Below, one piece after another: positions 1 to 39,473 of a stretch of DNA of 39,473 bases. The stretch is taken from assembly GCA_028715605.1 (NCBI GenBank), contig JAQURM010000008.1, positions 1-39,473 of the forward strand. The letters run 5' to 3'. This DNA is from Desulfovibrionales bacterium (lineage in GTDB: Bacteria > Desulfobacterota > QYQD01). The translations under genes were made by a program, and so were the position numbers. Positions within the stretch are counted from its first letter, which is position 1. Every line of letters begins with the position of its first letter. Below the pieces are notes generated by a model that saw only the letters and a program-made list of their open reading frames with translations, was not told where the DNA came from and did not search any database.

Positions 1-733
1 GCCAATTCGCCAGATTGGTCAGAGGCCGTATTATTTTCTTGATGGCTGCCAGCCTGGTAACACCAAAGGTGTCATTGGCCGCAGCGAACTTGTGATACTT
101 TTGAGGATCATCAACTACCAGGAAGATCGTCCGGACTGCATCCGCGTTAAGGAGCTGGGCCTTGGGATACTTTTTCTTAAGTTCTTCCAACCTCTTACTG
201 GCTAAAGCCAGCATCTTGTCCCGATCCCCGAAATTCATGGCACCGGAAGGACAGCTCTTGACGCAGGCCGGCAACAGGCCGTTAGTGATCCGGTCGAAAC
301 ACATGGTACATTTAGCCATAGTACCGGTCTTTTCATTCCGGCGCGGGATATCATAGGGGCAGGCTGAACGGATCTCCTTGAAATCAGCCTTGCTGACTTT
401 TACTTTAGAGTTGAACAAGACAGCGCCGGTAGCCGCGTCCCGGGTAATAGCCTTGGACCCAAGCCCCTGGGCCATTTCCATACAGGGCGCATCAATACAA
501 TGCCGGCACTGGTCAGGGAAGAAATACCAGTAGGGTTTACCGTCCTCTTTCTTGCCGTCGGCGAAGCGTACAAGTTTCCAGGTGGCGGACGATAAGTCCT
601 GGGGGTTTTGATAGGTACCGACCTGCTTGGTCTTCGTTCCAGGCAGATTATTCCATTGTTTGCATGCAACTTGACACCCCCTGCAGGCAGTGCATAATGA
701 GGTATCTACTAATATTGATTTTCCGTTTGACAT
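1..733 (-). CDS. Formate dehydrogenase iron-sulfur (beta) subunit, FdnH/FdhB-like, 3' end cut by window
   Basis: Electron-transfer subunit expected to pass electrons from the catalytic FdnG-like subunit (746-3793) to a cytochrome. The visible 244 residues start MSNGKSILVD and show four ferredoxin-like cysteine groups: CTACRGCQVAC near residue 14, CRHCIDAPC in the middle, then SACPYDIP and the pair CTMC / CVKSCPSGAM. This is the usual four [4Fe-4S] layout of the FdnH/DmsB/NrfC family. The start is set by a strong AGGAGGTG ribosome site 8 bases upstream of ATG at 731-733. Only 12 bases separate it from the upstream gene, so the two are cotranscribed. The frame stays open to base 1 (last residues LTNLANW), so the C-terminus, where FdnH-type proteins may have a membrane anchor, is not visible. 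The family call is firm; the exact subtype is inferred from the neighbour. Confidence 0.92.
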   Translation of the reverse strand, partial: MSNGKSILVDTSLCTACRGCQVACKQWNNLPGTKTKQVGTYQNPQDLSSATWKLVRFADGKKEDGKPYWYFFPDQCRHCIDAPCMEMAQGLGSKAITRDAATGAVLFNSKVKVSKADFKEIRSACPYDIPRRNEKTGTMAKCTMCFDRITNGLLPACVKSCPSGAMNFGDRDKMLALASKRLEELKKKYPKAQLLNADAVRTIFLVVDDPQKYHKFAAANDTFGVTRLAAIKKIIRPLTNLANW

Positions 734-745
734 AGCTTTCACCTC

Positions 746-3700
746 CTAAACCTTTGTCACATTGACCATGAAGGCCTTGTATTCAGGCGTCCCTGTATTC
801 GCGTCTCCCGCAGTGGGAGTAAGCAGATTGGCACTGTCACCACAGTCCTCCGGGAACAGCCAGCCATAGTTGTAGGTCATTCCAACCAGGTGGATGGTCT
901 GTCCGCCGCAGCTGAAGGGGCGCAGCCGGGTCGTTACCATTGCAACACAGGGCAGAGAACCACGGGGTGACTCAACCTTCACCTTATCCCCGTTCTTGAT
1001 GCCTCTGAGCTGTGCCAGTTCTTCGCTGATTTCCACATATACCTGAGGCTGCGCCTCGGTAAGCCAGGACTGCCACCTGGTATTGCCGCCGGTACACCAA
1101 TGTTCCGTGCTGGAATATGTGGTCATCACAAAGGGATACCTGGGATCGCAGCCGGAAAATTTATCGCATGTGCCTGTAAATATCTTCATGACAGGGTTTT
1201 TCAGTTGAGATGACAGCGGATTTTTCTCCATCGGACCTTCAAGAGGTTCATAATGTTCGGGGAATGGTCCATCACTCAGTGCCGGGCCAAAGAGAGAGGA
1301 CACGCCGTCCGGCTTCATGATGAACGGGTATTTCCCTTTTTCGAGATCTGCCATTGGAGGCCATGGGCCGTCGGGAACGTCACCCACCCATTTTCCATCC
1401 ACCCAGGCCAGTAAAGGCCTCTTGGGATTGTAAGGCTTGCCATTCAGGTCCACTGAAGCGCGATTGTAGATAATGCGCCTGTTGACAGGCCATGCCCATG
1501 CCCACTGCGGATAGAGGCCGAGACCAGTTGGGTCGTCCTTTTTTCTGCGTTGCATGAGGTTTGTGCCATCCTGGGCAAATGACCCGGACATGAGCCAATT
1601 ACCTGATGAGGTCTTGCCGTCTGCCTGAAGCAGGGCAAAGGAAGGTACACAATCACCCTTTTTGTACGTCTTGTCGCCGATAGTGACGTCTTCAAGAAAA
1701 TAGCCGTTGGTGACCTTGGCTACCTCTACCACATCAAACCGGCCTTTCTCGTCGGTATAATCCCACTTCAGGTTCAAAATCGGATCAGGGAAGGCGCCTT
1801 TTTCCTTTTTATAAAGTTCCTTAAGCTTCGAAACGATCCGGATTATGATATCGCCGGTATAGATTGCGTCTCCCGGTGCCTTTGCCGCCTCGTATTTCCA
1901 TGAGACCAGGCGTCCGCTGTTGGTCTGGCTTCCCTGCTTCTCTACGGAAGCCGCTCCTGGAAGCAGGAAGACCTCTGTATTGATCTTTTTGGGGTCCACT
2001 CCGGGCCCCTTCCAGAAAGAGGCTGTTTCGTTGTTATACATATTGACATGCACCATCCAATCCAGGTTGGAAAATGCCTGACGTACTTTATTGGCATTGG
2101 GAAGGCTGCAGGCAGGATTCTGGGCGACACAGATAAACCCTTTGATCGACTTTTCAAACATCCTGTCAATCATATTCAGGATAGTGCAGTCCTGTCCGTC
2201 ATCGAGCTTGGGCACCCATAAATAGCCGAAGTCATTTTCCTTCTTTGCGTTGTCACCGTACCAGGCCTTGAGAAGACTTACCGTATATTTGGGGTAGTTC
2301 TGCCACCAGTTGGCCGAGCGGGGGTCGCTGGTTTTCGGGGTATTTTTCTTAATGTAATCGTCCAGGGTAGGCAGCGATGCCACCGGCGCTTTAAGATACC
2401 CAGGCAGGATATGAGACAATATGGCATGGTCTGTAGAGCCTTGCACGTTCGGTTCTCCGCGGAGAGCATTGACTCCCCCGCCGCAGATGCCCATGTTTCC
2501 AAGCAAAAGCTGTATCATACAAAGGGTCCTGATATTCTGTACTCCCGAAGTGTGCTGTGTTTGGCCTAAGGCATACATAACGGTTCCGGCCTTGTCGGGC
2601 ACACCGGTGGATGAGTACAGTTCATAGACCGTTTGCAGGTCTTTTACAGGTGTCCCAGTAATCTTTGAGACCGTATCCAGATCATAACGGGAATAATGCT
2701 TCTTCAAAAGCTGGAAAACGCAGCGGGGATCTTTCAGTGTAGGGTCTTTTTCAGGAATACCGTTAGCGTCCTTTTTTATCGTCCAGGTCGCTTTGTCATA
2801 TTTTCTCGTGCCGGAATCATACCCGGAGAAAAGACCGTCATTGAAATCGAACTTATCATTGACCAGGAACGGTGCATTCGTGTAGTTTACGACATAGTCC
2901 TTGAAATATTTTTCGTTTTCGATAATATACTTGATCATCCCGCCCAGGAAGGCAATGTCTGTACCCGAACGCAGGGGGACATAAACATCTGCTTTTGAGG
3001 AAGTCCTTGTAAAGCGCGGGTCAACATGAATGAGCTTACCTCCCCTCTCCTTGGCTCTCATAACCCATTTGAATGAGATGGGATGATTTTCTGCAGCATT
3101 GCACCCCTGAATGAGAACAACATCGCTGTGCTGAAGATCTATCCAGTGGTTGGTCATTGCGCCACGTCCGAACGACTCTCCCAGAGCCGCTACAGTAGGC
3201 GCGTGTCAGACCCGGGCCTGATGATCGATATAGACCAGTCCCATGGACCGGGCCATGGCGGTAATGAGCCAACACTCTTCATTGTCAATATTTGAACTTC
3301 CTATATGAGCGATGTTTTCAACGCGATTCACCACATGGCCCTTGTTGTTCTTAGTGATAAATCCTGCATCGCGTGTTGCTTTGATGTTTTTAGCAATCCG
3401 CGTGATTGCCCAATCCCAGGACTTCTCCTGCCACTTGTCGCTTTTGGGTGCACGATAAAGCACCTTGGTCAGACGATGCTCGTTAGCGGCCGTCGTCTGA
3501 TAACTACCTGCGCCTTTGGCGCACAGCGTCCCCTCATTGATGGGATGCTCGGGGTCGCCCTCGATGTTGATAATCTTCCCTGTTGCAGCGTCCGTGCTGC
3601 AGACCAGCCCGCACCCGACTCCACAGTAGCAACAAATGGATGTAGTCTGTTTGGCACTCTTCACCTTATCGATCTTTTTCATTTCTTCGGCATAGGCTAT

Positions 3701-3793
3701 CACCGGACTCAGGTCGATCCCGAGAGATGAAAGCGCCAACCCCCCGGCAAGGGTGCCTGATCCAACTAAAAAATCGCGCCGTGTTACTTTCAT
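746..3793 (-). CDS. Selenocysteine-containing, Tat-exported formate dehydrogenase catalytic subunit (FdnG-like)
   Basis: Oxidises formate to CO2 at a Mo or W bis-MGD centre, expected in the periplasm. The 1015-residue reading frame is continuous only if TGA at 3206-3208 (codon 196) is read as selenocysteine: the residues before it end DHQARV and those after it read HAPTVAALGESFGRG, the conserved active-site context of formate dehydrogenases. The N-terminus has a twin-arginine signal (TRRDFLVG, residues 4-11) followed by a hydrophobic stretch. A [4Fe-4S] site follows (C54-x2-C57-x3-C61 and C91 with K93). The length fits the 1000-residue FdnG/FdoG class. The start has a strong GGAGG site 5 bases upstream of ATG. 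It is followed 12 bases later by the FdnH-like gene. Treating the two halves as separate genes would lose the active site, so one gene is the better call. Confidence 0.95.
3159..3202 (-). other. SECIS-like hairpin for selenocysteine insertion
   Basis: Right after the UGA codon (3206-3208) the mRNA can fold into an outer 5-bp stem (GCGCC at 3198-3202 with GGCGC at 3159-3163) and an inner 7-bp stem (CGGCUCU at 3183-3189 with AGAGUCG at 3173-3179) closing a G-rich loop at 3180-3182. Bacterial SECIS elements lie within the coding region just 3' of the UGA and are bound by SelB, which fits this position. The pairing is seen by eye; SelB binding is inferred. Confidence 0.7.
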
Positions 3794-3870
3794 GTCTTCC
3801 TCCTTTCAAAAAAGGTTAGAGAATGACTAATAAAAATCTTTTCTTTTAGAAAAAACTCTCCTCCTTCACT

Positions 3871-4542
3871 TTATGTCTGCTTATAGCCTTCATGAGATCT
3901 AATGTATTTGTCTTCATGTGCATTTCCCTCCGGATATTCAGGGATAATGTAGGGCGAACTCCCCTGGCACGCGAAACAGATGCTGCCATCCTTCAAAGGA
4001 TAAGCTTCCTCACATGACGGACAAATTACAATCTTGCCCTTATCGCGTTTTTTGAGAAATTCAGGCTTAATCTGAACAGGGCATACCCCGCATATTTCTA
4101 CACCGGCCGTCTTGATCTGCGAGAGAAGATGTTCGTGGTTCTGTTCAGTCCTTGACTTGAGCTTCAAGAACCAGGCTTTTATCTCCGGCCATTGTTCTAA
4201 TTTGCCGGGGTCAAGAAACACACGGAATCCATTACCATGGTATTTATCATAGAGGCTTAAAGCAAAACGGCCAAGGTTAATAATCTTGAGCCAGCCGTTT
4301 CCGGCCGTGCAAGGTGTGAGCAGTTGAACGGCATCAGGAAGGCAGGCCGGAGTTTCACATATAGCATCAAAAAGTACCCCTTCGGGAATTTGTATCCGGG
4401 CCAGATGCACCATGAACCCTCCGATGATGACCCCCGGTGCTGCATGGCCATGAAAAGGCTGAATACGATGAATATACTCTTCTATGTCAAAAGCAGAAGT
4501 TTTCCCTTGCATCGTTTCTAAGGATACTAACGTCTTATCCAC
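3871..4542 (-). CDS. FmdE-family protein with C-terminal zinc ribbon
   Basis: The N-terminal half resembles the FmdE domain (PF02663 type) named after a subunit of molybdenum formylmethanofuran dehydrogenase: a central FHGHAAPGVIIGGFM motif (about residues 30-44) and a conserved CET motif (about 63-65). The C-terminal third has cysteine pairs CGVC, CPSC and CFAC (about residues 152-193), a likely zinc ribbon. The family is found near Mo/W formate dehydrogenases, but its biochemical role in bacteria is not settled; a role with the metal or cofactor of FdnG is only inferred from position, 77 bases upstream of fdnG on the same strand. The start is uncertain: GTG at 4542 has no clear ribosome site, and an internal ATG at 4512 is an alternative. 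A shortened paralogue lies just upstream (4651-4845). Confidence 0.75.
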   Translation of the reverse strand: MDKTLVSLETMQGKTSAFDIEEYIHRIQPFHGHAAPGVIIGGFMVHLARIQIPEGVLFDAICETPACLPDAVQLLTPCTAGNGWLKIINLGRFALSLYDKYHGNGFRVFLDPGKLEQWPEIKAWFLKLKSRTEQNHEHLLSQIKTAGVEICGVCPVQIKPEFLKKRDKGKIVICPSCEEAYPLKDGSICFACQGSSPYIIPEYPEGNAHEDKYIRSHEGYKQT

Positions 4543-4593
4543 CTCACAGAAATAATCTGTCTTAAGAATGTGTAAAAAGCACCTAGTCTATTA

Positions 4594-4623
4594 ACATTAC
4601 GGTTACATGAGATAATAAGTCAA
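4594..4623 (-). promoter_or_regulatory. Candidate sigma-70 promoter for fmdE-fdnGH
   Basis: Minus-strand TTGACT (4618-4623), an 18-base spacer and TAATGT (4594-4599), in an AT-rich stretch between the truncated and full FmdE genes. It would give fmdE-fdnG-fdnH their own transcription start, separate from the fdhA operon. The -10 match is only fair. Confidence 0.35.
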
Positions 4624-4650
4624 ATTCATTATTTTCATTGAAAAAATGAA

Positions 4651-4845
4651 TTATTTTAATTTGTTACTATTTATGGACAGACAGAATCGCGTTTCACAGA
4701 GAGCCTCGAAAAGGACTCCATCCGGGAGGCCGTTTCGGGCCAACTCGACCATGAAACCGCCGATGAGCATGCCCGGGGCGATAGTCCCATGAAAGCCCCG
4801 CACCGCCTCACAATACCCCTCGAATGTTAACGTTCCGATTCGCAT
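4651..4845 (-). pseudogene. Truncated FmdE-domain fragment
   Basis: This 64-codon frame starts at ATG 4843-4845 with an AGGAAG site about 7 bases upstream. It reads RGFHGTIAPGMLIGGFMVEL and then DGVLFEALCET, closely parallel to residues 30-65 of the FmdE protein at 3871-4542. It then leaves the family after RFCL and stops in AT-rich sequence, so the second half of the FmdE domain and the zinc ribbon are missing. The frame stays open upstream to 4968, where it overlaps the preceding gene, but those residues do not look like FmdE. The simplest view is a tandem duplicate that lost its 3' part. A short functional protein cannot be ruled out. Confidence 0.6.
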
Positions 4846-4949
4846 ATATTTCTTCCTGATAAGATCGTCCACCGTTATCCGTTCACTGTTGCCCGTAAGG
4901 ACATGGGGAAACTCTTTTCGGTGTACGATGAGCTGTAAGCAGTGAAAAA

Positions 4950-7283
4950 CTACGTAGGCGGCGTCCATTCCACCGGCACGAACAAGCCCTTGCCGCGGGG
5001 AAAATCACCGGCCCGGTGGAGAACTGGCGTGCCCGGGTGGTCCTCAGTGGGGCATGGCCACTGAAGACCGTTTCCCTCGATGCGGCGGTATTTGATACCG
5101 GCCAGTATGGGGACGAGCACTGAGACCTCATTGTCCCAGATCTCCTGCGCGCTTGCCGATGCCCATTCTTGGCCCATCCGCCGGGCGATCTCACGAAATA
5201 TCCACCAGTTGGGCCGTGCGAGCCCCGGCGGCTCCTTGCCCTTCCGGACCCGGTTTACCCGCCGCTCGGTGCTCGTAAAGGTCCCGTCATCCTCACACCA
5301 GGCCGCCGACGGCAGGACTACATGGGCGTAGCGGTTCATCTCGGTCGGGAAAATGTCCTGGCAGACGAGAAACTCTGCGGACGCCAGGCACTGATAGACG
5401 TGTCGATAATCGAACCGGCCTTTAGCCGGGTTTTCTCCGAAGCAGTAGAACGCCTTGACCGCCCCATCCGCCAAGGCGTCCAGCATGTCGGAAAACCTTA
5501 GCCCGGGTTTCGCGGGAAGCCCGCGTATACCCCAAAATCGCGAAAACTTTTCCCGGGCCGCAGGATCGGTCACCTTCTGGTAGCCGGGGAGTACATCAGG
5601 CAAGGCCCCCATGTCGCAGGCGCCCTGCGCGTTGTTCCGGACCCGCAAAGGATTGACACCGCCACACTCCACCCCGATGTTCCCGAGCAGCATCTGAAGA
5701 CTGGCGATGGATACCTCCTTATTGCGTGCCGCAGTGCCCCCGGCAAGGCTCGGGGCATAACACACCATGGCCGGTCTCACTGCCGCCAAACGGCACGCGA
5801 TCTGCCGGATCAAATTCCGGCTCACGCCGCAGATCCTGGCAGTCCGTTCGGGCGAGTAAGCCTTGACTAGCGCTTTGAGTTCCTCGAACCCTTCGCAGTG
5901 ACGCTCGACGAACTCTTTATCATAGATATTCTCCCTTAGGATAACGTGCATAAGACCATTTAAAAATGCCACTTCGGTGCCCGGACGGATCGGGGCAATC
6001 AAGGCGGCATGGTCGCAGAGAAGGTGTTTAACATGGTCGATCACGATGAGTTCGGCACCAAGCCGCACTGCATTCCTCACAAAAGTGGCCGCTATCGGGT
6101 GGGTCTCGGTCATGTCGATACCGATGCAAACCAGCATTCGTGCGTTCGCGAACTCCCCGAGGGAATTTGTCATCGCCCCGGGGTTACCGAAAGCCAGGGA
6201 CAGGCCGTTGGCGGCGTCGGTACGGCCGGTATGCCCGCAAAGGTCGATGTTATTCGTCCCGAATACCGCCCGGAAGAGCTTCTGCAAGTTGTAAGAGTCT
6301 TCATTGAGAGCCCGGGCCCAGCTCAAGCCGGCTACGGAGTCGGGACCGTGCAGGCGAATAATATCCCGAAAGCGCGCGGCCACAAGGTCCAGGACTTCGT
6401 CCCAGGATGCCGGCCGGAACTGCTCGTTTTCCTTGATCAGCGGCGTGGTAAGCCGTTCCATACCATAGACGAAGTCATAGGCAAAACGGCCCTTGACACA
6501 CAACCGGCCTATATTGGGGGCAGCGTCGGTCACAGCCGTGACTTTAGTGATTTGCCCATCCTTCACATGGACCCACTGCTGGCAGCCTACGCCGCAGTAC
6601 GGGCAGGTGGTTCTTACCTTTTGGGTTTCCCAGGCCCGACCGAGCCCCCTCGCCTTTTTTTCGGTCAGGGCGCCCACCGGGCAGGCCTCGACGCACTGCC
6701 CGCAGGATACACACTTAGCCGGGTCGGGGAGCGGGAACCAGCCGTGCGGCCCGGCCCGGTCTTCCCGACGGCCGAACGGGTAAGCGATGGCGCCGTTAAC
6801 CTGAATCTCCCCGCAGGCGGCCACACACCGGCCGCACAGGACACACTTGCTATAGTCCCGGATAATGAAAGCCTCCTCCGGGGCCGACGGGGAGGCATCA
6901 GCCGGCTGCCGGACCGTAGTAGGTTCCACTCCGTACTGGTAGGCCAAATCCTGGAGGCGGCAGTCGCCGCTAGCCTCACAGGCAAGACAGCTATGCCGCC
7001 CCGCAGCCAGGAGCAGTTCCAGGGTCTGACGGCGGGAGCGAACCACCCGCTCCGTTTCGGTCCACACCTCCATGTCTTCACGCGCGAGTGTGCTACAAGC
7101 CGGCAGAAGCCGGTCAACCCCCTTCACCTCCACCACGCAGATCCGGCACACATTGGAGTGGTCCGCCTCTTTCCAGTGGCACAAGGTCGGGATTAAGATA
7201 CCGGCGGTCTGAGCGACCTCCAGTATTGTCTCCCCCGGGGAAAAGGAAATCTTACGATTATTTAGCAGCATCTGGGAATGCAT
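4950..7283 (-). CDS. FdhA/NuoG-like iron-sulfur protein without the formate dehydrogenase active-site Cys-His and without the last cofactor domain
   Basis: The domain order is that of cytoplasmic formate dehydrogenase alpha subunits. Numbering here is from the upstream GTG at 7298: a [2Fe-2S] domain (C40, C51, C54, C68), a His-Cys [4Fe-4S] site (H102, C104, C107, C113), two ferredoxin clusters (C152-C162, C196-C206), a molybdopterin-family [4Fe-4S] site (C232, C235, C239, C267) and a large molybdopterin domain. At the place where FdhA has N-C-A-R-V-C-H, this protein reads L-C-G-H-T-G-R, so the Mo/W-ligating Cys is Gly358 and the catalytic His is Arg359. It ends at VPVEWTPPT, where the paralogue at 8925-11651 goes on for about 130 more residues of cofactor-binding domain. 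It probably carries electrons rather than oxidising formate. ATG at 7281-7283 has a GGAG site; GTG at 7298 is the longer alternative. Confidence 0.85.
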   Translation of the reverse strand: MHSQMLLNNRKISFSPGETILEVAQTAGILIPTLCHWKEADHSNVCRICVVEVKGVDRLLPACSTLAREDMEVWTETERVVRSRRQTLELLLAAGRHSCLACEASGDCRLQDLAYQYGVEPTTVRQPADASPSAPEEAFIIRDYSKCVLCGRCVAACGEIQVNGAIAYPFGRREDRAGPHGWFPLPDPAKCVSCGQCVEACPVGALTEKKARGLGRAWETQKVRTTCPYCGVGCQQWVHVKDGQITKVTAVTDAAPNIGRLCVKGRFAYDFVYGMERLTTPLIKENEQFRPASWDEVLDLVAARFRDIIRLHGPDSVAGLSWARALNEDSYNLQKLFRAVFGTNNIDLCGHTGRTDAANGLSLAFGNPGAMTNSLGEFANARMLVCIGIDMTETHPIAATFVRNAVRLGAELIVIDHVKHLLCDHAALIAPIRPGTEVAFLNGLMHVILRENIYDKEFVERHCEGFEELKALVKAYSPERTARICGVSRNLIRQIACRLAAVRPAMVCYAPSLAGGTAARNKEVSIASLQMLLGNIGVECGGVNPLRVRNNAQGACDMGALPDVLPGYQKVTDPAAREKFSRFWGIRGLPAKPGLRFSDMLDALADGAVKAFYCFGENPAKGRFDYRHVYQCLASAEFLVCQDIFPTEMNRYAHVVLPSAAWCEDDGTFTSTERRVNRVRKGKEPPGLARPNWWIFREIARRMGQEWASASAQEIWDNEVSVLVPILAGIKYRRIEGNGLQWPCPTEDHPGTPVLHRAGDFPRGKGLFVPVEWTPPT

Positions 7284-7307
7284 GGGTTCTCCATTCACTT
7301 GGGGAGC

Positions 7308-8846
7308 TTAGGCGAAAACCGCAAGGGCGATTCGGTAGCAGCGCAGACAGCGGCTTGCTTCTTTCCTCGCTTGTGTGGGAGTAAGTTCACCCTTGAGCTT
7401 TGAGAGGCGTTGCCCCCGTTTGGCCGGCCCGGCCGCGGAGGAATTGGACAGTGCCTCTATGGGAGCATCCCCTTTAGCGGTCTCCTGGTTCAGGGCAGAG
7501 ATGAAGAGGTCGAGCCGATCTTGTTCGTCAGGACTACAGTCTCCCGTTTCCAGGTATTGAATGATGGATTTAGCGGCCCGGCGGCCGGCTGCCAGGGCAG
7601 CTACTATCATACTCTGCCCGGTCACGCAGTCACCGCCGCAGAAAATATAGGGTACTGCGGACTGTAGTGTGACCGGATCCACCACCAAGGTGTTGTTGGA
7701 GGCCACCTTGATTCCCGCCTGAGCGAACCGTTCGATCTTGCATTTTCCGGTTGAGAATTTAGGGGCTCCAACACTGATAAAAACTGCGAGGTAACCTTCG
7801 TTAAGGAGTTCTTGTATGGTGATGTCTTCACCTACTGTCACGCCGTAGCGGATATCAGATCCGAGCTTTTCAACCAAGTCCGCTTCGCGCTGCAGGATGT
7901 CCCGCGGAAGACGGGAAGCGGGAATCCTCTCGGCAGCCGTACCGCCGGGCTGAAATGCAGCTTCAAAAATCGTGCTTCGATAGCCGTTGACTCCCAGGTA
8001 GTAGGCACAGGAAAGGCCTGCCGGTCCGGCGCCCACGATGGCTACCTTTTCCTCCTGTACAGGCCGGAAATGGTGAGCGGCGCTGTTCCCGGGTGTGATT
8101 TCACGGTCGGCCACATAGCGGTGGAAGGTGAGAACCGGAGGGCTGTGCGTCTGTACATATCTCGCTGCTGCCTCACGGTCCGCCGCGTAACGCTTGAGGT
8201 TCTTGATGGCGACAGATTCATCTATAACGCCTCGCCGGCATTTCCGCTCGCAGTTTCGGAAGCAAATCCGGCCTATTGTACCCGGCATGAAGCAGGTATT
8301 CCGAACGAGATCGAGGGCCTCATCCCAACGATCCACCCGGATTTTTTCCACATACCCCGGGATATCTACGTGGGCGGGGCAGGCGGTTATGCAGGGGGCG
8401 GTTACCGACCAGACGTAGCTCCCTCGGGGGAGAGGCTTCGCGTTGCGCACCGCGGCAAGAAATTCATTACGGAAGTACTCCAGTGCGTCCAGAAGCGGGC
8501 GGGGCGCGGTCTGGCCGATATCGCAGCGGGCAGATTCCCGGACATAGCGAGCCAGGATCTCCAGTCTGTCGAGGTCATGCTCGGCCCCTCGACCCGCGCA
8601 GATTCTCTCCAGGATATCAGCCACCTCCGCAGTGCCAAGCCGGCAGGGAAAACACTGGCCGCAGGATTCTGCTCTGGCCCGGGCCGCATATTCCCGGGCC
8701 ATGTCCACGACGTCCACCGAGTCGTCACAAATGATCAGCCCATCCCAACCCATGAATGCCCGCAGCCCCAGATCAGGGGGAAAGGACGGCGGCGAGCTTG
8801 CACCCTTGGGATCGCTTACGCCCCACGTCGAAAAAACTGCGGTCAT
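7308..8846 (-). CDS. NuoF C-terminal cluster domain fused to a shortened GltD/NfnB-like flavoprotein
   Basis: Residues about 35-130 match the tail of NuoF/HydB-type subunits, including ESCGQCFPCRLG (C62, C65, C68) and the fourth ligand at C108 (RCDIGQTAP). The FMN/NADH-binding part of NuoF that normally precedes this is absent. Residues about 150-440 match GltD-type proteins: cysteines of two N-terminal clusters (C152, C156, C185, C195, C199, C203), the FAD dinucleotide motif VGAGPAG (271-277), and the closing FAD motif YIFCGGDCVTG (400-410). In GltD/NfnB a NAD(P)-binding Rossmann domain of roughly 150 residues sits between these two halves. Here the text runs from ISVGAPKF straight into a short linker and VDPVTLQ, so that domain is missing. 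The C-terminus keeps a CLRC pair. ATG at 8844-8846 has an AAGGAG site. It lies between two FdhA-like genes, so it is probably their electron-transfer partner. Confidence 0.8.
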   Translation of the reverse strand: MTAVFSTWGVSDPKGASSPPSFPPDLGLRAFMGWDGLIICDDSVDVVDMAREYAARARAESCGQCFPCRLGTAEVADILERICAGRGAEHDLDRLEILARYVRESARCDIGQTAPRPLLDALEYFRNEFLAAVRNAKPLPRGSYVWSVTAPCITACPAHVDIPGYVEKIRVDRWDEALDLVRNTCFMPGTIGRICFRNCERKCRRGVIDESVAIKNLKRYAADREAAARYVQTHSPPVLTFHRYVADREITPGNSAAHHFRPVQEEKVAIVGAGPAGLSCAYYLGVNGYRSTIFEAAFQPGGTAAERIPASRLPRDILQREADLVEKLGSDIRYGVTVGEDITIQELLNEGYLAVFISVGAPKFSTGKCKIERFAQAGIKVASNNTLVVDPVTLQSAVPYIFCGGDCVTGQSMIVAALAAGRRAAKSIIQYLETGDCSPDEQDRLDLFISALNQETAKGDAPIEALSNSSAAGPAKRGQRLSKLKGELTPTQARKEASRCLRCYRIALAVFA

Positions 8847-8924
8847 CTGTTCTTCACTCCTTGTTCGGTTGCGGGTTACGAGTTAAGAACCGGACAGACG
8901 TTCATTAACTCTAGGCACGTTAGC

Positions 8925-11651
8925 TCACTTTAGGCACTCTCCTGACGCCAGTTTCTCCACCTTCACCGCGCACACCTTATACTCCGGACATTTGGCAACC
9001 GAATCAAAGGTGTTATTAGTCAGCAGATTGGTGAGCACATCGCGATAGTGGAAAGACATCCAGACCGTGCCTATGGGCGACCGGTCGGTCACCCTGGCCT
9101 TCACCTTGACCTCGCCCCGGCGGGAAGCGACCCTGACGGTTTCCCCGTCCAGGACGTTCAGGCGGAAGGCGTCGTGCGGATTGATCTCAACCTGCTCATG
9201 GTTCCATACCTTGAAAATCCCGGTGCGCCGGGTCATTGAGCCATTGTTGTAGTGTTCGCGGCGACGGCCGGTGCACAGGATAAAACCATAATCCGCATCC
9301 GGCCATTCACTCGGTTCTTTGAAGTCGATCGGCGTAAAGATCGCCAGACCGTCGACATGGGAGAACTTCTCGGTATACATGGTCGAGGTGCCCTTAGATC
9401 CCGGCGGGCAGGGCCACTGTATGCCCTTTTCCCGCAGACCCTCATACGTGCAGCCGCCCATGAAGTGCTCCGCTGCTTGCGTCATCTCCTCGAAAATCTC
9501 CGAGGCATGGCCGTACCTGGGGCCGTTATAGCCCATGCGCTCCATAACTTCGCAGAGAATCTGCCAGTTTTCCTTGCCGGAAAGAGGAGGAACGGCCTGG
9601 TTTACGAGCTGGATGCGCCGTTCGCCGTTGACGTAAGTTCCATTCTGCTCGGCAAAGCTGGAAGCAGGCAGGATGACATGCGCGAATCGGGTGGTCTCGG
9701 TGTGAAACATCTCCTGAACCACCAGAAAATCAAGCGCCTCCAGGTTCTTACGGATGTGCGTGATATGCGGATCGGTATGCGCCGGGTCTTCGCCCAGGAT
9801 GTAGAAGCCGCGGATCTCTTTGGAAACCATTTTCTCCAGCATCTCCGTGGATTTCAGCCCCGGCCTGTCCGGCAACTTTGCTCCCCAGGCGGCCTCGAAC
9901 TTGGCCCGCGCCTTTGGGTCGTCCACCTTCTGGTAGCCGATGTAGATGTTCGGCAGGGCACCCATATCGCAGGCCCCCTGTACGTTGTTCTGGCCGCGCA
10001 GCACGTTTATCCCGGTGGACACGCGTCCCACGCTGTCTGTCAGAAGGGCCAGATGCGCCAGACTCATAACCCCTTCGGTGCCGAAGGCGTGTTCCGTGAT
10101 GCCCAGACTGTAGTAAATCATCAGGTTCCTGGCCCGGCCTATCATCCCGGCCGCCTCGACTATCGCCCCGGCGGGGACGCCGGTGATCCTGGCCGTGTAT
10201 TCCGGGGTGAACTTTCTGAGGTTCTCGGCAAAAGCTTCAAAACCTCTGGTACGTTTCTCGATGAATTCTTTATTGTGCAATCCGTCTCTTACGATTACGT
10301 GCATTAAGCCGCTGAAGAGGGCCACGTTGGTGCCTGGACGCAGGCCGAGCCAGTGGTCGGCATGTTTTACCAGCTCGATCTTTCGTGGATCCGCCAGAAC
10401 CAGCCGGGCTCCATTTTTTACGGCCCGCTTGATGTTCATGCCGATAATGGGATGGGCCTCGGTAGTGTTGGAGCCGGTAACAAAGAGCACATCGGCCCCG
10501 TCGACCTGATCGAAGGAGTTGGTGGCCGCTCCGGTGCCGAAAACCGCCGACAATCCTGCCACGGTTGGGGCGTGGCAGACCCTGGCGCAGTTATCCACGT
10601 TGTTCGTGCCGAAAACGGCCCGCGCGAGCTTCGTAAGCAGGTAGTTATCCTCGTTGACCGAGCGGGAGCAGGCAAATACCCCCAGACTGTCCGGGCCGTG
10701 CTTCTCCTTGATTTCCATAAACCTGCGGGCGATCAGATCATAGGCCTCGTCCCAGGTAGCGGGCACGAATTGGCCGTTTTTCTTGATCAAAGGAGTCGTG
10801 ATGCGGTCGGGATTGTGGACGAACTCATAGCCGAACCGCCCCTTGACACAGGTGCGCCCCTGATTCACCGGCCCTTCCTTGCACCCGGCTGCCTTGACCA
10901 CCCGATTTGTCTTTGGGTCCACGAACAGATCGATGTTGCATCCGGTGCCGCAGTAGGGGCAGGTCGTTCGAACTTTCTTGAGCTCCCAGTGCCGTCCGAC
11001 ACGCTTTTCGCGTTTGCCGACCAGCGCCCCGGTGGGGCAGACAGCAATACACTGGCCGCAAAGCTCGCACTCCGCCAGAGTATTGTCTTTGTCGTGCGGA
11101 ATGTCGGCCACCGCCGTGAACCCCCTGGTCGGAGAAAATCCGATGGCTCCTCTAATCACTATCTCGTTACAAGTCCGCACACAACGGTTGCACATGATGC
11201 ATTTGTTGCGGTCCCATTCAATCAGCGGATTGTTGTCCTCGATGGAATAGTTGTACTTAGCACGGTCCCAATCGGCCACGACCTCGTCTTTGGTCAGATA
11301 TTTGTAGGCCAGGGCCTCCAGTTCGCAGTCGCCATTCTTGTCGCAGGTCATGCAACTGTTCGGATGATTGGCCAGGAGAATTTTGATACTGTTTCGCCTT
11401 GCGGCCAGGATGTCTTCGTCATCCGTAATGATGCTCATGCCGTCGTACACCCTGGTATTGCACGCTGGGATCAGGCCTGAGGCAGAATCCACCTTTACGA
11501 GGCAAACCCTGCAGGCCCCGTATGGCTTCAAACCGGAATAATGGCAGAGGGTGGGGATGTAGTGCCCTGCCTTTTGGGCCGCCTCAAGCACGGTCTGATT
11601 CTCTAGAGCAGGGACCTTGATTCCGTTGATTGTGATTTGTATCGCGGCCAC
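8925..11651 (-). CDS. fdhA: Cytoplasmic formate dehydrogenase catalytic (alpha) subunit, Cys type, NAD-linked FdhA/FdhF family
   Basis: Formate oxidation at Mo/W bis-MGD with a chain of Fe-S clusters. Counted from the GTG at 11649-11651 the protein has 908 residues. It carries a [2Fe-2S] domain (PTLCHYSGLK, ACRVC, PACNT), a His-Cys cluster (NHPNSCMTCDKNGDC), two ferredoxin clusters (CIMCNRCVRTC, CELCGQCIAVC), the molybdopterin-family cluster (CPYCGTGC with CVKG) and the active site NCARVCHAPTVAGL with Cys359 (codon 10575-10577) and His360. The last domain is complete (GRRREHYNNGSMTRR to the end). The frame extends upstream to a TTG at 11768, but those 39 residues are not family-like and overlap foldable leader sequence. 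The GTG has a GGGGAG site 5 bases upstream. It heads an operon with the genes at 7308 and 4950. Confidence 0.93.
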   Translation of the reverse strand: MAAIQITINGIKVPALENQTVLEAAQKAGHYIPTLCHYSGLKPYGACRVCLVKVDSASGLIPACNTRVYDGMSIITDDEDILAARRNSIKILLANHPNSCMTCDKNGDCELEALAYKYLTKDEVVADWDRAKYNYSIEDNNPLIEWDRNKCIMCNRCVRTCNEIVIRGAIGFSPTRGFTAVADIPHDKDNTLAECELCGQCIAVCPTGALVGKREKRVGRHWELKKVRTTCPYCGTGCNIDLFVDPKTNRVVKAAGCKEGPVNQGRTCVKGRFGYEFVHNPDRITTPLIKKNGQFVPATWDEAYDLIARRFMEIKEKHGPDSLGVFACSRSVNEDNYLLTKLARAVFGTNNVDNCARVCHAPTVAGLSAVFGTGAATNSFDQVDGADVLFVTGSNTTEAHPIIGMNIKRAVKNGARLVLADPRKIELVKHADHWLGLRPGTNVALFSGLMHVIVRDGLHNKEFIEKRTRGFEAFAENLRKFTPEYTARITGVPAGAIVEAAGMIGRARNLMIYYSLGITEHAFGTEGVMSLAHLALLTDSVGRVSTGINVLRGQNNVQGACDMGALPNIYIGYQKVDDPKARAKFEAAWGAKLPDRPGLKSTEMLEKMVSKEIRGFYILGEDPAHTDPHITHIRKNLEALDFLVVQEMFHTETTRFAHVILPASSFAEQNGTYVNGERRIQLVNQAVPPLSGKENWQILCEVMERMGYNGPRYGHASEIFEEMTQAAEHFMGGCTYEGLREKGIQWPCPPGSKGTSTMYTEKFSHVDGLAIFTPIDFKEPSEWPDADYGFILCTGRRREHYNNGSMTRRTGIFKVWNHEQVEINPHDAFRLNVLDGETVRVASRRGEVKVKARVTDRSPIGTVWMSFHYRDVLTNLLTNNTFDSVAKCPEYKVCAVKVEKLASGECLK

Positions 11652-11712
11652 CTTGTCTCCCCTTGCGGAAAAACTGCTTTGGTATGAGTTCGAAAAGGAT
11701 AGGCGACCGGCT

Positions 11713-11758
11713 GCCGTCACCGCAGGATTGCGGCAGACGGCTCCACCCATCCCTGGGT
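11713..11758 (-). promoter_or_regulatory. Two adjacent hairpins in the fdhA leader
   Basis: One hairpin pairs ACCCA with TGGGT around a 4-base loop (11745-11758). The next has an interrupted 11-bp stem: GCCGTC at 11713-11718 pairs with GACGGC at 11736-11741, and CCGCA at 11720-11724 with TGCGG at 11729-11733. They lie between the stop of a possible leader peptide and the likely fdhA start, where an attenuator or metabolite-sensing RNA would act. No known riboswitch class was recognised with confidence. Confidence 0.4.
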
Positions 11759-11832
11759 CATGGCACAATGCACAAGCAAAAATCGTGTTTGTGTTTGAAA
11801 AGGTTGTTTTTAAGGGTAATTGACGAAATCAT
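11758..11832 (-). CDS. Possible 24-residue leader peptide upstream of fdhA
   Basis: An ATG at 11830-11832 is preceded by a very strong GGGAGGAGG ribosome site, better than that of fdhA itself. The 24-codon frame starts MISSITLKNN, contains HKHDFCLC, and stops at the first of the two leader hairpins. Such placement resembles leader peptides that control downstream genes by translation. It could instead be a chance ORF, with the strong site serving some other start. No similar peptide was recognised. Confidence 0.35.
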   Translation of the reverse strand: MISSITLKNNLFKHKHDFCLCIVP

Positions 11833-12060
11833 ATCGGTCCTCCTCCCGCAGTAAAGTCCAGACGGACGGCTTTACGATTGGAGACTGCCCGATGGTTATA
11901 ACCCACCTTGATCCCGTCAGCAGCGAAGTCGTTCTGGCGCGGTTCGAAATGAATCCGTTCCTGAAAGAGTCTTTTCATCGGCCAGTTTCCAGCTTCTCCG
12001 CCCGGTCTGCGCCTTGTATTTCCCGGCGGTGTGGTTGCTGGAAGCTGATTGTTGCAGCGG
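11833..12060 (-). promoter_or_regulatory. Long 5' untranslated leader of the fdhA operon
   Basis: About 220 bases between the promoter at 12061-12089 and the leader-peptide start. Just before the ribosome site is a hairpin at 11851-11875 with a 6-bp GTAAAG/CTTTAC stem, a 2-base bulge and a GTCC/GGAC top. An 86-codon ORF crosses this stretch (11829-12089) but would begin inside the promoter, and its translation looks random. Together with 11652-11757 the transcript would carry about 400 bases before fdhA. Confidence 0.35.
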
Positions 12061-12089
12061 AGTATGCCAAAAAAGACATAATGTGTCAA
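12061..12089 (-). promoter_or_regulatory. Strong sigma-70-type promoter for the fdhA operon
   Basis: Minus-strand consensus TTGACA (12084-12089), a 17-base spacer and CATACT (12061-12066). It is the best promoter match between the ModE-like gene and fdhA. No ModE-type operator (TATATAA palindrome) is visible around it. Confidence 0.65.
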
Positions 12090-12140
12090 GCGTAAATTCC
12101 TTGGCGCAGCTATCGTTCTGCTTTCTACTCTCCCTTGATC

Positions 12141-12347
12141 TTACCCTGAATTTGTAATCTCTTGAGCAGCTCGGAAATCACTCTTATAATGGCTGGGCAG
12201 GTAGTCCATTTTGAAAATCTCAATATGGCCGGAAGGGAGCACACCAATATGGCGCTGGCTGCTCCCGGCACTGTCAATTGCCCTGGCCGTTAACACAAAC
12301 CGGTCAAACGCGGAGCATGACCTTGAAATACGTGGAAATTTAGTAAG
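12141..12347 (-). other. Stop-to-stop open frame of 68 codons with protein-like composition, no start codon
   Basis: Between the ModE-like gene and the fdhA promoter, a minus-strand frame without ATG reads LTKFPRISRSCSAFDRF, later QRHIGVLPSGHIEIFKMDYL, and ends in TAA at 12141-12143. The mixture of residues looks like a genuine protein end rather than random translation, so this may be the remnant of a lost gene. The family was not recognised. Nothing else was seen between 12090 and 12403. Confidence 0.2.
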
Positions 12348-12403
12348 TTAGCTCAGGAATAACGACCTGTTTTTATCTCTGAAGCTGCCAATGAGCTGTT
12401 AAC

Positions 12404-12793
12404 CTACTGGCCAGATCGTTTACATCTGCTCCCTTTTCTCCCGGTCTTCTTCACGGTGCGCGAGAGAAGTACCTCCGGCAACAGCCTCGGGCTTGCCTCC
12501 TCAAGAAAAGACTGCGTTTCCCGGCGTAAGGCCTTGTATGCCTGAAGGAGTTTCCTGGCCTCCTCTGTAAGCGACATAACTTTGCGGCTCAGGTCTTGCT
12601 CTACCAGCTTAAAGCCCAACCGCTCTTCAGATGCCCTCAGCCGGCCCCAAGCGGCCCGGTATGACATATTGAGTTTTTTTGCCGCTCCAATCAGAGTGCG
12701 GAATTCTTCGATGGCCTCCAGCAACTCCTCGCGGCCCTTGCCGAAGAGCACTTCACCGTCCTCTTCCAGCCATATTTTGAAATTTATGTTCAT
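12404..12793 (-). CDS. ModE-like winged-helix molybdate-type regulator (DNA-binding domain only)
   Basis: A 129-residue protein with the LysR/ModE N-terminal fold. Residues about 22-80 read RTLIGAAKKLNMSYRAAWGRLRASEERLGFKLVE in two adjoining parts, a helix-turn-helix with the typical MSYRxAW recognition helix and the following wing (KVMSLTEEARKLL). ModE controls molybdenum uptake and molybdoenzyme genes in many bacteria. The C-terminal TOBE/Mop domains that bind molybdate in full ModE are missing; the C-terminus is a short basic tail. Its position upstream of and in line with the fdhA operon suggests it regulates that operon. How it would sense metal without a Mop domain is unclear. Confidence 0.85.
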   Translation of the reverse strand: MNINFKIWLEEDGEVLFGKGREELLEAIEEFRTLIGAAKKLNMSYRAAWGRLRASEERLGFKLVEQDLSRKVMSLTEEARKLLQAYKALRRETQSFLEEASPRLLPEVLLSRTVKKTGRKGSRCKRSGQ

Positions 12794-12844
12794 TCTGTGT
12801 GCCCCCCGGCATACGTTCCCGATACAGGTTTTGTACTCTGCACA

Positions 12845-12872
12845 ATTATCTGATGAGCCAATTCCATGTCAA
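12845..12872 (-). promoter_or_regulatory. Sigma-70-type promoter for the ModE-like gene
   Basis: Minus-strand TTGACA (12867-12872), a 16-base spacer and GATAAT (12845-12850), about 50 bases upstream of the ATG at 12793. The remaining bases up to 13079 show no gene. Confidence 0.6.
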
Positions 12873-13079
12873 GTGAAATACCCCGCGGCAAGCGAAGGGG
12901 GTTCTGCAAAGGGTTTCGCTAAGAAGTCTCCGGCTAAGAGCAAGGCGTCAGCTACAGCAAAGAATCGGATTTATTGTTCTGTATCTCCTTAAATCAATCT
13001 CTCATATTATTTCGTAAAAAACTACCATCAGTTAACTAACCGGTATGCCCGGAAAATAATAAGGACGTGGGTCTGCTAC

Positions 13080-13382
13080 TTAATCAACATTCTCGGGGTT
13101 GCCAATTTTAAGAAGTCTGTGTTTGCCTGTGCCTTCAGTGATCTTGACACCATCGTTGTAGAACTCAAGATCGAGGATTTTGTCTAATTTAATATTGAAA
13201 GACTTTTTGTCGCCCCTGAAAATAGCTCGTTTACTCGTTAAGACAAACTGACCAAGGCTAACCGTTACTATAGCAGTATCAGAAACGATGTGCCCACGAT
13301 GGGCGCCGATGCGGTAACTTAAACCCTTAGCGATACGAATACTTACACCATGCGAACCATCTTCATAGCGACGCCGAACCAC
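13080..13382 (-). CDS. Hypothetical PH-like domain protein, probably 5'-truncated
   Basis: The frame reads GVSIRIAKGLSYRIGAHRG, later TSKRAIFRGDKKSFNIKLDKIL and a C-terminal strand-rich stretch. This pattern occurs in small bacterial proteins with a pleckstrin-homology-like beta barrel; the function is unknown. The listed start is a GTG without a clear ribosome site. The same frame continues upstream without a start codon to a TGA near 13440, still reading family-like residues (GGSRLLLEERVV). This suggests the true N-terminus was lost when the sequence at 13433-13652 arrived. It is probably a gene fragment. Confidence 0.5.
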   Translation of the reverse strand: MVRRRYEDGSHGVSIRIAKGLSYRIGAHRGHIVSDTAIVTVSLGQFVLTSKRAIFRGDKKSFNIKLDKILDLEFYNDGVKITEGTGKHRLLKIGNPENVD

Positions 13383-13432
13383 ACGCTCTTCTAAAAGTAG
13401 GCGTGAACCGCCGAAGGGCCGAACATGAAGCA

Positions 13433-13652
13433 GGGAAGGAGTAGCAATGAGCTTTCATGACACGATGAATCCGACCGGAGGAGTGGACATGGGGCGCGTT
13501 ATTGAAGTACCCGACCCGGATCAACACCAGACACTTGTAGGTGAACATCTACTGTCCGGCTACGGCCCGATAGGCTTCATGAACCGCCTAGTGCGGACCC
13601 GCATGCTAGGTGGTGTGGGGGCTGGGGGCTAAACACCCCCGGCTACCCGATT
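13433..13652 (+). mobile_element. Remnant resembling the 3' end of a group II intron
   Basis: The plus strand has a hairpin with a 9-bp stem (ACCGCCTAG at 13583-13591 with CTAGGTGGT at 13606-13614) topped by GCGG-ACC-CGC pairing, then a second GC-rich hairpin (13622-13642) followed by GGCTACCCGAT. This resembles the domain V, domain VI and 3' end of bacterial group II introns, which often finish in CTACCCGAT. No reverse transcriptase frame remains, and the usual AGC triad of domain V is not obvious. The 3' boundary would lie near 13652, inside the end of the acetyltransferase gene. Recognition is by memory of such sequences, not by a covariance search. Confidence 0.45.
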
Positions 13653-14163
13653 GGCCATCCGCTTTGAATCCTTTGTGGAAAGCGACGGTACCCTGCGGAG
13701 TGTGCCCGTCGAAAGACAGAGCGAAGAAGACCTCCTGTGGCACTCCCTCATGCACAAGTCCAAGCATGTTCCTGAACCCGAATTTCCTGTAGTAATCCGG
13801 ATGCCCCACGAGACAGCATCCTCGGGCATTCATATCTTTCAGACGTGACAATCCTTCTTTTATCAGTGCCTTGCCGATGCCCTTTCGCTGGTGCTCCGGC
13901 AAAACGGAAACAGGTCCAAGTCCATACCAGTTCGGTGTGCCGTCGGAAATGGTCACGGGAGAGAAGGCAATATGCCCTATCACGCGGCCATCCATTTCTG
14001 CGACCAGCGATACCGTAAGAGCTTTGGCGGCACGTAGTGCCTCGATGATGAACTGCTCCGTGTGGTTGCTGATCTCCAAGGTTTTGAACGCTGCGACAGT
14101 CACCTGAGTTATCGCACAAACATCGTCATGCTTCTCGTTCCTGATAACGATCTTTGGATTCAT
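13606..14163 (-). CDS. GNAT-family N-acetyltransferase (YhbS-like) with a foreign C-terminal tail
   Basis: Expected to transfer an acetyl group from acetyl-CoA to a small or protein substrate; the substrate is unknown. The GNAT fold is clear: beta-strand RVIGHIAFSPV, then GLGPVSVLPEHQRKGIGKALI with the acetyl-CoA loop (Q/R-x-x-G-x-G/A), and HPDYYRKFGF, typical of the YhbS subgroup. ATG at 14161-14163 is chosen because the domain starts there (MNPKIVIRN) and a GAGGAAG site precedes it; the longer frame to 14229 is not needed. The last 14 residues after FKADGQ are encoded by the group II intron-like sequence, so the natural stop has been replaced. Confidence 0.85.
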   Translation of the reverse strand: MNPKIVIRNEKHDDVCAITQVTVAAFKTLEISNHTEQFIIEALRAAKALTVSLVAEMDGRVIGHIAFSPVTISDGTPNWYGLGPVSVLPEHQRKGIGKALIKEGLSRLKDMNARGCCLVGHPDYYRKFGFRNMLGLVHEGVPQEVFFALSFDGHTPQGTVAFHKGFKADGQSGSRGCLAPSPHTT

Positions 14164-14221
14164 GGTCTCATCTTCCTCTTTCTTGCATGCCCTTGTTAGC
14201 CCTCGCCGTACAGCCAAACAG

Positions 14222-14956
14222 CTATGCATTTCGAAAGCCGCCCTCCGGGATGCAGGCAGATACGAATAATCGCCCGAACTCGGTGAGGCGCATGGTGCTG
14301 TGCCTACGAACCCCGGTTTGAATCCCTTCGGGACTGATAATAGGGTCTTGCTTGTGAACCGGCCATTCGACGAGGCTCAAGGAACTCAGATGTGAATAGT
14401 AGAGTCCGACTTGGCCAGATTGCCAAAGGTCGGCGGTTGGGATGCTACTCTCCTCGACGATGAGGTTTTCGAATCGGTTCCCCTTGCGGTTCAGGTCTAG
14501 AGTGTCGATGACTGTGAACTCGCCCGCCCGAAGCCGATACAGAATCACAGCTTCATCTCGAGACAACTGTGAGATCAGGTGCGCGAAGGATGGGCGGACT
14601 TTCGCGATTGCCTCCGAGTCGACTGAGCAAGTCAACAATTCCTCGAACATTTGCCAAAGAGGATTGTCCTCATCCAGGTACTGCATCTGCTGGATCGCAG
14701 GCCCAACGATCTCAGCAGGGGCTTGTCTGTGCCTTTCCTCTGGTACTTTTGTACGGATCCTTTCGATGACCCGTTCGAACCGGTCTTGGAACGCGGCGGC
14801 GAGTTGGAACGGAGCAAGAAGAAGGCGAGCAGTCTTTACGAGATCAACTGCAACCTTGCTCACCTCCTTCGCGGGCTGAGACGCAAGATCGTCGTACGCC
14901 TTCTCGACCACCTTGGCTGGAAGGAGCTTCTCGATCCCGTCTGGCAATCCGGGCAT
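14222..14956 (-). CDS. DUF4393 (Abi-alpha-like) protein
   Basis: 244 residues from ATG 14954-14956, which has a GAGG site 6 bases upstream. The central part, with LLLAPFQLAAAFQDRFERV, then EERHRQAPAEIVGPAIQQM, a DENPLWxMFxELL-like segment and HLISQLSRDEAVILY, fits DUF4393, also called Abi-alpha, a family associated with abortive phage infection. The molecular activity is not known. It sits 58 bases from the GNAT gene and next to HicBA and a broken unknown gene, in keeping with a small defence or accessory island. A longer start at 15022 is possible but adds residues unlike the family. Confidence 0.7.
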   Translation of the reverse strand: MPGLPDGIEKLLPAKVVEKAYDDLASQPAKEVSKVAVDLVKTARLLLAPFQLAAAFQDRFERVIERIRTKVPEERHRQAPAEIVGPAIQQMQYLDEDNPLWQMFEELLTCSVDSEAIAKVRPSFAHLISQLSRDEAVILYRLRAGEFTVIDTLDLNRKGNRFENLIVEESSIPTADLWQSGQVGLYYSHLSSLSLVEWPVHKQDPIISPEGIQTGVRRHSTMRLTEFGRLFVSACIPEGGFRNA

Positions 14957-14991
14957 TTGCGGCCTCGTTTGTGAGAGGGCTAGCGGAAAGC

Positions 14992-15066
14992 TCAGTGGGA
15001 GCCGGCTTTTTCGGCGATCCACTGCAGCGCCTTGTTCGCCGCTGTTCCTCTTCCGTTGAACTTCAT
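14992..15066 (-). CDS. Possible 24-residue ORF overlapping the amber-interrupted gene
   Basis: A short frame starting MKFNGRGTAANKALQW and ending EKAGSH. Its ATG overlaps the TGA of the upstream reading frame (ATGA at 15063-15066), a common sign of translational coupling. A weak AAGG lies upstream. The product is not recognised and may not be real. Confidence 0.25.
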   Translation of the reverse strand: MKFNGRGTAANKALQWIAEKAGSH

Positions 15067-15830
15067 TGGTCTTTGCCTTTCAATAGCTTCCTAAGCTGGC
15101 GCTCACTCTGAAATACAATAGACCTTATTTCTTTCTTCTCTTGCTGTTTAAGTTGGATGTAGTTTCCAGCCTCCAGCGCGAGAAACCGGATGACGTGCAT
15201 GACATCTATGACGATCTGCGGCATACCACTAGTTTCGATCATCCAGGCGCATGGCCCCTAATGCTCGAAGTTATTCCGCAACCCCTTGTGGAGCGCTGTC
15301 ACAGAGGTCTTCTGCGACTCAGACATAACGAGGGGCTTGCTTTGAACAGTCATGAGCATCCATTGAGGGTCTTGACACCTTTCAAGGGCCACAGGAAAAC
15401 TGATGATCTCATGGGTCTTCTCGTACAAATCTATCACGGCATCTTGATACCAGGCATCGTTAGATAGAGCAAGCAATAGATTGGCGGTTTGTAGCGACAT
15501 TGTCCCTTTAAACTTAAGCTGCTTTTTTGATGGAGTGTCCACAGTCTGGAAATCGGGTGGAAAGGATTTACTATCTAATTCCGCCGGGATTGCCGCTATG
15601 TTAACCGAGAAGTCTTTATTGGCTTTCATGACTCTGTGAGGGTTCGTGCCTTTTAGGGCACAAATGGCAAAACCATAGAGTGCGGCATCCAAAGAAATAG
15701 TGATCCACTTCCACGCAATGCTGTCTGAAGCCACTTGCCCTATGTACTCTCGGGATTTCCTTAGGTAGTCCAGAGCGTTTTGCTCTTCAGAAAGAACCAG
15801 CAGATTAGTATGTGCTAAGGTGTTATCCAT
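15063..15830 (-). pseudogene. Unknown protein gene interrupted by an in-frame amber codon
   Basis: The first 190 codons (15261-15830) start MDNTLAHTNLL with an AGGA site and include ALDYLRKSREYI and AWKWITISLDAALYGFAICAL, a pattern I recall from uncharacterised bacterial proteins. They stop at TAG 15258-15260 after LRNNFEH. The same frame then continues for 64 more sensible codons (GPCAWMIETSGMPQIV, later VIRFLALEAGNYIQL) to TGA at 15063-15065. The joined length of 255 residues is a plausible complete protein. A single nonsense mutation is the simplest explanation; suppression or a sequencing error is possible. No function can be assigned. Confidence 0.65.
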
Positions 15831-15940
15831 TCATCATTTCCTATGGCGAACATTATATTTTAGCTAGCGACTGTCTTTTTTCATAGTCATAGAGAAAAAA
15901 GATAGTGAATTGTTCCCGTCCTATCCACCCGATTATTTAC

Positions 15941-16165
15941 TCAAAGCATTTTTTGAAGCTCTTCTCTGGAAATTTCACAGTCCCTCAGTATTTGAGCAAG
16001 CAAACCGCGACCTATAGTCTCTCCGCGGTGGACCGGGACTACCGTACAGCGACCGTCAGAATGCTGCAAGAAATGATGGCTACCTTTAATTCGAATTACC
16101 TCAAACCCAATTTTGTGTAATGCACGAATAAGCTTGCTGCCGGTAATTGTTGGCAATGTGGTCAT
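15941..16165 (-). CDS. hicA: HicA family toxin (mRNA interferase)
   Basis: A 74-residue protein of the HicA/YcfA family, a double-stranded-RNA-binding-like mRNA endonuclease. The sequence shows KLIRALHKIGFEVIRIKGSHHF with the catalytic His in the GSHHF motif and VPVHRGETIGRGLLAQIL, the family signature. Its ATG overlaps the stop of the upstream antitoxin gene (ATGA at 16162-16165), so the pair is translated together. Confidence 0.92.
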   Translation of the reverse strand: MTTLPTITGSKLIRALHKIGFEVIRIKGSHHFLQHSDGRCTVVPVHRGETIGRGLLAQILRDCEISREELQKML

Positions 16166-16368
16166 GAGTTTACCGCCACTTTCTGAACCCCAATAAATTC
16201 ACTGGTTATCGGTTTTTCCACTTCAAGGCAGAGCTCGATAGCCTCTTTAATTCTTTTCATCAATGTATCAAGGGATTTCGCTTGAGTATGACATCCACGA
16301 AGGGCCGGAACTGAAGCGACGAAATATCCATCCTCATCCCTTTCAATTATCACACTGAATTCCTTCAT
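16162..16368 (-). CDS. hicB: HicB family antitoxin
   Basis: A 68-residue HicB-type antitoxin: EFSVIIERDEDGYFVASVPAL and GCHTQAKSLDTLMKRIKEAI form the partial RNase H-like fold that blocks HicA. No clear C-terminal DNA-binding domain is visible at this length, so autoregulation would need the complex or another protein. GGAGGG lies 8 bases upstream of the ATG. The antitoxin-first order with a 4-base overlap is a normal variant for hicBA. Confidence 0.92.
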   Translation of the reverse strand: MKEFSVIIERDEDGYFVASVPALRGCHTQAKSLDTLMKRIKEAIELCLEVEKPITSEFIGVQKVAVNS

Positions 16369-16436
16369 TTTTTATACCCTCCATTTATAGCGAATTTCTT
16401 TAATCAAGTTTGTCTTTCAAGGAACGAACATTACAT

Positions 16437-16465
16437 ATTATATCGACTCGACCTTTTTCGTCGAA
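16437..16465 (-). promoter_or_regulatory. Candidate hicBA promoter with overlapping TCGA repeats
   Basis: Minus-strand TTCGAC (16460-16465), a 17-base spacer and a perfect TATAAT (16437-16442). The spacer repeats TCGA/GTCGA units in both orientations, which could be an operator for the toxin-antitoxin complex. The rest of 16369-16660 shows no gene. Confidence 0.5.
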
Positions 16466-16660
16466 CCCTGTATTAGGGGAAATCGTATAAGAATTTGTTT
16501 AATAACACAATAAGAAAATCTATTTAAATATTCAAGGCTTATCTACTGCCAACGCTCCTTGGTAACCTAAACAAAAAAGCGTTCCACCTGTGTTGGTTCC
16601 ATCCCCAAGCCCCTTTTGAGAGCAAGGTCAAGGTAAAACACCCTCTCATATCCCAGCCCC

Positions 16661-16681
16661 GTAGGGTGGGCTTTGCCCACC
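16661..16681 (+). repeat. REP element, left copy
   Basis: A GTAG tetranucleotide followed by the palindrome GGTGGGC-TTT-GCCCACC. An exact inverted copy of the full 21 bases lies at 17278-17298, on the other side of the transposase gene. A GTAG/GGAG-type tetranucleotide 5' of a hairpin is the recognised form of RAYT substrates. Confidence 0.85.
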
Positions 16682-16695
16682 GTCTTTGTCGTCCT

Positions 16696-17238
16696 TCATT
16701 CTCTGCCGACATCAATCGGAATCTCCACCGGTGTCGCACCCCAATCCGGCGAATAGATTTCTTTCTCAACATAACGATGAAATGTCGAATACGGCCAGTC
16801 CTTCGGTGCATCTACAATCCGATGCTTTACCGGATTGTAATGGATATAATCACAATGAGCCGAAAAATCCTGATCGTCTCGAATCATGTGTTCCCAAAAA
16901 CGCCTTTGCCACACCATACCTTCTCTATGCTTCTTTCGAGACGGGGTTGGATTCGGGGTGTCCAGCCAACATCGGATCCTCTTGGTAAATTCAGTCTTTA
17001 TCAACGCCCAACGCAATGAATAATCGATGTCTCCATCCGGTAAACGCCAAATGCAGTGCATATGCTCCGGCAGCAAAACCCAGGCTTCAATGATGAAAGG
17101 ATGCGAATTGCGCACCCTTGCGGTGATGTCACGTAACAGTGCTCTCGATTCCTCCAGACAAAGAATCGGCTGTCGTTGGTGCGTAACCACCGTGAAAAAA
17201 TATGTATTCCCCTCCCGTACCCTTCGATAATTCGGCAT
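16696..17238 (-). CDS. REP-associated tyrosine transposase (RAYT, Y1 HUH family)
   Basis: A 180-residue single-strand DNA transposase related to IS200/IS605 TnpA. It reads MPNYRRVREGNTYFFTVVT, the typical RAYT start, and has the metal-binding HUH motif in LPEHMHCIW (about residues 57-65) and the catalytic Tyr in the HCDYIHYNPVKH segment (about residues 128-139). Such proteins cut and join single strands at REP hairpins. Here one REP lies on each side in opposite orientation, making a REP-RAYT-REP unit of about 640 bases. No clear ribosome site precedes the ATG at 17236-17238. It looks intact. Confidence 0.93.
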   Translation of the reverse strand: MPNYRRVREGNTYFFTVVTHQRQPILCLEESRALLRDITARVRNSHPFIIEAWVLLPEHMHCIWRLPDGDIDYSLRWALIKTEFTKRIRCWLDTPNPTPSRKKHREGMVWQRRFWEHMIRDDQDFSAHCDYIHYNPVKHRIVDAPKDWPYSTFHRYVEKEIYSPDWGATPVEIPIDVGRE

Positions 17239-17277
17239 TTAATATGACCCGTATCCACAAGATTGTCAGGGGTTCTT

Positions 17278-17298
17278 GGTGGGCAAAGCCCACCCTAC
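17278..17298 (-). repeat. REP element, right copy (inverted)
   Basis: An exact reverse complement of the left REP: palindrome GGTGGGC-AAA-GCCCACC followed by CTAC. Similarity continues a few bases outside (AGCCC next to the tetranucleotide in both copies). It lies just past the end of the propeller gene at 17303, so the unit inserted next to that gene. Confidence 0.85.
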
Positions 17299-17302
17299 AG
17301 GG

Positions 17303-18361
17303 CTACCGATGATGCCTTTCCGGCAGGCAATAGTAACAACCATCGTACCCGTCATCAAAAGCATCCTGGATATTGTTATAATAGACCTTGTTCTCATCGT
17401 GCATCTTTGAGACCCACCTGCAGTCTTTTAGGTGAACTTCCCGGCTGCTTCTATTCCTGTTGGCGACAAAATACGCCGGTTTCATGGAATAGTGCTTGAA
17501 ATACAGATCGTCATCCGTTACGTCATTATCAATCATAATCACATGCAACCGCCCGGAAATCTTCGGGGCCCGGCCATCGTCCAAATCCCAGAGAGTGATC
17601 CCTTCCGGCTCCTCGTGGTTCGGCCATCCGGGGTGGAACTCATAGTTGAACCGGCCATACCCATTAGTGGACTTGGCTATGCGTCTTCCGGTCTCCGCAT
17701 CAAACACGTGGACACCGCTCCTCTGGCGACTGCAATCCTTATAATACCCGTTTACGATATAGAGATTGCCGTCTTCGGAGAATACCCCGCCCTGCATGTG
17801 TTTTAGTTCAAGTCCGGCCCCATTGGGTTTATAGACCTGATAACGGTCTTTAAAGGACATGCTCACCTGCCCCCGAAGCCGAATCTTATCAAAGTCCACT
17901 TCATACCTGAACATGGGATTATCATGGGAAACCGTACTGTTGGAGGTGTAAAGCAGGCCGTCTTTCGGATTTATGGCGCACCAACCGGCTCCGCTCTGGC
18001 CGTTCAAGACAAAGCAACCGATATAGGAGAGATTCCCGGCCTGGAAGACCCCTATTACCGGTGTCTTGTTTTCTCCGGTAATCGGAATATAGAGAAAATC
18101 CTCATGATAATCCAGGTCACCAAAATGGTTATAACCCTTGAGTTCAGACGGCATTCTTGCCATGAGAATGCCTTTTTCCGGGTTAGCCTTGGTTACCTTT
18201 TTGTTCAGATCATGTGAGACCGGAAAGCGCCATAGTTTGGTTTCCTGGGTAAAAAACCAGTTGTGGCCGTCATTCGTAACCCCCTGCAGATTATCGCTCC
18301 ACCCGGTCTCCCGATCTTTGGGATAATTCCCCATGTAATTGTATTCATAGTATCCTGGCAT
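17303..18361 (-). CDS. Beta-propeller-like protein with a C-terminal Cys/His motif
   Basis: 352 residues with repeated strand-rich units such as GWCAINPKDGLLYTSNS, GGVFSEDGNLYIVNGYY and GVHVFDAETGRRI, as in NHL/WD-type propellers. No signal peptide or membrane segment is seen. The last 50 residues read EVHLKDCRW, then AFDDGYDGCYYCLPE. This VHxxxC...GYxxCxxC pattern recurs at the ends of diverse proteins and may bind metal, somewhat like the Ada zinc motif. GAGG lies upstream of the ATG at 18359-18361. The function is unknown. It lies 112 bases downstream of the M48 protease gene and may belong to that operon. Confidence 0.65.
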   Translation of the reverse strand: MPGYYEYNYMGNYPKDRETGWSDNLQGVTNDGHNWFFTQETKLWRFPVSHDLNKKVTKANPEKGILMARMPSELKGYNHFGDLDYHEDFLYIPITGENKTPVIGVFQAGNLSYIGCFVLNGQSGAGWCAINPKDGLLYTSNSTVSHDNPMFRYEVDFDKIRLRGQVSMSFKDRYQVYKPNGAGLELKHMQGGVFSEDGNLYIVNGYYKDCSRQRSGVHVFDAETGRRIAKSTNGYGRFNYEFHPGWPNHEEPEGITLWDLDDGRAPKISGRLHVIMIDNDVTDDDLYFKHYSMKPAYFVANRNRSSREVHLKDCRWVSKMHDENKVYYNNIQDAFDDGYDGCYYCLPERHHR

Positions 18362-18473
18362 CGTTTGGCCTCCTGCATGTCCGGTCTTTTTGCTTGAGTA
18401 TCACCGGCCCAATAGCCTGTCATCCATGTCCATGGGGACATCCTCATTTGCAGTATGTGCAAGGGCAGAGCCT

Positions 18474-19337
18474 TTACTTCTTCAGTCTGTAAAATCGGCC
18501 TGATACGGCCTCTCCTTTCAGGCTATCCAGCTTGTCCCCCATGGACGCGTCAAGGTGGTCGAGGCGTTCGTCCGGGTGGGGATGCGTCTTGAACAGAAGC
18601 TTGACGGAATCATCATCTTTGCTGTAATGACCCATCTGCTGCAACACCTCGACAAAGGCGTATTGGTCATATCCGGCCCTCGCAGCGAGTACCACCCCCA
18701 TGCGGTCCGCTTCATATTCGGCGTTCTTGTCCAATCCGCGGGCCACGATTTCCGCTCCGCTTCCGATCAGGTTCTGTATGAGTGGGTTGTCCTGCCCGAT
18801 CTTCTGGCCAAGCAATCTGCTCCCGAGGTCCACCACCCGGGACTGCCGCATTACACGATAGTGGTGCTGTTTCACTACATGCGCAATCTCGTGGGCCAGA
18901 ACCCCGGCAAGATGGGCCTCGTTGTTCAATAACCGGTAGAGTCCCCGCGTTATAAAAATATAACCTCCCGGAGCAGCAAAGGCGTTGATGTCATCGCTGT
19001 CGATCACACCGAAATGCCATTCGAGATCGGGGCGCTCGCTTTGGTTGGTGACCCACCGGCCGACAAGGTTGACATATTTCTGCAAGGCCTTGTCTTTGAC
19101 TAAAGGCGCCGCTCCCAGGAGATTGCCGGCAATCTGCCGCCCGACGGCTACTTCTTCTTCATACGGGGCAGGAGTGCCTTCAGCCTTTGGTTTCTCCTGC
19201 GCTTCCTTCTGTCCGGTTTTCGTATCCAGCGTCTGCCCAATGCCCTTTAGCAATTCCTGACCCAGTTCCGCGCCGCGGACGGCGGGAGCCGACATCAGGC
19301 ACATACCCAATATGAAACAAACAATAGATGTAAACAT
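18474..19337 (-). CDS. M48-family periplasmic zinc metalloprotease (BepA/LoiP-like)
   Basis: 287 residues with an N-terminal signal peptide (hydrophobic residues 3-18, AVRGAE cleavage region). The zinc site HEIAH is at residues 149-153, preceded by AGVLAHE. The third ligand is expected in NAEYEADRMG near residue 208. The YIFITRGLYRLLNNEAHLAGVL segment is typical of envelope M48 peptidases that help quality control of outer-membrane proteins. Unlike BepA there is no TPR tail; the protein ends soon after the TYPHPDERL-like segment (HPHPDERLDHL). GGAGG lies 5 bases before the ATG. It is 9 bases from the SH3 gene and clearly in one operon with it. Confidence 0.9.
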   Translation of the reverse strand: MFTSIVCFILGMCLMSAPAVRGAELGQELLKGIGQTLDTKTGQKEAQEKPKAEGTPAPYEEEVAVGRQIAGNLLGAAPLVKDKALQKYVNLVGRWVTNQSERPDLEWHFGVIDSDDINAFAAPGGYIFITRGLYRLLNNEAHLAGVLAHEIAHVVKQHHYRVMRQSRVVDLGSRLLGQKIGQDNPLIQNLIGSGAEIVARGLDKNAEYEADRMGVVLAARAGYDQYAFVEVLQQMGHYSKDDDSVKLLFKTHPHPDERLDHLDASMGDKLDSLKGEAVSGRFYRLKK

Positions 19338-19346
19338 ATCCGCCTC

Positions 19347-19844
19347 CTATTCAGACAGATAATCAACCTTACGGGCCTTAAGCCGCGCCTTTGCAGCAAA
19401 TTGTTCGGCATCCCTTTTTGTGACGGTATAAGATTCGGTCAGGTTGAGTTCATCCTCATTAAAATGCGCGTTTTTCAGATTCTCTTCATTTAGGCCGCGA
19501 ATCCCGGTAGATGAAACCACCTTCCCGGTCCCGGCCCTTCCTGAGGCCAGCGCAACAACACCCGACACTCTCGCTCTCGGAGCGGATGCGCCAGCGCCCC
19601 TGCGTATGCTGAGCATCCTCACCCAGCCCTTTTTCGGGCTCGAAAGGAGCATCCAGCCCCCTTCTCTTTTGACGATGTTCACCCGAGATCCGGCAGCAAG
19701 TGAACCCACTGCCTTTGCATCCAGAAACGGTTCGGCCCTTATCTTATCCGCTTTAAAAGCGGTGCCGGTCTCGCCTGCCATGCCTGTTTGCGCCAAAAAA
19801 CAAACAAGCAATACTGCCACAAAAAAATCTCTGGAAAATCTCAT
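19347..19844 (-). CDS. Secreted SH3-like domain protein
   Basis: 165 residues. A signal peptide (FFVAVLLVCFLAQTGMAGE) is followed by a bacterial SH3-type fold: an early strand IRAEPFLDAKAVGSLAAGSR, then VNIVKREGGWMLLSSPKKGWV. Such domains bind cell-wall or protein ligands in the periplasm. The C-terminal half (RAGTGKVVSSTGIRGLNEE onward) resembles the tail of similar proteins encoded with M48 proteases. A strong GGAGG site precedes the ATG. Only 2 bases separate it from the CHASE2 gene. Confidence 0.8.
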   Translation of the reverse strand: MRFSRDFFVAVLLVCFLAQTGMAGETGTAFKADKIRAEPFLDAKAVGSLAAGSRVNIVKREGGWMLLSSPKKGWVRMLSIRRGAGASAPRARVSGVVALASGRAGTGKVVSSTGIRGLNEENLKNAHFNEDELNLTESYTVTKRDAEQFAAKARLKARKVDYLSE

Positions 19845-19846
19845 AG

Positions 19847-21526
19847 CTATTTCCTCCCTGCCTCGTTCCGGCGCATCAGCGCTTCGCCAAAAAGCAAAGT
19901 CCAGCCGGACCTGGCCTGTTCGCCTCCGTCGATCCTCCCCTCATGAAAAATGAACGATATTCCGTCCGGGGTTCCTCTCCCTGTCTGCCAAAGCTCTGCA
20001 GCCGCTTCTTCCACGGTTTTCGCCTCTTTCATAATAAGACTCCTTCCTTTTTCATCGTCAGCCGGACAGGTCCATGATACCGCAATCATTCCCTCAAATA
20101 ATCCCCAGATGCCTTTCTGAAGGCCTTTGAGCGCTTCGACGCTTCTCGCCTGTATCCCGTGCCTTCCCAGGAGGCTGCGTATCCTCGCCACCGCTTTTTC
20201 GCTCGCGGAGCCCGGACCTCCGCCGAACCGAATCAGCATCAGGGCCGCATACAGCTTCCCTTCGGAGGCAAGAGAAGACATGACCGCGCTTTTTTCGAGA
20301 ATCTTCCGGGCGCCAAAGGAATAAATTCTGGCACAGGTAAAATATGCCACGCCGAGCATGACGGGCCCGGTAAGGTTTATGTATGCGGTCATCAAGTTAA
20401 TGCTTACATAGGAAATTCCTATAAGCAGGAATTGAGAGGCGCTGAAAAATCTGTCGAACTTCTCCTGACCGACATTTTTGAACAATGCTATGGCTGTGGT
20501 CCAGATTATCAGGAGGGCAAGCACAAGATTGAACCACTTGGTGTCAGGCACACGGAGATAGTCGTCGTGTTTAAGATTATCGATTGCCGTGGCAAGTATT
20601 TCCACCCCCGGATGAAGCCTGTCCATGGGCGTGGCCTTTACATCGAAAAGGCCTGCCGCAGTGGAGCCGATAAGGACGATTTTCCCGGTGAATTCGTTTT
20701 GCGAACGTCTGTGGTCCTTGCTTGTCATGTCGAAAAACACGTCGGTAAAGCTGACATAGTGATAAGCGAAAGGCTTTCCGCGCCAATTGATAAGGATATT
20801 GTCTCTCTCGGGCAGACTCATGCCGAGCCATTTGACGACACGCGCCGGAAGCGAGGGAATCAGCCAACCGTAATCCCTGCGATGCACGGGATACTGACGG
20901 GCAATCCCGTCGTTATCAGGATAGATATTGTGGATGCCTAAACGTCCCCCATTCAGGGCTGCCTCAAAGAACGGCAGGACTACGGCAACCGGTTTGCCCC
21001 GCATGGCCTCACCCTGCACGGGTATTGTCCCGGGAATTTGCTCAGGAAGGACACTGCTTAGCCTGTCGTTTTCCGGGTCGAGACGCAGCACCGGGAAGAA
21101 AGTGTTGTCTGTGTTACTGATGGCGGCATTGAAATAAGCGTCGCTCTCAGGGTTGAACACATCAGGATCAGAGAAGAGAATGTCGAAGACAACAGCTCTG
21201 GGTCGCTGTTTTTCTATCTGCTCGACGAACTCCCCCATGACCTGGCGCGGCCACGGCCAGCGGCCGTAGTCCTTCGCCATGTCGGCAAGGCTCGCCTCAT
21301 TGATGTCCACTATGACGATATCCGGATCCGGTTTGCGAACGACGATCCTGTTCTTTATCATCAGGTCGAAGGATGCCTGTTTCATTCCCGCCGTAATATT
21401 CAGCGCGAGACTGTCGGCAAAAACTACGATTGTAAAAATTCCCGCGAGATAAAGGTAGAAATTGGCCTTCAGACGCTTTCCTACCTTAAGCAACAGCCGG
21501 TAAATACTTACGGCAATCCATCTCAT
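19847..21526 (-). CDS. CHASE2-domain membrane sensor without a recognised output domain
   Basis: About 559 residues from ATG 21524-21526. An N-terminal transmembrane segment (FYLYLAGIFTIVVFADSLAL) leads into a large periplasmic CHASE2 domain: DIVIVDINEASL, GRWPWPRQVMGEFVEQ, RAVVFDILFSDPD, FTGKIVLIGSTAAGLFD and HPGVEILATAIDNLKHDDYL are its hallmark segments. Three membrane helices follow, as is usual. CHASE2 proteins normally end in an adenylate cyclase, kinase or GGDEF domain. Here the last 140 residues contain none of these and are unassigned. The frame runs upstream to a TTG at 21619, but the membrane segment favours the later start, although it has no good ribosome site. It heads an operon with the SH3 and M48 genes. 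Confidence 0.8.
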   Translation of the reverse strand: MRWIAVSIYRLLLKVGKRLKANFYLYLAGIFTIVVFADSLALNITAGMKQASFDLMIKNRIVVRKPDPDIVIVDINEASLADMAKDYGRWPWPRQVMGEFVEQIEKQRPRAVVFDILFSDPDVFNPESDAYFNAAISNTDNTFFPVLRLDPENDRLSSVLPEQIPGTIPVQGEAMRGKPVAVVLPFFEAALNGGRLGIHNIYPDNDGIARQYPVHRRDYGWLIPSLPARVVKWLGMSLPERDNILINWRGKPFAYHYVSFTDVFFDMTSKDHRRSQNEFTGKIVLIGSTAAGLFDVKATPMDRLHPGVEILATAIDNLKHDDYLRVPDTKWFNLVLALLIIWTTAIALFKNVGQEKFDRFFSASQFLLIGISYVSINLMTAYINLTGPVMLGVAYFTCARIYSFGARKILEKSAVMSSLASEGKLYAALMLIRFGGGPGSASEKAVARIRSLLGRHGIQARSVEALKGLQKGIWGLFEGMIAVSWTCPADDEKGRSLIMKEAKTVEEAAAELWQTGRGTPDGISFIFHEGRIDGGEQARSGWTLLFGEALMRRNEAGRK

Positions 21527-21798
21527 GTTAAGGGGTTCACCGTGATAACAAAATAAAGTCCTGGGCCTTGGCCTCCAGACCCTGGGCGCTTCGATATCCA
21601 CTTTGCCGGTTGGAGGCAATGCATAGCATGGTATGGGCTATTTATTTTTTGTCAATATTTTTCTTCTCCCGTCAAACCTGCCCCTAATGTTGAAAAAGGG
21701 CCAAACCCATGGCCATCTATATCTATCATATTAAAAATCTGGCTCATCGTGAAAAAGTATGGGTAATTTTCTCTTAAAATAAGGCGTGCTTCTTATTA

Positions 21799-21933
21799 TC
21801 CCCCCTTTAGTAAAGGGGGGCGGGGGGGGATTTGAAAACTCTTGGTAGTAACTATGCTTTCGTATAATAAGAGCCTAAAACAGTCATGATTGATAAAATC
21901 TCCCCTTAAACCCCTCTCTTCCAAAGAGGGGAA
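21799..21933. repeat. Pair of inverted G/C-rich hairpin repeats
   Basis: The left arm (21799-21833) has a CCCCCCTTT/AAGGGGGG hairpin followed by a run of G. The right arm (21896-21932) is an imperfect inverted copy with a CCCCTCT/AGAGGGG hairpin at 21911-21931. About 60 AT-richer bases lie between them. This has the look of a small non-autonomous repeat. A 118-codon ORF across it (21796-22152) is not convincing. Nothing else is seen between 21527 and 22050. Confidence 0.55.
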
Positions 21934-22050
21934 TAGAGAAGAGTAAAAAATTACCCACTCGATTACAGCGAATACCCCGAATATATAGCATACAGCGCTG
22001 CCTTCGTGCTTAGTTGCCGGCACAATAACGAACATTTTTTGAAAAAAATC

Positions 22051-22080
22051 TTGATTGAGGCGCGATTTGTGTGCCATAAT
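22051..22080 (+). promoter_or_regulatory. Candidate promoter for mscL
   Basis: TTGATT (22051-22056), an 18-base spacer and CATAAT (22075-22080), about 125 bases before the mscL start. Confidence 0.4.
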
Positions 22081-22205
22081 TTTAGTATAAGAAATTGGAT
22101 AGATATCGGCCCGGCATTCTTGCGGGGATACGGAAAAGGCTCTGTGACGCAAATAGCCAGCCCTAATTATATCCGGGGGCGATCATAAGGAAAAGGGGAA
22201 CGAAT

Positions 22206-22658
22206 GTGTTAAAGGAATTCAAGGAATTTGCCATGCGGGGCAACGTGGTTGACATGGCTGTTGGAGTCATAATTGGTGCGGCCTTTGGCGCCATAGCCAA
22301 GTCACTTGTTTCCGATATCATTATGCCGCCTATCGGCCTGCTTTTAGGTGACGTTGATTTTAGCAGCCTTTTCATAGTACTGAAAGAAGGAACAGTTGCC
22401 GAACCTTATGCCTCCCTTGCCGATGCCCAGAAAGCCGGCGCGGTTACGGTTAATTATGGCGTTTTTGCAAATACGATCGTCAGCTTTTTAATAGTCGCCT
22501 TCGCTGTCTTTATCCTCATCCGCAATATCAACAAACTCAAGCGCCAGGATAAAACCCCGTCAGCCGAGCCAACGACTAAAGAGTGCCATTATTGCCTGTC
22601 GGTCATTCCAATTAAGGCAGTACGTTGTCCTCACTGCACTTCGGAGTTGAAGGGCTAA
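22206..22658 (+). CDS. mscL: Large-conductance mechanosensitive channel MscL with a C-terminal zinc ribbon
   Basis: 150 residues. The N-terminal [23 protein letters not shown] leads into the first pore helix ([19 protein letters not shown]), and the second helix is [18 protein letters not shown]. The channel opens under membrane tension and releases solutes on hypo-osmotic shock. The last 25 residues are unusual: [18 protein letters not shown], two CxxC pairs typical of a zinc ribbon, instead of the plain C-terminal helix bundle. GTG is the start, because an ATG two bases earlier is out of frame; a GGGG site lies upstream. Confidence 0.95.
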
Positions 22659-22700
22659 TAGATTGGTTAAACTTGCGGGAGATCATAAAAACATTATATG

Positions 22701-22802
22701 ATGGAGAAGTATTTGAAAAAGCTCTCATTTTTGATTCTTTTCTTTGTTGTGTTGTCGGTTTCTTCGGCATACGCCGGATTCCCAGCCGGTATAATAAAAT
22801 AA
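22701..22802 (+). CDS. Tiny ORF consisting of a signal peptide and few mature residues
   Basis: 33 codons: a basic start MEKYLKKL, a hydrophobic core (SFLILFFVVLSVSS), an AYA cleavage site and only eight or nine residues after it (GFPAGIIK). The TAA lies directly before the AAGGAGG site of the lipoprotein gene. No good ribosome site is seen for itself. It could be a small exported peptide or the surviving 5' end of a deleted secreted protein. Confidence 0.4.
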   Translation: MEKYLKKLSFLILFFVVLSVSSAYAGFPAGIIK

Positions 22803-22816
22803 CAAGGAGGACAGGT

Positions 22817-24019
22817 ATGATTAAAAAAATTTGGCAGGCATTATTTTTTCTAATGATCGGGGTATTATTCGTCGGTTGCGCAACCGTAGAAAAACCACCC
22901 CTAATATCGCAAGCCTATAATCTTAACCCAAGGTTGCAATCAGGCGAGCTGGAACAAAGAGTAGATAATTTTGCTGTGGTCCTTGACGCATCGGGGTCCA
23001 TGGATGAGGCATATAAAAAATACCGGAAGTTCGATCTGGCTAAAAATACCGCTGACCTTATGAATCGCACTATTCCGGATTTAAAGCTCGATGGCGCGCT
23101 CAGAACCTTTGGACATGATAAACGTTTAACCGAAGAAAAAACCGCCTTGTTCTACGGCGTAACTGATTATACCCAAAGCGGCTTTGAAAAGGGCCTGAAT
23201 AAGGTCGAGTATCCCGGTGGAACCACCCCGATGGATGTGGCGATTAGGGCCATGGGACAGGATTTTAAAGGAACGGCGGGAAATATCGCGGCCATTATCG
23301 TCAGTGACGGAAAAGACCTGGGACCGGAGCCTCTGAACGCCGCAAAGGAAGTAAAGAATTTATACGGCGAACGAATCTGTTTTTATACCATATTGGTTGG
23401 AGACGATAAAAACGGCAGGCAGCTCCTGAACGATATAGCCGAGGCCGGACAATGTGGATTTTTCACATCTGAGGATCAACTGAATTCCTCTGACGCAATG
23501 GCCGATTTTGTAAGAAAGGTGTTCCTCAAGGAATCAACACCGAAGGCGGCGCCTGCGAAACCCGTTCCAGCGCCCGCTCCAAAATCCGCAGCCAAACCGG
23601 TTGACAGCGACGGAGACGGCGTATATGACGACACAGATCAATGTCCGAATACGCCTGCGGGAGCCAAAGTGGACAAAAAAGGATGCTGGATACTGCCGAC
23701 GATCCTGTTTGATACCGACAAATCTGATATCCAGACAGTATATTACGCGGATCTGGACGACGTCGCTCAGGTGATGAAAAAAAATCCCGGGTTGAAGATG
23801 CACATCAAAGGTTTTACGGATAGCACCGCATCAGATGAATATAATTTAGGCTTATCTGAAAAACGGGCGCAGGCCGTAAAGGCATACCTGGAACAAAAGG
23901 GGATTGAAGCCTCTCGATTTAACCTATATGGGTTCGGCAAGACAAACCCCGTCAGCTCAAATGACACCCCGGAAGGCCGGGCAAAAAATCGAAGAGCGGA
24001 ACTGAAGCCGGTTCTATAA
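22817..24019 (+). CDS. Outer-membrane lipoprotein with VWA and OmpA-like domains
   Basis: 400 residues. The start is fixed by AAGGAGG 7 bases before ATG 22817. The signal peptide ends in the lipobox LFVGC. A von Willebrand factor A domain follows, with the metal-binding DASGSMD near residue 57, a TTP-type threonine segment (GGTTPMD) and IIVSDGKD. A proline/alanine-rich linker comes next, then one thrombospondin type 3-like calcium repeat (DSDGDGVYDDTDQCPN), then an OmpA peptidoglycan-binding domain (LPTILFDTDKSDI, GFTDSTASDEYNLGLSEKRA, NRRAEL). It should tie the outer membrane to peptidoglycan and bind a partner through the VWA domain. A terminator follows. Confidence 0.93.
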   Translation: MIKKIWQALFFLMIGVLFVGCATVEKPPLISQAYNLNPRLQSGELEQRVDNFAVVLDASGSMDEAYKKYRKFDLAKNTADLMNRTIPDLKLDGALRTFGHDKRLTEEKTALFYGVTDYTQSGFEKGLNKVEYPGGTTPMDVAIRAMGQDFKGTAGNIAAIIVSDGKDLGPEPLNAAKEVKNLYGERICFYTILVGDDKNGRQLLNDIAEAGQCGFFTSEDQLNSSDAMADFVRKVFLKESTPKAAPAKPVPAPAPKSAAKPVDSDGDGVYDDTDQCPNTPAGAKVDKKGCWILPTILFDTDKSDIQTVYYADLDDVAQVMKKNPGLKMHIKGFTDSTASDEYNLGLSEKRAQAVKAYLEQKGIEASRFNLYGFGKTNPVSSNDTPEGRAKNRRAELKPVL

Positions 24020-24041
24020 ATAAGTTATGACTTAAGTCCAG

Positions 24042-24092
24042 CGGACATTCTTGCAGAATAATTTATCTTCTGCAAGAATGTCCGTTTTATTT
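24042..24092 (+). terminator. Strong rho-independent terminator after the VWA-OmpA gene
   Basis: A perfect 17-bp stem (24042-24058 with 24068-24084), a 9-base AT loop and a following TTTTATTTT run. Confidence 0.93.
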
Positions 24093-24128
24093 TGATTACC
24101 TGTAAAACAACCTTGAGGATGGCTTCCT

Positions 24129-27020
24129 GTGAGACTGCCACAACGATTCAAATCGGCCGCCTTTTACAAAAAGGCCTTTCTAGGTGTACTCATAGGACTT
24201 TTTATCTTTACGGTAGTAGGCTTCTTTGTCCTGCCTCCTATCCTAAAATCACTCCTGATAGAGAAACTTTCTGAGGAACTCCACCGCGAAGTTATTATCC
24301 GGGAAATAAAGGTCAACCCTTTTGCGCTTTCATTGGGAGTAAAAGGTTTTGCCGTCAAAGAGCTTGGCGGTTCCGAAACGTTCATCTCTTTTGAGGAACT
24401 GTTTGCTAATCTTCAGAGTGTTTCCATCTTTAAAAAAGGTCTAATCTTTAAGGAGATAAGGCTTCAAAAGCCGTATCTGAATGTCAAAAGAAATGCAGAC
24501 AAGACATATAATTTTTCCGATCTTTTGGGGCCGGATAGAGAGAAAGAGACTACAAAATCAAAACCGCTGAGGTTTTCGTTAAACAATATACAGATACTGA
24601 ACGGCAGTGTAGATTTTTGGGACGGGCCGAAACAAACTCGCCATAAGGTAAGGGATCTAAGCATAGCGATCCCTTTTATCTCAAACCTGCCGTACCTTGC
24701 CGAAGAATATGTAAAACCGTCCTTTGAAGCGGAAATCAATAATCACCCTGTATCACTTAAGGGGAAGTCAAAGCCTTTTGCAGACTCACACGAGACGACG
24801 CTTGATGTAAATATAAAACATCTGGATATCCCATACTATCTCGCCTATATCCCTTCCGAGATGAACTTCAAGGTGCTGTCTGGATACCTTGATATGATGA
24901 CCACCATTTATTATGTACAGTATAGTGAGAAGGAACCGTCGATCAACATAAAAGGCAATCTGGAGTTAAAGGAATTAAAGGTCCGGGACCATGAGGATGA
25001 ATTTCTCAATGTACCGGTAATCAACGTCAGAGACCTTGGGATCGATCCTGTAAAAAAACAGGTCGTAGTCGGTAATTTCTCCACACAGGACGGCATTGTG
25101 ACGGTCAGGCACGCAAAGGACGGAACGTTGAATCTGCAAACACTGTTACCCCCTTCTGATGAAAAGGCGGAAAAACCATGGCTTGCGTTACTGAATAAAC
25201 TGCTTGTAGAAAAATATACGGTCAGGTTTCAGGACATGAAACCGTATCGAACCGTCAAACTGTCCGCAGAGAAACTCAGGCTTGAGATGGAACATGTCTC
25301 CACCGCAAAAGACAGCATGGCCTCAACCGCTCTTTCATTTACTCTTGGCAGAAAGGGCTCAGTTTCCGCAACCGGTTCAATAGGCATAGACCCTGCGTTT
25401 GCAGATATAAAACTTGATGTAAGGGGTATCGATATCACCCCCCTTCAGCCCTATTTTACAGATAAGATAAAAATAATAGTGACCGACGGCAATATCAACG
25501 CTAAAGGGAATCTTTCAGCCGGTTATTCAAAGGCTTCCAGGATGAAACTTATATACAGGGGTGATGCCGCAGTATCGAGCTTTTCATCCATTGACAAGGC
25601 CGATGGTGATGATTTTCTGAAATGTAAATCCCTTTACCTTAATAAAGTCGATGTGGCATACGATCCTTTATATGTCAAAATCAATGGTATTGCGCTTACA
25701 GATTTCTATTCACGCCTGGTAATAAATGCTGACGGCTCTCTCAATGTTCAGAACATAATGGAAGCTCAAGGTGAAAAAGCGCAGGGTCAGGATAAACCCG
25801 GGCTTGATAAAGAAGAAAAAACGGGCAAGCTGATAAAGATAGAGAAGTTAACCCTTCAGGGTGGAACGGTTAATTTTACAGACAAATCCATCAAGCCGAC
25901 ATATACCGCCAATCTACTAAAAATCGGGGGCAGGATATCAGGCCTATCATCCGAGGAGACCAAACTGGCGGATGTTGACGTCAGAAGCAAACTTGAGAAC
26001 TATGCGCCGATCGAGATCACGGGCAAGATAAACCCACTGAAGAAAGACCTGTATGTTGATTTAAAAGTGGACTTCAAGGATATTGAAATGGGCCCTTTCA
26101 CCCCTTATTCAGGGAAACACATGGGCTATACAATAGAGAAGGGGAAACTGTTTCTTAATCTGCAGTACCTGATAGTAAAGAGAAAGCTTGATTCCCAGAA
26201 TCGTATCTTCCTTGACCGGTTTACGCTCGGCAATAGGGTCGAGAGTCCCGATGCCACAAAGTTGCCTGTCAGGCTTGCGATCGCCCTTCTTAAAAACAGA
26301 AATGGGGAAATAAATCTCGACATCCCTGTTACCGGGTCGCTCGACGATCCGAAATTCCGCGTCGGCAGGATAATAATAAAAATTATTCTGAATATCCTCG
26401 AAAAGGCGGCCACGGCCCCCTTCGCGCTCCTCGGGGCGATTTTCGGAGGAGGGGAGGAACTCAGTTACGTGGAGTTCGATTACGGCAGTCCCGATATAAG
26501 CGAACATGAAATCAAAAAACTTGACACCCTTATCAAGGCATTATATGAGAGGCCGTCACTGAAACTTGAAATAACAGGACACGTGGACACCGAGAAGGAC
26601 AGGGAAGGGCTGCGAAAGTATATTTTCGATAAAAAGATAAGGGCGCAGAAATTAAAGGATATGATTAAAGAAGGGCAGACAGCGATATCTGTAGATGAGA
26701 TTAAGATAGAGGGGTCCGAATATGCGAAATATCTGAAGAAGGCATATAAAAACGAGAAGTTTCCAAAGCCCAGGAATATCATCGGCATCGCCAAAGACCT
26801 GCCTGTGCCCGAGATGGAAAAGTTGATCTTTACGCATATCGAAGTGAAAGATGATGACCTTCGGCTGTTAGCCTCACAACGTGCGTTGAAGGTCAAGGAT
26901 TACATCCTGAAATCCAAGCAGATCGAACAGGAAAAGATTTTTCTGGTCGAGCCGAAGACCCTTCAGCCGGAGAATAAGGAATCATTAAAAAACAGCCGGG
27001 TTGACTTTAAGCTTAAATAG
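24129..27020 (+). CDS. DUF748 / AsmA-like large envelope protein
   Basis: 963 residues. One N-terminal membrane anchor (AFLGVLIGLFIFTVVGFFVL, about residues 16-35) is followed by a long strand-rich periplasmic part with DUF748 features: IREIKVNPFALSLGVKGF, IRLQKPYLNVKRNADKTYNF, KLIKIEKLTLQGGTVNFTD and a late LPVRLAIALLKNRNGEINLD-type segment. AsmA-like proteins are thought to bridge the membranes and carry lipid. After about residue 790 there is a second region (LEITGHVDTEKDREGLRKY, RALKVKDYI) resembling OmpA-type folds. The start is GTG at 24129, with GAGG 11 bases upstream. It follows the VWA-OmpA terminator, so it is transcribed separately. Confidence 0.85.
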   Translation: MRLPQRFKSAAFYKKAFLGVLIGLFIFTVVGFFVLPPILKSLLIEKLSEELHREVIIREIKVNPFALSLGVKGFAVKELGGSETFISFEELFANLQSVSIFKKGLIFKEIRLQKPYLNVKRNADKTYNFSDLLGPDREKETTKSKPLRFSLNNIQILNGSVDFWDGPKQTRHKVRDLSIAIPFISNLPYLAEEYVKPSFEAEINNHPVSLKGKSKPFADSHETTLDVNIKHLDIPYYLAYIPSEMNFKVLSGYLDMMTTIYYVQYSEKEPSINIKGNLELKELKVRDHEDEFLNVPVINVRDLGIDPVKKQVVVGNFSTQDGIVTVRHAKDGTLNLQTLLPPSDEKAEKPWLALLNKLLVEKYTVRFQDMKPYRTVKLSAEKLRLEMEHVSTAKDSMASTALSFTLGRKGSVSATGSIGIDPAFADIKLDVRGIDITPLQPYFTDKIKIIVTDGNINAKGNLSAGYSKASRMKLIYRGDAAVSSFSSIDKADGDDFLKCKSLYLNKVDVAYDPLYVKINGIALTDFYSRLVINADGSLNVQNIMEAQGEKAQGQDKPGLDKEEKTGKLIKIEKLTLQGGTVNFTDKSIKPTYTANLLKIGGRISGLSSEETKLADVDVRSKLENYAPIEITGKINPLKKDLYVDLKVDFKDIEMGPFTPYSGKHMGYTIEKGKLFLNLQYLIVKRKLDSQNRIFLDRFTLGNRVESPDATKLPVRLAIALLKNRNGEINLDIPVTGSLDDPKFRVGRIIIKIILNILEKAATAPFALLGAIFGGGEELSYVEFDYGSPDISEHEIKKLDTLIKALYERPSLKLEITGHVDTEKDREGLRKYIFDKKIRAQKLKDMIKEGQTAISVDEIKIEGSEYAKYLKKAYKNEKFPKPRNIIGIAKDLPVPEMEKLIFTHIEVKDDDLRLLASQRALKVKDYILKSKQIEQEKIFLVEPKTLQPENKESLKNSRVDFKLK

Positions 27021-27067
27021 TTTGTACTCGCCGGTCACATACCTTTAAATACCACCGGACCTCATTC

Positions 27068-27332
27068 CTGGAGTTTTCTGAGTTTTAGGGGACCTCTATG
27101 TTTCTGAGCGAAACTTGCTGGAGCAGCGGGGTACCCATCGAGGGCACGTAGGAAGGGGAAAGCCAGCCCTTTAGTGGCTGGAAGGGGTAAGTATTCCCCG
27201 CCTGCGAGCCTCGAAAGGGTCGCTGCGCAAGCCGTGAAGCGAAGAGACTAGGGGTTCACATAAGAAATGCAAAATTATCATTAAAATCGAAGCATTATAA
27301 AAAACCCCTTTAAAAAGCTCAGGAAACTCCAA
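27068..27332. mobile_element. MITE-like element with terminal inverted repeats, 9-bp target duplication and foldable GC-rich core
   Basis: The ends are imperfect inverted repeats (TGGAGTTTTCTGAG at the left, CTCAGGAAACTCCA at the right, extending to GGGG/CCCC). The same 9 bases ACCTCATTC lie directly outside at 27059-27067 and 27333-27341. No transposase frame is present. The core is GC-rich and can pair at several places: CTTGC 27114-27118 with GCAAG 27227-27231, GCAGCGGGG 27123-27131 with CCCCGCCTGC 27196-27205, and CCAGCC 27163-27168 with GGCTGG 27176-27181. It occupies most of the gap 27021-27415. Confidence 0.65.
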
Positions 27333-27415
27333 ACCTCATTCTCCTTGCAAAACCCTCCTACTCAATGGTATCTTTCCTGAAATTTTGATCTCCCTTATTC
27401 TCATAAATTAGGCGT

Positions 27416-28786
27416 ATGCTGGCGACCTTGCGCGACAAACAGATCTTCGGCTGGGCAATGTATGACTTTGCCAATTCGGCCTTTGCCACCACTATCCTGG
27501 CGGTGATCTTTAACAAATATTTTGCCCTGGAGGTAGCCGGGGGAGAAAGGGGGGTCTTCGTCGCCGGGCTGCACATCCATGGGGCGACACTTTTTGCCGT
27601 TATCGTATCGCTTAGTATGGCTGTCTCCGCCCTCACCGCCCCCATCCTGGGCGCGATAGCCGATTTTTCACAACGCAAAAAGGCATTCCTGGCCGGATTC
27701 TGCTATACCGGGATTATATTTACCGCCCTCCTGTACCTGGTGCACCCCGGAGATGTCCGGTCAGGGGCGTTTTTTTTCATCATGGCCAATATCGGGTTTT
27801 CCGGCGGCAACGCCTTTTACAATGCCTTTCTGCCACAGATGACCACGCCCGCCAATGTCGGCCGCGTCTCCGGTCTGGGATGGGCCTTCGGCTACATAGG
27901 AGGCGCCGCCCTACTGGTACTAAACCTATTTATGCTGAACGGCCTCTATATCCCCGGAGCAGGCCGTATAACATTTACCGTACAGGCCTGTTTTCTCTCC
28001 GTGGCCATCTGGTGGGCATTGTTTTCCTTGCCTACTTTTCTATGGGTTCGAGAGAAGAAAACGGATAGGAAAAGGGTTAAAGTCGGAGATACGCCGGGGC
28101 GTGACAGGAGTTACGCGGCTATCGGCCTCGCCCGGGTAAAACGCACCCTCTCCCGGATCAAAAAGTTCCGCGCATTATCCTTATTTCTCATCGCCTTCCT
28201 ATTCTATAATGACGGCATAGAAACCATCGTTGTTATGACCTCTGTCTTTGCCGCCGAGGTGGTGGGGATGCAGACCCGGGAGATCATCTTTCTCTTTCTC
28301 TTTATCCAGGCAGTGGCCTTTATCGGCTCCATATTCTTCGGCTATGTCAGCGATCGTCTGGGCCACAAACGAACCATACTCTGCACCCTCTTTATCTGGG
28401 TGATAGCCGTGATCTGGGCCTTTTTTCTGGGATGGCTTCTGGAAGCACGGCAAGAATTCTGGATTATCTGTTTTCTGGCCGGGCTGGTGCTGGGAGGAAG
28501 TCAGGCGGCATCCCGTGCCCTGCAATGCCTGCTTACACCTGTCTCACACGCGGCGGAATTCTTCGGATTCTTTGCTATCTCCGGCCGTTTTGCCTCTATT
28601 TTCGGCCCCCTGTCTTACGGCCTTCTGATCTACCTTACCGGAAGCCTGCGTTGGGGGATATTGTCCGTGGCAGTCTTCTTTATCATCGGGGCCATAATAT
28701 TATTACAGGTAGATGAAAAGGCGGGGATGGCGGAAAAGGCAGGTTATGAAGAACAATTATCCTCTAATATGGGGATAACTTCGTGA
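27416..28786 (+). CDS. MFS transporter of the UMF1 (Atg22-like) family
   Basis: 456 residues with about 12 membrane segments. The start IFGWAMYDFANSAFATTILA is the UMF1 signature, and the loop after helices 2-3 reads LGAIADFSQRKKAF. Further helices include LIAFLFYNDGIETIVVM and the loop GYVSDRLGHKRTI. The substrate is unknown; the family is named after the yeast vacuolar effluxer Atg22. ATG at 27416 has only a weak ribosome site. Its 3' end overlaps the convergent HAD gene by 43 bases. Confidence 0.88.
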   Translation: MLATLRDKQIFGWAMYDFANSAFATTILAVIFNKYFALEVAGGERGVFVAGLHIHGATLFAVIVSLSMAVSALTAPILGAIADFSQRKKAFLAGFCYTGIIFTALLYLVHPGDVRSGAFFFIMANIGFSGGNAFYNAFLPQMTTPANVGRVSGLGWAFGYIGGAALLVLNLFMLNGLYIPGAGRITFTVQACFLSVAIWWALFSLPTFLWVREKKTDRKRVKVGDTPGRDRSYAAIGLARVKRTLSRIKKFRALSLFLIAFLFYNDGIETIVVMTSVFAAEVVGMQTREIIFLFLFIQAVAFIGSIFFGYVSDRLGHKRTILCTLFIWVIAVIWAFFLGWLLEARQEFWIICFLAGLVLGGSQAASRALQCLLTPVSHAAEFFGFFAISGRFASIFGPLSYGLLIYLTGSLRWGILSVAVFFIIGAIILLQVDEKAGMAEKAGYEEQLSSNMGITS

Positions 28787-29367
28787 AAACTATCCACATG
28801 ATAGGCCGCCTTTAACCCTTTATTTTTGTAGGCTATAAGGCGAATACCGGCGGCGCCGGCCGCTTTTTCGTCCAGCTCCGAATCACCGATATAAATAACC
28901 TCTTGAGGCAAGACCTTAAACCTGTCCATTATCTTCAGCAGGGGTTCGGGATGTGGCTTGGAATTGGCGACATCCAGGGCTGAAACCACCATATCAAAAC
29001 GACTTTTGAGTTCAAAAATCTCGAGGAGCTTATCCATGGTTGTGGTCCGATTAGTGGCAATAGCCACCCTGTACTTCGGTTGCAGATACCTTAAAAACTC
29101 CTTCAATCCGGGGTCCATTATCATCAGGGGAAGAAATGGGGTATAATCCGTGTCAAGCCGATACTGCTGCGCTGACTCCAGTTCTTCCCTGCCTCGAAAA
29201 AGATGAGCTATAGAGGCATCGGCCGTGTGCATGTGTACATAAAATAGTTCTTCTTCGGTCATCTCCTTACGTCCGAAGGCCGCCAATATATGATTATAAA
29301 AGGCCCGGTTGGCCTCCCGTGAATCAAACATGACCCCGTCGCAGTCAAACACAACTACCTTAATCAT
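28744..29367 (-). CDS. HAD-superfamily phosphatase (phosphoglycolate phosphatase-like)
   Basis: 207 residues from ATG 29365-29367. Motif I is FDCDGVMFDS (the nucleophile and the acid/base Asp), motif II is AIATNRTTT, the lysine of motif III lies in NSKPHPEPLL, and motif IV is VIYIGDSELDEKAA. A helical cap domain (residues about 18-85) marks the Gph/PgmB-type subgroup. The substrate cannot be read from the sequence; phosphoglycolate or another small sugar phosphate is likely. The frame runs upstream to 29460, but the HAD core begins at MIKVVVF. Confidence 0.88.
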   Translation of the reverse strand: MIKVVVFDCDGVMFDSREANRAFYNHILAAFGRKEMTEEELFYVHMHTADASIAHLFRGREELESAQQYRLDTDYTPFLPLMIMDPGLKEFLRYLQPKYRVAIATNRTTTMDKLLEIFELKSRFDMVVSALDVANSKPHPEPLLKIMDRFKVLPQEVIYIGDSELDEKAAGAAGIRLIAYKNKGLKAAYHVDSFHEVIPILEDNCSS

Positions 29368-29435
29368 AATGCTGCATAACCCCTTAGATGAAATGAGCTT
29401 GTTAAGCTTGCTGAACTCGTAAAAGGTCCAAAATA

Positions 29436-29630
29436 TCACGCAACGCCGCCAAGGACGCAAAAAGAATAAAATCTGGAACTCAGGAACTCATGAAAAAATC
29501 TTTTAATCCTGATTTCTTGATTTCCAGATTTTCATTTCCAAATAAAGAGGGTTTATCTTTTCCTGATTTCCTGAGTTCCAGATTAATAGCCTTTTCTGAT
29601 TTACTTCGCGGTCTTTGCGCCTTTGCGTGA
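29436..29630. repeat. Nested inverted-repeat element between the HAD and nadB genes
   Basis: The outer arms are imperfect inverted copies built on TCACGCAA...GCAA units (29436-29464 and 29604-29630). The inner arms are a perfect 17-bp inverted repeat (29470-29486 and 29568-29584). A partial third copy of the inner motif lies at about 29510-29530. No ORF is present. The inner motif CTCAGGAACTC resembles the end of the element at 27068-27332. It fills most of 29368-29750. Confidence 0.6.
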
Positions 29631-29750
29631 AAAATTGACTTTTTACAAAACCATCTCAAGCTTGCTAAAAATAATGTATTGCCCTATGATACCCAAATTT
29701 GGAATAATAGCAATAATCGATTGCCTTACAAATACCATGGGGAGATTTAA

Positions 29751-31361
29751 GTGGAAATTAAAACTGATTTTTTGGTCATCGGCAGCGGTATTGCCGGACT
29801 CAGCTTTGCCTTGAAAGCGGCGCGTTATGGTGAGGTAACAATCATCACCAAAAAAGCCATGATGGATACCAGCACCAATCTCGCCCAGGGGGGAATTGCC
29901 GTGGTCACAGGCCCGGACGACTCCTTTGAACTGCATATCGCAGATACCCTGCGCTCGGGAGATGGCCTGTCTCGTCCGGATGTAGTGGAGCTGGTCGTAA
30001 AGGAGGCCCCGGAAAGGATCAAAGAGTTAGTGGATATCGGGGTACAATTTACTACACGGCCGGAAAACCAGACATACTTTGACCTGGGCAAGGAAGGCGG
30101 TCACTCCCGCCGGCGTATCGTCCATGCCCAGGATCTCACCGGACAGGAGATCGAGCGGGCCCTTGTAGCCAGGACCAGAGAAAATCCGCGCATCACCATC
30201 TATGAAAACCATATTGCTATCGACCTCCTGACCAGGGGCAAGCTGTTAAAGAAAAAGGGTAAAAACAACCAGGAGACCTGCTTTGGGGCCTACGTTCTGG
30301 ACACCCAAACAGGGTCAATCCATACCTTTCGGTCCAGGATAACCCTCCTCTGCACGGGCGGGGCCGGAAAGGTTTACCTCTACACCAGCAATCCGGACAT
30401 CGCCACGGGGGACGGCATGGCCATGGCCTACCGGGCCGGGGCCAGGATGGCCAACATGGAATTTGTTCAATTTCATCCCACCTGCCTCTATCACCCCAAG
30501 GCCAAGAACTTTCTTATCTCAGAGGCCGTCCGGGGGGAAGGAGGTATCCTGATTGATAAACACGGACGGGCCTTTATGGAAAAATATGATCCCCTGAAAG
30601 ACCTGGCCCTGCGGGATACTGTGGCCCGCGCTATAGATGCCGAGCTCAAGAAGAGCGGCGATGATTGCGTCTATCTGGATATCAGTCACCGCCCGGCGGA
30701 TTTTATCAGGAATCGTTTCCCCAATATTTATCAGAAATGTCTCTCCCTGGGCGTTGACATCACCAAAGAACCCATTCCGGTTGTACCCGCCGCCCATTAC
30801 ATGTGTGGAGGTATATTAACCGATATTTATGCCCGGAGCAGTATCAGCGGCCTTTACGCCATAGGCGAGACCGCCTGCACCGGGCTACATGGGGCAAATC
30901 GCCTGGCCTCTAATTCTCTGCTGGAAGCGGTCGTCTTTGCCTATCAGGCCTTACTTTCATCCATCGAAGAGATAGGGCCTAAATCTTCCTATACCCCGCC
31001 CTCAGTTCCGCCCTGGGATCCGGGTGGAGCCGTGGACCTGCAGGAATCGGTACTTATATCTCACAACTGGGACGGGATACGCCGTCTCATGTGGAACTAT
31101 GTAGGCATTGTGCGGACAGACAAACGCCTGGCCCTGGCCCAAAAACGTCTCGAGTTTATACAAAAAGAGATACAGCAACATTACTGGGATTACATAATAA
31201 CCGGGGATTTCTTAGAACTGCGCAACCTGGCCACTGTAGCGGAATTGATCGTCACCTGTGCCCTCCTGCGTAAGGAAAGCCGGGGGCTGCATTATAATCT
31301 TGACCACCCTTCTAAAGACGACACTCATTATAAGAAAGACACCATAATCTGGCGGCAATAA
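29751..31361 (+). CDS. nadB: L-aspartate oxidase
   Basis: A 536-residue FAD enzyme oxidising L-aspartate to iminoaspartate, the first step of de novo NAD synthesis; fumarate can serve as acceptor in anaerobes. Seen: the FAD motif [13 protein letters not shown] (near residue 10), [50 protein letters not shown] with the active-site Arg, and [27 protein letters not shown]. The C-terminal helical domain is complete and the length is normal. GTG at 29751 has a GGGGAG site 6 bases upstream. nadA and nadC are not next to it. Confidence 0.96.
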
Positions 31362-31372
31362 CCGCCAGCCAC

Positions 31373-31407
31373 AAAAAAGGCCTGCTTTATTGATATAAAG
31401 CAGGCCT
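31373..31407 (-). terminator. Rho-independent terminator of the qrc operon
   Basis: A perfect 13-bp stem (31378-31390 with 31395-31407) and a 4-base loop. On the minus strand it is followed by six T. On the plus strand the stem lacks a T run, so it serves qrc more than nadB, although it could slow both. Confidence 0.88.
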
Positions 31408-31434
31408 CCCGTGTACTTTAAAAGATTTATAAAT

Positions 31435-32673
31435 CTATCTGGCCGGCGGATTCAAATCCCTTTCATACGGAAATACCGGCAGGTAACGATAGGAAAGAGA
31501 GATAATCAAGGCGCCATAAGCAATTACGGCCAGTGAGGTCATCCATTCCTGCCAGCTCGGGAAGTAGGTATACCACTTGTCAAATGGATACACGGGCATG
31601 GCCAGCGTCTGCACAGTAAAGATAAAGCGGTTAAGAACCACGCCAGTCGAAGCCAGGACACAGGCAAGTGCCAGCCATTTGTCATTCTCGCGCAGGCGGC
31701 GGATGATAAGGATAAGGGCCGGGATTACACCACACAAACCAATCTCTACGAACGGCAGCCACATACCATACTGGTATCCATGGTACTGCTCGGCAAAGGT
31801 AAGCCCTCTAGCCGGGAGGATATGCGTAGCCCAGTAATAGGTATCCACTGTCTTCGCAATAACATAACCGCAAAGCAACCAACCGGCTATCTTGGCCAGG
31901 ACGGAAAGCGACTCCCGCGGCACCAGCCGTTTTTTGGTCACCTTCTGCAAGATCATGGTGACAAGAACGGTGAACGTCGGTCCGGTGGAAATCGCCGAGA
32001 AGATAAAGAGAAAAAATGTCCACGGCCAGACAAAAAAGCCTTCCCGGAAGGCAAAAGGCCGGGCATACATTACACCATACATGCCGCCCAAAGAACCTTG
32101 ATGGAAGAAGGAAAGGAATGTGCCTATGGCCGCAAAGATGGCCATGGCCTCATGAAAATTGTGGCTCAGGGTGTGTGCCACCGGATTAGCGTAGATCTTC
32201 CGGTTTTCGAGGATTAAGGGTACGTACTCAATAGTCAAAACCGTAAAATACAGGGTGATGCAAAAGATAACTTCGGTCAGCATGGAGTGGATGTTGGGGA
32301 ACCAGTAACCGAACCAACCCCGAAGTGGCTGGCCGATATCCAGGGTCAGTATCAATAGAGCGCTGCTGTAACAGATGAACCCGATGATAACGGCAAAATT
32401 AATAAGGGCCTTGAGTTCCTTTACCCGTACCACGTAGGTAAGAAAGCCGCTGAAAAAGGCCCCGGCGCCAAGGGCGATCACCCCTAGATCGACAGTGATC
32501 CAGGCGCCGAACCCGAAGTAATCATTCATATTCGTCTGATTCAGGCCCTTCCAGAGTATCAACAGGGCTGTACTTACGGCAGCGCCCAGCACGAACAACC
32601 AAAGCGCCATCCATGAAAAAAAGGCCCCGGCGCCACATCTTTGAACCCCTTCTGGTATCCATGCACGATCCAT
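31435..32673 (-). CDS. qrcD: Qrc complex membrane subunit QrcD (NrfD/PsrC family)
   Basis: 412 residues with about ten membrane helices and the NrfD-type fold (start GAGAFFSWMALWLFVLG, then WITVDLGVIALGAGAFF, later LSHNFHEAMAIFAAIGTFLSFFHQGSLGG). This subunit carries the menaquinone site of the Qrc complex and receives electrons from QrcC. It is the last gene of the four-gene operon and is followed by the terminator at 31373-31407. GAGGGGAAG lies before the ATG. NrfD homologues occur in many complexes; the call QrcD rests on the gene order. Confidence 0.9.
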   Translation of the reverse strand: MDRAWIPEGVQRCGAGAFFSWMALWLFVLGAAVSTALLILWKGLNQTNMNDYFGFGAWITVDLGVIALGAGAFFSGFLTYVVRVKELKALINFAVIIGFICYSSALLILTLDIGQPLRGWFGYWFPNIHSMLTEVIFCITLYFTVLTIEYVPLILENRKIYANPVAHTLSHNFHEAMAIFAAIGTFLSFFHQGSLGGMYGVMYARPFAFREGFFVWPWTFFLFIFSAISTGPTFTVLVTMILQKVTKKRLVPRESLSVLAKIAGWLLCGYVIAKTVDTYYWATHILPARGLTFAEQYHGYQYGMWLPFVEIGLCGVIPALILIIRRLRENDKWLALACVLASTGVVLNRFIFTVQTLAMPVYPFDKWYTYFPSWQEWMTSLAVIAYGALIISLSYRYLPVFPYERDLNPPAR

Positions 32674-32719
32674 ATACTTCCCCTCTTTTCAACCAAAATT
32701 CAGGATTTAACCCTTGTTT

Positions 32720-33496
32720 TTAAGCCAGACCGCCCGTCCTCTTTCTCCCCAACGCATTATCCGCTAATTCTCTGATCCAGGACTCACTGCTCAAATAATA
32801 GACCTTCGGCTCAGTGCCCAGCTTCTCAAGCAACCGGAAGGCCCCCGGACTCTTAATAAGTTTGGCTACGGCGCTTTCCGGATCTTTCATGTTACCGAAG
32901 GTAATAGCCCCGGTGGGACAGGCCTCGGCGCAGGCGGTCACATATTCGCCATCCTTCAGTTCCTTCCGGCCTTCCACGTAGGCTTTATCTTTGGCCTTTT
33001 GTTGCCGGTGATTGCAAAAGCTGCATTTCTCCACCACACCGCGCATACGCGGGGACATATCCGGGTTCAATAATTTATGCATGCCTTCCGGCCATACCGG
33101 ATCCCACCAGTTGAAATATCGGGCATGGTAAGGGCAGGCCCCAACGCAGTACCGGCAACCTATACATCTGGTGTAAATCTGACTGACAATGCCGGTTAAC
33201 GGATTGTAGTCTGTAGCCATGACCGGGCACACTGAAACGCACGGTGTATGGTGATCGCAGTGCATACAGGGACGCGGGATGAAAGCCACCTTTGTATTTG
33301 GAAACGGCGCGCCGTTCGTCACCTTATAGACCTTCATCCAGGTAACGCTATGGAGTTTATCCGACTCATCTTCCCGAACGTAATGGTTATTCTCTGAAAG
33401 ACAGGCTACCGTACATGTGCCACAGCCCGTACACTTATCCAGGTCAATAACCATGCCGTATTTTTCTTTGCTGGCGACCTCATGATGCTCACTCAT
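32720..33496 (-). CDS. qrcC: Qrc complex iron-sulfur subunit QrcC
   Basis: 258 residues with four ferredoxin-like groups: CTGCGTCTVAC, CMHCDHHTPCVSVCP, CIGCRYCVGACPYHARYF and CSFCNH with ACAEACPTGAI. It links QrcB and the cytochrome to the membrane subunit. The start codon lies 9 bases after the stop of qrcB. No signal peptide is present; it is presumably exported with the Tat-dependent QrcB. Confidence 0.92.
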   Translation of the reverse strand: MSEHHEVASKEKYGMVIDLDKCTGCGTCTVACLSENNHYVREDESDKLHSVTWMKVYKVTNGAPFPNTKVAFIPRPCMHCDHHTPCVSVCPVMATDYNPLTGIVSQIYTRCIGCRYCVGACPYHARYFNWWDPVWPEGMHKLLNPDMSPRMRGVVEKCSFCNHRQQKAKDKAYVEGRKELKDGEYVTACAEACPTGAITFGNMKDPESAVAKLIKSPGAFRLLEKLGTEPKVYYLSSESWIRELADNALGRKRTGGLA

Positions 33497-33505
33497 ATCT
33501 CAACC

Positions 33506-35830
33506 TCATACTTTTATAAGTTTAGCCCGCGTTCCCCACCACACAGCCAGGCCAGTCACCGGGTCTAATTCCGGCTCGAGTACCTCATAGGCATTAACGC
33601 CTTTTCCGGTCAAAAACGGGTCATCGTTGCTATGCCCCAGTCCGAGGGGGATGCCGATAACATCCGGCATCATACCCACATCCATGTGAACACGAACTGA
33701 TAATCTTCCGGCAGGACATTGAACTGTGGCCGCATCCCCTTCAACCAGTCTCAACCGGCCGGCCGTCTCCGGATTTACCCGAACCAAAAGGTCATGTTTC
33801 TGAAGGACAGTGTTATCGATATTTTTTGTTAGATAGGGCAACGTGTCCACTGCCCTGCGATTTGCTATATTGATATTCTCATAAGCCACTAAAAGCACCG
33901 GAAACTCTCGAGAAGCCTTCATCCAGCTTACCGGCTCAAGGCGCGGCGTCCGGCCCTGAGGACTAAATGTAAGCCCCCCGCCTCCAAATATCGGATCCTC
34001 ATACCAGCACTTCCCGGCATTGAGACCTTCCCATAGCTCATCTGACGAGCCGAGCATGGCCACTTCCTGATCTCCGATCCGGCCGCGTCTGGAGGCAAAA
34101 ATCCCACCGACTTTTTCCTTGAGCAAGGCCTCGAAGTTATCCCAGGGAAGCGAGCTACTGACGCTTCCGCCTATGGCCCTGGCCAAAGTCAGAAAGACAT
34201 CTCCGGGGTGCCTGGCCTCAGGCACATTAGCCAGAACGGGCCGGGTCAAACTCATGGAGGCGTAAGGAACCCGGGCCGCCGAAGTTACATCCTCCAGCCT
34301 TTCCAGATAAGAAGCAACCGGCAAAATAATATCTGCCGACCGGGCGGTTTCATTCATACAACTCGTAAGGGCCACCACAAAGGGCACTTTCGCCGCCGCT
34401 TCCTCGAACTTATTGGCCCTGGGCAGCGCATAGCACGGATTGGCTTCGTGGACTACCAGGGCATTAACCGCGCCGCTCTTAAGCGCTGCGGTCAAGTTAT
34501 GCGCCATGCAAACGCCATGTTTAATCTCCCCGCCTTCCCCATCGATCCGTGGCTGGGCGAGTCCCTGCTGGGCTACCGCATCTGTTGCCAGCGCCAGCCA
34601 GGAACTAAACGGCACCTCCCGCTGTACAACCACCCCGCCCTTTGCGCCGATACTGCCCACCAAGGCATTGAGGCTATAGATGCTCATAAATTCCGCCAGG
34701 TTGCCGGACATCACTCCCTGGCCGCGGCCATAGACCGCAACCGCAGGCCTCGTCACGGCAAAGGCACGGGCTGTGTTGGCAATAACTACCGTTGGAATCC
34801 CCGTTATCTCTGAGACTTTACGGGGATCATATTCACTCTCAAGGAGCGCCTTGAATCCTTCAAATCCCTGGCAACGTGCGACGGATGAATGGTCATATAA
34901 CCCTTCCGTAACAATGACGTTGGCCATGCCCAAGGCCAAGGCAGCCTCAGTCCCCGGTTTTACCGCCAGCCATTTATCAGCCTTGGAGGCAGTAATGGAA
35001 CAGTTTGGTTCTATCTGGACCAGGGTATGCTCATTCGCCTCCTGCCATTTTCCAAACACCATCATGTTATGGACCGGGGCGCCCCAGCCCTCCAGCAATG
35101 CCGCCCCAAAGGACAAGACGTACTTGCTGTTTTCCAGGTCATAGGCCAGGTGCCCGCCTGTTCCCTGCATCAATGACAGGCCTACGGTCTCGACATCCTC
35201 CTGTGAGGGCATAGTAATCACGTTGGGAGAACCATAGGCGCGGAAAAACCGGTCTATTAATTCCGCGGTCAGTCCTTTTTTGTTATCCAGGATACAGGCT
35301 ACCGTATGCGAATTGCCAGCTTCCCGTATTTCCCTTAATTTTCCGGTCACTATATTGAGGGCTTCATCCCAGGTAATCTTTTCCCATGCGGCCTCACCTT
35401 CTCCCTTGGGATTTGTCCTCTTAAGCGGAGCGGTTATACGGTTTGTCCCGTATAAGAGCTGCAAGCCGGCCGCTCCCAGCGGGCAAATCCCGCCGCGGTT
35501 TACCGGGTGGTCAGGGTTACCGGCAATCTTAACCGCCCGAAGCGGCACTGCCGGAAGCCTGCGCCTGTCTATAAATTCTTTATGATGCCAGCCCCGCCAC
35601 TCATCGCGGCCCGATTTGTCCTCAACCAGCCGCAGAGTTATACCGCAGCCTCCCGGGCAAAGCCGGCAGGTGCTATGAACAAATGAAGACGGTCCCTTTG
35701 CGGGCTCCGGGGCCCAAAGGTCGGTAAATTTAGCCGATTCATCGAGCAGGTCCCAGGGTATGGGCGTGGCCAAGGTCCCTATCACACCCCCAGCAGCAAA
35801 TTTCAGGAATCCTCTACGATCTAATTTCAT
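33506..35830 (-). CDS. qrcB: Qrc complex molybdopterin-oxidoreductase-like subunit QrcB
   Basis: 774 residues with a Tat signal (DRRGFLKFAAGG, residues 4-15) and one cluster site (CRLCPGGC with GICPLGAAG). The family fold is present to the end (LRLVEGDAATVQCPAGRL, GLGHSNDDPF). Where catalytic members have Cys, Sec or Ser, this protein reads PSQEDVETVGLSLMQG, without any of these in the usual place. That agrees with published QrcB, which holds Fe-S but no molybdenum cofactor. It should act as an electron conduit and scaffold. GAGG lies 8 bases upstream of ATG 35828-35830. Confidence 0.93.
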   Translation of the reverse strand: MKLDRRGFLKFAAGGVIGTLATPIPWDLLDESAKFTDLWAPEPAKGPSSFVHSTCRLCPGGCGITLRLVEDKSGRDEWRGWHHKEFIDRRRLPAVPLRAVKIAGNPDHPVNRGGICPLGAAGLQLLYGTNRITAPLKRTNPKGEGEAAWEKITWDEALNIVTGKLREIREAGNSHTVACILDNKKGLTAELIDRFFRAYGSPNVITMPSQEDVETVGLSLMQGTGGHLAYDLENSKYVLSFGAALLEGWGAPVHNMMVFGKWQEANEHTLVQIEPNCSITASKADKWLAVKPGTEAALALGMANVIVTEGLYDHSSVARCQGFEGFKALLESEYDPRKVSEITGIPTVVIANTARAFAVTRPAVAVYGRGQGVMSGNLAEFMSIYSLNALVGSIGAKGGVVVQREVPFSSWLALATDAVAQQGLAQPRIDGEGGEIKHGVCMAHNLTAALKSGAVNALVVHEANPCYALPRANKFEEAAAKVPFVVALTSCMNETARSADIILPVASYLERLEDVTSAARVPYASMSLTRPVLANVPEARHPGDVFLTLARAIGGSVSSSLPWDNFEALLKEKVGGIFASRRGRIGDQEVAMLGSSDELWEGLNAGKCWYEDPIFGGGGLTFSPQGRTPRLEPVSWMKASREFPVLLVAYENINIANRRAVDTLPYLTKNIDNTVLQKHDLLVRVNPETAGRLRLVEGDAATVQCPAGRLSVRVHMDVGMMPDVIGIPLGLGHSNDDPFLTGKGVNAYEVLEPELDPVTGLAVWWGTRAKLIKV

Positions 35831-35874
35831 AGGTTAACCCTCTTTAAGACTTTTGGTTAAACAAGCTCCCAACA

Positions 35875-36465
35875 TCATTTATGACACACAAAACAGGCAT
35901 TGCTCGTGCCCTTTTTGGCGTGGCAATCCTCACACGCTTCCATGGACATGGTATTCTTGCTGTAGCCTGATATTCTATAGACCTTTACCGGAGGACTGCT
36001 ACTGGATTTGCTCATATCCTCATGGCATGTCGTGCATTCCAGTTGAGCCATTTTGACATGGGCGGCATGGGAAAAGAAGACACACAATGGCTGATAGGAA
36101 TAACTAAGCCACGGTATCTCCTTATTGGGCGTGACATACTGTTCGACCAACTTGGCCTCTTCCGGACTCTCACCCTGCGCCGATGCATGACACTGGATAC
36201 AATTGTCCAGCCTGGGAATGCCGGTAAAACTGCCATCTTCACGGAAAGTATGGCAACCGTCACAGGCTAATCCCGCTCCTTCTACGCCGTGCACCTTATG
36301 GTTGAAATTAATGGGTTGAGGCTTCGAAGACATGACAATAGCCGGATAAAGAAGCCAGCCAACCACAATGGCTACTACAAAACCAGCAGCCAGCATACCT
36401 AACCCCCCGCCGGCCTGCTTGTGTCCCCCTTCTCTTCCTCCAGTCGATACGTGCTCTTCAGACAT
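35875..36465 (-). CDS. qrcA: Qrc complex multihaem cytochrome c subunit QrcA
   Basis: 196 residues. One N-terminal membrane anchor (GMLAAGFVVAIVVGWLLYPAI) is followed by five clear CxxCH haem sites: CDGCH, CIQCH, CTTCH, CEDCH and CFVCH. A sixth position reads CVFFSH, with one Cys only. QrcA takes electrons from periplasmic cytochrome c3, which is reduced by formate dehydrogenases and hydrogenases. ATG at 36463-36465 with GGAGG 10 bases upstream is preferred over a TTG at 36474. It is the first gene of qrcABCD. Confidence 0.92.
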   Translation of the reverse strand: MSEEHVSTGGREGGHKQAGGGLGMLAAGFVVAIVVGWLLYPAIVMSSKPQPINFNHKVHGVEGAGLACDGCHTFREDGSFTGIPRLDNCIQCHASAQGESPEEAKLVEQYVTPNKEIPWLSYSYQPLCVFFSHAAHVKMAQLECTTCHEDMSKSSSSPPVKVYRISGYSKNTMSMEACEDCHAKKGTSNACFVCHK

Positions 36466-36505
36466 CTCGGTCAAGCCTCCCCCTTATACCTTTAGCTGCG
36501 ACTCT

Positions 36506-36532
36506 TTTATAACCATCACTTATATTTGTCAA
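36506..36532 (-). promoter_or_regulatory. Candidate qrc promoter
   Basis: Minus-strand consensus TTGACA (36527-36532) and TATAAA (36506-36511), with a short 15-base spacer. The next best -10 (ATAAAA) gives 16. It lies 41 bases upstream of the qrcA ATG. Confidence 0.5.
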
Positions 36533-36542
36533 GCGAAATTTG

Positions 36543-36556
36543 AATGAGGCCTCATT
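36543..36556. promoter_or_regulatory. 14-bp perfect palindrome upstream of the qrc promoter
   Basis: AATGAGGCCTCATT, 10 bases before the -35 box and 8 bases after the mpl stop. It has no loop and no T run, so it is more like an operator for a dimeric regulator than a terminator. Confidence 0.4.
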
Positions 36557-36564
36557 TCGTAACC

Positions 36565-37995
36565 TTATAAAATAGCCAGCAATTTTTCATGGATATTGTC
36601 AAAACCGCCGTTGGACATAATGGCAATTACATCCCCTCCCCTGGCATGTTCCTTCAAAAATCCTAATATGCCGTCTGTGTCGGGAAAATAATAGGCAGTC
36701 CGGCCCCGTGTCTTTAAATCCTCAATCAGGTTCCTGGAAGAGAAGCGATCCTGTTCCGGGATATTTTCCAGACCAGGCGGTTCACGCACAATTATGGAAT
36801 CAGCCGCATCAAATGAAAGGGCATAATCATCCTGAAATACCCTGCGACGGCTGGAATTGGTTCGTGGTTCAAAAACCGCTATCAAACGCCTCCCCGGATA
36901 AGCAGCCCTGAGGGCCAGAAGGGTCTCGCGCACGGCCGTAGGGTGGTGGGCAAAATCGTCGATGACCGTGACATCATTCTTTATACCCCTTACCTCCTGC
37001 CTGCGGCATACCCCCTGGAAGGAAGACAGTCCGGCCTGAATCGCCTCCGGCGAAAGGCCTATCCTGTCCAACACCGCTATGACCGCCAGGGTATTAAGAG
37101 CATTGTGCCTGCCTATAAGCGGGCTGATGAATTCGGCATAGAATCCGCCCTCTTTTTTAACGGAAAACCTCACTCCTTCTCCTTCAGTCAGGCAACCTGC
37201 CAGGGTCCATGTCAACCCCTTATCTTCACCGTATCCTATAACCGGGCAGGGGGCATCCTTAATAACCTCTCTTACTATCCCGTCCTCGGTATGCGCCACC
37301 AAGGCGCCTGACGCCGGGATAATCCGGACAAAACGCCGGAAGGCATCCTTTACCTCCGCCAGATCCCGATAGATATCGGCATGATCGAACTCCACGCTGG
37401 TCAATATGGCTATATGGGGCTGGTAGTGCAGGAACTTGGGACCCTTATCAAAAAAGGCCGTATCATATTCATCGCCCTCTATTACAAAATAAGGCCCCTT
37501 GCCCAGTTTATAATTGCGCCCGAACCCCTTGACGATACCCCCGATCATGAAACCAGGATCCAGCCCGGCATGTTCCAGTATGGCGGCCAAAATGGAGGCC
37601 GTAGTGGTCTTTCCATGTGTACCGGCCACCACCAGCGGAGTCTTTTCTCTTAAAAAAAAGTATTTCAACGCCTGTGGAAAAGAGACAAAGGGGATATTCC
37701 TTTCGGCCAGGCCTCGTGCCTCTTCATTTTCGCGGCGGATCACGTTGCCGACAATGACCAGGTCCGGATCGTGACCCAGGTTATCCGGGCTATAGCCCTG
37801 AAAGATTTTGATGCCGAGAGAGGCCAGAAAAGTGCTCATAGGCGGATAGACCTGGGTATCGGAACCGGTGACCTCAAGGCCTTTTTCCTTAAGCATCCCG
37901 GCCAAGGCGCCCATGCCTGTCCCGCAGATACCCATAAGATGGACGCACTGCAACTTTTCAGGCACCTTGTTTAGGCTCATATCTAAGTCAGACAT
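36565..37995 (-). CDS. mpl: UDP-N-acetylmuramate:L-alanyl-gamma-D-glutamyl-meso-diaminopimelate ligase
   Basis: A 476-residue Mur ligase that recycles murein tripeptide onto UDP-MurNAc. The N-terminal Rossmann domain reads CVHLMGICGTGMGALAGML, the ATP loop is VVAGTHGKTTTASILA (near residue 120), and IEGDEYDTAFFDKGPKFLHY and LTSVEFDHADIY are typical of Mpl rather than MurC, as is VIVGNVIRRENEEA. The ending TVIDDFAHHPTAVRETL and the C-terminal domain are complete. A GGAG site lies 9 bases before the ATG at 37993-37995. Next to it upstream is the phosphohexomutase gene on the same strand. Confidence 0.94.
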   Translation of the reverse strand: MSDLDMSLNKVPEKLQCVHLMGICGTGMGALAGMLKEKGLEVTGSDTQVYPPMSTFLASLGIKIFQGYSPDNLGHDPDLVIVGNVIRRENEEARGLAERNIPFVSFPQALKYFFLREKTPLVVAGTHGKTTTASILAAILEHAGLDPGFMIGGIVKGFGRNYKLGKGPYFVIEGDEYDTAFFDKGPKFLHYQPHIAILTSVEFDHADIYRDLAEVKDAFRRFVRIIPASGALVAHTEDGIVREVIKDAPCPVIGYGEDKGLTWTLAGCLTEGEGVRFSVKKEGGFYAEFISPLIGRHNALNTLAVIAVLDRIGLSPEAIQAGLSSFQGVCRRQEVRGIKNDVTVIDDFAHHPTAVRETLLALRAAYPGRRLIAVFEPRTNSSRRRVFQDDYALSFDAADSIIVREPPGLENIPEQDRFSSRNLIEDLKTRGRTAYYFPDTDGILGFLKEHARGGDVIAIMSNGGFDNIHEKLLAIL

Positions 37996-38018
37996 ACTAA
38001 ATCACTCCATCTCTAAAA

Positions 38019-38136
38019 AGCTTTCGGCCGTCAGCATGTTTGTTATCCGTTATCCGTTAACCGTTGTTCGATATTTTCTTTCGGTAAACGGTCAACAGTA
38101 AACGGTGAACCGGCTTCATGCTGATAGCCGAGAGCT
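38019..38136. repeat. Small inverted-repeat element between the phosphohexomutase and mpl genes
   Basis: 20-base imperfect inverted ends (38019-38038 and 38117-38136, 16 of 20 matching, read as AGCTTTCGGC and TCAGCATG at the left). Between them are tandem TTATCCGT/TAACCGT units facing CGGTAAACGGT units in the opposite direction. The right end touches the stop codon of the phosphohexomutase gene. Confidence 0.55.
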
Positions 38137-39473
38137 TAAATCAATCCGATCTCCCTTAACAGCCCCCTGGCCGTATCGAACAGGTCTTTTTTACCTTCTT
38201 CAGTACGGGCCTCCACATAGAATCTGATCTTGGGTTCCGTACCGGAAGGCCGGATTAAAAGCCAACTCCCTTCTTCAAAAACCATCTTGTGGCCGTCAAC
38301 CGTCAGGACCTGCCGCACCACCTTTTCTGCCGCACCGACCTTTAATCTCGTGCCGGTTACATACCGGGATAAGGCACTCAGGGTGGTCGATAGTTCTTCC
38401 CCCCGCTGTGACACGACCACGGCATCCCGGGCGGCATAGAAATGGCCGAACCTATCTTGCACCTCGGCCAGATACCGGCCCAGATTCTGATTGAGATGAA
38501 GGGTCATGGCCAGGGCCAGGATAAGCCCTATATAGGCGTCCTTTTCCGGGGTATGCCCCTTTATGGTAATACCGTCGCTCTCCTCAAAACAGACCACGGC
38601 CCGATCTATAACCGGCTTAAATTCCTTAAACCCGACCCTGGGCTCAAAGACCTCCTCGCCTAATTGAGCGGCTATGGCATTGGCAAAATTGCTGGTAGCC
38701 ACGGTCTTCGCCACCAGGCCCTTAATGCCTTTGACCTCGTGCAGATAATGGTAAGCCAGGGCCCCGAATTGATTCATCTCTATCTCTACCCTGCCGTCGG
38801 TAAACCGGATACGGTCTGCATCCGGGTCCATGATAACCCCAAGCCTTAACCTCTCCTTGCGGGCCTTAAGCGCTTCATTTACCAACCGCATGTTTTTGCC
38901 GGACGGCTCCGGGGCCACGCCACCAAACGTGGGGTCATCCTCTCCGCGGAGAATGATTAATCGGTCAGTTGAAGCCCCGCCCAAAAGGTCTCTGATGTGT
39001 ATGCGGCTGGCGCCGTGGACACAGTCCACGGCTACCACAACATCATCTCTCCGGCCAAACTCTTCAATGATGGCGTCATAATCAATGTGGTGGATACCCT
39101 TGTTTTTCCTAATCAGACCCTTCCAGACGTCCAGGGCATTAAACGGGGTTATGAGAGAGGAGTCAACGACTTTCTTTACCGGCAGGTCTCCCTCGATGAT
39201 CTCTTGCGCCTTCTCCTGGATAAATTTTGTTATCTCAGGCGCGGCCGGGCCGGCGTCCGCCGCATTAAACTTAAAGCCGCCATACTCCAGGGGGTTGTGG
39301 CTCGGGGTCAGGTTGCAGGAAAAGGCCGCATCCAGCTCCATAACCGCAGCGGAAAGGACACCGGTGGTGGACTCACCGGCAAAGTGAACCCGGAAGCCGT
39401 GGGCAGTCAATACCTCCGCCACGGCCTGCGCAAATATCTCGCCGCCAAATCGATTGTCATGGCCCAGGACACA
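38136..39473 (-). CDS. Phosphoglucomutase/phosphomannomutase, 5' end cut by window
   Basis: 445 codons visible (plus stop), open to the window edge (CVLGHDNRFGGEIFAQA at the edge). The phosphoserine loop reads NLTPSHNPLEYGGFKFN. TPSHNP is the form used by alpha-phosphoglucomutases such as E. coli Pgm. The metal-binding loop is MDPDADRIRF, the sugar-recognition segment is CFEESDGITIKGH, and the C-terminal phosphate site is LIRPSGTEPKIRFYVEA. It interconverts hexose 1- and 6-phosphates for polysaccharide or glycogen synthesis. About the first 70 residues are missing from the window. Confidence 0.93.
   Translation of the reverse strand, partial: CVLGHDNRFGGEIFAQAVAEVLTAHGFRVHFAGESTTGVLSAAVMELDAAFSCNLTPSHNPLEYGGFKFNAADAGPAAPEITKFIQEKAQEIIEGDLPVKKVVDSSLITPFNALDVWKGLIRKNKGIHHIDYDAIIEEFGRRDDVVVAVDCVHGASRIHIRDLLGGASTDRLIILRGEDDPTFGGVAPEPSGKNMRLVNEALKARKERLRLGVIMDPDADRIRFTDGRVEIEMNQFGALAYHYLHEVKGIKGLVAKTVATSNFANAIAAQLGEEVFEPRVGFKEFKPVIDRAVVCFEESDGITIKGHTPEKDAYIGLILALAMTLHLNQNLGRYLAEVQDRFGHFYAARDAVVVSQRGEELSTTLSALSRYVTGTRLKVGAAEKVVRQVLTVDGHKMVFEEGSWLLIRPSGTEPKIRFYVEARTEEGKKDLFDTARGLLREIGLI

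Follow-up and report, generated by a model that had tools for sequence, protein, structure and literature searches.

FdhX, a truncated formate dehydrogenase-like protein encoded beside SfrB and a catalytic FdhA, is predicted to be a non-catalytic subunit with five iron-sulfur sites

The stretch of DNA analyzed here, 39,473 nucleotides from a Desulfovibrionales bacterium and referred to below as the window, encodes two paralogous proteins resembling the alpha subunit of formate dehydrogenase (FDH), FdhA and FdhX, and their genes are separated by an SfrB-like gene (Table 1). FdhA is intact and FdhX appears to have lost its active site. This raises the question of what a formate dehydrogenase-like protein without an active site does next to an intact one, and whether fdhX encodes a subunit in its own right or is a gene in decay. 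Elsewhere, the window contains an FdnG-type formate dehydrogenase gene split by an in-frame TGA that is probably a selenocysteine codon (746-3793), a ModE-like regulator gene upstream of fdhA (12404-12793; TIGR00637 at 41.6 bits, below the cut-off of 98.5) and, recognized by eye only, a gene for a REP-associated transposase-like protein (16696-17238).

Table 1. Features of the fdhX locus, in coordinates of the window.
Feature	Position	Strand	Details
fdhX	4950..7283	(-)	truncated, predicted non-catalytic formate-dehydrogenase alpha-like subunit, 777 aa
[2Fe-2S] site	7095..7181	(-)	C35, C46, C49, C63 (N1b-like); kept in 7/7 truncated members
His-Cys3 [4Fe-4S] site	6960..6995	(-)	ligands H97, C99, C102, C108; Pfam PF10588
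2 x [4Fe-4S] ferredoxin-like domain	6681..6845	(-)	Cys 147, 150, 153, 157; 191, 194, 197, 201
FDH-type [4Fe-4S] site	6498..6605	(-)	ligands C227, C230, C234, C262; Pfam PF04879
Former active-site loop	6222..6239	(-)	CGHTGR replaces C-A-R-x-(U/C)-H
Eroded GITxH cofactor motif	5727..5750	(-)	residues 512-519
Eroded RGQNNV motif (now RVRNNA)	5628..5645	(-)	residues 547-552
fdhA	8925..11651	(-)	908 aa, GTG start 11651; intact, Cys-His + domain IV; TIGR01591 818 bits
SfrB-like gene	7308..8846	(-)	512 aa; NuoF C-terminal 4Fe-4S domain + GltD-like FAD domain
Fragment of the operon's fmdE	4678..4845	(-)	56 codons, 64% identical to L041 FmdE
Second, intact FmdE-domain gene	3871..4542	(-)	52% identical to L041 FmdE; different third-position GC

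The fdhX reading frame ends in TAG and has no internal stop across its 777 codons. Residues 353-354 of its product are Gly-Arg (GGC-CGT, codons 6227-6222), and the equivalent residues of the FdhA paralogue are Cys359-His360 (TGC-CAC, 10577-10572). A preliminary description of the locus had reported this replacement, and re-reading the codons showed it to be correct. The loss is wider than first noted: the GITEH (512-523) and RGQNN (547-552) motifs, among others, are also altered. The Fdh-alpha profile TIGR01591 matches FdhX with 577 bits over 552 of its 672 positions, under the cut-off of 666, as compared with 818 bits for FdhA. Without the Cys/Sec-His pair FdhX does not qualify as a catalytic formate dehydrogenase alpha subunit, and the earlier proposal that it is unlikely to oxidize formate is well supported at the level of sequence.

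All 19 cluster cysteines are retained in FdhX together with one histidine, which corresponds to one [2Fe-2S] and four [4Fe-4S] sites. The same 19 cysteines and the histidine are present in each of the seven truncated proteins described below, and the claim that the ligands of five clusters had all been kept holds ligand by ligand. As for the C-terminal end, Pfam identifies Fer2_4, NADH-G_4Fe-4S_3, a Fer4 pair, Molybdop_Fe4S4 and Molybdopterin in both FdhX and FdhA, and Molydop_binding (PF01568; domain IV) in FdhA only (residues 790-895). Most full-length relatives extend about 110-140 residues beyond the end of FdhX. The domain assignments and the lengths of the relatives bear out the view that FdhX stops about 130 residues early, before the final molybdopterin-binding domain. 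A tblastn search of positions 3001-5100 in all frames for a leftover of domain IV gave nothing convincing outside fdhX itself; a possible frameshifted remnant past the stop, a 40-residue stretch in the frame of the open reading frame at 4651-4968, scored 22.7 and was rejected (shuffled sequences, 19.0 +/- 2.1; 17 of 300 as high). In molybdoenzymes, domain IV is reported to cap the cofactor (PMC5123574), and hence its absence from FdhX argues against a bound cofactor. Judged by sequence, FdhX has lost the metal ligand and catalytic pair, further cofactor motifs and domain IV, and has kept the five iron-sulfur sites.

The AlphaFold model of FdhX is a confident formate dehydrogenase fold (mean pLDDT 87.7), in which the pLDDT drops below 50 in runs only within the two active-site loops, at residues 352-357 and 513-515. 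Among solved structures it comes closest to FDH alpha subunits (TM by query up to 0.93), and mycobacterial complex I NuoG, AmHydA and StnC are found among the lower-ranked matches.

A scan of a genome collection covering 84,980 species yielded many homologues that are 51-60% identical to FdhX, full length (extending about 120-140 residues past its end) and equipped with Sec/Cys-His, and these constitute the catalytic branch. Two Nitrospirota matches were atypical, being 757-758 residues long, ending at FdhX residue 772 and having the active-site loop deleted. Among 296 Nitrospirota genomes searched, five carry such a truncated fdhX orthologue (757-758 residues with the loop deleted, 60-62% identical at the protein level), and these are five of the six genomes that represent the order concerned in that set. 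The preliminary description had also suggested looking for the same loss in Desulfobacterota, the phylum of the window. When 395 genomes of this phylum were searched with three queries, taking the best two candidates per genome, truncated members were found only in the window's own genome (G000) and in G019, where the gene again accompanies SfrB. The G019 protein, the sixth relative, has 778 residues and the motif RGRACLAPQ, in which the Cys stays at the metal position and the His has become Leu. Thus, the loss of the metal ligand stands for the window copy, but it is not a clade-wide property. In total there are seven truncated members from two phyla, all cut at the same linker; about 735 genomes of the two phyla and one collection scan were covered, and seven is a lower bound because the phylum scans scored the best two or three candidates per genome.

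The gene order is also shared. The four Nitrospirota contigs that are long enough have fdhA, a gene for an SfrB-like NuoF-C/GltD fusion (633-636 residues), fdhX, fmdE and fdhD, in this order; fdhD was named by eye from its sequence and has a tblastn match in all four, and further along lie genes that, when read by eye, look like a transport cluster of the molybdate type. The fifth contig stops after fdhX, with fdhA, SfrB and fdhX in order. The window has the matching order fdhA-SfrB-fdhX-fmdE fragment-fmdE2, and its FdhA is 79-80% identical to that of the Nitrospirota operon. G019 has the SfrB-fdhX pair and no adjoining fmdE. Hence an SfrB-like gene adjoins fdhX, as in SfrAB-type pairs, and this gene is complete in Nitrospirota and G019 and domain-less in the window. 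The operon's fdhA and fdhX are absent from all four congeners of the window's organism, a pattern suggestive of horizontal transfer or of several losses. We found no literature on exactly such an arrangement of a truncated FDH-like gene, SfrB and a catalytic fdhA. As a separate observation, relatives of Smithella (L043, L048 and L058) have tandem Sec formate dehydrogenase alpha genes of the CARLUHS and then the CARTUHA type; in L048 and L058 these are followed after about 3 kb by fmdE.

A careful phylogeny of 38 rows places the seven truncated proteins in one clade (96/95) inside the Sec-FDH branch, with FdhX as sister to the Nitrospirota set (100/100). Full-length NuoG-like proteins that lack the Cys, many of them encoded near SfrB, fall elsewhere in the tree, which indicates that catalysis was lost separately in the FdhX lineage. 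A further truncated protein without domain IV, that of L091, carries a fused NuoE-like domain (PF01257) and is encoded near a NuoF-GltD gene. In a quick tree it joins the clade (SH-aLRT 100), but its branch is very long (1.17); for this reason we excluded it from the careful phylogeny and do not regard it as a member. At its locus (L091:3229-11330), Desulfobacterales rnf-like genes are followed by the truncated FDH-like/NuoE fusion and a 1017-residue NuoF-GltD fusion, possibly a Stn-like enzyme.

To what extent are the truncated proteins constrained? As invariant we took positions with a conservation of 95% or more across 115 catalytic homologues (42 in the cluster region, 94 in the Mo fold). 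The truncated members keep 93-98% of the former and 72-80% of the latter, and in a leave-one-out control four catalytic relatives keep 99-100%. Many of the Mo-fold losses lie at residues 349-360, 390-395, 416-418, 512-523 and 547-552, which we take, from knowledge of the family, to be the active-site loop and cofactor motifs. Furthermore, the Nitrospirota fdhX copies, the only ones to which these values apply, have dN/dS ratios of 0.13-0.15, indicating purifying selection; the ratios of their neighbors are 0.03-0.085 (fdhA) and 0.06-0.105 (SfrB), so that fdhX is constrained, although less than they are. With its open frame and these values for its orthologues, fdhX does not have the marks of a pseudogene. 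The preliminary description had reasoned that, if the close homologues were all intact, simple decay would be the explanation. The nearest relatives of fdhX are truncated in the same way, have likewise lost the active site and show the same gene order, and the intact homologues form a separate, catalytic branch, which on balance favors the reading given there. We conclude that fdhX is not a case of simple decay, because its nearest relatives share both losses and gene order and are under purifying selection.

Two lesions next to fdhX had been overlooked. Firstly, the NAD(P)H-binding domain of the window's SfrB-like protein has been removed by a deletion that is in frame relative to six orthologues, with the junction near 7751. 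The protein matches positions 2-50 of the 291 of the Pyr_redox_2 profile, as compared with 2-291 for L041 (Nitrospirota), and about 146 residues of the G395 (Nitrospirota) protein are missing, including the GGGNVAMD motif; the FAD motifs and the C-terminal CxxC are retained. A structure model of this domain-less SfrB, built on an alignment of 8 sequences, has a pLDDT of 60. Secondly, fmdE is broken. The third-position GC of its fragment (0.66) is nearer to that of fdhX (0.72) than is that of the intact FmdE gene (0.46). These lesions are specific to the window genome among those compared and could reflect decay, repurposing or an assembly error; the loss of the SfrB domain and the fmdE fragment imply that the operon may be decaying or being repurposed in this genome.

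Several known systems resemble FdhX in part. Like NuoG, the cluster wire of complex I (75-kDa subunit), which has no Moco (PMC5123574), FdhX combines an N-terminal set of 2Fe-2S, His-Cys3 and 2 x 4Fe-4S sites with an FDH-like fold, and it has the iron-sulfur domain set of NuoG without a Moco site. However, fdhX lies in an FDH operon and not in a nuo operon, scores 265 bits against TIGR01973 (cut-off 470), and is much closer to Sec-FDH (up to 60%). Like StnC of the Nfn-Bfu type and AmHydA (NiFe-HydABCSL), it has an inactive FDH-like part with clusters that would feed a flavin module, the FdhF domain of StnC being catalytically inactive (PMC10482914). The GltD-like NADPH domain of StnC is a further likeness, but the SfrB partner of FdhX is encoded by a separate gene; moreover, the fdhX operon has no BfuBC core, and StnC and AmHydA belong to another FDH branch (17-23% identity in the fold search). 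The Type 3 Bfu formate dehydrogenase (Gottschalkia acidurici) likewise pairs a cluster subunit with a separate catalytic FDH subunit that houses the pterin (PMC9304861), but the flavin partner of FdhX is SfrB-like, not BfuB/BfuC. As in Geobacter SfrAB, an NADPH oxidoreductase, and in other pairs of SfrB with Cys-less NuoG-like proteins, an SfrB-like GltD/NuoF-C fusion adjoins an FDH-like subunit without the Cys; for one hydrogenase, the proposed NADPH partner is an SfrB-like subunit (PMC3543383). Unlike FdhX, the Cys-less proteins sampled near SfrB (e.g., L092, L101, L105 and L108) keep a C-terminal extension of domain IV length, and they sit in other clades, in a comparison that did not include Geobacter SfrA itself. 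In a Syntrophaceae complex I operon (L106:5957-10622) an SfrB-like gene adjoins a Cys-less NuoG, and no NuoE or NuoF is found in the stretch read. Finally, the window has genes, recognized by eye, for a QrcA-D-like menaquinone reductase typical of sulfate reducers (31435-36474), of which QrcB (33506-35830) is, as is predicted for FdhX, a non-catalytic member of the molybdopterin family; it differs in belonging to a menaquinone reductase complex and in being distant in sequence (29% identity).

Based on this, we think it probable that FdhX is a non-catalytic, cluster-bearing subunit derived from a Sec formate dehydrogenase and acts as an electron wire between SfrB and FdhA. FdhX would dock SfrB via its NuoG-like N-terminal part, and electrons would pass between the flavin/4Fe-4S domain of SfrB and the FdhX clusters, and from there to or from FdhA. 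In Nitrospirota, where a complete SfrB and FdhA are encoded in the operon, the complex would be an NAD(P)H-linked formate dehydrogenase, and the SfrB-fdhX pair of G019 may form an SfrAB-like complex. The NuoG-like wire put forward in the preliminary description thus remains the best functional reading, given the cluster retention, the operon and the clade, but it has a serious competitor in a structural role. FdhA itself possesses a complete set of cluster domains and might contact SfrB with no need of FdhX; the domain-less SfrB, the fmdE fragment, the congeners without the operon, the Cys of G019 and the off-path clusters of StnC also count against a wire.

The structural role would be that of a scaffold, in which FdhX holds the FdhA-SfrB assembly together and its clusters serve folding or oligomerization, carrying little or no current. 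It deserves attention because FDH-like clusters of StnC serve assembly: the FdhF-like clusters C1/C2 lie off the electron path and are required for formation of the tetramer (PMC10482914). Cluster N7 of complex I is similarly off path and needed for stability (PMC5123574), and the presence of clusters in FdhA itself fits this role. However, no member has lost any of the five sites, among them the N1b-like and His-Cys3 sites, which lie on path in homologues. Such full retention seems excessive for a scaffold, and we consider this role unlikely, if clearly worth retaining. Another possibility is that the operon is on its way out in the window genome and that fdhX is merely not yet broken. The 56-codon remnant of fmdE, the four congeners without the operon, and an SfrB that has lost a whole domain and evolves slightly faster (51% versus 55% identity to G019) are in line with this, but fdhX is open throughout, with a still strong third-position GC, and is closer to its Sec relatives than the Nitrospirota copies are (58.7% versus 52%), and the SfrB deletion is in frame and spares the CxxC; such decay is therefore improbable in our view. 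The BfuA/HydA homology of FdhX (AmHydA 7t2r) and the NuoE fusion of L091 adjoining a NuoF-GltD gene could suggest that FdhX serves as the BfuA-type input subunit of an electron-bifurcating complex whose other genes lie elsewhere. We find this very doubtful, since the operon shows no NuoE or complete NuoF (FMN/NADH part) in the window, at the Nitrospirota loci or in G019. Least credible of all is that FdhX still binds molybdopterin and catalyzes another reaction: domains I-III are intact and confidently modeled and G019 keeps the metal-position Cys, but the cap domain is gone, GITEH and RGQNN are eroded and the Nitrospirota copies have deleted the loop altogether.

Returning to FdhX as an electron wire, its lack of a formate site and the lack of an NAD(P)H site in SfrB, with clusters and FAD motifs kept in place, would allow a clusters-plus-flavin relay in the window's organism. 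Formate electrons from FdhA might then reach a protein acceptor instead of nicotinamide, although we regard this as rather unlikely.

Non-catalytic FDH-like cluster subunits are already known, namely NuoG, StnC and AmHydA. New in the FdhX lineage are an origin of its own from Sec-FDH, accompanied by the loss of domain IV, the pairing with SfrB beside a catalytic FdhA, and the staged loss, in which G019 has the Cys without the His, the window copy has Gly-Arg, and the Nitrospirota copies have the loop deleted. Similarity-based annotation would label genes of this type as formate dehydrogenases. In the FdhX lineage, the step presumed to lie behind NuoG would have been taken again independently, a step by which a formate dehydrogenase drops its metal site and becomes a cluster subunit. 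With catalytic Sec relatives at about 60% identity, a staged loss and FdhA in the same operon, both the order of the losses (His, Cys, loop, domain IV) and the minimal requirements of a wire may be put to the test.
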